Positions 1 to 46,960 of a stretch of 46,960 nt of DNA are shown here, piece by piece. The stretch is from Candidatus Parcubacteria bacterium (GTDB lineage: Bacteria > Patescibacteriota > Patescibacteriia > CAIXNZ01), in assembly GCA_026395755.1 (NCBI GenBank), contig JAPLYC010000073.1, positions 1-46,960 of the forward strand. Reading direction: 5' to 3'. The translations under genes and the position numbers were made by a program. The notes under the pieces are model-generated. The model saw nothing but the letters and a program-made list of their open reading frames with translations. It was not told the DNA's origin and did not search any database. The first letter of the stretch is position 1, and every line of letters begins with the position of its first letter.

Positions 1-64
1 CTTTTCTTTTCCTATATCGGAAAAAAGTTATAGAGCGACATCGACCCTGCTGTTGATTAATCAT
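1..64 (-). CDS. 5' end of an unidentified gene running off the left edge
   Basis: The minus strand has an ATG at 64 preceded by an AAGGAG Shine-Dalgarno sequence, and the frame stays open for 21 codons to the window edge. An extended -10 element lies 58 bases upstream. The visible peptide is short, basic and Gln-rich at its start, which is too little for a family assignment. It could also be a chance open frame; the good ribosome site plus promoter is the only support. Confidence 0.4.
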   Translation of the reverse strand, partial: MINQQQGRCRSITFFRYRKRK

Positions 65-121
65 TTTTGTCTCCTTTCACCGTTTGATTCCATTTTAATG
101 AACGATCAGGTTGTTACCTAT

Positions 122-130
122 AGTATAGCA
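122..130 (-). promoter_or_regulatory. Extended -10 promoter for the left-edge minus-strand gene
   Basis: Read on the minus strand the sequence is TGC followed by TATACT. A TTGACA lies only 9 bases upstream of TATACT, too close to act as its -35, so this would be an extended -10 promoter without a good -35. It would give a leader of about 50 bases before the ATG at 64. Confidence 0.35.
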
Positions 131-177
131 AATTTTTGTCAAATTAAGATGTGGATAAAAGCAGCCTTGGCGCCTCT

Positions 178-206
178 TTGTCAGAACAGAAATATTTTGA
201 TATAAT
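178..206 (+). promoter_or_regulatory. Promoter of the hsp20 operon
   Basis: TTGTCA (178-183) and TATAAT (201-206) are separated by exactly 17 bases, and a TGA directly precedes the -10 (extended -10 form). Transcription would start about 22 bases before the hsp20 ATG. No heat-shock inverted repeat of the CIRCE type was seen here. Confidence 0.6.
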
Positions 207-235
207 ATAATCAGTAAATATAGCTATTTTATACT

Positions 236-715
236 ATGGACGAACAAACGCCCGTGTTTTTTACGAGTTTCGACGAATTAAAGGAAAATTTGGAAAACGG
301 CCATGGCGCTGACCGTTCTCTTTTGAATTTCGAGGGCCAGTCTCTGAAAAATCGGGACCAGGAAAATTGGTTTAATGAGGATTTTGAGGGAGAATTATCA
401 GTTGACGTTTATCAGAGCAGTAATAATATTATTGTTAAATCCACGATTGCCGGAGTCAAGCCCGAAGATCTGGAAATTTATGTCCATAATGATTTGCTGA
501 CCATCAGAGGCAAAAGGGAAAGCGAACGCGAAGAAGACAGCTCTGATTATTTTTTTAAAGAATGCTATTGGGGTGGTTTTTCCCGCTCAATTATTCTGCC
601 GGTGGAAGTGCAGGTCGATAATATCGAAGCGACTTTAAAAAATGGCATTTTAAAAATTGTCCTGCCGATTTCCCAAAAATCAAAATTAATTAATGTCCAG
701 GTAAAACACGATTAA
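236..715 (+). CDS. hsp20: Small heat shock protein, Hsp20/alpha-crystallin family
   Basis: This is an ATP-independent cytoplasmic holdase that keeps unfolding proteins soluble. The 159-residue protein has a variable acidic N-terminal arm (about residues 1-50) and an alpha-crystallin domain (about 53-150). Visible family signatures are the region with VKSTIAGVKPEDLEIYVHND, the LTIRGKR strand, and the late A-x-x-x-N-G-(I/V)-L motif, here ATLKNGILKIVLP. The start at 236 fits the promoter at 178-206, and there is no Shine-Dalgarno sequence. The next gene begins 2 bases after the stop, so the two are probably co-transcribed. Assignment is by visible motifs. Confidence 0.9.
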   Translation: MDEQTPVFFTSFDELKENLENGHGADRSLLNFEGQSLKNRDQENWFNEDFEGELSVDVYQSSNNIIVKSTIAGVKPEDLEIYVHNDLLTIRGKRESEREEDSSDYFFKECYWGGFSRSIILPVEVQVDNIEATLKNGILKIVLPISQKSKLINVQVKHD

Positions 716-717
716 GC

Positions 718-951
718 ATGTCAGGTTCTTACTCCACAATTGATCGTTTCGAAGGCGACAAAGCAGTCTTGATTTTTCCCGACAGAAAGACAATGATCGT
801 TGCTAGGGGCAAATTGCCAGCCGGGGCAAAAGAAGGCGACTTGGTTGAGATAAATTTTTCCGTTAATCAGGCCAAGACCAAAAAGGCAAAAACATTAATC
901 AATAAATTATTAAGTAAGTTATTAAAAAGCCAACGTCATGAAAATACTTGA
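718..951 (+). CDS. DUF3006-like small protein
   Basis: The 77-residue protein matches the pattern of DUF3006 proteins: an N-terminal IDRFEGDKAVLIF segment, a strand of the form M-I-V-A-R, then LPAGAKEGDLVEINF, followed by a Lys-rich tail specific to this protein. The family is a small beta-barrel of unknown function that in other bacteria often sits near cell-surface or metallo-beta-lactamase genes. It lies 2 bases after hsp20, and its last 14 bases overlap the start of the VanW-type gene, so all three look like one operon. No catalytic motif is visible. Confidence 0.65.
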   Translation: MSGSYSTIDRFEGDKAVLIFPDRKTMIVARGKLPAGAKEGDLVEINFSVNQAKTKKAKTLINKLLSKLLKSQRHENT

Positions 952-2777
952 AATTTTAGGCATTCAAAAAAAAGAGGAAAAACCCAAGAAAAGGTTAATG
1001 ATTGAATTAACCGTTTTTTTTATTTTGCTGATAATTATTGTTTTTGTCGCTACGCCGGTGATTGCTTATGAAAGTATTTACAAAAATAAAATTTATTCCG
1101 GGGTTTATATTGACGGCGTAAATGTCGGCGGGCTGATCAAAAGCCAGGCCATTGAAGAAATAAACCGTAATTATGACAGTATCAGGAATAATGGCTTGAA
1201 TTTTATTTTTAATAATCAAAATTATAATCTGCCGATTACCGCGGTTTCACCCACTGATCCTGACTTGGCCTTTGAAATTTTACGCTTTAAAGTGGATGAA
1301 ATGGTGGATACAGCCTATCAATACGGGCGCTCTGGCCGCTGGGATGAGAAATTCGGGCAGCAGCTGGCAGCCTTATTAAACAAAGCTGAGCTTCCGCTGC
1401 AATATGATTTAAATAATGAGGAATTGATAAAGGCTTTGACGGAAAAATTCAGCCAATTTGAAAATCCGGCTCAGGACGCCAGAATTTCCTTTGCTGATAA
1501 TGGCGAAACAAAAATTTTACCTGATAATGACGGTTTTATCATTGATTATGAGCAGGCCTTAACTGATTTGAAAAACAATATTAATTTAATCGCCATTAAT
1601 AGCATCCAGCTGAAAACCAAGCCGGCCATTGCTCAGGTGCGTCAGGCCGAGGCTACCGTTCTTTTACCCAAAGTACAGGAAATTATTGCCTTGGATAAAT
1701 TGGTCTTTAAATATCAGCCATTGGTTGATAAGGAGAAAATTTGGGAAATAGGCAGCGCAGAATACCGCAATTGGCTGGCCTTCAAAAAAGTTGACAATAT
1801 AGTTTCAGTGGAATTCAATGCCGCTTTAATTGCTCCAAAATTTGATGCCATTGGCCAGGAGATCAATGTTCCGCCGCAGGATGCCAAGTTTCAGATGACT
1901 GACGGCAAGGTTACGGAATTTAAACCGGCTCTGCCGGGGCTGGAATTGGATAGAGAAACAAGTTTGACTCAGTTAAATCAGGAATTCATTGCCAATAAGA
2001 ATAAGGAAGTTACTTTGGCGGTCAAAGAATCTGAACCCAATAATAAAACAGAAGATTCATCATTTGAACGGACTGATTATTCCGCCCGGTGAATTTTCAA
2101 CCGTTGACGCTATAGGTGAAGTTAACGCGGCCACCGGATATTTTCAGGAATACGTGATTAAAGGAGACCGAACTATTCCTGAATATGGAGGCGGCCTCTG
2201 TCAGATTGGCACGACTATGTTCCGCGTGGCCCTATACAGCGGTTTGCCGATAACCGAAAGAAGACCGCACTCCTATATCGTAAGTTACTATAATCCTTTG
2301 GGCATGGACGCTACAATTTACGGGCCGCATCCGGATTTAAGATTTAATAATGACACGGGCTATAATATTTTATTACAGATAAAAATAGACGGCACAGAAT
2401 TAACTTTTGAATTTTGGGGCACCAGTGACGGACGCAAAACAGAAATTACCGACCCCGTACTATATAATTGGACAGGTATTCCCGCAGATAAGCTGATTGA
2501 AAATATCAAATTAAAACCGGGTGAAAAGAAAAAAATGGAAACCGGCCGCCGCGGCGCTGATTCCCATTTTTACCGTTATATTACCAAGGCTGACGGCGTC
2601 AAAGCCGAAGAAATTTTCCGCAGTCATTATGTGGCCTGGCCCAATATCTATGAAGTCGGCGTTACTCCCAAACCCGAAGTCCCCGCAACTGACAGTATTT
2701 CTGAACCGAGTACCTCCAATAGCGCAGCTGCCGGTGAAAGCGGTACAACCAATACAAATACCAATAGTACGCAATAG
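938..2777 (+). pseudogene. VanW-family/peptidoglycan-binding surface protein, interrupted by a deletion-frameshift
   Basis: Two frames together encode one protein. The first frame (938-2092) has a short cytoplasmic start, one membrane segment (about residues 20-45) and a long extracellular part of the PG_binding_4 type. The second frame (its open stretch runs to 2777) carries the VanW domain, with NGLIIPPGEFS, EYGGGLCQIGTTMFR and ITERRPHSYIVSYYNP, plus a Thr/Ser-rich tail. The frame changes near 2040-2090. Just before NGLIIPPG, family members normally have about 25-30 residues including a G-S-P-x-N-R-x-x-N-I segment, and this is missing here. That points to a deletion of roughly 80-100 bases that also shifted the frame, or an assembly collapse. 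If real, no intact VanW protein is made. Confidence 0.75.
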
Positions 2778-2790
2778 AATAATAAAAAAT

Positions 2791-2817
2791 TCCTCCGCGA
2801 CTCGGAGGAGTTTTTTT
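2791..2817. terminator. Bidirectional intrinsic terminator
   Basis: The 7-bp stem TCCTCCG/CGGAGGA with a 5-nt loop has a T run on the plus side and an A run on the other side. It serves both the VanW operon and the convergent TrmB-type gene that ends at 2820. Confidence 0.85.
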
Positions 2818-2819
2818 AT

Positions 2820-3596
2820 TTAAGTATTTCTTTCATATTCTTTTGACGCCAGCCACAATCCTTCGAACATGGCGTTGAAGAGGTCGTGTATTTCCGGCGA
2901 TTGAATCAAAATGGCAGATAATTCATCGAGTGAAGAAATAATGGCCACTTTATCATCAAAGATAATCATGACTGATTTGAAATGGCCTTCCATCACCTGG
3001 GGCAGATAGCGGGGATTGCGGTCTTTGATTTCTTCCGGGGTTAAAGAGCGGCGGCCGGGATTGTTTTCCCACAGGGATCGGGCTGTGATTTGTCGATCCT
3101 GGCGGGTTTGGATAAAATAGTCAGCATATTTTTTATCAAATTCAGAAAAGAAATTTTTGTTGGGCGCAATAATATCCCAATGTCTGGATTTACAGTATAA
3201 GGCCTGTTCCACTACCAGCTTAATGCCGGCAATGCCTTCATAATGTAATATATTTGATTGGGTCAATTGCTTGGCATTTTTTGGTTGCAGTAAAGGCAAA
3301 ATTTCATCCAGTTCTTTTTGTTGGTCTTCAAGCACATGGATTTGGCTGACGATTAATCGCTTGATATCTTTGGGATTGGTCATGATGAAGGCCAGGCGAG
3401 TGGCTGTGCCTTTATTGGCGACCAGGCCTTTTTGCATCAGGGTGTTTAAGGCATGATAAATCGTGGTGCGTTTAATGCCGGTTATCTTTTCCAGTTCTTT
3501 GACCCCGATACTCGGAAAATCCAAACCGGCTAAGTAAATAGCGGTTTCCGTGGCTGTCAGGCCAATGTTCTTTAAAATGGTTTTGATTTGTTCCAT
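2820..3596 (-). CDS. TrmB-family transcriptional regulator
   Basis: TrmB regulators bind operator palindromes through an N-terminal winged helix and sense ligands, often sugars, with a C-terminal domain. This 258-residue protein has the winged helix at about residues 5-65 (LTATETAIYLAGLD, then GIKRTTIYHALNTLMQKGLV), a linker helix, and a TrmB effector-type domain starting near residue 125 (IAGIKLVVEQAL). It is divergently transcribed from the amidohydrolase-CoaB-CoaC/aldolase operon, whose promoter carries a perfect palindrome, so it probably controls that operon. Its own promoter places transcription start at or next to the ATG, suggesting a leaderless mRNA. The ligand is unknown. Confidence 0.85.
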   Translation of the reverse strand: MEQIKTILKNIGLTATETAIYLAGLDFPSIGVKELEKITGIKRTTIYHALNTLMQKGLVANKGTATRLAFIMTNPKDIKRLIVSQIHVLEDQQKELDEILPLLQPKNAKQLTQSNILHYEGIAGIKLVVEQALYCKSRHWDIIAPNKNFFSEFDKKYADYFIQTRQDRQITARSLWENNPGRRSLTPEEIKDRNPRYLPQVMEGHFKSVMIIFDDKVAIISSLDELSAILIQSPEIHDLFNAMFEGLWLASKEYERNT

Positions 3597-3602
3597 GATT
3601 TA

Positions 3603-3631
3603 AATTTAGCGCTTTTAAAGTAATTTGTCAA
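3603..3631 (-). promoter_or_regulatory. Promoter of the TrmB-type regulator, probably leaderless
   Basis: On the minus strand TTGACA (3626-3631) and TAAATT (3603-3608) are 17 bases apart. The -10 ends only 6 bases before the ATG at 3596, so the predicted start of transcription falls on the start codon. A 6-bp inverted repeat TAGCAT/ATGCTA lies just upstream. Confidence 0.6.
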
Positions 3632-3753
3632 TAGCATTTTGAAATATAAATATGCTAATTATAGCCATTAATTACCTTTGTCATCCAATGGTTATAAACA
3701 CATATTGTAAGGTAAACGCTATTTTTCTATATTTTATGTATAAAGATTGCACC

Positions 3754-3780
3754 TTGACAAAGCACAGATTAATTCATAAT
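3754..3780 (+). promoter_or_regulatory. Promoter of the amidohydrolase-CoaB-CoaC/aldolase operon
   Basis: A perfect -35 TTGACA (3754-3759) is followed by CATAAT (3775-3780). The 15-base spacing is shorter than the usual 17, which suggests that the promoter is weak or depends on a regulator. The -10 lies inside the palindrome at 3763-3785. Confidence 0.5.
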
Positions 3781-3785
3781 CTGTG
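3763..3785. promoter_or_regulatory. Perfect 9-bp palindrome, likely TrmB operator
   Basis: CACAGATTA and TAATCTGTG form a perfect inverted repeat around a 5-base centre. It starts 3 bases after the -35, covers the spacer and the -10, and ends 37 bases before the ATG. Its location between a divergent TrmB regulator and the operon makes it a likely repressor site. It could instead act as an RNA hairpin near the 5' end of the message. Confidence 0.6.
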
Positions 3786-3822
3786 AAGATAAAACAATTA
3801 CTTACTAACGGAGGAAATTACC

Positions 3823-4698
3823 ATGAGAAAGATTGATTTTCATGCCCATACTTCGGTTCATAAGCTTTGGGGCCTGCATACGCAGACTGCCACGATTTCA
3901 GATTTGGTTAAACTGGCAGCCAAACATGATTTGAAAAAAATTGTGCTTTTGGCGACTTATTTTCCCTTCAAAGGCAGCGGTCTGAAAAATCAGGAATTAC
4001 TGGATCGCATTTCCGGCAATCCGCTTTTCTGCATGTTCGCCAGTCTTGATGTTCAAAATAATTTTGAGCAGGGATTGCAGGAATTGCGGGAACTGGCCAA
4101 GCAGGGAAAAATCTGCGGTATCAAGCTGTATCCCGGTTATCAGGTATTTTCTCCGTCTGATCCCAAGGTTTTTCCGGTTTATCAACTGGCTCGGGAATTT
4201 GCTTTACCGGTTATGTTTCACGGCGGCGAACTGCACCATTGTTGTCAGGAAGAAGATCGGAAACAAGGTCGTTTCCGTTGCGGCCAAGCATGTAAAATTG
4301 ACCAGCTGGGGCATTTGGCTCAACCGGAATCTTTCGTGGGAGCCATAAAAAATTTCCCAACTGTCAATTTTATCATCAGTCATCTGGCAAATCCCTATTT
4401 TGAGGAGCTGCGACAAATCATGTCTTTATATCCCAATGTCTATACTGATATCTCCGGTCAATTTATTTCTGCAACCTCAGAGGCATATCCTGAGTATCAG
4501 CAACTGATTATCTCGGAAATCAGAAAGTTTCTGGAAATGCCGCAAGGAATTTACCGGGTGATGTTCGGCACTGATTTCCCAATTCAATCTCATGAAGATT
4601 CAGTCAGTCTGATTGAATCTCTCAACCTTAGTGCGGATGATGCGGAAAAAATTTATTTTTCCAATGCCGCCAAACTACTCAAACTCACGGAGGACTAG
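3823..4698 (+). CDS. Amidohydrolase (TIM-barrel metal-dependent hydrolase)
   Basis: The 291-residue protein has the layout of amidohydrolase_2-type metalloenzymes. A metal-binding H-x-H sits at residues 7 and 9 (DFHAHTS), followed by IKLYPGY, MFHGGE with a His ligand, FIISHLANP with another His ligand, and FGTDFP with the late catalytic Asp near the C terminus. Such enzymes hydrolyse or decarboxylate small substrates; the substrate cannot be read from sequence. It is the first gene of a three-gene operon and has a strong GGAGG ribosome site, unlike most genes in this window. The stop is 2 bases before the next gene, implying tight co-expression with the CoaB-like protein. Confidence 0.85.
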   Translation: MRKIDFHAHTSVHKLWGLHTQTATISDLVKLAAKHDLKKIVLLATYFPFKGSGLKNQELLDRISGNPLFCMFASLDVQNNFEQGLQELRELAKQGKICGIKLYPGYQVFSPSDPKVFPVYQLAREFALPVMFHGGELHHCCQEEDRKQGRFRCGQACKIDQLGHLAQPESFVGAIKNFPTVNFIISHLANPYFEELRQIMSLYPNVYTDISGQFISATSEAYPEYQQLIISEIRKFLEMPQGIYRVMFGTDFPIQSHEDSVSLIESLNLSADDAEKIYFSNAAKLLKLTED

Positions 4699-4700
4699 TC

Positions 4701-5366
4701 ATGAACAAAAAAGTATTGGTCACGGCCGGCTCGACCATGATCAGGATCGATCAGGTTCGGGTCATTTCCAATATCTTCAAAGGCTCAACTGGCACGCAAA
4801 TCGCCGCTTACTTTCAGAGTCAGGGCGATGAAGTCACTCTGATCACTTCCAACCCCAAACTAGCTTCAGCCCTGCAAGTTTCTAAGGTCGAGACTTACTG
4901 CACCTTTGATGAATTAGCTGATCTTATGGAGTCGGCAATCACCGGCGGCAAATATGATGTCATCATCCATTCAGCTGCTGTCAGTGATTACAAAACCGCC
5001 GGTGTCTTTACCCGGGAAGATAATGATAGGGAACTGGTCAGCCTGGATGCTTCTACCAAAATTTCTTCCGAGCATGAAGAGCTCTTTCTCAAGCTGGTAC
5101 CCACACCCAAACTCATTGACCAGATCCGCCAGCCCTGGGGTTTTCAGGGTTTGCTGGTCAAATTCAAACTGCAGGTCGGTTTGCCTGATGATTGGGCCCT
5201 GATTGATATTGCCAGACGAAGTTTGGATTTTTCCAAAGCTGATCTGATCGTGGCCAATTGCCTCGAATGGGCCAGGGAATATGCCTATTTCATCGATAAA
5301 CACAACAACGTCAAACGAACCAGCCGTGATGATTTAGCGGCTGAACTTTACAGGAGGACCAGATGA
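4701..5366 (+). CDS. coaB: CoaB-like phosphopantothenate-cysteine ligase family protein
   Basis: The 221-residue protein covers a complete CoaB fold. VLVTAGSTMIRIDQVRVISN at the N terminus is the nucleotide-binding loop, HSAAVSDYK (about 90-98) is the conserved core motif, and the later lysine/proline segment and LLVKFKL strand fit the family. CoaB joins 4'-phosphopantothenate and cysteine using CTP or ATP. It is separate from CoaC here, with coaB upstream of the decarboxylase gene and overlapping it by 4 bases (ATGA). The SSG-type glycines after the ISN motif are replaced by FKGSTG. A strong GGAGG lies before the ATG. The role may be CoA synthesis or a related flavoprotein pathway with the neighbouring hydrolase and aldolase. 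Confidence 0.75.
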   Translation: MNKKVLVTAGSTMIRIDQVRVISNIFKGSTGTQIAAYFQSQGDEVTLITSNPKLASALQVSKVETYCTFDELADLMESAITGGKYDVIIHSAAVSDYKTAGVFTREDNDRELVSLDASTKISSEHEELFLKLVPTPKLIDQIRQPWGFQGLLVKFKLQVGLPDDWALIDIARRSLDFSKADLIVANCLEWAREYAYFIDKHNNVKRTSRDDLAAELYRRTR

Positions 5367-7117
5367 AAATTTTGCTTGGTGTCACCGGAAGTGTGGCAGC
5401 AAAACTCACTCCCAAACTGGTAAAGCTCCTGCTCAAGCAGGGGCATGTGGTTCAGGTCGTGGCCACGGAAAAATCTCTCTATTTCTGGAACCAGGATCAG
5501 CTGGAAGTTCCGGTTGTGACTGAAGCTGATGAATGGCCGGGAATTCAGTATGATCAGGATGCTGCCATTACCCATATTGCTTTGCGGGAATGGGCAGATC
5601 TGATGCTGATTGCTCCGCTGACAGCCAACACTCTCGGCAAAATGGCCAATGGTTTGTGTGACAATCTGCTGACCAGCATTGTCCGTGCCTGGGACAGGCA
5701 AAAACCTGTTGTGGTGGCACCGGCCATGAACACCAAGATGTGGGAGCATCCGCTGACTGCTGAACATCTGAATAAATTGGGGGAGTGGTATCCACTTTCC
5801 GTTGTCCAGCCAGTTGCTAAAAAATTGGCCTGCGGTGATTACGGCCTCGGAGCCATGGCTGATTTGGACAGCATTGTTCAGTCAGTTCAGGACGCAGTCA
5901 ATTCACTTAAGCAAAAGAAGCAAGAACCCAAAAGCAACAAAAAAATTACAGTCATCGGCGGACCCATTGCTCAGGCGATTGATCCGGTGCTGAATCTGGT
6001 TCCGACCGGTAAAGGAAAATTGGCACATCAGGTTGCCTCAGAATTTTCCAAACACTTCAACGAGGTGGATCGACTGGGCAATTTTGAAGGCAGTAAAAAA
6101 TGCGACTACGTCGATCTGGAGCAGGAAGTTCTTAATTTGCAAAGTGACGTGGTAATTTTTCTGCCGCATATCGCCAATGTCCTGGTGGAAAAACAAAACG
6201 CCAAGATCCGCGTGGCTGAAGGCTGGACCGGTGAGATTAAAATTACTGGCGCGCCCAAACTGCTCAATCTGGTTAAAAAGTTTCATCCCGAAGTTCTGCT
6301 GGTTCCGTTCAAACTGGCTGAAGCTGACATGGGCAAGGCCGAGATCGTAAAGTGGATGTTGGAATCCCATGCGGCTCTGGCAGTTTATTCCCGCCTGGGA
6401 AATTCTCAGTCCTTCTGGATCATCGATGCCCTGGGTAACGAGATCCCAGTCAGCAAAAATGATTTGCCGGGTGAATTGGTTGCTCAGGTAAAAAAATATC
6501 TGCAGGCTGTCAGGCGCCGCAGCGTCAAAATCGGCGAAGCAGTGCCTGAAGTTCCGCATCTGGAAACCTGGGTAAATTTTTCCCGCAAGATGCAGCCGGC
6601 TTTTTCTCAGCTCATGGAAAGAAATGTGGCCACGGGCCGCTGGCCAGGCAATTTTTCTTTCCGTTGCACCCACGGCTTTCTGTCCGAGCGTTGCGAGCAG
6701 GGCTTTGTCATCACTAAGCGCAATGTAGCTAAAAGCGGATTGCAGCCCGATGACTTTGTTCTGGTCAATTTGGAGCTGGAAGATGATCAATTGTCTTACC
6801 AGGCCAAAGGGGAAGCCAAACCCAGCATTGATGCGCCGATCCACCGTTTGATTTATGAAAAATTAGCCTGGGTCAAAAGCATTGTGCACGGGCATTTGCA
6901 CATTGTTCTTCCCCCAGAGATTGACTTCATGCTAGAACAATGGCCTTGCGGTGCGGAAAACGAAGCTTTGGAGCTTCTGGAAATCGCGCCTCAAGAAACC
7001 GTTCCTTTATGGGTAATCAATATTTCCGGTCACGGTTTTATCGCCCTCATCGGCGCTGAAGATCCGTCTGATTCTCTGGAAGAATTGAGCCGGCTTGATT
7101 ACCGGGTTACCTATTAA
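5363..7117 (+). CDS. Fusion: CoaC-like flavoprotein + degenerate CoaB-like domain + class II aldolase/adducin
   Basis: Three domains are visible in 584 residues. Residues 1-180 are a phosphopantothenoylcysteine decarboxylase (HFCD flavoprotein), with active-site His71 in ITHIALREWAD, PAMN at 120-123 and Cys157 in LACGDYGLG. Residues about 193-390 resemble CoaB but have lost key positions: GGPIAQAIDPVLN replaces the usual GGT-x-x-x-IDPVR-x-ISN, and FLPHIANV replaces the AAAV core. Residues about 395-584 are a class II aldolase/adducin domain with zinc-ligand candidates H509, H511, H513 and H557. The start overlaps coaB by 4 bases and has AGGAGG. The degenerate domain may pair with the stand-alone CoaB protein. 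The aldolase substrate is unknown. A terminator follows directly. Confidence 0.8.
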   Translation: MKILLGVTGSVAAKLTPKLVKLLLKQGHVVQVVATEKSLYFWNQDQLEVPVVTEADEWPGIQYDQDAAITHIALREWADLMLIAPLTANTLGKMANGLCDNLLTSIVRAWDRQKPVVVAPAMNTKMWEHPLTAEHLNKLGEWYPLSVVQPVAKKLACGDYGLGAMADLDSIVQSVQDAVNSLKQKKQEPKSNKKITVIGGPIAQAIDPVLNLVPTGKGKLAHQVASEFSKHFNEVDRLGNFEGSKKCDYVDLEQEVLNLQSDVVIFLPHIANVLVEKQNAKIRVAEGWTGEIKITGAPKLLNLVKKFHPEVLLVPFKLAEADMGKAEIVKWMLESHAALAVYSRLGNSQSFWIIDALGNEIPVSKNDLPGELVAQVKKYLQAVRRRSVKIGEAVPEVPHLETWVNFSRKMQPAFSQLMERNVATGRWPGNFSFRCTHGFLSERCEQGFVITKRNVAKSGLQPDDFVLVNLELEDDQLSYQAKGEAKPSIDAPIHRLIYEKLAWVKSIVHGHLHIVLPPEIDFMLEQWPCGAENEALELLEIAPQETVPLWVINISGHGFIALIGAEDPSDSLEELSRLDYRVTY

Positions 7118-7122
7118 TAACC

Positions 7123-7153
7123 AAGCCGTTCCACTATTTGGGACGGCTTTTTA
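7123..7153 (+). terminator. Intrinsic terminator of the amidohydrolase-CoaB-CoaC/aldolase operon
   Basis: AAGCCGTTCC and GGGACGGCTT form a stem around a 7-nt loop, followed by a T run. It lies a few bases after the stop at 7117. Confidence 0.85.
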
Positions 7154-7160
7154 AATTAAC

Positions 7161-7245
7161 GAAAACGGCTTTTACTGGTTTGACGAAGCCTTGCTTCGTT
7201 AGTCACACAGCAAGGCTGTGTTAAGCCTATCGTAGGCCGTTTTTC
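7161..7245. repeat. Cloverleaf-like palindromic element
   Basis: An outer stem (GAAAACGGC at 7161-7169 with GCCGTTTTTC at 7236-7245) encloses two perfect 7-bp hairpins with 3-nt loops, ACGAAGC-CTT-GCTTCGT (7183-7199) and ACACAGC-AAG-GCTGTGT (7205-7221). A third hairpin, GCCTA-TCG-TAGGC (7225-7237), overlaps the outer stem. It resembles a REP-type or other non-autonomous palindromic unit. No coding content. Confidence 0.6.
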
Positions 7246-7275
7246 GCGGTTTAGGATGGTTATTTTCGCCAACTA

Positions 7276-7304
7276 TTGACAAAAAGTGAAATATATGCTA
7301 TTAT
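7276..7304 (+). promoter_or_regulatory. Strong promoter of the acidic orphan gene
   Basis: Perfect TTGACA (7276-7281), 17-base spacer and TATTAT (7299-7304), with an extended -10 TGC. Transcription would start near 7311, leaving a leader of about 63 bases before the ATG at 7374. Confidence 0.8.
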
Positions 7305-7373
7305 TAAATGATGTGATTTTTATGGTTTATAAATGCAGAATGTTCTGTCTCATCACTACCAAGGAGGAATAAT

Positions 7374-8060
7374 ATGCCGATTTCTGAGGATAATGGCGTT
7401 GCCGTGGAAACCGTAAACGACGATCGTCAGCGTTTCGAAGATCCGATGGGTATTTTCGCCGACTACGGCGAATACGACGATCGTTACACGGAAGAAGACT
7501 GGTGCGATGAAGATGATCGGCAACGGGATGAAGATCCGATGGGGATTTTCGCCGGTTACGGTGAATGCGACGATCGCTACTTCGCCGAGCCGCCGATGTG
7601 CAAATGGGAAGACGGCGACGATTTCCGGGACGAATGGCTGTACGGCGACGATTTCCCGACCCCGTTCAAGTTTGAAGGACTGGCAGTTCCCCCGCCCAAG
7701 CCCAAGCACGGTCTTACGGACATCGAGGAACTGGAGCATTCGCGGTATACCATGTACAAAAAGCGCTGCCGCGGCCAGAAGCCCAAGTATAAGGAGCAGC
7801 GCCGGAACCAGCGGTTCTCCACCATCCTGCATGTTCACGTCGAGCTGACCAGAGCGGAATGGTTTTTCTATGATCAGCGGAACGAGCAGCAGTACCGGCA
7901 ACAGCAGGATCGCGACATCGCGCTTTTTGAGCTCGAAGAGGCAATGGCGGCGACCGAGGAATATCTCCAGGATTGCTGCCACCCCGACGAACAGCTCGAA
8001 CTGGAGATCAGTCTTCACGAGCTGGAAATGCGTTACCGTCAGCTGGCCAAAGCCGCTTGA
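7374..8060 (+). CDS. Acidic orphan protein with a duplicated N-terminal motif
   Basis: I do not recognise this 228-residue protein. Its N-terminal part is very acidic and holds two direct copies of a unit of about 26 residues, each containing a DDRQR start, EDPMGIFA and a YGE-x-DDRY end (first copy from about residue 15, second from about residue 46). The C-terminal half is rich in Glu, Gln and Arg and predicted helical. There is no signal peptide, membrane segment or catalytic motif. Codon choice is much more GC-rich than in neighbouring genes. A strong promoter, an AAGGAGG site and a GC-rich terminator make it a self-contained, probably well-expressed single-gene unit, likely cytoplasmic. 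Recent transfer or selection on codon use are both possible. Confidence 0.7.
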   Translation: MPISEDNGVAVETVNDDRQRFEDPMGIFADYGEYDDRYTEEDWCDEDDRQRDEDPMGIFAGYGECDDRYFAEPPMCKWEDGDDFRDEWLYGDDFPTPFKFEGLAVPPPKPKHGLTDIEELEHSRYTMYKKRCRGQKPKYKEQRRNQRFSTILHVHVELTRAEWFFYDQRNEQQYRQQQDRDIALFELEEAMAATEEYLQDCCHPDEQLELEISLHELEMRYRQLAKAA

Positions 8061-8078
8061 CCAAAATTCCACAACCCA

Positions 8079-8112
8079 ACCCCCCGGGACTTTTACCGGG
8101 GGTCTTTTTTTA
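8079..8112 (+). terminator. Intrinsic terminator of the acidic orphan gene
   Basis: ACCCCC and CCGGGGGT arms form a very stable GC stem around an 8-10-nt loop, followed by CTTTTTTT. It sits about 18 bases after the stop. Confidence 0.9.
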
Positions 8113-8149
8113 TACAAAAAAACACTCCGCGAACGAAGTGTCTTCTTTC

Positions 8150-8249
8150 CAAAATCTGCAGACAAGAATATCTGAAGAAGGAATAATCTAGCCGGAGCCG
8201 GATTGAAACCTTTTTCGGACACCCATGCTTATCGTGCCTGCAGATTTTG
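8150..8249. repeat. 12-bp perfect inverted repeat around a 76-bp spacer
   Basis: CAAAATCTGCAG (8150-8161) and CTGCAGATTTTG (8238-8249) are exact reverse complements. The 8113-8432 gap also holds a short imperfect hairpin (8123-8142), the possible gene remnant at 8225-8371 and the hairpin at 8367-8409. The inverted repeat could be the ends of a tiny non-autonomous element, but no target duplication was seen. Confidence 0.45.
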
Positions 8250-8371
8250 AAAAACAATTAGATTCAATTGCTTCCCCAAAGTCGCCCAAAATGATGGTCA
8301 TGCTGTTTTCAGGGGGAATAGAAACAGCTCTAACCGCCAATTGGACGATACTTAAACTTATCATAACTTAG
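8225..8371 (+). pseudogene. Possible remnant of a PP-loop ATPase gene
   Basis: An open frame of 48 codons contains MVMLFSGGIETAL, which resembles the SGG-(I/L)-D-S ATP-binding loop of PP-loop enzymes such as QueC or TilS-like proteins. The frame stops soon after the loop, so a full enzyme is impossible. There is no ribosome site. It may be a decayed fragment or a chance match. Confidence 0.25.
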
Positions 8372-8409
8372 AAAACTTGTCAAGAGAATGACAAGTTTTC
8401 TAGGTTTTT
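8367..8409. terminator. Long hairpin after clpP
   Basis: TAGAAAACTTGTCA and TGACAAGTTTTCTA form a perfect 14-bp stem with a 6-nt loop. T residues follow on the plus side, and U-rich stem arms occur on the minus side. It lies about 24 bases beyond the clpP stop and may end clpP transcription and block readthrough from the left. Confidence 0.7.
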
Positions 8410-8432
8410 GGCTTAGATTAGAAGAAATTTGT

Positions 8433-9038
8433 TTATTTGATGATTTTATCTACTAAGTGGTATTTTACCGCTTCTTCAGCGCTCATAAAAAAGTCACGAT
8501 CGGTGTCTTTTTCGATTTTGGCAATTGGTTGGTCCGTATGGTTAGCCAAAATAACATTTAATTTATCCTTAATTTTCAGGATATGCTCAGCCCGTATTCT
8601 AATATCAGATGCCTGGCCCTCGGCTCCGCCCATTACCTGATGGATCATGACTTCGGCATTGGGTAAAATCAGCCTCTTACCCTTGGCTCCGGCTGCCAAA
8701 AGCACGGCACCCATGGAAGCGGCAATACCCAGGCAGATAGTAGAAACATCAGCTTTAACAAATTGCATGGTGTCGTAAATGGCCAAACCGGAAGTGACTG
8801 AACCGCCGGGAGTATTGATATAAAGTTTAATATCTTTTTTAGAATCTTCACTGTCCAAAAAAAGCATCTGGGCAATTACAGTATTGGCCACGGCATCATT
8901 GATCGGCGAACCCAGAAAAATAATGCGTTCTTTTAATAAGCGGGAATAAATATCATACGCCCGTTCGCCCATAGATGATTTTTCAACTACAGTGGGAATT
9001 AAGTAGTTTTGAGTTTCATTATTTTTTGATTTTGGCAT
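8433..9038 (-). CDS. clpP: ATP-dependent Clp protease proteolytic subunit
   Basis: ClpP is the serine-protease barrel that degrades proteins fed by ClpX, ClpA or ClpC in the cytoplasm. The 201-residue length is normal for the family. The catalytic triad is visible: Ser108 in GIAASMGA, His133 in MIHQVMGG and Asp182 in DTDRDFFM. The YINTPGGSV strand is also typical. There is no Shine-Dalgarno sequence. It is downstream of the nrnA-like gene on the same strand, 58 bases away, separated by a long GAAGTC-type palindrome. No clpX gene is in the window. Confidence 0.97.
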
Positions 9039-9063
9039 AAGTTTAGATTTAAGTATAAAGCTC

Positions 9064-9112
9064 GAAGTCCGAAGTCCGAATTTCGGCCTTCTGACTTCAG
9101 ACTTCGGACTTC
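9064..9112. repeat. GAAGTC-type palindromic repeat between nrnA and clpP
   Basis: GAAGTCCGAAGTC (9064-9076) and GACTTCGGACTTC (9100-9112) are perfect 13-bp inverted arms around 23 bases. The right arm forms the last codons and stop of the nrnA-like gene. A related GAAGTCTGAAGTTTGAAGTCC tract follows the Nudix gene at 30626. Confidence 0.7.
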
Positions 9113-10110
9113 TTTAGTTTAGTTATTATAGCATTTATAATGTAATTTTTCCAATCAATTTCCTCGGTAATCATGTTCCTTGCAACTTTGAAGCCCGAGG
9201 CTTTTTTGTGGCCGCCGCCATTGAACAAACTAGCGATTTGAGAAACATCGACGCTGTCTTTGGTTGTACGCAGACTGCCTTTGATCGTATCCTGATCGCG
9301 TTCGGTTAAAACAGCAATAAAGTCAATATCTTCCAGCGTCGACAGGAAATTGGATAAGCCGTCGCTGGCCTCATCTGCTGTCATCTGATATTCAATTAAG
9401 TCAGCTTGAGCAATAACGGTATAAACAAAATTAAATTCCTGATTATATTCCAGCCGGGAAAAAACTTTGCCCCAGAGTTTTAGACCAAGCAGGTTTTTGT
9501 TTTGGTTTAAGCTGCCGATGATTTGATTGGTCCGGGCTCCGTTAGTAAGTAATTTTGAGGCTATTTCCATGCAGTCTTGCGTCGTGCCCGCATTAGTAAA
9601 ATTCATGGTATCAGTGATAATTCCGGTCAGCAGGCTGGTGGCCATATACTTATCGAGTTCAATTTTATTAATTGCAAAAAATTTATATAAAATTTCACAG
9701 GTTGAAGATGCGTTGGGAACAACCAGGTTTAGATGGCCGTAATGGTCATTGGTCTGATGATGGTCAATATTGATTATTTTTAGCCGGTCTTTTTGTCCGA
9801 GTAAATCTTGGCCAATGCCGGTTCTCTGGATATTGCCGCAATCTATAATTATAACCAAATCATGATCAGCCAAATTGATCTGCTTATAATCAGTAATAAT
9901 TTTTTCTATCTTGGGCAGGTAATTGAAGTAGTCAGGCGGGGTATCAATGCAAAAATGTTTATGAGGTTTATTGTTTTTATGAAAATAATGAGCCAGAGCT
10001 AAAGAGGCGCCGAGGGTATCGCCATCGGGCTTTTCATGCGAAATCAGCAGGGGATGATTGGCATTCTGAATAGCATTCATTATTTTCGGGGCTGTTTGGC
10101 GGTAAATCAT
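9097..10110 (-). CDS. nrnA: DHH-family phosphoesterase, NrnA-like
   Basis: NrnA-type enzymes degrade short RNA oligonucleotides and dephosphorylate pAp in the cytoplasm. The 337-residue protein shows the DHH domain motifs: [13 protein letters not shown] (about 24-36), the IIDCGN motif, [11 protein letters not shown] with the DHH triad, and GIITDTMNF. The C-terminal DHHA1 domain has [12 protein letters not shown]. The last codons lie inside a palindromic repeat, so the C-terminal K-S-E-V is repeat-derived. No Shine-Dalgarno sequence is present. It lies next to rbfA on the same strand, an arrangement seen in many bacteria. Confidence 0.9.
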
Positions 10111-10160
10111 CGTTATTTCGTATGGTTAATTAATAGCGATAAGCGGGATTTTTAAAAGTA

Positions 10161-10499
10161 TCATTCCTGGCGGATTTCGTCAAGAATACGGTCAATTTTA
10201 TTGGCATAGACTTCCTGATCGTCAATTAAAAAATTGAAATTGGGAACAATTTTATTTTCAATTTCGGTCTTGAGTAATTCATGCAAATGGCGGTTGTTTT
10301 TCCTTAAAAGCTCTAAAATAGTGCCGCGCAGATTGTCAGGTAAAATCGTGACGTAAACTTTGGCGTTTTTCATATCCGGTGTGGTTTCCACTCTGGTTAT
10401 GGTCACCAGGCTGTTTTCGGGCAGTTCAACTTCTCTCATAATAAAACGGCCCAGTTCCTGCCTGACCAGTTCGTTAATGCGTTCGATGCGTTGAGACAT
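10161..10499 (-). CDS. rbfA: Ribosome-binding factor A
   Basis: RbfA binds the 30S subunit and helps mature the 16S rRNA 5' end. The start chosen at 10499 gives 112 residues beginning MSQRIERINELVRQELGR, which is the normal N terminus. An open frame extends upstream for 32 more codons, but that part is a low-complexity intergenic sequence and not family-like. The KH-like core (VTITRVETTPDMKNAKVYV, then the RGTILELLRKNNRHLHELL helix and the VPNFNFLIDD strand) is complete. No Shine-Dalgarno sequence is visible. Confidence 0.92.
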   Translation of the reverse strand: MSQRIERINELVRQELGRFIMREVELPENSLVTITRVETTPDMKNAKVYVTILPDNLRGTILELLRKNNRHLHELLKTEIENKIVPNFNFLIDDQEVYANKIDRILDEIRQE

Positions 10500-10860
10500 A
10501 TGTATTTTGGTTAGTGATTTATTGGTGAATGGGTTAGGATGCTGGTTTGGTGAATAGTGTATAGTGTAAAGTGTATAAACCTTAACACCTGGCACATAAC
10601 GCCATACTAACTTCTTTACCTATTCACATTTCACCTGTGGATGGTAAATAGGGTTAACGGTAACAAAGCGTATAACTTTGGGCGTGATTCGTTATCCGGT
10701 ATCGTTTGGCGTTTCGTTTTACGTTTGTCGTTTGTCGAAACGTAACCCGAAACCGAAAAACGATAAACGAGGTGCTTCTAAGCTAATTTCGCTAAAGTTA
10801 GTATTTTTTATATACTGACGATTTAACCCTACATATATACACTATATTAAATAATCCCGC
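10500..10860. other. Intergenic region between rbfA and rpoB
   Basis: This stretch has no convincing gene. It contains a low-complexity tract of GTGTATAGTGTAAAGTGTATA type (about 10550-10580), the palindromic repeat copy R1 (10687-10770), and an AT-rich run leading to the rpoB promoter. Confidence 0.6.
10687..10770. repeat. Dispersed palindromic repeat, copy R1
   Basis: An imperfect inverted repeat built from TCGTTT, ACGTTT and CGAAAC words, with a left half of GTTATCCGGTATCG type and a right half ending CGATAAACGA. It is one of five related copies in the window and lies upstream of rpoB. Confidence 0.65.
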
Positions 10861-10892
10861 TTGACAACCCCCAGATGGTTTGTTACTATTAT
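10861..10892 (+). promoter_or_regulatory. Candidate rpoB promoter
   Basis: TTGACA (10861-10866) and TATTAT (10887-10892) are separated by 20 bases, longer than ideal. TATAAC at 10890-10895 is an alternative -10. The message would have a leader of about 120 bases. Confidence 0.4.
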
Positions 10893-10986
10893 AACACTAG
10901 AGAGTTCCCGCTATAGTTTTATAAACTAAGTTGCAAAATAGTGGGGTTTATTTTCACTTCTTAATTAAATATTATTCTTAATAAAA

Positions 10987-11019
10987 CTCGCCCAACAAGT
11001 GGGAGGCGGGCTATTTTTT
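10987..11019 (+). promoter_or_regulatory. Terminator-like hairpin directly before rpoB
   Basis: CTCGCC and GGCGGG form a 6-bp stem (one G-T pair) followed by CTATTTTTT, ending at the rpoB ATG. The hairpin also contains GGGAGG, the only ribosome-site-like sequence near rpoB. It could act as an attenuator or as a switch for translation. Confidence 0.45.
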
Positions 11020-14000
11020 ATGTCTAGCAAAAAAAATACCATTCAAGTTCAATCAGCGGTTCAAACTAAGTTGGAAAAAAGAAGATTTTTCAGCAAAGAA
11101 CATGAGGCCATGGAAGTGCCTGATTTGGTTGAAGTTCAGAAAAATTCTTACAATTGGTTTATCAGAGAAGGCTTGCGCGAGCTTTTTGATGAAATAACGC
11201 CGATTAAGGATTTTGGCGGACGCAATCTGGAATTAGCGTTTAAAGATTATTATCTGGATGAGCCAAAATTTGATGAAAAAACATCTCGAGCTAAAAACAT
11301 TACTTACGAAGCTTCCTTGCGAGTCAAAGCGGCTTTGGTCAATAAGAAGGATGATATGAAAAAAGAGCAGGAAATTTACCTGGGTGATTTTCCGGTGATG
11401 ACCGACCGCGGTACTTTTATTATCAATGGCATTGAAAGAACGGTTATTTCCCAGATTATCAGATCAGCCGGTGTATTTTTTACATCCAATTATCTTCGAG
11501 GCCACCGCTATTACGGCGCCAAGATCATTCCAAACCGCGGTGCCTGGCTGGAAATAGAAACTGATGCCAATAATATTTTATGGGTTAAAATTGACCGCAA
11601 AAGAAAAGTCGCTTTGACTTCCTTGCTGCGCGCTTTTGGCTATTCCTCTAATGAAGAAATTTTAGCTTTATTTAAGGAGGCTGACAGCAATCTTGGCATT
11701 AAATATATCCAAAATACTTTGACTAAAGATATTGCCAAAAATATGGATGAAGGTTTGATTGAAGTATATAAAAGAATCAGACCGGGCGATATGGCTACGG
11801 CAGATAATGCCAAGTCTTTGATTTATTCTATGTTTTTCAGATTTGAACGTTATGATTTGGGCAAGGTCGGCCGCTACAAAATTAATCAGCGTTTTAATTT
11901 AAATCTGGCAAATGTACCGGATAACAGGATTTTACGCAAAGAAGATTTATTGGAAATTATTAAGGAAATTATCCGCTTGAATATTGCGCAGGTTGATTCT
12001 GACGATGTTGATCATTTGTCCAACCGCCGCATCAGGTCAGTGGGTGAATTGATTCAGAATCGTTTCCGCATCGGTTTGGCTCGTATGGAAAGAATCGTCA
12101 GGGACAAAATGAGCACGGTTGATATTGAATCAATGACTCCCAGCAAATTAGTCAATGCCAAGCCTGTCATGGGCGTGGTCAAAGAATTTTTCATGTCTTC
12201 CCAATTGTCGCAGTTTATGGATCAGGTAAATCCTTTAGCGGAATTGGAACATAAGCGCAGAATTTCTGCCATGGGCCCGGGCGGTTTATCCAGAGAACGA
12301 GCAGGTTTTGAAGTTCGTGACGTGCATACCACTCACTATGGCAGAATTTGTCCGATTTCTACGCCAGAAGGCCCAAATATCGGGTTGGTCGGGCAACTGG
12401 CAAGCTATGCCAAAGTTAATGAATATGGTTTTATAGAAACTCCTTATCGCGTGATAGAAAGAATTGCCCTGGAAGATATTAAGGATCCGGAAACTAATAA
12501 AGTGGCAATTAAAAAAGGACAAAAAGTCCCTAAAGAATTAATTGATAAGTTAAGAGCAAAAAATTTAAATTATAGCGTTAAATCCAGAGTAACTGATGAA
12601 GTTATTTATTTAAATGCTTTGGCAGAAGAAAGGTCAGTTACCACCGCGGCGACTACACCACTTGATGAAAATGGCCATTTTGTTAATGCTAAAGCCGAAG
12701 TCAGAAAATTCGGCAAGCCGGATATTTCTCCGGTAGAACAGCTTGATTATATGGATGTGGCTTCCAATCAGATCGTCAGTATTTCCACTTCTTGCATTCC
12801 ATTCTTGGAACATGATGATGCGGTTAGAGCTTTGATGGGCACCAATATGCAGCGCCAAGCAGTACCTTGCATTCGGCCGGTTCCGCCATTGGTGGGCACA
12901 GGCATGGAAAGTAAGGCGGCTTTATATTCAGGCTATTTAGCTATCAGCAAAGCAGACGGCAAAGTCGTTAATGTTGACGGTAGCGGCATTGAAGTTTTAG
13001 AAGACAAAGGCGATTTGAAATTTTATGATTTAAATAAATTTGAGAGATCTAATGCTTCAACCTGCATTAACCAGCATCCGACAGTCCAGAAAAACGAACG
13101 AGTTAAAAAAGGACAGATAATGTCTGATGGCCCTTCAATTGCGGAAGCGGAATTAGCATTGGGACAGAATGTGCTGGTCGCTTTCATGGCTTGGGGCGGT
13201 TACAATTATGAAGACGCCGTTATTATAAATGAAAGGGTAGTGCAGAAAGATTATTTTACTTCTATTCATATAGAAAATTATCAGGTGGAAGTTCGGGAAA
13301 CAAAGCTGGGGCCTGAAATCGTCACTTCGGATATACCAAATATTGCCGAAGAAAAACTGAAAAATTTAGATGAAAATGGGGTGGTCAGAATCGGCGCCGA
13401 AGTTTCTTCAGGCGATATTTTGGTCGGCAAAATTACTCCCAAAGGTGAAACCGAGCTTTCAGCTGAAGAAAAATTATTGCGTGCCATTTTCGGTGAAAAA
13501 GCCCGAGATGTGCGCGACAGCTCTTTATACCTGGAACATGGCGATCACGGCAAAGTTATTGATATTAAAATTTTTACTCAAGAACACGGTGATAAATTAT
13601 CTCCGGGCGTAACTCAAATGGTTCAGGTGGCAGTAGCTGATTTACGAAAAATCCAGATTGGTGATAAAATCGCCGGCCGTCACGGCAATAAAGGCATTAT
13701 TTCTAATGTTGTGCCTGCCGAGGATATGCCGTTTTTAGCCAATGGTACCCCGATTGATTTTATTTTGAGTCCCTTGGGTGTGATTTCCCGTATGAATTTA
13801 GGACAAATATTAGAAACTCATTTGGGTCTGGCTGTTCATACATTAGGATTTAAAGTAGCCACCCCGGTTTTTTACGGTGTCAGCGAGGAAAAAATTAAAG
13901 AATTGTTAAAGCAAGCCGGTTTTCCGGAAAATGGCAAACTGACATTATATGACGGCCGCACCGGCGATGCTTTTAGCAATAAGGTAACTGTCGGTTATAA

Positions 14001-14388
14001 ATATATTTTGAAACTGAATCATATGGTGGAAGATAAGATTCATCAAAGGTCAATCGGCCCATATTCATTGATTACTCAGCAGCCTTTGGGCGGTAAAGCG
14101 CAATTTGGAGGCCAAAGATTTGGTGAAATGGAAGTCTGGGCTCTGGAAGGTTATGGCGCCGCTCATACTTTGCAGGAAATTTTGACCATTAAATCAGATG
14201 ATGTGCCGGGCCGCGCCAAAGCTTATGAATCTATTATTAAGGGCGAACCGATCAGAAAATTAAATATTCCGGAATCATTTAATGTCTTGGTTCGCGAACT
14301 TAAAGGCCTTTGTTTAGATGTGGAATTATTGGACGGTAAGAATGTGCTTGATGACACAACCAAGGAAGATTCCAAGAAGATCAGGTAA
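11020..14388 (+). CDS. rpoB: DNA-directed RNA polymerase subunit beta
   Basis: RpoB forms one half of the RNA polymerase active-site cleft. The ATG at 11020 gives 1122 residues; a GTG seven codons upstream lies inside the leader hairpin and is unlikely to be used. Conserved segments include the rifampicin region at about residues 393-455 (SQLSQFMDQVNPL, then HKRRISAMGPGGLSRERAG), STPEGPNIGL, the GYNYEDAVIINE motif and the C-terminal GGKAQFGGQRFGEMEVWAL. The residues matching D516, H526 and S531 of E. coli are the normal drug-sensitive ones. No insertion or intein is seen. It precedes rpoC by 47 bases. Confidence 0.98.
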   Translation: MSSKKNTIQVQSAVQTKLEKRRFFSKEHEAMEVPDLVEVQKNSYNWFIREGLRELFDEITPIKDFGGRNLELAFKDYYLDEPKFDEKTSRAKNITYEASLRVKAALVNKKDDMKKEQEIYLGDFPVMTDRGTFIINGIERTVISQIIRSAGVFFTSNYLRGHRYYGAKIIPNRGAWLEIETDANNILWVKIDRKRKVALTSLLRAFGYSSNEEILALFKEADSNLGIKYIQNTLTKDIAKNMDEGLIEVYKRIRPGDMATADNAKSLIYSMFFRFERYDLGKVGRYKINQRFNLNLANVPDNRILRKEDLLEIIKEIIRLNIAQVDSDDVDHLSNRRIRSVGELIQNRFRIGLARMERIVRDKMSTVDIESMTPSKLVNAKPVMGVVKEFFMSSQLSQFMDQVNPLAELEHKRRISAMGPGGLSRERAGFEVRDVHTTHYGRICPISTPEGPNIGLVGQLASYAKVNEYGFIETPYRVIERIALEDIKDPETNKVAIKKGQKVPKELIDKLRAKNLNYSVKSRVTDEVIYLNALAEERSVTTAATTPLDENGHFVNAKAEVRKFGKPDISPVEQLDYMDVASNQIVSISTSCIPFLEHDDAVRALMGTNMQRQAVPCIRPVPPLVGTGMESKAALYSGYLAISKADGKVVNVDGSGIEVLEDKGDLKFYDLNKFERSNASTCINQHPTVQKNERVKKGQIMSDGPSIAEAELALGQNVLVAFMAWGGYNYEDAVIINERVVQKDYFTSIHIENYQVEVRETKLGPEIVTSDIPNIAEEKLKNLDENGVVRIGAEVSSGDILVGKITPKGETELSAEEKLLRAIFGEKARDVRDSSLYLEHGDHGKVIDIKIFTQEHGDKLSPGVTQMVQVAVADLRKIQIGDKIAGRHGNKGIISNVVPAEDMPFLANGTPIDFILSPLGVISRMNLGQILETHLGLAVHTLGFKVATPVFYGVSEEKIKELLKQAGFPENGKLTLYDGRTGDAFSNKVTVGYKYILKLNHMVEDKIHQRSIGPYSLITQQPLGGKAQFGGQRFGEMEVWALEGYGAAHTLQEILTIKSDDVPGRAKAYESIIKGEPIRKLNIPESFNVLVRELKGLCLDVELLDGKNVLDDTTKEDSKKIR

Positions 14389-14435
14389 AAAACATCGATT
14401 TATTTATTTTATCATTTAATATTTAATAATTTTAT

Positions 14436-17400
14436 ATGATTTTCAATCAAGCCAAGCCATTAGAATTTGACGGCATCAGATTAAAGCTAGCTTCTCCCGA
14501 AGTAATTAGAATCTGGTCGCACGGCGAAGTTACCAAGCCGGAAACGATTAATTATCGGACGCAAAAACCGGAAAAAGACGGCTTATTCTGCGAGAAAATT
14601 TTCGGGCCGTCTAAAGATTGGGAATGCTACTGCGGCAAATATAAAAAGATCAGGTATAAGGGGATTATTTGCGATAAGTGCGGCGTGGAAGTTACTCATT
14701 CCATGGTCAGACGCGAACGCATGGGGCATATTGAATTATGCTCGCCGGTTTCGCACATCTGGTTTTTACGCGGCGTGCCTTCACGCCTAGGTTTAGTTTT
14801 GGATATTTCCGTGCAAAGCCTGGAAAAGGTGATTTATTTTGCCAGCTTCATAATTACTAAAGTTAATCAGGAGCTGAAAGCCCAGGCAATGGAGCAGCTG
14901 AAGGAAGAATACAAAACTAAGAAAAAGCAGATAGAGGCTAATTTTAAAAACCGTGTCAATCAGATTAAAACCAATAAAAGTCTCAAGGAAAAAGAGCAGG
15001 ATAAAAAAATAATTGAATTAAACAAGGAAAGAGATCTGGAAGCAGCGGAATTCGAAAAAGAATATGTTAAAACCGAGACTGATTTAAAGGATCTAAAAAT
15101 AAAAAAAATTATTTCCGAGGATCAATATCAGGATTTGTCTCTTAAATTCGGCCATATTTTTGAAGTGGCCATCGGCGCTGAAGCGGTCAGAAAATTATTG
15201 GAGGTAATTGATCTGGAAAAATTAGTAAAAAGCTTGGACGCGGAATTAGAAGAGGCAATCGGCACCAAAAGAGAAAGAGCTGTTAAACGTATCAAGCTGG
15301 TTAAAAACTTGGTTAAAAATAAAATCAGGCCTGAATGGATGATTTTGAATATGATCCCCGTTATCCCGCCCGATTTAAGGCCAATGGTGCCTTTAGACGG
15401 CGGTCGTTTTGCCACCTCTGATTTAAATGATTTATATCGTCGCGTCATCAATAGAAATAACCGTTTGAAAAAACTGAAGGAATTAAATGCCCCGGAAGTT
15501 ATTATCCGCAATGAAAAAAGAATGCTTCAGGAAGCTGTTGATGCTTTGTTGGATAACAGCGCCAGACACTCAAAAACAACTACGGCTTCTACCGGCCAAA
15601 AAAGACAGTTGAAATCCATTGCTGATATTTTAAAAGGCAAGCAAGGCCGCTTCAGACAGAATTTACTGGGTAAACGTACTGATTATTCAGGCCGCAGCGT
15701 TATTGTCGTCGGTCCGAATTTGAAGTTGCACCAATGCGGTTTGCCCAAGCGCATGGCCTTGGAATTATTTAAGCCGTTTGTCATCAGTCAGCTCATTAAA
15801 CGTGAATTTGTCCATAATATCAGAAGCGCCAATAGGTTTATTGAAAGCAATCGTCCGGAAATCTGGGATATTTTGGAAGAAATAGTTAAAGACGCTCATG
15901 TCTTATTGAATCGCGCTCCGACTTTGCACCGTTTGGGCATCCAAGCTTTTAAGCCGATTTTAATTGAAGGTAAAGCTATTCACTTGCATCCTTTGGTTTG
16001 CGCTGCTTTTAATGCCGATTTTGACGGCGATCAGATGGCTGTTCATGTGCCTTTGACGGAACAAGCTAAAAACGAGGCCAAAGAATTGATGCTATCATCT
16101 AAAAATTTATTAAAGCCGGCAACAGGAAATCCTATCACCACTCCAAGAATGGATATTGTCTGGGGCTGCTATTATATAACGGAATTAAAGAGGTTGCGGG
16201 AAAAACCTCGATCTTTTGGTTCCTTTGAAGAAGCTGTTTTAGCTTATAACTCAAAGATCATTACTGTTTCTGAAGAAATTGAAGCCCGTGATATTTTACC
16301 GGGAAAAAAGAAACCGGAAAGAATTATTACCAATGTCGGCCGCATCTTATTTAACCGTTTATTACCTTCGGAAATAGGATTTTATAATGAACAGATAACC
16401 ACTAAAAATCTGGGTGATTTGATTAAATTTTCCCTGGAAAAAATGGGTAAGGATAGGACGGCCAGATTGCTTGATGACATTAAAGATCTTGGCTTTAAGT
16501 TTTTAACCCTAAGCGGTTATTCCTGGGGTATGGATGATTTGCCGGATTTAGTAGGTAAAAAGGAAATTGTAGATACCGGCGATCTCCAGATTGATGAAGT
16601 TAACGATCAGTTTCAGCAGGGTTTACTGACCAAGAGCGAGCGTCATTCAAAAATTATTGAAATTTGGACAGCAATTAAGGATAAAATCGTGCAGCTGGGC
16701 AAAGATTCATTGAATAAAGAAGGCCCGGTATATTCCATGGTAACTTCAGGGGCTCGCGGTTCCTGGACTCAGGTGACGCAGATGGTCGGGATGAAAGGCT
16801 TAGTGGCCAATCCGGCCGGTGAAATTATTGAACTGCCTGTCAAAGCCAGTTTCAAAGAAGGCTTTGATGTTTTGGAATATTTTATTTCTACTCATGGTTC
16901 CAGAAAAGGCTTATCAGATACTGCTTTAAGAACCGCCAATGCCGGTTATTTAACCCGTCGTTTAGTTGACGTTTCTCAGGACGTGGTAGTTCGTGAGGAA
17001 GATTGTGGCGATAAAAAAGGCATGCTTTATACTAAAAAAGATAGCGATGAAATCGGCGTTAATTTATTGGAGCGCGTCTGGGGCAGGGTTTGTCTGGAAA
17101 AAATTACCGATCCTAAAACAGGTGAAGTTGTCGTTGATAAAGATCAATTGATTACTGAAGCAGTAGTGCGCAAATTACAGCCCTTGAATCTGGAGCAGCT
17201 TACTGTCCGATCAGTTTTAACCTGCAAAATGACCAAAGGCCTTTGCACTAAATGTTATGGCTATGACCTGGGTTATAATGAAATGGTTAAATTGGGCGTA
17301 GCTGTAGGTATTATCGCGGCTCAAAGTATTGGTGAACCAGGCACCCAGCTGACCATGAGAACTTTCCATACTGGCGGTGTGGCCGGCACTGATATCACCC

Positions 17401-18323
17401 AAGGTTTGCCTCGCGTGGAAGAACTTTTTGAAGCTCGTCCGCCCAAACGCAAAGCAATTCTGGCTGAAGAAGACGGCCTAGCCACAATTTCTGATGCGCC
17501 GAAGAAAATTGAAGATGAAAAAGGCCGTGTCTTATTCAGCACTACCCATGGCCAAAAGATATTAAAGATAAAATTTGATGATGTGGAAGAGGACACCTAT
17601 TCTTTTAAAGGCCAATCCCCGACGCTGAAAGTCAAAGAAGGGGATAAGGTTTCTAAAGATGAAATCTTGTTTAAATTAGGCAAAACAGAAATGAAAGTTA
17701 AAAGACCAGGCGTGGTTAAAGTTACTGAAAAAACCGTAAAAGTAATCAGCAACGTTGAAAAGGAAAAAGAATATCTGATCCCGCAGGGCTATCGTTTATG
17801 GATCAATGACGGAGATTTTGTTAAAAAAGGCGATCAATTGACTGAAGGCAGTTTAGATTTACATCAATTATATAAGCTTAAAGGCCGCGATGAAGTCAAG
17901 CGTTATGTGGTTAAAGAAATCCAGTATATTTACGCTTCTCAAGGACAGCGTTTGAATGAAAAGCATATCGAAGTCATTATTAAGCAATTATTCAGCCGTG
18001 TCTTAATTAAAGATGCCGGGGATACCAATTTATTGCCCGGTGAAATCGTGGAAAAAGCTGAGATGGATGAAGCTAATATCGAGATTGATAAAACCGATGG
18101 CAAACACGCTACTTCTGAGGAATTATTTCTGGGCATTACCAAGGTTTCTCTGACCACCCGCAGTTTCTTATCGGCTGCTTCTTTTCAGGAAACTTCCCGT
18201 GTGCTGATTAATGCGGCTTTAACCGGTAAGATTGATAAGCTGGAAGGCTTGAAGGAAAATGTCATTATTGGCCGTTTGATTCCGGCCGGCACAGGTTTTA
18301 AAAGGAAGCCAAAGGAAGAATAG
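14436..18323 (+). CDS. rpoC: DNA-directed RNA polymerase subunit beta'
   Basis: RpoC carries the catalytic magnesium site. The NADFDGDQM motif is at residues 526-534 with its three aspartates. The N-terminal zinc site is visible at about 64-82 (C-Y-C-G and CDKCG), and the second zinc site lies near residues 855-945 (DCGDKKG, then CKMTKGLCTKCYG). The trigger loop region contains the GEPGTQLTMRTFHTGG motif. A Lys/Glu-rich coiled-coil insertion of about 95 residues (about 150-245) follows the clamp start and probably is lineage-specific. The length is 1295 residues. There is no Shine-Dalgarno sequence. It is co-transcribed with rpoB and ends in a terminator at 18349. Confidence 0.98.
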   Translation: MIFNQAKPLEFDGIRLKLASPEVIRIWSHGEVTKPETINYRTQKPEKDGLFCEKIFGPSKDWECYCGKYKKIRYKGIICDKCGVEVTHSMVRRERMGHIELCSPVSHIWFLRGVPSRLGLVLDISVQSLEKVIYFASFIITKVNQELKAQAMEQLKEEYKTKKKQIEANFKNRVNQIKTNKSLKEKEQDKKIIELNKERDLEAAEFEKEYVKTETDLKDLKIKKIISEDQYQDLSLKFGHIFEVAIGAEAVRKLLEVIDLEKLVKSLDAELEEAIGTKRERAVKRIKLVKNLVKNKIRPEWMILNMIPVIPPDLRPMVPLDGGRFATSDLNDLYRRVINRNNRLKKLKELNAPEVIIRNEKRMLQEAVDALLDNSARHSKTTTASTGQKRQLKSIADILKGKQGRFRQNLLGKRTDYSGRSVIVVGPNLKLHQCGLPKRMALELFKPFVISQLIKREFVHNIRSANRFIESNRPEIWDILEEIVKDAHVLLNRAPTLHRLGIQAFKPILIEGKAIHLHPLVCAAFNADFDGDQMAVHVPLTEQAKNEAKELMLSSKNLLKPATGNPITTPRMDIVWGCYYITELKRLREKPRSFGSFEEAVLAYNSKIITVSEEIEARDILPGKKKPERIITNVGRILFNRLLPSEIGFYNEQITTKNLGDLIKFSLEKMGKDRTARLLDDIKDLGFKFLTLSGYSWGMDDLPDLVGKKEIVDTGDLQIDEVNDQFQQGLLTKSERHSKIIEIWTAIKDKIVQLGKDSLNKEGPVYSMVTSGARGSWTQVTQMVGMKGLVANPAGEIIELPVKASFKEGFDVLEYFISTHGSRKGLSDTALRTANAGYLTRRLVDVSQDVVVREEDCGDKKGMLYTKKDSDEIGVNLLERVWGRVCLEKITDPKTGEVVVDKDQLITEAVVRKLQPLNLEQLTVRSVLTCKMTKGLCTKCYGYDLGYNEMVKLGVAVGIIAAQSIGEPGTQLTMRTFHTGGVAGTDITQGLPRVEELFEARPPKRKAILAEEDGLATISDAPKKIEDEKGRVLFSTTHGQKILKIKFDDVEEDTYSFKGQSPTLKVKEGDKVSKDEILFKLGKTEMKVKRPGVVKVTEKTVKVISNVEKEKEYLIPQGYRLWINDGDFVKKGDQLTEGSLDLHQLYKLKGRDEVKRYVVKEIQYIYASQGQRLNEKHIEVIIKQLFSRVLIKDAGDTNLLPGEIVEKAEMDEANIEIDKTDGKHATSEELFLGITKVSLTTRSFLSAASFQETSRVLINAALTGKIDKLEGLKENVIIGRLIPAGTGFKRKPKEE

Positions 18324-18348
18324 GAAATTGTAAGTTAATATATAAAAA

Positions 18349-18379
18349 AACACTTCTCAGAAATGAGGGGTGTTTTTTT
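18349..18379 (+). terminator. Intrinsic terminator of rpoBC
   Basis: AACACTTCTCA pairs with TGAGGGGTGTT (two G-T pairs) around a GAAA loop, followed by seven T residues. It is 26 bases after the rpoC stop. Confidence 0.9.
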
Positions 18380-18381
18380 AT

Positions 18382-18474
18382 TTCGTTTATCGTATTACGG
18401 TTTCGGTTAACGTTTCGACAGACGTATTAAGTGATACGAAACGCCAAACGAAACCGAAGAACGTCTCACGAAAC
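18382..18474. repeat. Dispersed palindromic repeat, copy R2
   Basis: A member of the five-copy family, with TTCGTTTATCG and GGTTTCGGTTAACGTTTCG in the left half and ACGAAACGCCAAACGAAACC in the right half. It directly follows the rpoC terminator. An open frame of 64 codons crosses it but has no ribosome site and is taken as noise. Confidence 0.7.
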
Positions 18475-18560
18475 AGCTATTTTGGTCAAAACAGACTGAC
18501 AAAATTAGAGTTAATAGATATGAATTTATCTAATTTTAGCCAAGATGTAACCAAGGGGGC

Positions 18561-18589
18561 TTGACAAGTCTCTTTAGATATGATATTAT
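18561..18589 (+). promoter_or_regulatory. Strong promoter P1 of the structured-RNA locus
   Basis: TTGACA (18561-18566), 17 bases, TATTAT (18584-18589) with an extended -10 TGA. It would drive transcription into the 3.4-kb hairpin-rich region. Confidence 0.8.
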
Positions 18590-18625
18590 GGCAAATCACG
18601 CTAAAAAAGGGTAGAGATGCTCCTC

Positions 18626-18654
18626 TTGACAAAATGATTAAAACGTGCTATACT
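18626..18654 (+). promoter_or_regulatory. Strong promoter P2 of the structured-RNA locus
   Basis: TTGACA (18626-18631), 17 bases, TATACT (18649-18654) with an extended -10 TGC. It is 65 bases downstream of P1, giving a tandem pair. The predicted start is close to 18661. Confidence 0.85.
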
Positions 18655-18690
18655 TATAAAACATGAAATTTGAAAATTAAGCGATTTAGT

Positions 18691-18838
18691 GACCAGCAAT
18701 ATGGGGGTAGTAGTGCATTAGGGTCAGTAGAGTTTTCCGGCCCTGCTAGAAAACTTCTACGCCTGGTGTTTAACTGATAAGGCTCTGTCCTATATCAGTC
18801 GTTCCGCTTTGCGGGACAACACCTCCATATTATTGGTC
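18691..18838 (+). ncRNA. 148-nt multi-branched RNA element
   Basis: A long closing stem pairs 18691-18709 (GACCAGCAATATGG...) with 18820-18838 (...CCATATTATTGGTC) with few mismatches. Inside are a hairpin GTAGAGTTTTC/GAAAACTTCTAC (18727-18760) and a stem GTGTT/AACAC (18766-18822), which holds two hairpins, ACTGATA/TATCAGT and GTTCCGC-TTT-GCGGGAC. A further hairpin with ACAAAG-GGG/CCC-TTTGT arms follows at 18901-18928. It lies about 30 bases after the predicted start of transcription, so it forms the 5' domain of the locus. Confidence 0.65.
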
Positions 18839-18982
18839 ATTAAGTTCGAGATTCAGACTAAGGGCAATATAGAGTTCCATTCATTTAAATGTACTTTTAA
18901 ACAAAGCGGGACTCCTTGAGCCCTTTGTCGGGATCTTGAAAACTTTTATCTGTTCTCAAAACAACAAACAAAAGGAGGGGCA

Positions 18983-19111
18983 ATGAAAGCGTATGTCATG
19001 ATGACTAAAAACAGCATTGTGCGCCTAGTTCCTCTGGGACTGGCGCGGCACTACGAAAGGGTTGGCCTCGGAATGATCGTGGCCTTCCTGATCCATGGTC
19101 AGCTGCACTAG
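18983..19111 (+). CDS. 42-residue ORF with strong ribosome site
   Basis: The ATG is preceded by AAAGGAGGGG at good spacing and opens 42 codons. The peptide is basic at the start, contains LVPLGLARHYERVG and ends with a hydrophobic stretch (GLGMIVAFLIHG). I do not recognise it. It lies between the 148-nt branched RNA and the hairpins before the 281-residue protein gene, so it could be a leader peptide or a small functional protein. Confidence 0.5.
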   Translation: MKAYVMMTKNSIVRLVPLGLARHYERVGLGMIVAFLIHGQLH

Positions 19112-19140
19112 GCTGACACCAAATCAAGATTCGCAGCACG

Positions 19141-19283
19141 AGGGACTTACAAAAGTCCCTACTTCATCTCAAGACGGGATAGTCTCGTGTAGATTATTTT
19201 GTCTTGAGATGAGGTCTATAATGATGATCTTTCAAATTTATTGGTGGAGAAATCCACGCCCTATCAGGGAGAAATTCCTGATA
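19141..19283 (+). promoter_or_regulatory. Hairpin cluster before the zinc-ribbon protein gene
   Basis: Four structures are stacked here. They are a perfect 8-bp hairpin (AGGGACTT/AAGTCCCT), a 14-bp stem (19162-19175 with 19201-19214) enclosing ACGGGA-TAG-TCTCGT, GTGGA-GAAA-TCCAC (19244-19257), and TATCAGG/CCTGATA (19262-19283). The last one ends 7 bases before the AGGAGG of the next gene, so folding could affect its translation. Confidence 0.6.
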
Positions 19284-19302
19284 TAACCAAAGGAGGACTA
19301 CC

Positions 19303-20148
19303 ATGACTGATCCCAATACCACCCCGGCCACCGACACCCCGACCGAAACCGTGATCGAGCCCAAGGCTGAGGAACAGGTTTACACCTGCGCCTGCTGCGG
19401 ACACGAAGCCACGGCCGAAGACGGCGTGGTCACCGAGCAGGTGAACGGCAAGCCGAAGATCGTCGACGCGACCATGTGGGCCGCGGCCGGCGAAGTCGGA
19501 TCCGAAACCGTGCTCAAGGTCTTCTGCAAGACCTGCGCGACCGAGGGCAAAGAGGACGACGGACAGACGTTCTTCCCGCTGAAGAACGCCCTGGCCTATG
19601 CCGACCGCGTCAAACGGCACTTTCCCAAGCGCGAGCGTTTGCTCGAGCAGGCGAACGAGCCGGAGATGCGGCAGCCGCGTCCCGAGATGTTCTGCAAGCG
19701 GTGCGGAAAGCGCCACGGGCAGATCGATAACTATCGGGGCGGGGTGACCGTCATCCGCAGAGCCTACCGCGTCGACTTCAATCAGAAGCCGATCATCGCG
19801 GAGTTCCTGTGCGGTGAGTGCCTCACGGAGCTTGGGCTCGTGCCCAAGAGGAATTCCGACGGCAGCTTCACGCAGCCCGAGGGACTTTTTCCCCCGTGGA
19901 AGACGCTTCAGATCGCCCTGCATGCGGAGGACAATCGTCTCGATCGGATCGAGAGGGACAAAGCCAACAAGGCACGGCGTGAAGAACAGCGTCAGCGGGA
20001 CAAAGAACTGCGTGAGCGGGCCATGGCTCCCAAGGCCGCCCCGACCACGAAGGTCTTCCAGCGTCCCGTCAGGCACGAACCCCTGGGCAAGGCCGGCACC
20101 GGTTCCATCGGGAAACCCGCCAACCGCAAGGACGGCACTCGCGGCTAA
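19303..20148 (+). CDS. Orphan protein with four CxxC pairs (zinc-ribbon-like)
   Basis: The 281-residue protein is not recognised. After an acidic Thr/Pro-rich start it has C29-x-x-C32 and C75-x-x-C78, then C131-x-x-C134 and C170-x-x-C173. The spacing suggests two zinc-binding modules. The C-terminal third is charged and helical, and the tail is basic and Pro/Gly-rich, which would suit nucleic-acid binding. No nuclease, transposase or polymerase motif is visible. It has a strong AAAGGAGG site and very GC-rich codons compared with rpoC. It sits between the 5' branched RNA and the duplicated RNA units, so a role as a protein partner of that RNA is a reasonable but untested idea. Confidence 0.7.
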   Translation: MTDPNTTPATDTPTETVIEPKAEEQVYTCACCGHEATAEDGVVTEQVNGKPKIVDATMWAAAGEVGSETVLKVFCKTCATEGKEDDGQTFFPLKNALAYADRVKRHFPKRERLLEQANEPEMRQPRPEMFCKRCGKRHGQIDNYRGGVTVIRRAYRVDFNQKPIIAEFLCGECLTELGLVPKRNSDGSFTQPEGLFPPWKTLQIALHAEDNRLDRIERDKANKARREEQRQRDKELRERAMAPKAAPTTKVFQRPVRHEPLGKAGTGSIGKPANRKDGTRG

Positions 20149-20155
20149 CCGGTCG

Positions 20156-20422
20156 CTCTTTGGAAAAATCTTGGCTAAATGCCAAGTTGGGATAATGGTA
20201 GATATGCTACCAACCTAATCCCGTTAAACAACAGGTTACGAACATCCCAAATATTTTCAGTTAATTCTGGAATATATTGGGATACTTGGAGAGGATCCAA
20301 TCTGCGAAAGCAATGATGGTCAAAGACCATTCTATTACTTAAGCAGACATCCCGTCGGGTAGAGACATTTACTGTCCTGCCCTACTTTCTGAGACCGTAA
20401 AGCAATTTGCGGTTTGAGAAAG
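20156..20422 (+). ncRNA. Structured RNA unit, copy A
   Basis: This 267-nt unit begins 8 bases after the zinc-ribbon gene. Helices in order are CTTGGC/GCCAAG, TGGTAG/CTACCA, AACCT/AGGTT, a long hairpin (about 20244-20283), TTGGA/TCCAA, TCTGC/GCAGA enclosing ATGGTC-AAA-GACCAT, GGGTAG-A-GACA/TGTC-CTGCCC, and a final CTTTCT/AGAAAG hairpin. The last 39 nt are identical to those of copy B. Confidence 0.7.
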
Positions 20423-20490
20423 TGAGCCCTTGACAGAATTAATAATTCTTGCTAAGCTTGCAAAGGAATTTTCCCGAGATGCCCCGTTGG

Positions 20491-20759
20491 CTCTCTGAAA
20501 AGATCTTCGCCTGATGCGGAGTTTGGGCAAATGGCTGCTTTGACAGCCAACCTGGCCCTGAAAAACGAAAGGTTTTGACAACGTTCCTATTATTCCCTGG
20601 GGAATATAGAGAGGAACACATTGGAGAGGATCCAAATCTGTTGCGGCAATAATGGAAGGTTAACAACTATTCCTGCGCCAAAACAGGCAAATCTCCAGGG
20701 GCGAGACCTAGTTTCGCCCAACTTTCTGAGACCGTAAAGCAATTTGCGGTTTGAGAAAG
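20491..20759 (+). ncRNA. Structured RNA unit, copy B
   Basis: This 269-nt unit is a diverged tandem copy of A, 335 bases downstream. Stems are kept while bases change: CTTCGC/GCGGAG replaces CTTGGC/GCCAAG, TGGCTG/CAGCCA replaces TGGTAG/CTACCA, CTGTT/AACAG replaces TCTGC/GCAGA, and GGGCGA/TCGCCC replaces GGGTAG/CTGCCC. The TTGGAGAGGATCCAA hairpin and the final 39 nt are unchanged. Such compensating change supports selection on RNA structure. Confidence 0.7.
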
Positions 20760-20791
20760 ACAAAGGTTAAAAAGTTCATATAACCTTGCCA

Positions 20792-20871
20792 CCTTATCCT
20801 AGAACGGAAAGCTTGATAAAGTAATTAAATGCTGATTCAGCAGAAAAACAAGTTTGCGTTCTTAGATAAGG
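20792..20871 (+). ncRNA. Long-range stem after the duplicated RNA units
   Basis: CCTTATCCTAGAAC (20792-20805) pairs with GTTCTTAGATAAGG (20858-20871) with one mismatch, enclosing a TGCTG-ATT-CAGCA hairpin. A smaller AAGGTT/AACCTT stem precedes it. It continues the chain of structures of the locus. Confidence 0.5.
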
Positions 20872-20905
20872 AAGTATTTTGAAAATATTTTAAAAAGGAG
20901 GACGT

Positions 20906-20977
20906 GTGAACCGGAAGGCTTTTTTTTGCGGCAAAATCAGGGGACCGCCCCTGAGTAAGTTCGAGGAGACAGGATAA
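20906..20977 (+). CDS. 23-codon ORF with strong ribosome site
   Basis: A GTG start follows AAAAAGGAGG at suitable spacing and opens 23 codons, including FFCGKIRGPPLSKF. The stem TCAGGGG-ACCG-CCCCTGA lies inside it, so translation would have to open this hairpin. It is too short to judge as a protein. Confidence 0.35.
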   Translation: MNRKAFFCGKIRGPPLSKFEETG

Positions 20978-21006
20978 AACTCCCGATCGACGCCAAAGGA
21001 GCCAAT

Positions 21007-21042
21007 ATGCGCTGGAAATTCAAGTTGAGCGCGGGGACCTGA
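21007..21042 (+). CDS. 11-codon mini-ORF
   Basis: An ATG behind AAAGGAG encodes MRWKFKLSAGT. The ORF ends in a GGGG/CCCC hairpin. It is supported only by the ribosome site and by the series of similar mini-ORFs around it. Confidence 0.2.
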   Translation: MRWKFKLSAGT

Positions 21043-21207
21043 GACCCCGAGTACACTCAGGTACTGGTAAAGAGCAATTTTTATCAGTAAGGTAATGTAG
21101 TCGTGTCAGCCTGGATACGTGATCATCGCCCAGCTCGGGCAGATTCGCGGATCTTGACGCGGCGAGGTACTGCGCTCCAAAATCACCGGGAACCATACGG
21201 AGGTACT

Positions 21208-21234
21208 ATGACCTTCCCAAGCGGTTTCACCTAG
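21208..21234 (+). CDS. 8-codon mini-ORF
   Basis: An ATG behind CGGAGGTACT encodes MTFPSGFT. It may be a structural accident in the RNA; listed because it is one of several SD-led mini-ORFs in this locus. Confidence 0.2.
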   Translation: MTFPSGFT

Positions 21235-21282
21235 TTACTTAGCTCACTCACCCCGGGCCGAAGATGCCCTCTGTGAAGCTTC

Positions 21283-21340
21283 GGACTGTACGCTGCTGCT
21301 TACCGGCATAGGTTTGCCGGACACATCCAGGCAGCAGTCC
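21283..21340 (+). ncRNA. Nested hairpin GGACTG...GCAGCAGTCC
   Basis: GGACTG and GCTGC near 21283-21296 pair with GCAGCAGTCC (21331-21340), enclosing CCGGCA/TGCCGG (21303-21320). It is preceded by CCGAAG/CTTCGG and followed by GGTTTGA/TCAAACC, which encloses GGGC/GCCC. Together these form a compact folded domain at about 21258-21390. Confidence 0.5.
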
Positions 21341-21425
21341 ACGGCTGGTTTGACACACTGGAACCGGGCGCCATGCCCATCGTTCAAACCAACTCACCGC
21401 TTCTCCATACCTCGGAGGACAAACA

Positions 21426-21470
21426 ATGCCTGAATTACGGCTCTTGTCTCGGGGTTCCTGGATCCCCTGA
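21426..21470 (+). CDS. 14-codon mini-ORF
   Basis: An ATG behind CGGAGGAC encodes MPELRLLSRGSWIP and ends within a GGGGTTCC/GGATCCCC hairpin. The hairpin CTGCTC/GAGCAG follows shortly after. Low confidence as a real peptide gene. Confidence 0.2.
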   Translation: MPELRLLSRGSWIP

Positions 21471-21743
21471 ATGCAAAAATAAAAACCAGGGACAGCCTGC
21501 TCGAAGATTTTGAGCAGCCGACAAAGAAGCCAGAACGTTTGGGTTCATAAATCTTTGGACTGTCTGCTCGATAGAGTAGGCCCCAAAGTGACTCGAACGT
21601 TTAGGCGAAAAACACTCCTTGCAGAACTCTAAAAAGGGATTAGACAGTTACGACCGGCCAAGTGCCTAACTAACTAGTCATCCCACACAAGTAAGATAAA
21701 GAGATTCTGGCAAGGAACCGACTTTAATAAAGAAGCACGCATC

Positions 21744-21957
21744 GCCGGACCCGGCACCGAGTTTTCGGTAGCCTTCCCGGCACGCTTTCAGGCCCACCCG
21801 ACGCCTTACCGTTGCAACGCGAAGTCGTTGACGGCCCCGCCGAACCCGGCACTTGCGCTGACTCCTTGTCGAGCGCTCCGCCGAACCGGCAGTATCCTTA
21901 CGGGTAGCGGCCAGACCAGGGGCCGGGGTGCGAGACGCTACGTTTCGCCCCCGGCCC
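21744..21957 (+). ncRNA. GC-rich terminal domain of the structured-RNA locus
   Basis: Base composition jumps to strongly GC-rich here. The first hairpin (21744-21781) stacks GCCGG/CCGGC, GGC/GCC and ACCGA-GTTT-TCGGT. The last (21919-21957) pairs GGGGCCGGGG with CCCCCGGCCC. The stretch between them also offers several GC pairings. A minus-strand open frame of 93 codons crosses it, but its composition is explained by the stems. Confidence 0.55.
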
Positions 21958-22037
21958 ACGCACTAGATTAATCGAGAAAACAGGAAAAAGAAACAGAGGA
22001 GACTTCTAGCCCTTTCAGTCACCTAAAGAGAAAGGGG

Positions 22038-22065
22038 CGCCAAGTGTAACAGCTTGGCGTTTTTT
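22038..22065 (+). terminator. Intrinsic terminator of the structured-RNA locus
   Basis: CGCCAAG and CTTGGCG form a perfect 7-bp stem with an 8-nt loop, followed by six T residues. Confidence 0.9.
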
Positions 22066-22068
22066 AAT

Positions 22069-22158
22069 TTCGTCACACGATTATCGGTATCGGTTTACGT
22101 TTCGGCTAGCGGTTAACGTACAACGTAACGTTTACCTACACCGTTTAACGACAAACGA
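22069..22158. repeat. Dispersed palindromic repeat, copy R3
   Basis: The most diverged of the five copies, with ATTATCGGTATCGGTTTACG at the left and CGTTTAACGACAAACG at the right. It lies between the structured-RNA terminator and the terminator of the HU gene. Confidence 0.6.
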
Positions 22159-22195
22159 AAAAGCCAGCCCTTTGCGAACAAAGAGCTGGCTTTTT
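22158..22195. terminator. Terminator of the HU gene (bidirectional)
   Basis: AAAAAGCCAGC and GCTGGCTTTTT form a perfect stem with an inner CTTTG/CAAAG pairing. T runs occur on both sides. Confidence 0.9.
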
Positions 22196-22218
22196 ATATG
22201 TGGGTAGTAGTTTATAGA

Positions 22219-22515
22219 TTAAGCCGCGGGAGCTTCTTTTTTCTTCAAGGCATCTTTTAAGGCCTTGCCGGATTTAAATTTGGGAATAATAACTTCAGGA
22301 ATGTCGATTTTTTCAGAAGGTTTTTGAGGATTAACGCCTTTGCGCGCGTGTCTGATTTTGGCTGAAAAAGTGCCAAAGCCGGTTAAGACGACTTCTTCGT
22401 TTTTTTGCAAAGATTCAATGATGGAATCCAGCATGGTTTCCAAAACCTCCTCAATCTGTTTTTTTGTTAATTTTGTTTTTGAGGCTACGACCTCAATTAG
22501 AGCGGCTTTGTTCAT
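22219..22515 (-). CDS. hup: DNA-binding protein HU
   Basis: HU bends and compacts DNA as a dimer. The 98-residue protein starts MNKAALIEVVASKTKLTKKQ and has the family core GFGTFSAKIRHARKGVNPQ followed by a beta-arm with IDIPEVIIPKFKSGKALKDAL. The short Ala-rich tail KKKEAPAA is extra. There is no Shine-Dalgarno sequence; instead a tandem series of TAAGGTT-like units lies directly upstream of the ATG. Confidence 0.97.
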   Translation of the reverse strand: MNKAALIEVVASKTKLTKKQIEEVLETMLDSIIESLQKNEEVVLTGFGTFSAKIRHARKGVNPQKPSEKIDIPEVIIPKFKSGKALKDALKKKEAPAA

Positions 22516-22519
22516 ATGG

Positions 22520-22573
22520 GTTGGTAAGGTTAGATTAAGTTATATAAGGTTATATTAGGTTTTATAAGGTTGC
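22520..22573. repeat. TAAGGTT-type short tandem repeats upstream of HU
   Basis: Read on the plus strand, variants of TAAGGTTA and TTAGGTT recur about every 10-12 bases. It may be part of the HU control region, or a low-complexity tract. Confidence 0.45.
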
Positions 22574-22582
22574 TCTGAAATA

Positions 22583-22660
22583 CGGATTATTTTCACTGAT
22601 TCCACGGATACATTTTAAATTATTAAAATCTGTGTTATCCGTGAACAAAATCCGTGGTTC
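22583..22660. repeat. Palindromic CACGGATA/TATCCGTG repeat
   Basis: Nested arms CGGATT/AATCCG, CACGGATA/TATCCGTG and ATTTTAA/TTAAAAT form a composite palindrome between ymdB and HU. The sequence style (TCTGTGTTATCCGTGAA) resembles a repeat type that I recall from other bacterial intergenic regions; this was not searched. Confidence 0.5.
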
Positions 22661-22705
22661 TTTTTTAGCCAATATTACCTTAATTACATTATATACCCTA
22701 ATACT

Positions 22706-23509
22706 TTAGATTTCAACATCTATCCACACCCTCTCGATTTTGACGGCTTTTTGGGTTTTGGTATCAATTTCCAGATAAACGCCGTTAATTTGGCAGATTC
22801 CACTTTCCGGAATCTCTCCTGGGTCATTAACCTGGCTTAAAAAGTTTTTGATAATGATTCTTTTATCCAAACCAATCACAGAATTTTTAGCTCCGGTCAT
22901 GCCAACATCGGAAATATAAGCTGTGCCTTGTTCTAATATTTGGTCATCTGCAGTCTGCACATGCGTATGACTGCCAATAAAGGCGGAAATCCGGCCGTCC
23001 AGATAAAAGCCCAAAGCTCTTTTTTCGCTGGTAGCTTCGGCGTGGAAATCAACAATAATAGCGGCTAAATTCTCATGCTTATGTTTCTCAAGGATTTTAT
23101 CAACGCAGCGAAACGGGTCATCAAAATCTTCCCGAAAAAAGACGCGGCCGACTAAATTGATAATTAAAATTGATTTTAGGCCAACTTGAACCACTTTATC
23201 GCCGCTACCCGGCGTGTCCTCGGGGTAATTGGCCGGTCTAACCAGGGGAAAGTCCTTTTTACTCAGCAGAATATAGGCGTCTTTTTTATCCCAGACGTGA
23301 TTGCCGGAGGTGAAAAAATCAATGCCTGCTGCCATCATTTCCTGTGTGGTTGTTTCGGTCAGGCCTTTGCCATGAGACAGATTTTCACCATTGGCAATTA
23401 CCAAATCAGGCTCATACTTTTTCTTGAGCTTGGGCAGACCGGCAATTACAGCCTGGCGGCCGATTTTGCCAAAGATGTCGCCGAGGAATAATATTTTGAG
23501 GTTGGACAT
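22706..23509 (-). CDS. ymdB: YmdB-like metallophosphoesterase
   Basis: The 267-residue protein matches the TIGR00282 (YmdB/DR1281) family, which hydrolyses 2',3'-cyclic nucleotides in B. subtilis. Metal-ligand motifs appear in order: FLGDIFGKIGRQ (Asp), IANGENLSHGKG (Asn/Glu), FTSGNHVWDKKD (His), VDFHAEATSEK (His) and GSHTHVQTAD (His-x-His). The ending with the Asp-Val-Gly-Met-Thr-Gly segment is typical. In many bacteria ymdB follows rny, as here: rny lies 95 bases upstream on the same strand, separated by repeat copy R4. No Shine-Dalgarno sequence. Confidence 0.92.
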   Translation of the reverse strand: MSNLKILFLGDIFGKIGRQAVIAGLPKLKKKYEPDLVIANGENLSHGKGLTETTTQEMMAAGIDFFTSGNHVWDKKDAYILLSKKDFPLVRPANYPEDTPGSGDKVVQVGLKSILIINLVGRVFFREDFDDPFRCVDKILEKHKHENLAAIIVDFHAEATSEKRALGFYLDGRISAFIGSHTHVQTADDQILEQGTAYISDVGMTGAKNSVIGLDKRIIIKNFLSQVNDPGEIPESGICQINGVYLEIDTKTQKAVKIERVWIDVEI

Positions 23510-23513
23510 ATTT

Positions 23514-23604
23514 TTCGTATTACGTTATTCGGTATCGGTTAAGGTTTCGTTAAACGTTTAACGTATATCGAAACGAATGTCGAAACCGTAAAACGATAAA
23601 CGAA
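23514..23604. repeat. Dispersed palindromic repeat, copy R4
   Basis: The copy fills the gap between rny and ymdB, with CGTTATTCGGTATCGGTTA at the left, GTTTCG/CGAAAC inner arms, and CGTAAAACGATAAACG at the right. It ends one base before the rny stop codon, so it is transcribed within the rny-ymdB message. Confidence 0.7.
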
Positions 23605-25128
23605 TTAGCGTGCGTACTCAGTTACTCTCATTTCGCGAATGACATTAACTTTGATTTCACCGGGATATTTTAAATCCTCTTCTATTTTACGAGCAATGCT
23701 TTGAGCCAGTTTGGCTGCTTCCAGATCGTCAATCTGATCAGGCATGACAAAAACGCGGATTTCGCGGCCAGCCTGGATGGCATATGACTTGGAAACTCCG
23801 GGAAAGGTGTTAGCCACATTTTCCAATTCTTCCAGTCTTTGCAAATATCTTTCATAAGTATCTTTGCGGGCTCCTGGTCGGGCGCCGGAAATAGCATCAG
23901 CAACTTTGACAATAATGCCCTCCAGACTTTTGGGATTATCTTCATGATGAGCAATGCAAATATAAGCGATATCTTCAGGCATATTAAATTTCTTCATGAT
24001 GTCATAGCCTATTTCAGGATGTCCGCCCTTGACTTCATGGTCAACAGCCTTGCCAATGTCATGAAAAAGTCCGCCTTTTTTACAGATAGTGACATCAGCA
24101 CCAATTTCTTCGGCAATTAATCCGGCTAAATGCGCCACTTCCAATGAATGCAAAAGTACATTGTGGCCATAGCTGGTCCTGAATTTTAAACGGCCTAAGA
24201 TTTGAACAAGCTTGGGATCAATCCCGGTAACGCCCATTTCAAAGACAGAGTCTTCACCGGATTTTTTAATTTCCACGGCCAGTTGTTTTTTGGCTGTTTC
24301 AATGGCTTCTTCAATTTTGGTCGGATGAATACGGCCGTCTAAAATTAAAGCTTCTAAAGCGCGTTTAGCAACCTGGCGTCGAATAGGGGAAAAGGCGGAT
24401 ATGGTAATAGCCATGGGTGTATCGTCAACAACAATTTCCACACCGGTTAATTGTTCAATCGTTCTGATGTTTCTGCCTTCGCGCCCGATAATTCTGCCTT
24501 TCATTTCATCGCTGGGCAAATCAACAGTTGAAGTGGTAATTTCCTGAGCATGTGAAATAGAGCATCTTTGAATAGCTAATGCCAGAATATCGCGTGCTTT
24601 TTTGTCCAATTCTTCCTGACCTTCAGCCAGTACTTTTTTCATGCGGCCTAAAATATCCTCCTTAATCGTTTTTTCTGTATTATCCAGAAGAACCTTAGCA
24701 GCCTCGCCTTTGGTCATGTTTGCAATCTTTTCCAGCTTTTGCATCTGTTCTTCTCTGATTTTATTGATTCTTTCCTTAACATCCTCAATCTCTTTAGCAC
24801 GATCCAAAAGTTTTTGCTGTTTATTTTCCAGATCCAGCAGCTTTTGGTCAAAAGTGCTTTCGCGCTTTTCCAGCCTTTGCTGTAAATAGCTTAGTTCTTT
24901 ACGTCTTGTTTGTTCTTCACGTTTGGCATCGTCAATAATAGCTAAAGCTTTATCTTTAGCCTGCAGTAAAAACTCTTTTTGTTTATTTTTTGCTTCGGTA
25001 ATCAGATGTTCAGCCTTGGCTTCTGCGCCCTCTACTTCTTTTTTGGCTTGGTAGCGTCTGATCAGATAACCAGCGCCAAAACCAAAAATAATGGCTAAAG
25101 CTCCAATTAAAAAAATTGTCAGTTCCAT
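23605..25128 (-). CDS. rny: Ribonuclease Y
   Basis: RNase Y is a membrane-anchored endoribonuclease that starts mRNA decay. The start at 25128 gives 507 residues; an open frame 13 codons longer lacks family character. An N-terminal membrane helix (about residues 3-22) is followed by a long Lys/Glu/Gln coiled coil (about 30-175). Then come a KH domain with GRIIGREGRNIRTIEQLTG and an HD domain with HSLEVAHLAG and LFHDIGK, carrying the catalytic HD. The C-terminal YPGEIKVNVIRE is canonical. No Shine-Dalgarno sequence. It is upstream of ymdB on the same strand. Confidence 0.97.
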   Translation of the reverse strand: MELTIFLIGALAIIFGFGAGYLIRRYQAKKEVEGAEAKAEHLITEAKNKQKEFLLQAKDKALAIIDDAKREEQTRRKELSYLQQRLEKRESTFDQKLLDLENKQQKLLDRAKEIEDVKERINKIREEQMQKLEKIANMTKGEAAKVLLDNTEKTIKEDILGRMKKVLAEGQEELDKKARDILALAIQRCSISHAQEITTSTVDLPSDEMKGRIIGREGRNIRTIEQLTGVEIVVDDTPMAITISAFSPIRRQVAKRALEALILDGRIHPTKIEEAIETAKKQLAVEIKKSGEDSVFEMGVTGIDPKLVQILGRLKFRTSYGHNVLLHSLEVAHLAGLIAEEIGADVTICKKGGLFHDIGKAVDHEVKGGHPEIGYDIMKKFNMPEDIAYICIAHHEDNPKSLEGIIVKVADAISGARPGARKDTYERYLQRLEELENVANTFPGVSKSYAIQAGREIRVFVMPDQIDDLEAAKLAQSIARKIEEDLKYPGEIKVNVIREMRVTEYAR

Positions 25129-25392
25129 ATTTTTAATAAGGTAAAATAGAGTCCAAGGATTATGCAAAGAACATTAAATCCAAAGCCCGATGGCTTTGTT
25201 CGAAAGAGAGGAGGTTAAAATTTTTTTATATGAGTTCATGAGTAAAAGTTAGCTGAAAGGCTAATAATAACCTAAATTGCTCTAAAATTGCTGAAAATCC
25301 TTGTAACCCTATTGGGTTTATTTATTAACTACTTTAAGCTTAGCATTAAAATCAATTTATGGCAAGCATTGATTATAGCTTTGGTCATAAAA
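25129..25392. other. Intergenic region between divergent rny and the Cys orphan
   Basis: AT-rich DNA with no convincing ORF. A short CAAAGCC/GGCTTTG hairpin (about 25180-25196) is followed by GAGAGGAGG, but no frame of useful length starts there. Promoters for rny (minus) are not clear. Confidence 0.4.
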
Positions 25393-25422
25393 TTGACATT
25401 TTACGATCTCGCATGTTAAGTT
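25393..25422 (+). promoter_or_regulatory. Promoter of the Cys-containing orphan gene
   Basis: TTGACA (25393-25398) is followed, 18 bases later, by TAAGTT (25417-25422) with a TGT extended -10. The -10 is weak, but the -35 is perfect. Confidence 0.45.
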
Positions 25423-25463
25423 GATAAAAAGTAATGTTTGAAAAATAAAAAGGAGGGAAGGCA

Positions 25464-25856
25464 ATGGAGATACCCAAAAAGTATCAAAGGTTCATTGACC
25501 AGGGAGTTAAGGTAAGAACAGACAAGAATCTTAGTCAGAAAGATGAAGTAAAATTTACCTTTCCCCACCCTAATTATGAGTTAGTGAAGGAGTTTTTACT
25601 GGTGTTGGATCCCAAGGATTTTATTGGTTATGAGGTCGCCGTTTATATCTGGGGCAAATGCCAGACCCCTGAATGTTCAGAGGAATTTGGTGCGGAATTT
25701 TCCGGGGAATTTTTAACAAAAAACATCCGGAGGACTAAAGAATTTCAAAGCAATGGGGGTATTTTATACGTCCATGTTTGTCCCTATTGTTCCTTTAAAA
25801 TGCTAGGGACATTAGGCTTTGGGGAGGAGGAATGTGGCTCGCCCCGACCAAATTGA
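25464..25856 (+). CDS. Orphan protein with a possible zinc site
   Basis: The 130-residue protein is not recognised. It has C66-x4-C71 (CQTPEC) and C106-x-x-C109 (CPYC), enough for one zinc site, with a further Cys at 123. The N-terminal half is a mixed alpha/beta sequence without signal peptide or membrane segment. It is a single-gene unit with its own promoter, AAGGAGGG ribosome site and UUCG-loop terminator. In layout it resembles the other SD-led orphans of this window. Confidence 0.7.
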   Translation: MEIPKKYQRFIDQGVKVRTDKNLSQKDEVKFTFPHPNYELVKEFLLVLDPKDFIGYEVAVYIWGKCQTPECSEEFGAEFSGEFLTKNIRRTKEFQSNGGILYVHVCPYCSFKMLGTLGFGEEECGSPRPN

Positions 25857-25898
25857 CGCGGTCAAAAATGAATTTTTACTTTATTGTTGACCTTCAAG

Positions 25899-25922
25899 AG
25901 ACTGCTTCGGCAGTCTTTTTAA
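25899..25922 (+). terminator. UUCG-loop terminator
   Basis: AGACTGC-TTCG-GCAGTCT is a perfect 7-bp stem with a stable tetraloop, followed by T residues. Confidence 0.92.
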
Positions 25923-25960
25923 ATTGACTTTTTATCTATTATTACGTATATTTAATAAGT

Positions 25961-25987
25961 AAAGGGATTTTTTAAATCCTTTTTATT
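25961..25987 (+). terminator. Second terminator-like hairpin
   Basis: AAAGGGATTT pairs with AAATCCTTTT (one G-T pair) around TTT and runs into TTTTATT. It backs up the terminator at 25899 and insulates infB. Confidence 0.6.
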
Positions 25988-25998
25988 ATCTAAAATTA

Positions 25999-26088
25999 TT
26001 CGTTATTCGTTTGTCGGTGTCGGTTAGTGTTTCGTTAGACGTTTATCGATAGACGAAACGAATGCCGAAACCGAATAACGTTTTACGA
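25999..26088. repeat. Dispersed palindromic repeat, copy R5, abutting infB
   Basis: This is the best-folding copy. CGTTATTCG pairs with CGAATAACG, TCGGTGTCGG with CCGAAACCGA (one mismatch), and GTTTCGT with ACGAAAC. It ends 2 bases before the infB ATG, so it must form or overlap the infB leader. Confidence 0.75.
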
Positions 26089-26090
26089 CC

Positions 26091-28091
26091 ATGAATGTAA
26101 CCGAATTAGCCCGAAAATTGAAAGTCAACACCAATGAGCTTCTGGACATATTGCCGGAGTTTGGTTTTGATATTGGCAAAAGAGCAATTAAAGTTGATGA
26201 AAAAGTAGCGCAAAAAATTATTAAATTAGGCAATAAAATTCAAGACAGGCTGATTGCGCAGCAAAAAGAAAAAATGGCCAGCTTAGAAAAATTAACTGCG
26301 GTTGTGGCTGAACCAACGGAGCAGAAGGAAATTGAAATTCCCCCGGTGATTACGGTGAGGGAATTAGCCCAAGTAATAAACAGGCCGGTCAGCGAAGTTA
26401 TTAAACAGTTGATGAAAAATGGGGTTTTGGCTTCTTTAAATGAAAGGATTGACTTTGAAACCGCAGCTATTATGGCTGATGAATTTGGCCTTAAAGTCGT
26501 TCCGGCCGAATCAGGGGATACCCAGCAATTACAGGATGTAGGCTTAAGAATTAAGGAAATTTTGGCTCAGGAAAAAAAGAGCCAGTTAAAGATAAGGCCG
26601 CCCGTTGTGGTGGTGATGGGTCATGTTGACCATGGTAAAACTAAATTATTGGATACGATCAGAAAAACCAATATCATTGATACTGAATCAGGCGGTATTA
26701 CCCAGCATATCGGCGCTTATCAGGTGACTAAAAAAGGCAAGATACTTACTTTTATCGATACTCCGGGCCATGAAGCTTTTACTGCTATGCGCGCCCGCGG
26801 TGCCAAGGTAGCAGATATTGCTATTTTAGTCGTGGCAGCTAATGACAGTGTCAAACCCCAGACTTTAGAAGCGATTAAAATAATTCAGCAGGAACAGATT
26901 CCCATGATTGTCGCTATTAATAAAATTGATTTGCCGGAAGCGGATATTGAAAAAGTTAAAAAAGATTTGAGTTCTTTGAATCTGATACCTGAAGATTGGG
27001 GCGGCAAAACTATATGTCAGCCGATTTCAGCCAAAGGTAATATCGGCATTGATGATTTATTGGACACCATTATTTTAATTGCGGAAATGGAAAAAGATAA
27101 AATCGTCGCTAATCCCCAAGGCGCGGCCATTGGTACAATTATTGAAGCTCATATTGACAAGGGAGAGGGTCCTGTGGCGACTGTCTTGGTGCAGAACGGC
27201 ACTTTAAAAGTCGGGGATAATTTATGCATTAACAATAATTTTTTTGGTAAAGCCAGGGCGCTTAAGGATTTTATGAACCGTGAGGTTAATGAAGTGAGCC
27301 CGGCCATGCCCGTTAAAATAATTGGTTTAAAATATGCGCCTAAAGTCGGCGATTTGGTGGAAGTAACTTGTGACATTGAACGCAGGCATAAAAAGTTCAA
27401 AGAGCATGAGCTAACCAAAGACAGCCAGCAGCTTTCTCGGGTTACTAAAAAAGCCGAAGAAACAGGCGATGAAAGCGTTAAAAGGCTGAATTTGATTATT
27501 AAGGCTGATGTCCTGGGTTCTTTGGAAGCAATTGCCGAGTCATTGGAGAAAATTGATTCCCGGGAAGTTAAAGCGAATATTCTTTCCAAGGGATTGGGTA
27601 ATATCACTGATGCAGATATTGATTTAGCGGCTTCCAGCAATGCCATAATTTTAGGCTTTAAAGCCAAGGCTGCGCCTGTGGCCCTGGATTTGGCCCGGGA
27701 AAAGAAAGTGGAAATAAAATATTATGAGATTATCTATAAGTTAATTGAGGAAATCAAGGGTAAAATGTCTGCCCTGCTTGAGCCGGAAATTGTCAGAAAA
27801 GTTTTAGGCAAGGGCGAGGTCTTAGCCCTATTTAAATCCGAATCCAAAAAGGCAATCATTGGCGTAAAAATTTTAAGCGGTAAAATCAATAAAAACATTA
27901 AGGTGGATATTTATCATAAAAAAGAATTAGTGGACACGGCTGAAATTGAAGAAATTAAAATCGGCAAAGAAAAAGTCTCGGAAGTGGCAGAAGGACAGGA
28001 TTGCGGTGTCAGCCTGCTAACTAAGCGAGAAATTTCCGTCGGTGACAGCTTGGAATTTTATCTGGAAGAAAAGATCATTAAAAAATTGTAA
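26091..28091 (+). CDS. infB: Translation initiation factor IF-2
   Basis: IF-2 is the GTPase that brings initiator tRNA to the ribosome. The 666-residue protein is a short form with two N-terminal IF2_N modules (about residues 1-45 and 86-136) and little linker. GTPase motifs are G1 GHVDHGKT (177-184), G3 DTPGHE (223-228) and G4 NKID (277-280). Domains II-IV follow, and the C-terminal domain contains the late [10 protein letters not shown] segment. There is no Shine-Dalgarno sequence; a long palindromic repeat occupies the region right before the ATG. No rbfA or nusA is adjacent. Confidence 0.97.
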
Positions 28092-28092
28092 T

Positions 28093-28125
28093 AAAAAAAG
28101 GCGATTCCGTGTAGCGGAACCGCCT
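28093..28125 (-). terminator. Terminator of the minus-strand membrane protein gene
   Basis: On the minus strand GGCGGTTCCG pairs with CGGAATCGCC (one mismatch) around CTACA, followed by TTTTTTTATT. The plus side lacks a T run, so it mainly serves the minus gene. Confidence 0.8.
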
Positions 28126-28142
28126 GGTTGAGGCGCCTTAAC

Positions 28143-28622
28143 TTAACTGTCCTGGCCCCAATAGTTTTTATTGCCACTCAGCCAGGAAATGGATTTGGCA
28201 ATGCCACCTATGCCGAAGATGGCTCCTAGCCAACAGCCAATGCAGAAAATCAGGAGGATGAGCATTCTGCTGGCCAGGTACCAGTACTCGTGACAAAAGT
28301 AGTAAAGGCCCCAGCAGATAAAGAAAGCCGGCACCCCGAGGACGAGGTACATGACGGCTTTTCGGCTGTTGCGCGCTATGATGTAAAGGACGATGACGCC
28401 GATGCAGAGTAACAAGCCGATGAGGATCTTGCCGACTATATCCCAATGTTCATGGGCAAGATACAAAATGCCCCAGCAGATCAAAGCAGTAATACTGAAC
28501 AGAACGAAATACAGCACTGCTTTGCGGAGTTTCCCCGTAATCAGGGAAAGGACGATGACGTGGAAACCGATTAGTATCCAGTAGTACGGATTAAAAACAG
28601 AATGAACGATAATGTCCCACAT
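28143..28622 (-). CDS. Small membrane protein with internal duplication
   Basis: The 159-residue protein is almost entirely hydrophobic, with about five membrane segments. It contains two copies of a unit of about 45 residues. One begins RKAVLYFVLF and includes ICWGILYLAHEHW; the other begins RKAVMYLVLG and includes ICWGLYYFCHEYW. The His-Glu-x-Trp after each unit is conserved. I do not recognise the family. It has a near-consensus promoter and AAAGGAGG on the minus strand, opposite to its neighbours, and an own terminator. Its GC-rich codons resemble the orphan at 7374. Confidence 0.7.
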   Translation of the reverse strand: MWDIIVHSVFNPYYWILIGFHVIVLSLITGKLRKAVLYFVLFSITALICWGILYLAHEHWDIVGKILIGLLLCIGVIVLYIIARNSRKAVMYLVLGVPAFFICWGLYYFCHEYWYLASRMLILLIFCIGCWLGAIFGIGGIAKSISWLSGNKNYWGQDS

Positions 28623-28679
28623 AATTACCTCCTTTTTTTATGGTCAATAGGTCAAAGTGATTGGATATTTCTTATTCAA

Positions 28680-28708
28680 ATTATAGCACAAATTAAATAT
28701 TTTGTCAA
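28680..28708 (-). promoter_or_regulatory. Near-consensus promoter of the duplicated membrane protein
   Basis: On the minus strand TTGACA (28703-28708), 17 bases, TATAAT (28680-28685) with TGC extended -10. This is the best match to consensus in the window. Confidence 0.85.
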
Positions 28709-28723
28709 TATTAAAAAATAACC

Positions 28724-29053
28724 ATGTCTTTTATGGAAATAAAGCTAAATTTAGCCAATTTTGACGAAGAAGTGTTAAAAAGTCCGTATTTGGTATTAGT
28801 TGATTTTTGGGCAGAATGGTGCGGGCCATGTAAAATGATGGGGCCTGTACTTGAAGAGCTGGCTAAAGACTTTGAAAGTAAGGGCATTAAAATTACTAAA
28901 TGTAATGTGGATGAGAATAATGAGCTGGCTCAAAAGTATGAAATTATGTCTATTCCGGCTTTTAAAGTTTTCAAAGGGGGCACTGTTGTCGACGAATGGG
29001 TGGGAGCGCAGCCAAAGGACGCGATTAAGCAGAGACTTGAAAAATTAATGTAA
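28724..29053 (+). CDS. trxA: Thioredoxin
   Basis: Thioredoxin reduces protein disulfides using electrons from thioredoxin reductase. The 109-residue protein has the active site W32-C-G-P-C36, the FWAEW strand before it, the cis-proline in SIPAF, and the FKGG turn near the end. The N terminus MSFMEIKL has two possible Met starts; neither has a Shine-Dalgarno sequence. Its likely reductase gene starts 142 bases downstream. Confidence 0.95.
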   Translation: MSFMEIKLNLANFDEEVLKSPYLVLVDFWAEWCGPCKMMGPVLEELAKDFESKGIKITKCNVDENNELAQKYEIMSIPAFKVFKGGTVVDEWVGAQPKDAIKQRLEKLM

Positions 29054-29195
29054 TTTTATTAAATCACCAAGCATCAATAATCAATCATCAAACAATACCT
29101 AAAAGTTAAATTCTAATAACTTTTCGTTATTAATTATTTTAATTTATAATTTGTTTGATTATTGAAAATTGGTTATTGATTATTCTTCACTTATT

Positions 29196-30155
29196 ATGTC
29201 TGAAAATATTTTCGATCTCATTATAATCGGCGGCGGTCCTGCAGGCTTAACTGCGGGGATTTATGCTTCGCGCCGTAATTTGAATAATTTAATAATTACT
29301 AAAGACATTGGCGGTCAGGCCAGCACGACCAATTTCGTGGAAAATTACCCCGGCCATGAAAAGGTCGGAGGTTTTGAATTAATGCAAAAATTTCAAAAAC
29401 AGGCTGAAGGATTTGGCAGTCAGTTTAAATATGAAGAAGTTGCCCATGTCCAAAAAACAGCAGATAAATTTATAATCGATACAGTTTCTGGTAATCAATA
29501 TTCGGCTTTAGCTTTGATCTTAACTTTCGGCAAAACCCCCAGCAATTTAAATGTTCCGGGTGAAAAGGAATTTGCCGGCCGGGGAGTGTCTTATTGCGCC
29601 ACTTGTGACGGACCGCTATTTCGTAATAAAACAGTGGCTATCGTGGGGGGCGGCAGTGCAGCTTTGGAATCCGCTGATTACCTGGCGCAAATCTGTAAAA
29701 AAGTTTTTCTGATCCATCGCCGTAATGAATTTCGCGGTGAAGAAGTTTTAGTCAATCGGGTCAAGGGCTTAAAAAACGTGGCTATAATTTTAGGCAAAGT
29801 AATTGCCAAAATTTCAGGAGAAAAATTTGTTAAAACTGTTGAAATTGAAGATGTTGATACTAAAAAGAAAGAAGAATTGGCTGTTGACGGTATTTTTATT
29901 GAAATCGGCCATAGCGTTAACGCCACGCCCATCAAAGAAATTGTTAAGGTTAATGCCAATAATGAAATTATCGTGGATGTGGACTGCCAGACCAGCGAAA
30001 CAGGGATTTTTGCGGCCGGGGATGTAACCAATATTAAATACAAACAGATAGTAATTTCTGCCGGCGAAGGCGCGAAAGCGGCTTTGTCAGCTTATAAATA
30101 TATTCAGCGAATTAAAGGGAATAAAGAGCCGATTTTTGACTGGGGGAAAAAGTAA
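29196..30155 (+). CDS. trxB: Thioredoxin reductase (NADPH, FAD)
   Basis: The start at 29196 gives 319 residues beginning MSENIFDLIIIGGGPAGLTA; a frame nine codons longer is not family-like. The FAD-binding GGGPAG is at residues 12-17, the redox-active C134-A-T-C137 lies in SYCATCDGP, the NADPH loop is GGGSAALESADYL, and the late FAD motif is GIFAAGDVTN. It transfers electrons from NADPH to the thioredoxin encoded just upstream. No Shine-Dalgarno sequence. Confidence 0.95.
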   Translation: MSENIFDLIIIGGGPAGLTAGIYASRRNLNNLIITKDIGGQASTTNFVENYPGHEKVGGFELMQKFQKQAEGFGSQFKYEEVAHVQKTADKFIIDTVSGNQYSALALILTFGKTPSNLNVPGEKEFAGRGVSYCATCDGPLFRNKTVAIVGGGSAALESADYLAQICKKVFLIHRRNEFRGEEVLVNRVKGLKNVAIILGKVIAKISGEKFVKTVEIEDVDTKKKEELAVDGIFIEIGHSVNATPIKEIVKVNANNEIIVDVDCQTSETGIFAAGDVTNIKYKQIVISAGEGAKAALSAYKYIQRIKGNKEPIFDWGKK

Positions 30156-30199
30156 GGCTAAGGGCTAAAATATAAATTTTAAATGTTGGAATATTTTTT

Positions 30200-30634
30200 A
30201 TGAGGATGAAGAAAATAATAGAAGTTTGCGCCTCCGCTATCATTTATTATAAGAATCGGTTCTTAGTGCTCTATGATCATAAATACCATCATTATGTTTT
30301 TGTTCAGGGTCATCAAAAACGAGGTGAATCCTTAAAACAGACGGTTTTACGAGAAGCCAAAGAGGAAACAGGATATTTAAATTTTAAGTGTTTAAAAAAG
30401 CTAGGGAAGTTTCAGTACTCTTTTAGGAAGGGAGAGGTTTTGATTACGAAAGTAATTAATTGCTATTTGTTACTATTAATTAATAAAGAAAAAGGTCGTG
30501 TTATTAAACTAGCACATGAAGATTTTACTACGCAGTTGATGCATTTTCAAAAGGCTAATCGGTTGTTAAAATGGAACAAAGATAAACAATATTTAATCAA
30601 CTCTAGAAATTATTTGAAAAATAATGAAGTCTGA
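30200..30634 (+). CDS. Nudix hydrolase
   Basis: Nudix enzymes cleave nucleoside diphosphates linked to another group. The full Nudix box G-x5-E-x7-REUxEExGU is present at residues 37-59 (ending REAKEETGY). The 144-residue size fits a single-domain enzyme; the substrate cannot be told. The C-terminal part is Lys/Asn-rich. The final Glu-Val-stop is supplied by a GAAGTC-type repeat, as at the end of the nrnA-like gene. The ORF starts MRMKK, so either of the first two Met could be used; no Shine-Dalgarno sequence. Confidence 0.88.
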   Translation: MRMKKIIEVCASAIIYYKNRFLVLYDHKYHHYVFVQGHQKRGESLKQTVLREAKEETGYLNFKCLKKLGKFQYSFRKGEVLITKVINCYLLLLINKEKGRVIKLAHEDFTTQLMHFQKANRLLKWNKDKQYLINSRNYLKNNEV

Positions 30635-30690
30635 AGTTTGAAGTCCCAGCCTTCGCTCTGCGGAGCTACGGCCGACAGGCGAAGTTTGAA
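30626..30690. repeat. GAAGTC direct repeats and CTTCGC/GCGAAG palindrome
   Basis: GAAGTCTGAAGTTTGAAGTCC contains three GAAGT units and is followed by a CTTCGC...GCGAAG hairpin with inner CGG/CCG. It resembles the element at 9064-9112 and overlaps the Nudix stop codon. Confidence 0.55.
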
Positions 30691-30710
30691 GGTTGAATAT
30701 AAAGTAAAAT

Positions 30711-30730
30711 GGGGCTAAACGCCCTTTTTT
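30711..30730 (+). terminator. Terminator after the Nudix gene
   Basis: GGGC-TAAAC-GCCC followed by six T residues. A CGCCCCGTAC/GTACAGGGCG hairpin (30745-30770) follows shortly. Confidence 0.75.
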
Positions 30731-30873
30731 ATTTTATGAAAAACCGCCCCGTACCATCTTGTACAGGGCGTGAGCGTTTAGGGCGAAGCTCTTGGGATAG
30801 CGCATTATAATACGATGAATAAATAAAAATCGTTTATTAAAGAAAAAGCTTTTGAACTAAAATTCAATAACTT

Positions 30874-31000
30874 CCGCCTTCGGCGACTTACTTTTTTATA
30901 ACTGAAAAAGTAAGCAAAAAAGTTTTGGGGGCCCTCAATGCGCTAGTGCATATGGGTTTGTTCGTAGCATTGATAGCGACGCTTATTCGGCCCCCCAAAC
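30874..31000. repeat. Structured intergenic element
   Basis: Three features lie in series. They are CGCC-TTC-GGCG (30875-30885), a perfect 10-bp stem CTTACTTTTT/AAAAAGTAAG (30887-30914), and a larger fold in which TTTTGGGGGCC (30923-30933) pairs with GGCCCCCCAAA (30989-30999) around TCAATGC/GCATTGA. It makes up most of the 560-bp gap between the Nudix and CoA-binding genes. I see no ORF here. Confidence 0.5.
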
Positions 31001-31073
31001 CCCCAGGGAGGGTTGAAAAACGGTAATTGCGATAATATTAATTAAAACGTAACGCGGGCGTAGCCTACAAGAT

Positions 31074-31118
31074 AACTACCGCCGGCTATTTTGCCGGCGG
31101 TAGTTTGTTTGGACTTTT
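31074..31118 (+). terminator. Stable hairpin, likely terminator
   Basis: AACTACCGCCGGC and GCCGGCGGTAGTT form a perfect 13-bp stem with a TATTTT loop. A T run (TTTTTTT) lies about 10 bases further on. Confidence 0.65.
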
Positions 31119-31150
31119 TTTAATTATAAGATAAAATGGAATTAAGGAAT

Positions 31151-31180
31151 TCCGCCAAAGGCGGATCAGCCTTCGGCTGA
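31151..31180. repeat. Two adjacent triloop hairpins before the CoA-binding gene
   Basis: TCCGCC-AAA-GGCGGA and TCAGCC-TTC-GGCTGA are perfect 6-bp hairpins with 3-nt loops, back to back, 17 bases before the ATG. They share the design of the element at 7161-7245. Confidence 0.6.
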
Positions 31181-31197
31181 AAGGATTAAGCAAAAAT

Positions 31198-31596
31198 ATG
31201 ACTGAGGATAAATCGCAGGAATTTATTAATAGGGATTTTATTTATGCCATTGTGGGCGCCACCAATAATCAGGAGAAATATGGTTATAAGGTTTTGGTTG
31301 ATTTGAAACAAAAGGGGTACAAGGTGGTGCCTATTAATCCTAAATATCAGGAGGTGGCAGGCTTGATCTGTTATCCCGCTTTAGTTTCATTGGATGAAAG
31401 GCCTGATGTTGTGGTATTAGTATTAGGTGAGGCCAATGCCCTAAAAATTGTGCAGAATTGCATTGATTCTGCTTTAAATAAACTTTGGTTTCAACCCGGA
31501 TCTGAATATGACGAGGCAGTTAGCCTCGCTAAATCAGCCGGATTAGATATAATCACGGGTAAGTGCATCATGGAAGAGACAGATAAGACTACCTAA
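31198..31596 (+). CDS. CoA-binding domain protein
   Basis: The 132-residue protein has a single Rossmann-like CoA_binding_2 domain: IYAIVGATNNQEKYGYKV at the start, then VVPINPKY, and KLWFQPGSEYDEAVSLAK, which matches the usual W-x-Q-x-G segment. Family members are related to the CoA-binding part of succinyl-CoA synthetase. Their exact role is mostly unknown. The C-terminal GKCIMEE is also typical. Start chosen at the ATG after the triloop hairpins. A strong-SD orphan gene follows 59 bases later and may be co-transcribed. Confidence 0.85.
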   Translation: MTEDKSQEFINRDFIYAIVGATNNQEKYGYKVLVDLKQKGYKVVPINPKYQEVAGLICYPALVSLDERPDVVVLVLGEANALKIVQNCIDSALNKLWFQPGSEYDEAVSLAKSAGLDIITGKCIMEETDKTT

Positions 31597-31655
31597 AAAG
31601 ATGAAAGCCTGCCTACGTTCATCTTCGATGAGCTACGGAGGGCAAGGAGGGGAAA

Positions 31656-32162
31656 ATGGATGCAACAAAGCATTGCTTTGTGGTGCAGGGCAGGGTCTGT
31701 TTTCCCTCCGGGGAAATTGATCCTGACAATTGTACCTTGGCTGACTTTCGATCTATTGTCGGCCGAGGTCCGCTGACATTTTCAGGGGAAAGATCAAATC
31801 AACTGATATTTCCTCATGTGCTGGGCAATTTAAGTCTTTTTTTCCTGCCTGATGAGGAAATAGACGAACAGGCTAAAGTGCAGATGTTCTGGATTCAGCT
31901 TAAGGAAAAAATTCCCCTGGGGCAATTAATCAGGCAGTATAAAATACAGCCCAAGTTAATTGTCCAGGAAGTCGATGACGGCAGCGGCGGATCAGAAATG
32001 GTTTACACTGCCTTATTCAGCCCGACTTTCGGGGTGGAATTTGATCTGCAGACAAAGCTGGTCAGCACGTATGTCTTTGCCAATATGAGTCATGTGCTAA
32101 ATTGTCCCTGCCCTAGTTGCACTTTGGTCAGGCAGCAATTTGGCCTGCCTCATACGGCTTAA
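31656..32162 (+). CDS. Orphan protein with a C-x-C-x-x-C tail
   Basis: The 168-residue protein is not recognised. It has no signal peptide or membrane segment. The C-terminal part contains C150-P-C152-P-S-C155, a possible metal-binding cluster, after a beta-rich middle section. A His-Cys near the start and a Cys near residue 15 are also present. It has a strong GCAAGGAGGGG ribosome site that overlaps a short TCATC-TTC-GATGA hairpin. A terminator-like hairpin follows the stop. Confidence 0.65.
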   Translation: MDATKHCFVVQGRVCFPSGEIDPDNCTLADFRSIVGRGPLTFSGERSNQLIFPHVLGNLSLFFLPDEEIDEQAKVQMFWIQLKEKIPLGQLIRQYKIQPKLIVQEVDDGSGGSEMVYTALFSPTFGVEFDLQTKLVSTYVFANMSHVLNCPCPSCTLVRQQFGLPHTA

Positions 32163-32169
32163 ACAAACT

Positions 32170-32200
32170 AATCACCCTTGCACTGCGAGGGTGATTTAAA
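32170..32200 (+). terminator. Terminator-like hairpin after the Cys-tail orphan
   Basis: AATCACCCT and AGGGTGATT form a perfect 9-bp stem; the following tract (TAAATTTG) is only weakly T-rich. Confidence 0.6.
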
Positions 32201-32201
32201 T

Positions 32202-32230
32202 TTGAAAAAAATACTGATTTGATGTAAGAT
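32202..32230 (+). promoter_or_regulatory. Candidate leuS promoter
   Basis: TTGAAA (32202-32207) and TAAGAT (32225-32230) are separated by 17 bases, with transcription start near 32237. Confidence 0.45.
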
Positions 32231-32257
32231 TAAAGCAAATTTAAAGTAAAATTAGCT

Positions 32258-32296
32258 AATAGCATATGGCGTAAGTCATATAGCTATTGGCCATAA
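32258..32296. repeat. Short palindromic repeat upstream of leuS
   Basis: AATAGCATATG and CATATAGCTATT form an imperfect palindrome, followed by GGCCATAAG. A shortened relative lies at 39298-39329. Confidence 0.5.
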
Positions 32297-32305
32297 GTAA
32301 AAAAT

Positions 32306-34729
32306 ATGAAGACATACAACCCGGGGGAAATTGAACCCAAGTGGCAAAAATACTGGGAGGATAATAAATTACACCAGGCCGAGGACTTTTCCAAGAAGCC
32401 CAAGTATTTTTGTATGATTGAATTTCCATATCCGTCAGGCGAGGGCTTGCATGTGGGGCATCCGCGTCCTTATATTGCCTTGGATATTTTAGCGCATAAA
32501 AGGAGGATGCAGGGCTTTAATGTTTTATATCCGATCGGCTGGGACGCGTTTGGTTTGCCGGCGGAAAATTATGCGATTAAGACCCAGACTCACCCCAAAA
32601 TTTCCACGGCTAAAAATATTGCCAATTTTACCAGGCAGATAAAATCCCTGGGATTGTCTTTTGATTGGACGCGGGAAATTAATACTACAGACCCCGGGTA
32701 TTATAAATGGACCCAATGGATTTTTTTGCAATTATATAAAAAAAATCTGGCGTATAAATCAAAAATGGATATTAATTGGTGCCCCAAATGTAATATCGGC
32801 TTGGCTAACGAGGAAGTGGTCAACGGCAAATGCGAGCGTTGCGGCGGGGAGGTCATCCGTAAAGAAAGGGAACAGTGGATGCTGAAAATTACCGAATACG
32901 CCGATCGCTTAATAGCTGATTTGGATACGGTAGATTATTTGCCTAAAATAAAAAAACAGCAAATTGACTGGATCGGAAAAAGCTATGGCGCCCAGGTTGT
33001 TTTTAAAATTAAAAGTAAAACCATGCTTAAAGGCGAACACATGTATGATTTGGCGGTCTATACGACCAGGCCTGATACTTTATTCGGCTGTACTTATATG
33101 TGTGTGGCGCCGGAGCATGAATTGATTGATAAATTTAGAGATCAAATTGATAATTATAACGATGTCTTGGATTATCGCGAACAGACTAAGCACAAAACAG
33201 AATTCGAAAGGTCAAATTTGGAAAAAACCAAAACCGGCATTGAATTAGCTGGTTTAAAAGCTATTAATCCGGTTAGTGGCGAGGAAATTCCGATATTTTC
33301 CGCTGATTATGTTTTGGCTTCTTATGGCACCGGCGCCATTATGGCGGTACCGGCTCATGATCAGCGCGATTATGATTTTGCTAAAAAATTTGATTTGGTG
33401 GTCAAGGAAGTAATTTCCGGCGGGGATATCAGTAAAGAAGCCTGGATCGGTGAGGGCGAATTAGTAAATTCAAATTTTCTTAACGGGTTAGAAGTTGCTC
33501 AGGCCACCGGTAAAATTATCTCCTGGCTGGAACAAAAAAAAGTTGGTTTCGGCACAACCAATTATCATTTACGTGACTGGATTTTCTCCCGTCAGCATTA
33601 TTGGGGGGAACCAATACCGATTATTATTTGTCCGCATTGCGGTCAGGTTCCGGTTGATGAAAAAGATTTACCCGTGCTTTTACCTGAAGTTGAAAATTAT
33701 CACCCGACTGATACCGGCGATTCTCCTTTGGCTTTAATTTCCGACTGGGTTAACGTACCTTGTCCCAAATGCGGGGAAGATGCCAGGCGCGAAACCGATA
33801 CTATGCCTCAATGGGCAGGCTCATCCTGGTATTTTTTGCGTTACCTTGATCCGCATAACGACAAGGCTTTGGCTGATCCGAAAAAATTAAAATACTGGAC
33901 TCCTGTTGATTGGTACAATGGCGGTATGGAACATACAACTTTGCATTTATTGTATTCCCGTTTTTGGCACAAATTTTTATATGACATTAAAGTCGTACCG
34001 ACTTCTGAACCCTATGCGAAACGCACTTCTCACGGTTTAATTTTAGGTGAAGACGGCGAGAAAATGTCAAAGTCACGTGGCAATGTGGTTAATCCTGACA
34101 GCGTAGTCAAAGAATATGGCGCTGATTCATTGCGCGTATATGAAATGTTTATCGGTCCCTTTGATCAGCCGACACCCTGGAGCACCCAAGGGGTGGTTGG
34201 CGTGCGCCGGTTTATAGAAAAAGTCTGGCAGATTGGTACTAATTTGGATAAAATAGCCAGAACCGACGACGACGATTTGGTCAGGTTGTTTCATAAAACT
34301 ATCAAGCAGGTGACTGAACAAATTGAATCTTTGGATTTGAATACTTGCGTGTCTTCGTTTATGATTTTGGCCAATAAATTTAGCGAAGAAGGCTGTAATC
34401 AGGAAATTTTTGAACAATTTTTAAAAATATTTGCGCCGTTTGCTCCGCATTTTTGCGAAGAGCTCTGGCATAATTTGGATCATAAAAAATCTATTTTTCT
34501 GGAAAAGTGGCCCGAGTATAATGCCGAGCTGATTAGAATGTCAGCCATTGAAATCGGCGTGCAAATAAATGGTAAAATGCGCTCCAAGATTTTTGTGACT
34601 GAAGATATGAATGAGGCTGAAATAAAAAAAGTTGTTTTAGCTGATGAAAAAGTTAGAAAATGGATGGAAGGTTCTGAAGTTAAAAAATTCATTTACGTGC
34701 CGGGGAAAATTGTGAACATTGTGATATGA
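32306..34729 (+). CDS. leuS: Leucyl-tRNA synthetase
   Basis: LeuRS charges tRNA-Leu. The 807-residue protein shows the class I signatures HVGH at 49-52 (after YPSGEGL) and KMSKS at 586-590. The CP1 editing domain contains the YTTRPDTLFG region and GTGAIMAVPAHDQRDYDFA. A zinc-type Cys4 segment is present around CPKC and CERCGG. The C-terminal KIVNIVI end is canonical. The start ATG has no Shine-Dalgarno sequence. Confidence 0.97.
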   Translation: MKTYNPGEIEPKWQKYWEDNKLHQAEDFSKKPKYFCMIEFPYPSGEGLHVGHPRPYIALDILAHKRRMQGFNVLYPIGWDAFGLPAENYAIKTQTHPKISTAKNIANFTRQIKSLGLSFDWTREINTTDPGYYKWTQWIFLQLYKKNLAYKSKMDINWCPKCNIGLANEEVVNGKCERCGGEVIRKEREQWMLKITEYADRLIADLDTVDYLPKIKKQQIDWIGKSYGAQVVFKIKSKTMLKGEHMYDLAVYTTRPDTLFGCTYMCVAPEHELIDKFRDQIDNYNDVLDYREQTKHKTEFERSNLEKTKTGIELAGLKAINPVSGEEIPIFSADYVLASYGTGAIMAVPAHDQRDYDFAKKFDLVVKEVISGGDISKEAWIGEGELVNSNFLNGLEVAQATGKIISWLEQKKVGFGTTNYHLRDWIFSRQHYWGEPIPIIICPHCGQVPVDEKDLPVLLPEVENYHPTDTGDSPLALISDWVNVPCPKCGEDARRETDTMPQWAGSSWYFLRYLDPHNDKALADPKKLKYWTPVDWYNGGMEHTTLHLLYSRFWHKFLYDIKVVPTSEPYAKRTSHGLILGEDGEKMSKSRGNVVNPDSVVKEYGADSLRVYEMFIGPFDQPTPWSTQGVVGVRRFIEKVWQIGTNLDKIARTDDDDLVRLFHKTIKQVTEQIESLDLNTCVSSFMILANKFSEEGCNQEIFEQFLKIFAPFAPHFCEELWHNLDHKKSIFLEKWPEYNAELIRMSAIEIGVQINGKMRSKIFVTEDMNEAEIKKVVLADEKVRKWMEGSEVKKFIYVPGKIVNIVI

Positions 34730-34806
34730 GGCTGAGCTGCAAAGCGACATCCTGCAATGTGGAAAACCCGATGTCCGATTGTTTAAAATTTAGTCTGATT
34801 ATAAAT

Positions 34807-34838
34807 AAAAATCCTTCGTGAAATGGGTTTTTATTTTT
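34807..34838 (+). terminator. Terminator of leuS
   Basis: AAAAATCC pairs with GGGTTTTT (one G-T pair) around a 10-nt loop, then ATTTTT. Confidence 0.75.
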
Positions 34839-34960
34839 GGCATTTTTGGAAGTAGCTTTTTTTAGCTAAATTCGTTACAATATAACCAGATTAAGCTTAA
34901 AAGCCTGGCGCATGTTAAGACAAGGTTCAACTATTATTTTAATTACAATTTCTATATTCT

Positions 34961-34988
34961 AGAAACGTTTTTGACGTTTCTTTTTTTA
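34961..34988 (+). promoter_or_regulatory. Terminator-like hairpin in the leader of surface protein 1
   Basis: AGAAACGT/ACGTTTCT is a perfect 8-bp stem with a 5-nt loop, followed by seven T residues, 23 bases before the ATG at 35011. A separate leuS terminator already exists at 34807, so this one may be an attenuator. A TATAAC-type -10 lies at 34881-34886. Confidence 0.5.
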
Positions 34989-35010
34989 ATAATAAATCTA
35001 TGGAAAAAAT

Positions 35011-38000
35011 ATGGATTTAAAGCTTAAAAATACCCGTTGCTGGCACGAATTAATTAATAAAAAATTTGTAGCGGTTTATATTGCTTTGGTCCTGGTGTTA
35101 TTAATTAACCAGGTGGTGTTCACTGTCTTATTAAAGGATAGGGAGACGGCAAAAGCTGCAACTCCGCCTGCGTTTACTTTAAAGGTAAAGCAACTTAATG
35201 GTGTCGGAGCCAACGCCAAAATAATGGTTGATTTTGATCAGAATGTTTATACTACTTTCGGCTCAAGCGGAGCTTTGAATAATGTTGATCCTGACATGGT
35301 GGAAGGTGGCGGTAGTGCTGGACTATCAATTATTGCAATTGATCATATAGCTGGTACCAGGGTGGCGATTTTAACTACAAGTGCAGATTTAAATGTAACG
35401 GTTCCTAATCAAGTTTTGATATCATGTAATGCTGATCAGGTTTATAATTCTTCTAACCAAAAATGTTTTCAGACAGGAACAGATGTTAACGCTGCCGCAA
35501 CTGATCTTATAGCGCCGACCTTAAGTAATTGGGACTTAGATATGAATGCCGGCACTTTAGCATTAAATTTTTCAGAACCAATGGATTTTACATTTGATTT
35601 TGATGAAACACTATTAACAATCGAGGATGCGACTGCGGCTACTTTCTATACTTTAACGGATAGCATTGGCAGCTGGACTGCTCCCGGTGTTTTTACGGTA
35701 ACTTTATCTCCCGCTGATATTAATCAGATTAAAGCCATTAGTGGATTAGCTGAAAATATGGGTAATTCATATTTAACAATTACTGATATAAGCGGTCTTA
35801 AGGATGCTGTACAAAATGACATGGTAGCCGGAGTAAATGGCGTTCAAGTTAATATTTATACAGCAGACACAACACTGCCGACAGTTAGTGGCAATAATTT
35901 ACACACAGATTTTTCAGGCTGCACAGCGCCTAATTTATGTTTGGCAACTGAAGCCATAATTTTTACTTGGGATAATGGTGCCGGAGGAGATAATCCTACC
36001 GGTTATAATGGAGACCTTTCTTCAGTTTCCGCCGAGCTAAACCATTTTAGCGGTAGCGCTTCGCAATCGTTTTATGATGATGGTACTCACGGCGATTTAG
36101 CGGCAGGAGATGGCATTTGGTCGTATGCTCTAGCTGTTTCTTCAACTGGTGACTATAGCGATATTTTATTTTATATCAGGGTCGCTGACTATGCTGGCAA
36201 TTTAAGCCTCCCCCAATGCGGCAGGGAAATAGTTTGCGCCTGCGGCGACAAGGTGATAGCGGATTACACTTTTGGCGCTGACCTTGACTGTCTAACGGGC
36301 GGTGATGGATTAGTCATAGATAAAGACGGGATCACTATTGATGGCGGTAATCATACAATTACCGGCACATATGCCACCCCTGGTACGGATTTAATAACGG
36401 GGCAGCATGGCATTATAAATATTGACCATAGCAATATCACTATCAGGAATTTAATAATTAAGGACTTTTTCTACGGCATTGCCGAAGGCGGTCTTACGGG
36501 GGCGTTATCTAATATTACTATTCAGGATAGCAGTGTAATCAATACCACAAAATATGCAATTTCTTTCATATTTCCAATCGGGATTGTTATTGCTAACAGC
36601 GATACAAATATAATTTCAGGGACTACTGTGACTGGCTATTCCACTGCAATAGGTATGCTGGCTACCGCAAACAATAATATTTCCTCGAATATTGTTAGTA
36701 CCAACGGTATTGGCATCGATTTATCCGGAGGTATTTTACCTGGTGCTCTTTCGTTTAATTCAACCATTGCTAATAATACTATTAAGCTGTCTAATACATC
36801 GGCATTAAAAATTCCGCAGATTGTAGCTGACTCGACTGTTACTATTTCAGGCAACACTTTTTTATACAATCGACTTGATATAGAAAACGCTGTGGATGGT
36901 GCTGGTGTGAGTTATAATTATTCTAATAACCATTCTTCACACAATATTAATAACAGAATGATAAATTTTGCCGCAGAACCGGTCACTAATTTACAGCTGG
37001 GTGTGGATACTGCCAATTTTGTTTTTGATATGAGAGACGAGGCCGGCCTTGCCTGCCCCGCTCCCGGTTGCACATATAATATTGTAACCAGCCCGTCGGA
37101 AGTAATTACAATTACTCCTGCCGGCAGTTCTATCTCCGGCAGTTTTACGCCGACAAAATACGGCATTTATACTTTACAGATTACAGTTACTGATAGTAAT
37201 GGAAATGTTGGGAAAAGAAATATACCATTTTATGTATATTCCGTGGGCGGAGCAAACGATTTGGCAACAGCAGAAACTACTTATTATTTTAGACCGGGAG
37301 TTGATTCGACTCATGGTCAATCTAAAGGAGCAGACGCACGTTCATTGTTGCTTACTCCGCCGACAGCAATTGAAACAGAACAATGCTCTCAGTGGGTAAT
37401 AAATTTTATTGATGAGCTTCCCGACTATCCGTTTGGCGCAATTACTCAGCAAGATTTTAATTTCTGGGGCAAATCGGCAGGACATTCTTTTTCTTATTTA
37501 TTTAGATTCTGGAATTCAAATCAGTATGTACAGAATGATATTGGTGCTTATGGAGCTTATACATATCTAGACACAAATTTTAGCGGTTTAACTTGGAATA
37601 TGGAATATCCTTATTCGTGGTATCATTCGGTTTTTGAATATGGCAAGCCTTTTCTTACAAATAATAACCCCTATATTACGTCACAAGTGACTCAAGTGCC
37701 TCCCGATCCGTTTAGCACCGCCACGATTACTCACACTTATACCACTACTCCTGCGGTTAAATATTTTTCCAATTCTGATGTCTTGCTTCTGGCAGCCAAT
37801 CCCTCTGCGCCTGGTTCAGCGTTGGCCACCCTTGTTTTAGACGGCACATATGCTTCAGACAATTCAATTAATGTAACTTTGGCTAACTATAAGTATCCCT
37901 TTAGTGCTGAAATAACCAGAATAGATTCTGACGGCACAGCTACCCTAATGGCAAGTAACGTTACCACTATAACCACTTTTAATTCAGTTAATATGGAGTT

Positions 38001-39240
38001 GACGCCTAACAGCGGTTATGTTGACGTTGATATAGATACCTGGCAGTTAGCCGGTGATTTTTACAAGAAATGGACTGAAACTGGTAGTATTCCGCTGATA
38101 ACTGTAAATCATACAGTTGGTGATCTGTTGCCAAATACCTTATATTCGGCAACAGTTAATGGTGCAGTTGTTAGTTCTGGCTATTCAAATGGTGCTGGTA
38201 AATTCAATTTTAATTATTCTAGTAATAGCTACAATTCATTAAAGACATTTGAAGTTGGCAAGGCTTTTACTGCCGGTTCGCTGCCGCATGTAGACTCCCC
38301 AAGTGTTATTACAAATTTATCGGTAAAAGCTGATTCCACGGGCAGAGTTACGATAACCTGGCTGGATCCTACGGATGCAGACCTGAAAGAAATTGTAATT
38401 ACAGAAACTTCGGCAAACAACCAGACTCAAACTATTGTTATTGCAGCCGGCAAAGAGTCCGCAGTTCTTACCGGCAGAGCAGTCGGTTCCGAATATAAAT
38501 ATTTTATCAGAGCTGTAGATATTAGCGGTTTGGCAAGTACTGGAGTTACAATTACCATTACTATTCCCCGACAAGGTGAAACTCAGTCCGGTGAATCAGT
38601 TTTGTCTGCTCCTGAAGAACCATCAGGGTTAACTTTGCCGGATGGCGTCAATGTGGGAGATTCGATAAAAGTTTCAAATTCAACAACAGTTTATTTTGTT
38701 GATACTGATAAACGTCGCCATACTTTCCCGAATGAAACAACATATTTTAGCTATTTTTCAAGCTTCAACGGCATTAAAACTATATCTTTAAGCACTCTGG
38801 CTCGGATTACCCTTGGTAAAAATGTTACGGTCCGGCCCGGAACCTGGCTGGTAAAAATTCAGTCTGACCCCAAAGTCTACGCGGTTGAACCCTATGGTGT
38901 CTTAAGGTCGATTTCCAGTCAAGCAGTTGCCGCCGCTCTTTATGGGGCTGATTGGAACTCCAAAATTGCGGATATATCGCCGGCGTTTTTCGTGGATTAT
39001 CAGATTGGCTTAGACGTTTCGACCGCTGTTCATCCCACAGGTGTCGCTTTCTCTTATCAAAACGATTCTAAGGTTTATTACGTTGAGCAGAATAATAAAA
39101 GATATATTTCGACCGAGGTATTTATCAATAATAAATTTCGGGACATGTTTATAATAAGAAAAGTATCTCCTGATATTGCTTATGCGAACGGTACTGATTT
39201 ACCCAACCTGAATATAGAAGAAATAGTTACCACACGATAA
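35011..39240 (+). CDS. Giant surface protein 1 (beta-helix, FN3, shared C-terminal module)
   Basis: The 1409-residue protein has an N-terminal signal anchor (about 18-38, VAVYIALVLVLLINQVVFT) and is exported. Several Ig-like modules fill residues 50-400. A right-handed parallel beta-helix of the NosD type follows (about 415-650, Asn-rich turns such as TIANNTI). Then come a mixed beta region, a fibronectin III-like domain (about 1120-1205) and a C-terminal module of about 190 residues (1215-1409) with PGTWLVKIQSDPKVYAVEPY. The start WHEL-x-x-KK-(F/I)-VA and the C-terminal module are shared with the next gene. It may be an adhesin or cell-wall-associated protein. No Shine-Dalgarno sequence. Confidence 0.8.
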   Translation: MDLKLKNTRCWHELINKKFVAVYIALVLVLLINQVVFTVLLKDRETAKAATPPAFTLKVKQLNGVGANAKIMVDFDQNVYTTFGSSGALNNVDPDMVEGGGSAGLSIIAIDHIAGTRVAILTTSADLNVTVPNQVLISCNADQVYNSSNQKCFQTGTDVNAAATDLIAPTLSNWDLDMNAGTLALNFSEPMDFTFDFDETLLTIEDATAATFYTLTDSIGSWTAPGVFTVTLSPADINQIKAISGLAENMGNSYLTITDISGLKDAVQNDMVAGVNGVQVNIYTADTTLPTVSGNNLHTDFSGCTAPNLCLATEAIIFTWDNGAGGDNPTGYNGDLSSVSAELNHFSGSASQSFYDDGTHGDLAAGDGIWSYALAVSSTGDYSDILFYIRVADYAGNLSLPQCGREIVCACGDKVIADYTFGADLDCLTGGDGLVIDKDGITIDGGNHTITGTYATPGTDLITGQHGIINIDHSNITIRNLIIKDFFYGIAEGGLTGALSNITIQDSSVINTTKYAISFIFPIGIVIANSDTNIISGTTVTGYSTAIGMLATANNNISSNIVSTNGIGIDLSGGILPGALSFNSTIANNTIKLSNTSALKIPQIVADSTVTISGNTFLYNRLDIENAVDGAGVSYNYSNNHSSHNINNRMINFAAEPVTNLQLGVDTANFVFDMRDEAGLACPAPGCTYNIVTSPSEVITITPAGSSISGSFTPTKYGIYTLQITVTDSNGNVGKRNIPFYVYSVGGANDLATAETTYYFRPGVDSTHGQSKGADARSLLLTPPTAIETEQCSQWVINFIDELPDYPFGAITQQDFNFWGKSAGHSFSYLFRFWNSNQYVQNDIGAYGAYTYLDTNFSGLTWNMEYPYSWYHSVFEYGKPFLTNNNPYITSQVTQVPPDPFSTATITHTYTTTPAVKYFSNSDVLLLAANPSAPGSALATLVLDGTYASDNSINVTLANYKYPFSAEITRIDSDGTATLMASNVTTITTFNSVNMELTPNSGYVDVDIDTWQLAGDFYKKWTETGSIPLITVNHTVGDLLPNTLYSATVNGAVVSSGYSNGAGKFNFNYSSNSYNSLKTFEVGKAFTAGSLPHVDSPSVITNLSVKADSTGRVTITWLDPTDADLKEIVITETSANNQTQTIVIAAGKESAVLTGRAVGSEYKYFIRAVDISGLASTGVTITITIPRQGETQSGESVLSAPEEPSGLTLPDGVNVGDSIKVSNSTTVYFVDTDKRRHTFPNETTYFSYFSSFNGIKTISLSTLARITLGKNVTVRPGTWLVKIQSDPKVYAVEPYGVLRSISSQAVAAALYGADWNSKIADISPAFFVDYQIGLDVSTAVHPTGVAFSYQNDSKVYYVEQNNKRYISTEVFINNKFRDMFIIRKVSPDIAYANGTDLPNLNIEEIVTTR

Positions 39241-39253
39241 AATAGTAAAATAT

Positions 39254-39292
39254 AAAAAAGCCCCGTGTCTTTAGGACTGCGGGGCTTTTTTA
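39254..39292 (+). terminator. Terminator of surface protein 1
   Basis: AAAAAAGCCCCG and CGGGGCTTTTTT form a perfect stem with a 14-nt loop, with T run and A run on either side. Confidence 0.9.
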
Positions 39293-39297
39293 TATAC

Positions 39298-39329
39298 TTA
39301 GCATATTGCGTATGGCTATTTGCCATAAA
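39298..39329. repeat. Shortened copy of the leuS-upstream repeat
   Basis: TAGCATATTGCGTA and TATTTGCCATAA match words of the element at 32258-32296. Confidence 0.4.
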
Positions 39330-39354
39330 CCAAACCTGGACCGATTTTAAGGTA

Positions 39355-39383
39355 TTGTTTTATTAGCCAGTATTTACTATAAT
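39355..39383 (+). promoter_or_regulatory. Promoter of surface protein 2
   Basis: TTGTTT (39355-39360), 17 bases, perfect TATAAT (39378-39383). The leader would be about 130 bases. Confidence 0.65.
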
Positions 39384-39466
39384 AAAGTCATAAGAAGCAT
39401 AATAAGATAGGACATGCGAGTTTCAAGATTAGCAATCACTTCAGCTAATTACTCCTTTATATATAA

Positions 39467-39498
39467 AAGAGAAATTTTTGGTTTCTCTTCTTTTTTTA
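39467..39498 (+). promoter_or_regulatory. Terminator-like hairpin in the leader of surface protein 2
   Basis: AAGAGAAA/TTTCTCTT is a perfect 8-bp stem with a 7-nt loop followed by CTTTTTTT, 24 bases before the ATG. It lies downstream of the promoter at 39355, so it can only act on this gene's own message. Confidence 0.55.
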
Positions 39499-39521
39499 TT
39501 AATTAAGTTTAGCTAAAATCT

Positions 39522-42500
39522 ATGAACTTAAAACCAAAATGCAAGCCAGCCTGGCACGAATTATTCCACAAGAAAATTGTGGCTATTTATATTGCCTTGG
39601 CGCTGGTCTTATTGATTAACCAGATTGTTTTCACCTATGTTTTGACAGACAGGGAAAAGGTTAAGGCCTTTGATACTACTATATCCGCTTACGCGCAGTC
39701 AATTTCCAATCTGGGCAATCAGACAGTAAGTGCCGGTACTAATGATGTGGTTTTGGCTGAATTTTTTATGCCTGATGCCATGTATTTTAATGAAAATGTC
39801 GCCTGTAATGGAAGTATGGTCGGCAACCCCTGCGTCACTATAATTGATGCCAATGGCGCTCTTGACGGCACGTCTGGCGCAGATGATGATGGTTTTAGCT
39901 ATTTTTGGCAAGTAGAACCTCAGGGCAGATTTTTTAGAAATAAAGTCCGTAAAGCTGATAAAATTTGTTATGATAATGCGGTTACCCCAACTTGTGTTTA
40001 TTATGAGCCCGATTTTGTAGCTGCCCCTGGTGGTGGTGAAAATCCACCTGAAAATTGTCCTGGTTCAGATGGTAATGAGGTGTATCTTATAGGTGCTGCT
40101 TGTGCTCTTGGTACTGACTGGGCTGGCGGGGCTGATGGCTGGTCCCATTCGGAAATTATGAATACTGATGATGCTGCAATTTATTCTTATGACTGGTGCG
40201 GCGGACCGACTGAGCCTGGTTGTGGCTCTGTTGGTCCTTTGGCTGCTTTTAATACAAATGCAGTAGGAGGAACTTTATATTTTGAAAATTCCGGGGTATG
40301 CGGAGGCACTAATGGACTTACTTTTGAGGCAGATATTGAGCCGGTTTGGGATGATGTTTTTGCCACATCTGGCTTGGGTACAGCTGCTAATTTTGATCCC
40401 GGTATTGATACGATTTATTGGGATCCGAGCCATTGTCTGACTACTAATACCACGTGTACTAGCGGCGGTTGCGCAGGAAATATCGCAAATAGCGGGGCTC
40501 CGTTCATGCCATACTTTTTAAATGATGGAACGTCTTGCGGAACAGCCAATACCAGTGACGGTGTCTGGGAATACCCAGAACCGATTTGGAATGATTTGCC
40601 TTCTGGCAATGATGGCACTTATGATACAAGTACCAGTGATGTAGCGTATTGGGACCCGAGCGGTTGTTTGTCAGACGGATCTTCAACTGGTATCCCTCTT
40701 TTAAATCCAGGACAGCTGACTGAAACTTTAAGGTTAGTTACTGCAAAATTTGATACTGAGGTTCAGCCAAAGATAGATTCAACCGCTTGTTATCATGGGG
40801 CGGATAGGGCAGTTGATTGTGATGGTAGTGATACTAACGATGTGGGATTTTGCGATTTGATCAGCAATGGCGATAGTCTGACACCTTTGAATGGAACAGA
40901 AAATTTATGTACTGACAGTTTGACTGTTCCCACCAGGGTTTTCGTACATAGCGGATATACTTCTAAATGCAATACCGCAACCGGAACTTGGGAGAGTTTA
41001 AGAAACCCGTCAATTGCCGGAAGTTATACTGATGTTGCCAGCAATTGGGCTTATTTAGAAAGTAACGGCACTCCTGGCTGGCAAATTGGCGAAGATCTTT
41101 ATAATGATTTTTATGATACCAATGGCAATCCCGGTACTGTTTATGATAGAGGTATTAATGCAACTATGAGCCAAGGAGCTGCTTTTCCGGTCTGGCCGGC
41201 AAATGCAACATATTTTGATACTGATAGCAGCGGTAATTTTGATAATGGTGAGCCGGTTGTCATTGATATGGATAGTGATGGGTTTTACAGTTTAGGCGAT
41301 ACCGATGTTTATTCTAGTGGGGCTGTTCTTGGTGACCCCTTAATTTCCTTGACTGGGGCGACTGGTCCGGCTGGTTCCTCTGTGTATTACGTTGATTATA
41401 ATAATGATTCTAGTTTTAGTTGTGCTGATTCTATTTGGGAAGATGCCGGTAATATCCAGGATGGAAATATTGATAACGGCGTTGTTGACATGCCGTATGA
41501 TTTATTTAATGCTTTAGCCTTAAATAATCTGGGGTCGGCTCAGCTGTCTTCTGATATTACTAATTTGAGGGTATATGGTGATTTTTGGTGGTGGAACGGA
41601 ATTTTTGGTTATCAATCTGACGGACGTTGTGGCCAGGCAGGCGGAATAGGCGATGAAGTATTTGCCAAAATGGGTCTTTCTGGCAGTAATACCTGGGTTA
41701 GTAATAGTTTGGATCCTAATCAGGTAGTAGCTGGTAATGTGACACCGTTTTACAGGGCTTGTCTTGTGGGTGATATTACTCCGGAAGCAATAAATGGCAG
41801 GACCATTCAATTGCAATTTCCTCAACTCTATGACCAAAATTCCAATGGCTTATATAATGTTGGAGACAAAGGCCTATTCTTTAATTCAACAAATGACGGC
41901 TTAACTGACGCTGCTTATGATCTGCCTTATACTATTACCATTCAAAGTAGCAATTATATAAGCTATGGCGGCGGTACAACTACTCCGGCAGATACAACTG
42001 CGCCCGGTATGGTGACTAATGTAGTTATCAGTGCAAATTCGAGCGGTAATGTTACAATCAGCTGGCAAGATCCGACTGATACTGATTTAAGCCAGATTTT
42101 GATTGAAGAAATGGTAAATGGACAGGTTTTGGGAGACTATATTTCTAAAGGCGTGCAAACAAAGACCTTAACCGGTCGTATTGTCGGTAAAACATATTCT
42201 TACCGTCTGAGAGCTCAGGATACCAGCGGTAATTTGGGCATTGGCTTGTATTATTATATTACCATTCCGGTTACGGGCGAAGCCCAGGCTGAAGCGCAAG
42301 CTTTGCCTGCGCCAGAAGCGCCAGGTTTGATTTTGCAGGATCCTGAGCCAGCCGGCTCTTTGCCTCAAGATGTAAAAGTCGGGGATTTAGTCAAATCCGC
42401 TCAAGCCGGTGCTATATATTTCATTGACCAGGATAACCGTCGTCATGTATTTCCCAATGATAAGGTGTATATGAGTTATTATCCTGATTTCAATAATATC

Positions 42501-42965
42501 GATACTCTTAGCGACACGACTTTGGCAGCCATACCTTTGGGCAGTAACGTGACCATGAGGCCTGGTACCTGGCTGGTTAAAATCCAGTCTGACCCTAGAG
42601 TCTATGCGGTTGAACCTTATGGCGTCTTGAGGTGGATTTCCAGCGAAGCAGTGGCTAATGCTCTTTATGGAGCTGATTGGAATAGTAAAATAATTGATGT
42701 GGAATCTACATTCTTTATTAATTATCAGACCGGCGCAGCAATTATTAGTAATGTTCATCCGACCGGAGCTGCGTTCTCATATGCGGGTGAAACGAAAATT
42801 TATTATGTTGATCAGGGTAAGAAAAAATTAATTTCCACTGACGTCTTTATCAATAATAAATTCCAGAACAAGTTTATTATCCGCAATATTGATAAGGCCA
42901 TAACTTACGAAGACGGTGACGCTTTGACCAAACTGAATATGGAGGCAATTATGACTTTGAAGTAA
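39522..42965 (+). CDS. Giant surface protein 2, paralog of surface protein 1
   Basis: The 1147-residue protein begins like surface protein 1, with WHELFHKKIVAIYIALALVL as part of the signal anchor. Its middle (about 45-770) is unrelated in sequence: it is Cys- and Asp-rich, with many WDP/YWDPS and DxDxDG-type loops. A fibronectin III-like domain (about 825-910) and the shared C-terminal module (about 955-1147, with PGTWLVKIQSDPRVYAVEPY) end the protein. The Asp-rich loops may bind calcium. The conserved-ends, changed-middle layout suggests domain shuffling after duplication. No Shine-Dalgarno sequence. It has a promoter and terminator of its own. Confidence 0.8.
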   Translation: MNLKPKCKPAWHELFHKKIVAIYIALALVLLINQIVFTYVLTDREKVKAFDTTISAYAQSISNLGNQTVSAGTNDVVLAEFFMPDAMYFNENVACNGSMVGNPCVTIIDANGALDGTSGADDDGFSYFWQVEPQGRFFRNKVRKADKICYDNAVTPTCVYYEPDFVAAPGGGENPPENCPGSDGNEVYLIGAACALGTDWAGGADGWSHSEIMNTDDAAIYSYDWCGGPTEPGCGSVGPLAAFNTNAVGGTLYFENSGVCGGTNGLTFEADIEPVWDDVFATSGLGTAANFDPGIDTIYWDPSHCLTTNTTCTSGGCAGNIANSGAPFMPYFLNDGTSCGTANTSDGVWEYPEPIWNDLPSGNDGTYDTSTSDVAYWDPSGCLSDGSSTGIPLLNPGQLTETLRLVTAKFDTEVQPKIDSTACYHGADRAVDCDGSDTNDVGFCDLISNGDSLTPLNGTENLCTDSLTVPTRVFVHSGYTSKCNTATGTWESLRNPSIAGSYTDVASNWAYLESNGTPGWQIGEDLYNDFYDTNGNPGTVYDRGINATMSQGAAFPVWPANATYFDTDSSGNFDNGEPVVIDMDSDGFYSLGDTDVYSSGAVLGDPLISLTGATGPAGSSVYYVDYNNDSSFSCADSIWEDAGNIQDGNIDNGVVDMPYDLFNALALNNLGSAQLSSDITNLRVYGDFWWWNGIFGYQSDGRCGQAGGIGDEVFAKMGLSGSNTWVSNSLDPNQVVAGNVTPFYRACLVGDITPEAINGRTIQLQFPQLYDQNSNGLYNVGDKGLFFNSTNDGLTDAAYDLPYTITIQSSNYISYGGGTTTPADTTAPGMVTNVVISANSSGNVTISWQDPTDTDLSQILIEEMVNGQVLGDYISKGVQTKTLTGRIVGKTYSYRLRAQDTSGNLGIGLYYYITIPVTGEAQAEAQALPAPEAPGLILQDPEPAGSLPQDVKVGDLVKSAQAGAIYFIDQDNRRHVFPNDKVYMSYYPDFNNIDTLSDTTLAAIPLGSNVTMRPGTWLVKIQSDPRVYAVEPYGVLRWISSEAVANALYGADWNSKIIDVESTFFINYQTGAAIISNVHPTGAAFSYAGETKIYYVDQGKKKLISTDVFINNKFQNKFIIRNIDKAITYEDGDALTKLNMEAIMTLK

Positions 42966-42979
42966 GATTGTAAGATAAT

Positions 42980-43013
42980 AAAAACCCCGTGCCTGAAAAG
43001 GTGCGGGGTTTTT
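42980..43013 (+). terminator. Terminator of surface protein 2
   Basis: AAAACCCCG and CGGGGTTTT form a perfect stem with T residues following. The hairpin is similar to the terminator of surface protein 1. Confidence 0.88.
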
Positions 43014-43094
43014 GGTATAATATATATAATAACCAATAATCAATATCCAATAATCAAACAAATTCAAACAATCAAATTCCAAATCCAAAACAGT

Positions 43095-44594
43095 ATGAGT
43101 AAATCGAAAATATTTTTCTATTCCTGCCTCTTTTTTATAATCGGAGTTTTTATCCGTTCGGTTTGGGCGCTGGATTTTTCTGTAAGTTATTTTATTTTCC
43201 TGGTTGCGCTCCTGGCGCTAATTTTTGGTTTAAAAAATCGCAATACTTTTGTTTCGGGTATCTGGTTGCTGGCTTTATTTTTCGGTATTGTTCGTTATCA
43301 GGTTTCTTTACCGCAAACTACACCGCTGGATATCAATTATTACAATGGTTCAAAAGCCGAATTTATTGGTCTGGTAGCTAAAGAACCTGATCAGCGGGAA
43401 GATAAGGTTAAATTAGAAATTAATACTCAGACTGTAAATAGGGGAGGCCAAGAGGAAAAAGTTAAGGGTAAGGTGTTAGTGACAACTTATTTGTTTCCCG
43501 AGTATAAATACGGAGACAAATTAAAAATAGTCTGCGATTTATTGCAGCCGGAGCCGATTGAGGATTTTCGTTATGATCAATATTTGTCCCGTTATGAAAT
43601 TTATTCAGTTTGTTATTCTCCCAAAATAATTCAACTGGCTGAAAATCAGGGTAATTTCTTTTTAGCCAAAGTTTATAGCTTGAAAAATTATTTTATTAGA
43701 CGGATAAATAAAGTCTTGCCCGAGCCTCAGTCTTCATTTTTAGGCGGTCTGCTGATTGGCGCCAAACGAGCCATTCCGGCAGATTTGCAGTCTTATTTTA
43801 ATAAAACCGGCACCACTCATATTGTCGCTGTTTCCGGCTATAATATTACCATTATCGCCACTTTTTTAATGCTTATTTCCGGGCATTTAGGACTTGGACG
43901 TAAAAAATCAATTTGGCTGATTCTGGGGTTTTTAGTTGTTTTCTTAATGATAACCGGACTTCAGGCTTCAATTTTGCGGGCGGCAATTATGGGAACCATT
44001 GTTTTATTAGCCGGGTATCTTGGCCGTATGAGCAAAGTAAAAAATGTCCTGGCTTTAGCGGTGGTCATTATGCTCCTTTTTAACCCCAAACTTTTGGTTT
44101 ATGACTTGGGTTTTCAGCTGTCCTTTCTGGCGACCTTGGGATTGGTTTATTTAAACCCGGTTTTGGTTAAACTTACCAAAATTGAAAATTGTAAATTGCC
44201 AATTGTAAAATTAATCGCAGGCGATTATTTACTGACCACTTTGTCGGCCATCATCATGACCCAGCCAATAGTTTTATATCAATTTGGTAAAATCTCTTTA
44301 ATTGCCCCAGTCGCGAATATCCTGGTTTTACCGTTTATTCCGATTGCCATGCTCCTAGGTTTTATCACGGGTTTGGCAGCCATGATTTGGGCGGGTCTGG
44401 GCTGGGTGCTGGGCTGGTCAGTTTGGCTGGTTTTGAGTTACATCATTTTAGTGCTGGAAAAATTGGCCGGTTTGAATTGGGCGTATTGGGAGATCCCGAA
44501 AATCGGGGTCTGGCTGATGGCGGGAATGTATTTAATTTTGGTCGTTGTAATTTATTTAAGTTCGTCGCGTAGGAAAGACGCTGACAGAGCTTAG
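43095..44594 (+). CDS. comEC: ComEC/Rec2-type DNA uptake channel, without C-terminal MBL domain
   Basis: ComEC forms the inner-membrane channel for DNA uptake. The 499-residue protein has an N-terminal membrane region and OB-fold-like DUF4131 part (about 30-180), then the polytopic ComEC_N competence domain with FLGGLLIGAKRAIPADL, THIVAVSGYNITIIA and GLQASILRAAIMG. The protein stops after the membrane domain, so the metallo-beta-lactamase nuclease domain found in B. subtilis ComEC is missing; such short forms occur in many bacteria. The stop lies inside a long palindrome. An AT-rich CAATAATCAA-type tract precedes the ATG. Confidence 0.92.
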   Translation: MSKSKIFFYSCLFFIIGVFIRSVWALDFSVSYFIFLVALLALIFGLKNRNTFVSGIWLLALFFGIVRYQVSLPQTTPLDINYYNGSKAEFIGLVAKEPDQREDKVKLEINTQTVNRGGQEEKVKGKVLVTTYLFPEYKYGDKLKIVCDLLQPEPIEDFRYDQYLSRYEIYSVCYSPKIIQLAENQGNFFLAKVYSLKNYFIRRINKVLPEPQSSFLGGLLIGAKRAIPADLQSYFNKTGTTHIVAVSGYNITIIATFLMLISGHLGLGRKKSIWLILGFLVVFLMITGLQASILRAAIMGTIVLLAGYLGRMSKVKNVLALAVVIMLLFNPKLLVYDLGFQLSFLATLGLVYLNPVLVKLTKIENCKLPIVKLIAGDYLLTTLSAIIMTQPIVLYQFGKISLIAPVANILVLPFIPIAMLLGFITGLAAMIWAGLGWVLGWSVWLVLSYIILVLEKLAGLNWAYWEIPKIGVWLMAGMYLILVVVIYLSSSRRKDADRA

Positions 44595-44634
44595 CTCACG
44601 GTACCGAGAGCTAAGCTCTGTCTTCCTCCTTTTA
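44583..44634 (+). terminator. Long palindrome and terminator at the comEC stop
   Basis: GACAGAGCTTAGCTC (44583-44597) and GAGCTAAGCTCTGTC (44608-44622) form a perfect 15-bp stem. It overlaps the last four codons (including the stop) of comEC, and a T-rich tract (TCTTCCTCCTTTT) follows. Confidence 0.75.
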
Positions 44635-44672
44635 ACAAGGCAACGTTTTTTAGTGTCATTTGCGGATAATAG

Positions 44673-44701
44673 TTAACAAAAAGTTAAAAACATGTTATAA
44701 T
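44673..44701 (+). promoter_or_regulatory. Promoter of surface protein 3
   Basis: TTAACA (44673-44678), 17 bases, TATAAT (44696-44701), with an extended -10 TGT. The leader would be about 175 bases. Confidence 0.75.
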
Positions 44702-44725
44702 GCAATTAAAGAATAATAATCGCAT

Positions 44726-44819
44726 CAAAATGTCTACATTTTGGGGGAATTTTTTGATTTTATTTAAGTCTTATATGATTATCAATAGGAATTAGTGTTT
44801 TGGTTGACACTATTTTTTA
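44726..44819 (+). promoter_or_regulatory. Structured leader of surface protein 3
   Basis: A CAAAATGT/ACATTTTG hairpin (44726-44743) is followed by GGGGG-AATTTTTTG. A second hairpin, TAGTGT/ACACTA (44793-44812), runs into TTTTTT. Both lie downstream of the promoter and before the ATG at 44885, so this leader could hold an attenuator. Confidence 0.5.
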
Positions 44820-44884
44820 TTTTAAGTAAAAAATTAATAATTAAATATATTAAATTTAAAGACTAGAAAATTAACAAAAAAACT

Positions 44885-46960
44885 ATGTCTCAAAAAGTCA
44901 AAAAACAATTTTTCAGGATCCTGCCCTGGTCGGTGGTGGGGTTAATGGTGATTACTTTACTTGTGGGTGTTTCAGTTAATTTATCATCTTCGGTTTTAGC
45001 GGCTGATACGATTAGTTCGGCAACTTATATTGATGCTGACGGCGATGGATCAGTGGACCATATTAAAATCACCTTTGATACAAATATCACCCAGTGTGAT
45101 TATGAAGGTGGTGATTGGGGCGTTAATACTGCAGGAGATTTTAATATTTCCATTACGGGTATTGATACCGGTGATCCCGAGGGTACCGGTGAAGGCGCTT
45201 GTGACGGTTCTGATGCGATTGTTTATGTCAGTGTAAGCGCTGATGCTTCGGAAACCGGCAGTTCGGCTGATCCTGATATTTCATATACAGATCAGGGCAG
45301 TCTTGGCGATTTGATGGATAGTGCCGCAATAACTGATAAAAATAATATTGTGGCCACAGACGCTGCTGCGCCCGTGGTAATTAATACAATTGATTATTAT
45401 TCTTCAGGTTCTGATGGTACTGTCGACAGCTTTGATGTTTATTACTCTGAAAATGTAACTTTTAACGGAGCTGATTTGACTCAATTTGCTATAGTTAACC
45501 AGGGTTTAACTGGGTTTGATAGTGACGGCAATCCGGATGCAGTCAGTGGTAGCGGTACGAGCACTTTGACTTTCACCACCAGCGGTACCACTTGGTTGAC
45601 CGGTGTTCTAGCTACGACTAATGTTGAACCAACCCTGGCCTATACCCAAGGCGTTGCTGCTAATAGGGTTCAGGATTCTGTTCTCATTCCCAATTATGCT
45701 GCGAATTTTGGGGCAACTTCAATGTATGATTATGCCCAGCCGGTACTTGATGCTTCTTCAGCAGGGAATCTTGAATATTATAATTATAATAGCACTGGTC
45801 CGGCAGATGCAGTATCATTTTATTTTACCGAACCCGTTGATTATATTTATAATGATGCTGATTGGCTAGTAACTGCAAATGCTTTAACCGGTTTAGACGT
45901 GACTAAATGCCTTGAAGCAGGAGACGGTTATTATAACGGCTGTGTGGCAGCCACCGCTAATGGCTGGGTAGAATTATTAGCCGCAGGCACTACATCTTTA
46001 ACGGGTATTTCCGGTGATGTGTTGGGTGAGCCTGATGTTACTTATAGTGGTGGTGGTATAATGGACACCAATTTGAATTCTGCGCCTGGTTTTGGGCCAT
46101 TGCCTTTAACTGACTATGCTCAACCATATCCTGTTTCTGCTGGCTATGTAGATAATAATGGCGACGGACAAATTGACGGCGCCGGCATCCAATTCAGTGA
46201 AAATGTAACTTATACTTATCTGGGTACAGACTGGAGCGCATCTACTGCAGGGGAAATAACAAATTTTGCCCTCACTGGCGTTGATCTTATTACTTGTCCG
46301 CTAGGTGTTTGTACTAATATTAATTTGGTACCATTTACTGCGACCGCAGACGCCGATATTACAGGAGCTCCCACTGGTAATAATCCTGACTTGGATTATG
46401 TTCTAGGAAATGCTATTAGCGATACATCTGCCGCTACCAATGGTGCTACTAATTTTAACCTGGCAGATATTGATGACTTAGCTGCTCCGGTTGTGACTGA
46501 TACTTATTATGAGGATTCTGATAGTAATGGTACAGTTGATCGCATAACAATGGACATGACAGTAGATGAGGGTTTAACCTGCAATTTTGCTGTAGGGGAT
46601 TATGCTTTAACCGCGGGCGATATTTTAAATGACACTACGCCTACGGGCTGCAGCGTTTCAGGTAATGAAATCTATATTGACGTTAATGGTGAGTCTAACG
46701 TGACAGGCGGTGCAACAGATCCGACAATAGCCTTTACCAATTTTGCTAATGTTTATGACAACAGTACAAATAACAATAATGTAAATGATTTTGGGCCTCT
46801 TTCTGCTTCGGATGGCGCTCGACCTTTTATTTGGGCAGTCGAGACTGACGATTCTGATGGTAATGGCATGATCGACACGATTAATATCAGTACCTCAGAA
46901 GACTTAAATGATGATTTTGGAGATATAACAGCTACCGTTGGAGCGTATACTGTTTCTAGT
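44885..46960 (+). CDS. Giant surface protein 3 with DxDxDG repeat modules, partial (runs off the right edge)
   Basis: The frame is open from the ATG at 44885 to the last base (692 codons). The start has a classic signal peptide, with basic residues, a hydrophobic run (WSVVGLMVITLLVGVSV) and SSVLA-AD as the likely cleavage site. The mature part holds about six repeat modules of roughly 90-170 residues. Most open with a D-x-(D/N)-x-(D/N)-G-x-(I/V)-D loop (for example DADGDGSVD, DNNGDGQID, DSDGNGMID) followed by a strand such as FSENVTY. The modules look like Ig-like S-layer or adhesin repeats that may bind calcium. It is not related at the N terminus to surface proteins 1 and 2. No Shine-Dalgarno sequence. 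Confidence 0.8.
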   Translation, partial: MSQKVKKQFFRILPWSVVGLMVITLLVGVSVNLSSSVLAADTISSATYIDADGDGSVDHIKITFDTNITQCDYEGGDWGVNTAGDFNISITGIDTGDPEGTGEGACDGSDAIVYVSVSADASETGSSADPDISYTDQGSLGDLMDSAAITDKNNIVATDAAAPVVINTIDYYSSGSDGTVDSFDVYYSENVTFNGADLTQFAIVNQGLTGFDSDGNPDAVSGSGTSTLTFTTSGTTWLTGVLATTNVEPTLAYTQGVAANRVQDSVLIPNYAANFGATSMYDYAQPVLDASSAGNLEYYNYNSTGPADAVSFYFTEPVDYIYNDADWLVTANALTGLDVTKCLEAGDGYYNGCVAATANGWVELLAAGTTSLTGISGDVLGEPDVTYSGGGIMDTNLNSAPGFGPLPLTDYAQPYPVSAGYVDNNGDGQIDGAGIQFSENVTYTYLGTDWSASTAGEITNFALTGVDLITCPLGVCTNINLVPFTATADADITGAPTGNNPDLDYVLGNAISDTSAATNGATNFNLADIDDLAAPVVTDTYYEDSDSNGTVDRITMDMTVDEGLTCNFAVGDYALTAGDILNDTTPTGCSVSGNEIYIDVNGESNVTGGATDPTIAFTNFANVYDNSTNNNNVNDFGPLSASDGARPFIWAVETDDSDGNGMIDTINISTSEDLNDDFGDITATVGAYTVSS

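Follow-up and report, generated by a model that had tools for sequence, protein, structure and literature searches.

The locus described here occupies positions 18561 to 22065 of the window, the whole 46,960-nucleotide stretch of DNA that was analyzed, which corresponds to contig C8 in a genome of 1.46 Mb (G000). The neighbors of the locus are rpoC (14436-18323) and a convergent gene for HU (22219-22515). The assembly has an estimated contamination of 6.6%, and this contig is backed by synteny with relatives. We take the host genome and its relatives that carry the 51-nt hairpin described below to be ABY1 Patescibacteria; the named relatives with this hairpin are Buchananbacteria, Falkowbacteria, and 'Parcubacteria' MAGs. 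The locus has the layout of a modular transcription unit: a leader, an ORF of ~42 aa, a hairpin, a fast-evolving protein, and then RNA units, pseudoknots, and micro-ORFs (Table 1). Only one long gene was originally predicted, and the 281-aa protein (p281) is indeed present in a unit that is ~30% protein coding, but the 42-aa ORF and the micro-ORFs that follow AAGGAG or GGAGG are also likely translated.

Table 1. Features of the locus between rpoC and the HU gene, with positions in the window
Feature	Position	Strand	Basis or observation
Promoter P1 (TTGACA-17-TATTAT, TG extended)	18561..18589	+	Equivalent promoter in 7 relatives
Promoter P2 (TTGACA-17-TATACT, TG extended)	18626..18654	+	Promoter scan
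Leader RNA domain I: closing stem, invariant GGGGGU:ACCUCC helix, three hairpins, unpaired GUAGUAGU	18686..18842	+	Covarying helices, 8 genomes
Leader RNA domain II: long hairpin with conserved AAAUGUACUUUUUA loop	18845..18940	+	Alignment and covariation
42-aa ORF after AAAAGGAGGGG	18983..19111	+	ORF at the same place in 6 of 7 relatives
51-nt/23-bp control hairpin, core AATAGTC UCGUGUA GATTATT	19161..19215	+	Covariation; model R1
p281 (281 aa), Zn-ribbon type, 8 invariant Cys (four CxxC)	19303..20148	+	Homologs in G001 (2), G004, G005, G015
Structured RNA unit A	20170..20426	+	z -8.3; diverged paralog of unit B
Internal promoter P3, weaker (TTGACA-17-TAAGCT, TGC extension)	20430..20458	+	Similar internal promoters in G001, G003
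Structured RNA unit B	20488..20763	+	z -4.9; compensatory differences relative to unit A
Hairpin element X, then AAGGAGG	20789..20884	+	Conserved in G001 (80%), G006 (86%)
23-aa GTG-start micro-ORF	20906..20977	+	ORF survey
Micro-ORF MRWKFKLSAGT, end within pseudoknot 1	21007..21042	+	ORF and pseudoknot search
Pseudoknot 1 (GGGG/CCCC and CCUGAG/CUCAGG)	21033..21062	+	Compensatory CCUGGG/CCCAGG in G006
Micro-ORF MTFPSGFT	21208..21234	+	SGF peptides in 6 genomes
Pseudoknot 2	21255..21283	+	H-type pattern search
Micro-ORF MPELRLLSRGSWIP, end within pseudoknot 3	21426..21470	+	ORF and pseudoknot search
Pseudoknot 3 (GGGG/CCCC and CCUGG/CCAGG)	21451..21490	+	H-type pattern search
GC-rich structured 3' region	21491..21975	+	z -4.6 to -6.9
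Intrinsic terminator CGCCAAGU-GUAACA-GCUUGGCG-UUUUUU	22038..22065	+	Fold and inspection by eye

Gene order, promoters, and folding strength

The order rpoC, locus, HU, YmdB is the same as in the window in six relatives (G001, G003, G004, G005, G007, and G008), and in G002 and G006 the locus is interrupted by contig ends. In complete genomes of this GTDB family the interval from rpoC to HU is 2.6-4.8 kb. Outside the family, most of 27 post-rpoC stretches examined have an ORF of 100 aa or more that begins within ~280 bases downstream of rpoC, by a mechanical ORF count in which some contigs stop early. Given that outsiders mostly have an ORF so soon after rpoC, the structured unit at the rpoC/HU site is probably family-specific.

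The two extended -10 promoters with perfect -35 boxes and 17-base spacers that drew attention to this region are present as predicted, and a promoter of the same kind heads the locus in all seven relatives in which the left end is assembled. They suggest strong transcription, but the type is not peculiar to the locus because TG-extended promoters with a perfect -35 box are the ordinary strong promoters of G000, occurring before rpoB (at 10861) and other genes. The intrinsic terminator expected at the 3' end is seen in the fold and by eye, and is not among the calls of a simple terminator scan.

The unit was also predicted to be heavily structured and mostly noncoding, and this is borne out by covariation in relatives and by z-scores computed against dinucleotide shuffles. 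The leader (-8.1) and unit A stand at about -8, versus about 0 for the controls (0.0 for rpoC and +1.3 for rpoB), and strong folding extends through the 51-nt hairpin (-7.5) and the intervals 21500-21740 (-5.2) and 21740-21960 (-4.6). As anticipated, no known RNA family is recognized: a search of the window with all Rfam families at gathering score, including OLE, GOLLD, ROOL, HEARO, raiA, RNase P, tmRNA, and group II intron, returned no matches, and the same is true of six sibling and three related loci. At a relaxed E-value, the only matches are weak ones beyond the unit, at the terminator of rpoC.

Leader RNA and 51-nt hairpin

The leader is ~255 nt long (~330 alignment columns, eight genomes). 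Of the 77 pairs in its RNAalifold consensus fold, 32 are changed on both sides; covariation exceeds that in all 500 shuffles by every measure, and slid-alignment controls give only 7-15 both-side-changed pairs. All ten helices are supported by covariation except helix 2 (GGGGGU:ACCUCC), which is nearly invariant, and GUAGUAGU and the AAAUGUACUUUUUA loop are invariant unpaired elements. The leader is placed between the promoter and the first ORF with a Shine-Dalgarno (SD) sequence in all eight genomes, and with covarying structure in this 5' UTR it is a candidate structured cis-regulatory leader. SD sequestration by its CCUCC strand was considered and rejected: every fold pairs this strand fully within the leader, and an SD that is partly paired uses another partner. 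Potentially relevant to a function in trans, six of the eight genomes have complementarity between GUAGUAGU and the 3' UTR of the HU mRNA; only three genera are represented, and this complementarity could have arisen by chance or by common descent.

R2, a covariance model built on domain I, detects the leader in eight of nine family genomes. Beyond the family, among the 381 genomes searched, its full-length but weak matches (27.7 and 25.1 bits) come from two members of family f13. One of the two, G020, has at least three domain-I-like modules within 2.2 kb of arrayed structured RNA, accompanied by a strong promoter and a single ORF of 63 aa. These weakly scoring modules are likely related to domain I of the leader.

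The 51-nt hairpin consists of a 23-bp covarying stem with a conserved core and the loop UCGUGUA. Model R1 finds it at the locus in seven of nine family genomes, and outside the family yields just two marginal matches. Three extra copies occur on another contig of G000 (C89), each before one of three successive small genes in an operon, and one further strong copy lies upstream of genes on another G001 contig. The hairpin is a dispersed element that also precedes unrelated orphan genes elsewhere, and its placement before SD-ORFs points to a role in cis. Resemblance to integron attC sites was assessed by reading, and the arms CTCATCTCAAGAC/GTCTTGAGATGAG lack the RYYYAAC/GTTRRRY ends. Leader and hairpin, both with covarying structure, are new RNA families.

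A separate observation concerns a class-wide RNA. Of 381 genomes in the class, 222 contain the exact 15-mer CACGACAAGCATGGG, at roughly one copy each; the reversed 15-mer, used as a control, has zero occurrences in the genomes listed. The 15-mer forms the bulge of a rod-shaped ncRNA that has no Rfam entry and in which a terminator-like stem closes the rod. A variant stand-alone copy of this CACGACAAGCAUGGG RNA is in the window at 8156-8249 (-), and with this find the suspected orthology of the leader to the rod RNA was dropped. The leader does not belong to the rod ncRNA, as it lacks the 5' bulge RCGAYAAGCAUGGG of the terminator-closed rod; a shared apical CCGGC-N4-GCUNGA hairpin permits, at most, a paralogous relationship. 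Also rejected as identities of the leader were 6S and SRP RNA, as by reading it lacks their motifs; Rfam models for these RNAs found nothing in nine genomes of the class. Replacement of SRP or 6S RNA by the rod RNA is a candidate idea. The literature searched contains no description of the locus or of the rod RNA.

Proteins, micro-ORFs, and pseudoknots

The proteins of the locus change quickly. Counterparts of the 42-aa ORF have mostly unrelated sequences and lengths of 34-53 aa, those of G001, G003, and G004 also being 42 aa long. Homologs of p281 in G001 (two copies), G004, and G005 share 17-29% identity in a shallow alignment, versus 76-86% for rpoC among the relatives. A distant homolog occurs in another family (G015), beside rpoB, in a locus of the same layout: promoter, structured RNA, 48-aa ORF, and Zn-ribbon protein. 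In G003, G007, and G008 an unrelated protein of 313-331 aa takes the place of p281, and p281 is therefore not an obligate partner of the RNA. Neither p281 nor its replacement has a significant match in Pfam, NCBIfam, PHROGs, PADLOC, or PDB, and a search for p281 function via HMM libraries and AlphaFold/Foldseek gave no significant match; the AlphaFold models are of low confidence (mean pLDDT of 59 and 46). We regard the protein families of the locus as new, and its RNA elements are better conserved than its proteins.

This contrast in conservation is one reason to consider a large, trans-acting ribonucleoprotein resembling OLE, the main rival to the reading developed below. The leader and RNA modules would then be the product, bound by p281 or its replacement, with the ORFs incidental or encoding partners. 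The module array of G020, with one small ORF only, and the complementarity of GUAGUAGU to HU mRNA would fit such a particle, but the hairpin is reused before other genes, the 3' modules are reshuffled and cannot be aligned family-wide, and the candidate partner protein is not conserved. We consider this explanation possible, if doubtful.

Base composition raises another possibility. Third codon positions of p281 are GC rich (GC3 of 0.82 versus 0.32-0.46 for housekeeping genes), and GC3 of the variable protein genes of the locus (its cargo) is high in all genomes (0.50-0.89 versus 0.18-0.48 for rpoC in the same genomes). Adaptation to very high expression was rejected as the cause, as GC3 of groEL is only 0.41; adaptation to a GC-rich host is pure speculation. 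GC-rich sequence in an AT-rich genome, rapid turnover, ~50 bp of sequence similarity shared by the two flanks of the locus, and the ordinary-sized ORF found soon after rpoC in most other families of the class might all indicate a mobile or selfish element, or the remnant of a phage or satellite, parked between rpoC and HU. This seems highly improbable given that the whole family has the unit at the same site, consistent with vertical synteny, that high GC3 is retained throughout, and that the unit has no integrase-sized gene. A phage origin was rejected, with no match in phage-family, phage, or viral collections.

The 3' half of the locus is a reshuffled mosaic that is not alignable across the family. 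With this mosaic, the modular conservation, and the dispersed hairpin, the idea of a single giant folded RNA is not supported. Across the family, 43 SD-led ORFs of 6-80 aa are in the sense direction versus 10 in antisense. In the 1254 residues of all small SD-ORFs, the motif SGF occurs eight times, in ORFs from six genomes, where ~0.4 are expected from other frames. It mostly forms a C-terminal SGFT or SGFA, as in MTFPSGFT, MRFPSGFT, and 48-50-aa ORFs that end in YASGFT or YTSGFA. Codons for Ser, Gly, and Phe all vary, and the use of both AGY and TCN serine codons (AGC, AGT, TCG, and TCC) argues for selection on the peptide itself. A strict H-type pseudoknot pattern has seven matches (two overlapping), versus 0.23 in shuffles and zero in antisense, and two of the three pseudoknots in G000 overlap the stop codon of a micro-ORF.

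Each element stands close upstream of an SD-ORF and the promoter type is normal for G000, so the locus could be several ordinary, undescribed cis-regulatory leaders and attenuators lined up within a single orphan-gene operon. We find this unlikely: the density of elements, the paralogous units A and B, the pseudoknots at stop codons, and the family-wide synteny exceed what is usual for an operon.

A candidate expression platform and known systems

Our tentatively preferred explanation is that the locus is an RNA-controlled polycistronic platform for expression of fast-evolving small proteins. It accounts for the strongly covarying leader that is always placed between promoter and first SD-ORF, and for the hairpin that, as a cis element, precedes each gene of the C89 operon and genes in G001. 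It is also in line with the retention of RNA while p281 diverges or is swapped, the excess of SGF peptides with varied serine codons, the excess of pseudoknots, and the similar layout beside rpoB in G015. Of the readings first proposed, the best fit is a new kind of RNA/mini-peptide locus.

The analysis demonstrates synteny, promoter sequences, covariation, hairpin reuse, and codon-level conservation of SGF; the regulatory steps and product functions of the platform are all inferred, as follows. RNA polymerase would initiate at P1 and P2, and the leader, with an anti-SD-like strand in its invariant GGGGGU:ACCUCC helix, would fold at once and gate or protect the 5' end of the message. The 42-aa ORF would be translated next. 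The inter-cistron hairpin may be a site of processing, protein binding, or antitermination that gives p281 its own message end. A second transcript across unit B and the 3' part could initiate at P3. Pseudoknots on micro-ORF stop codons may act as reporters of whether these ORFs are translated. The frame of RNA would be kept while its cargo (the 42-aa ORF, p281 or its replacement, and SGF peptides) is quickly replaced. Three points count against the platform. The gene guarded by a cis regulator is normally conserved, unlike the guarded ORFs here; the pairing of the leader CCUCC strand and of the SD with other partners leaves no evident SD switch; and the dispersed hairpin leaves units A and B and the GC-rich 3' half unexplained.

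More speculatively, and with some doubt, the locus may represent a new class of modular RNA-micropeptide loci in ABY1, with a conserved RNA scaffold of SD/anti-SD helices, pseudoknotted micro-ORFs, and SGF peptides. Such loci would gate ribosomes and act in trans (for example, on HU mRNA) with a protein cargo engaged in an arms race, and at least two further families of the class would have related arrays. Despite the reduced genomes of Patescibacteria, this family retains 3-5 kb of highly structured RNA beside rpoC, and the micro-ORF peptides escape annotation. If an RNA core does carry variable protein cargo, the locus offers a testable entry to how these presumed epibionts control or deploy small proteins.

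OLE RNA works with partner proteins (PMC12265935, PMC12286853). Like OLE, GOLLD, ROOL, raiA, and HEARO, the locus specifies long, heavily structured bacterial RNA, but it matches no Rfam family, is built from many short modules instead of a single fold, carries several ORFs, and has a replaceable protein, so that it lacks the conserved partner gene that marks an OLE-type ribonucleoprotein. Type III toxin-antitoxin systems (ToxIN) likewise combine structured or pseudoknotted RNA with an adjoining small protein gene; unlike them, the locus has no tandem direct repeats (TRF), and p281 matches no ToxN-type or other defense model (PADLOC, Pfam). Hairpins for processive antitermination or RNase processing (put, EAR, and RNase III sites) sit between the cistrons of structured operons, as does the 51-nt hairpin, a likeness of placement and not of known sequence relationship. 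Although it matches no known class and its downstream gene is not conserved, the leader resembles riboswitch and attenuator leaders in being a conserved multihelix 5' element before an SD-ORF.

Leader and flanks of the unit

Because the sequence ATATGTGGGTAGTAGT beside the HU stop repeats the invariant element ATATGGGGGTAGTAGT of the leader, the conserved RNA at the 5' end of the unit, the 3' UTR of the HU mRNA is complementary to the leader, a relationship found in six of the eight genomes. Similar sequences of ~50 bp, 80% alike, flank the unit.

Features in and beyond the unit
Feature	Location	Strand	Remarks
Orphan ORF, 228 aa	window 7374-8060		~58% GC
Rod-shaped RNA copy	window 8156-8249	-	class-wide ncRNA
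5' flank copy, ~50 bp	window 18369-18417		directly after rpoC terminator
ATATGGGGGTAGTAGT	window 18699-18714		invariant in leader
3' flank copy, ~50 bp	window 22056-22104		after the unit's terminator
ATATGTGGGTAGTAGT	window 22196-22211		adjoining HU stop
Operon of three GC-rich orphan ORFs	L030 (G000:C89) 7100-8720		another contig of this genome
Structured RNA module array	L069 4250-6300		genome G020
Structured RNA module array	L070 4800-6496		genome G061

GC-rich orphan genes and RNA arrays

The 228-aa orphan ORF encodes a protein with an internal repeat (EDPMGIFA.YGE.DDRY), and looks like a member of the same class of GC-rich orphans as the unit's 281-aa CxxC protein. Its SD is strong, and its promoter, of the extended -10 type, is at 7276. 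In the L030 operon, a copy of the 51-nt hairpin and a strong SD stand ahead of each of the three genes. In the arrays of G020 and G061, which lie between what we take to be a GspE-like gene and MurJ, the RNA modules have GGAGG:CCUCC closing helices; the small ORF within the array differs between the two.

A class-wide rod-shaped RNA

The rod-shaped RNA, which has no family in Rfam, carries a 10-nt 5' bulge (CGAYAAGCAU). Its exact 15-mer CACGACAAGCATGGG is present in 222 of 381 class genomes at ~1 copy per genome; the reversed control has 0 copies among the genomes listed. Rfam models for small SRP RNA (RF00169) and 6S RNA (RF00013) gave no match at E<=1 in this genome and eight others of the class; SRP RNA was detected in 13 of 14 control genomes. 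The rod-shaped RNA might be a candidate replacement for SRP RNA or 6S RNA.
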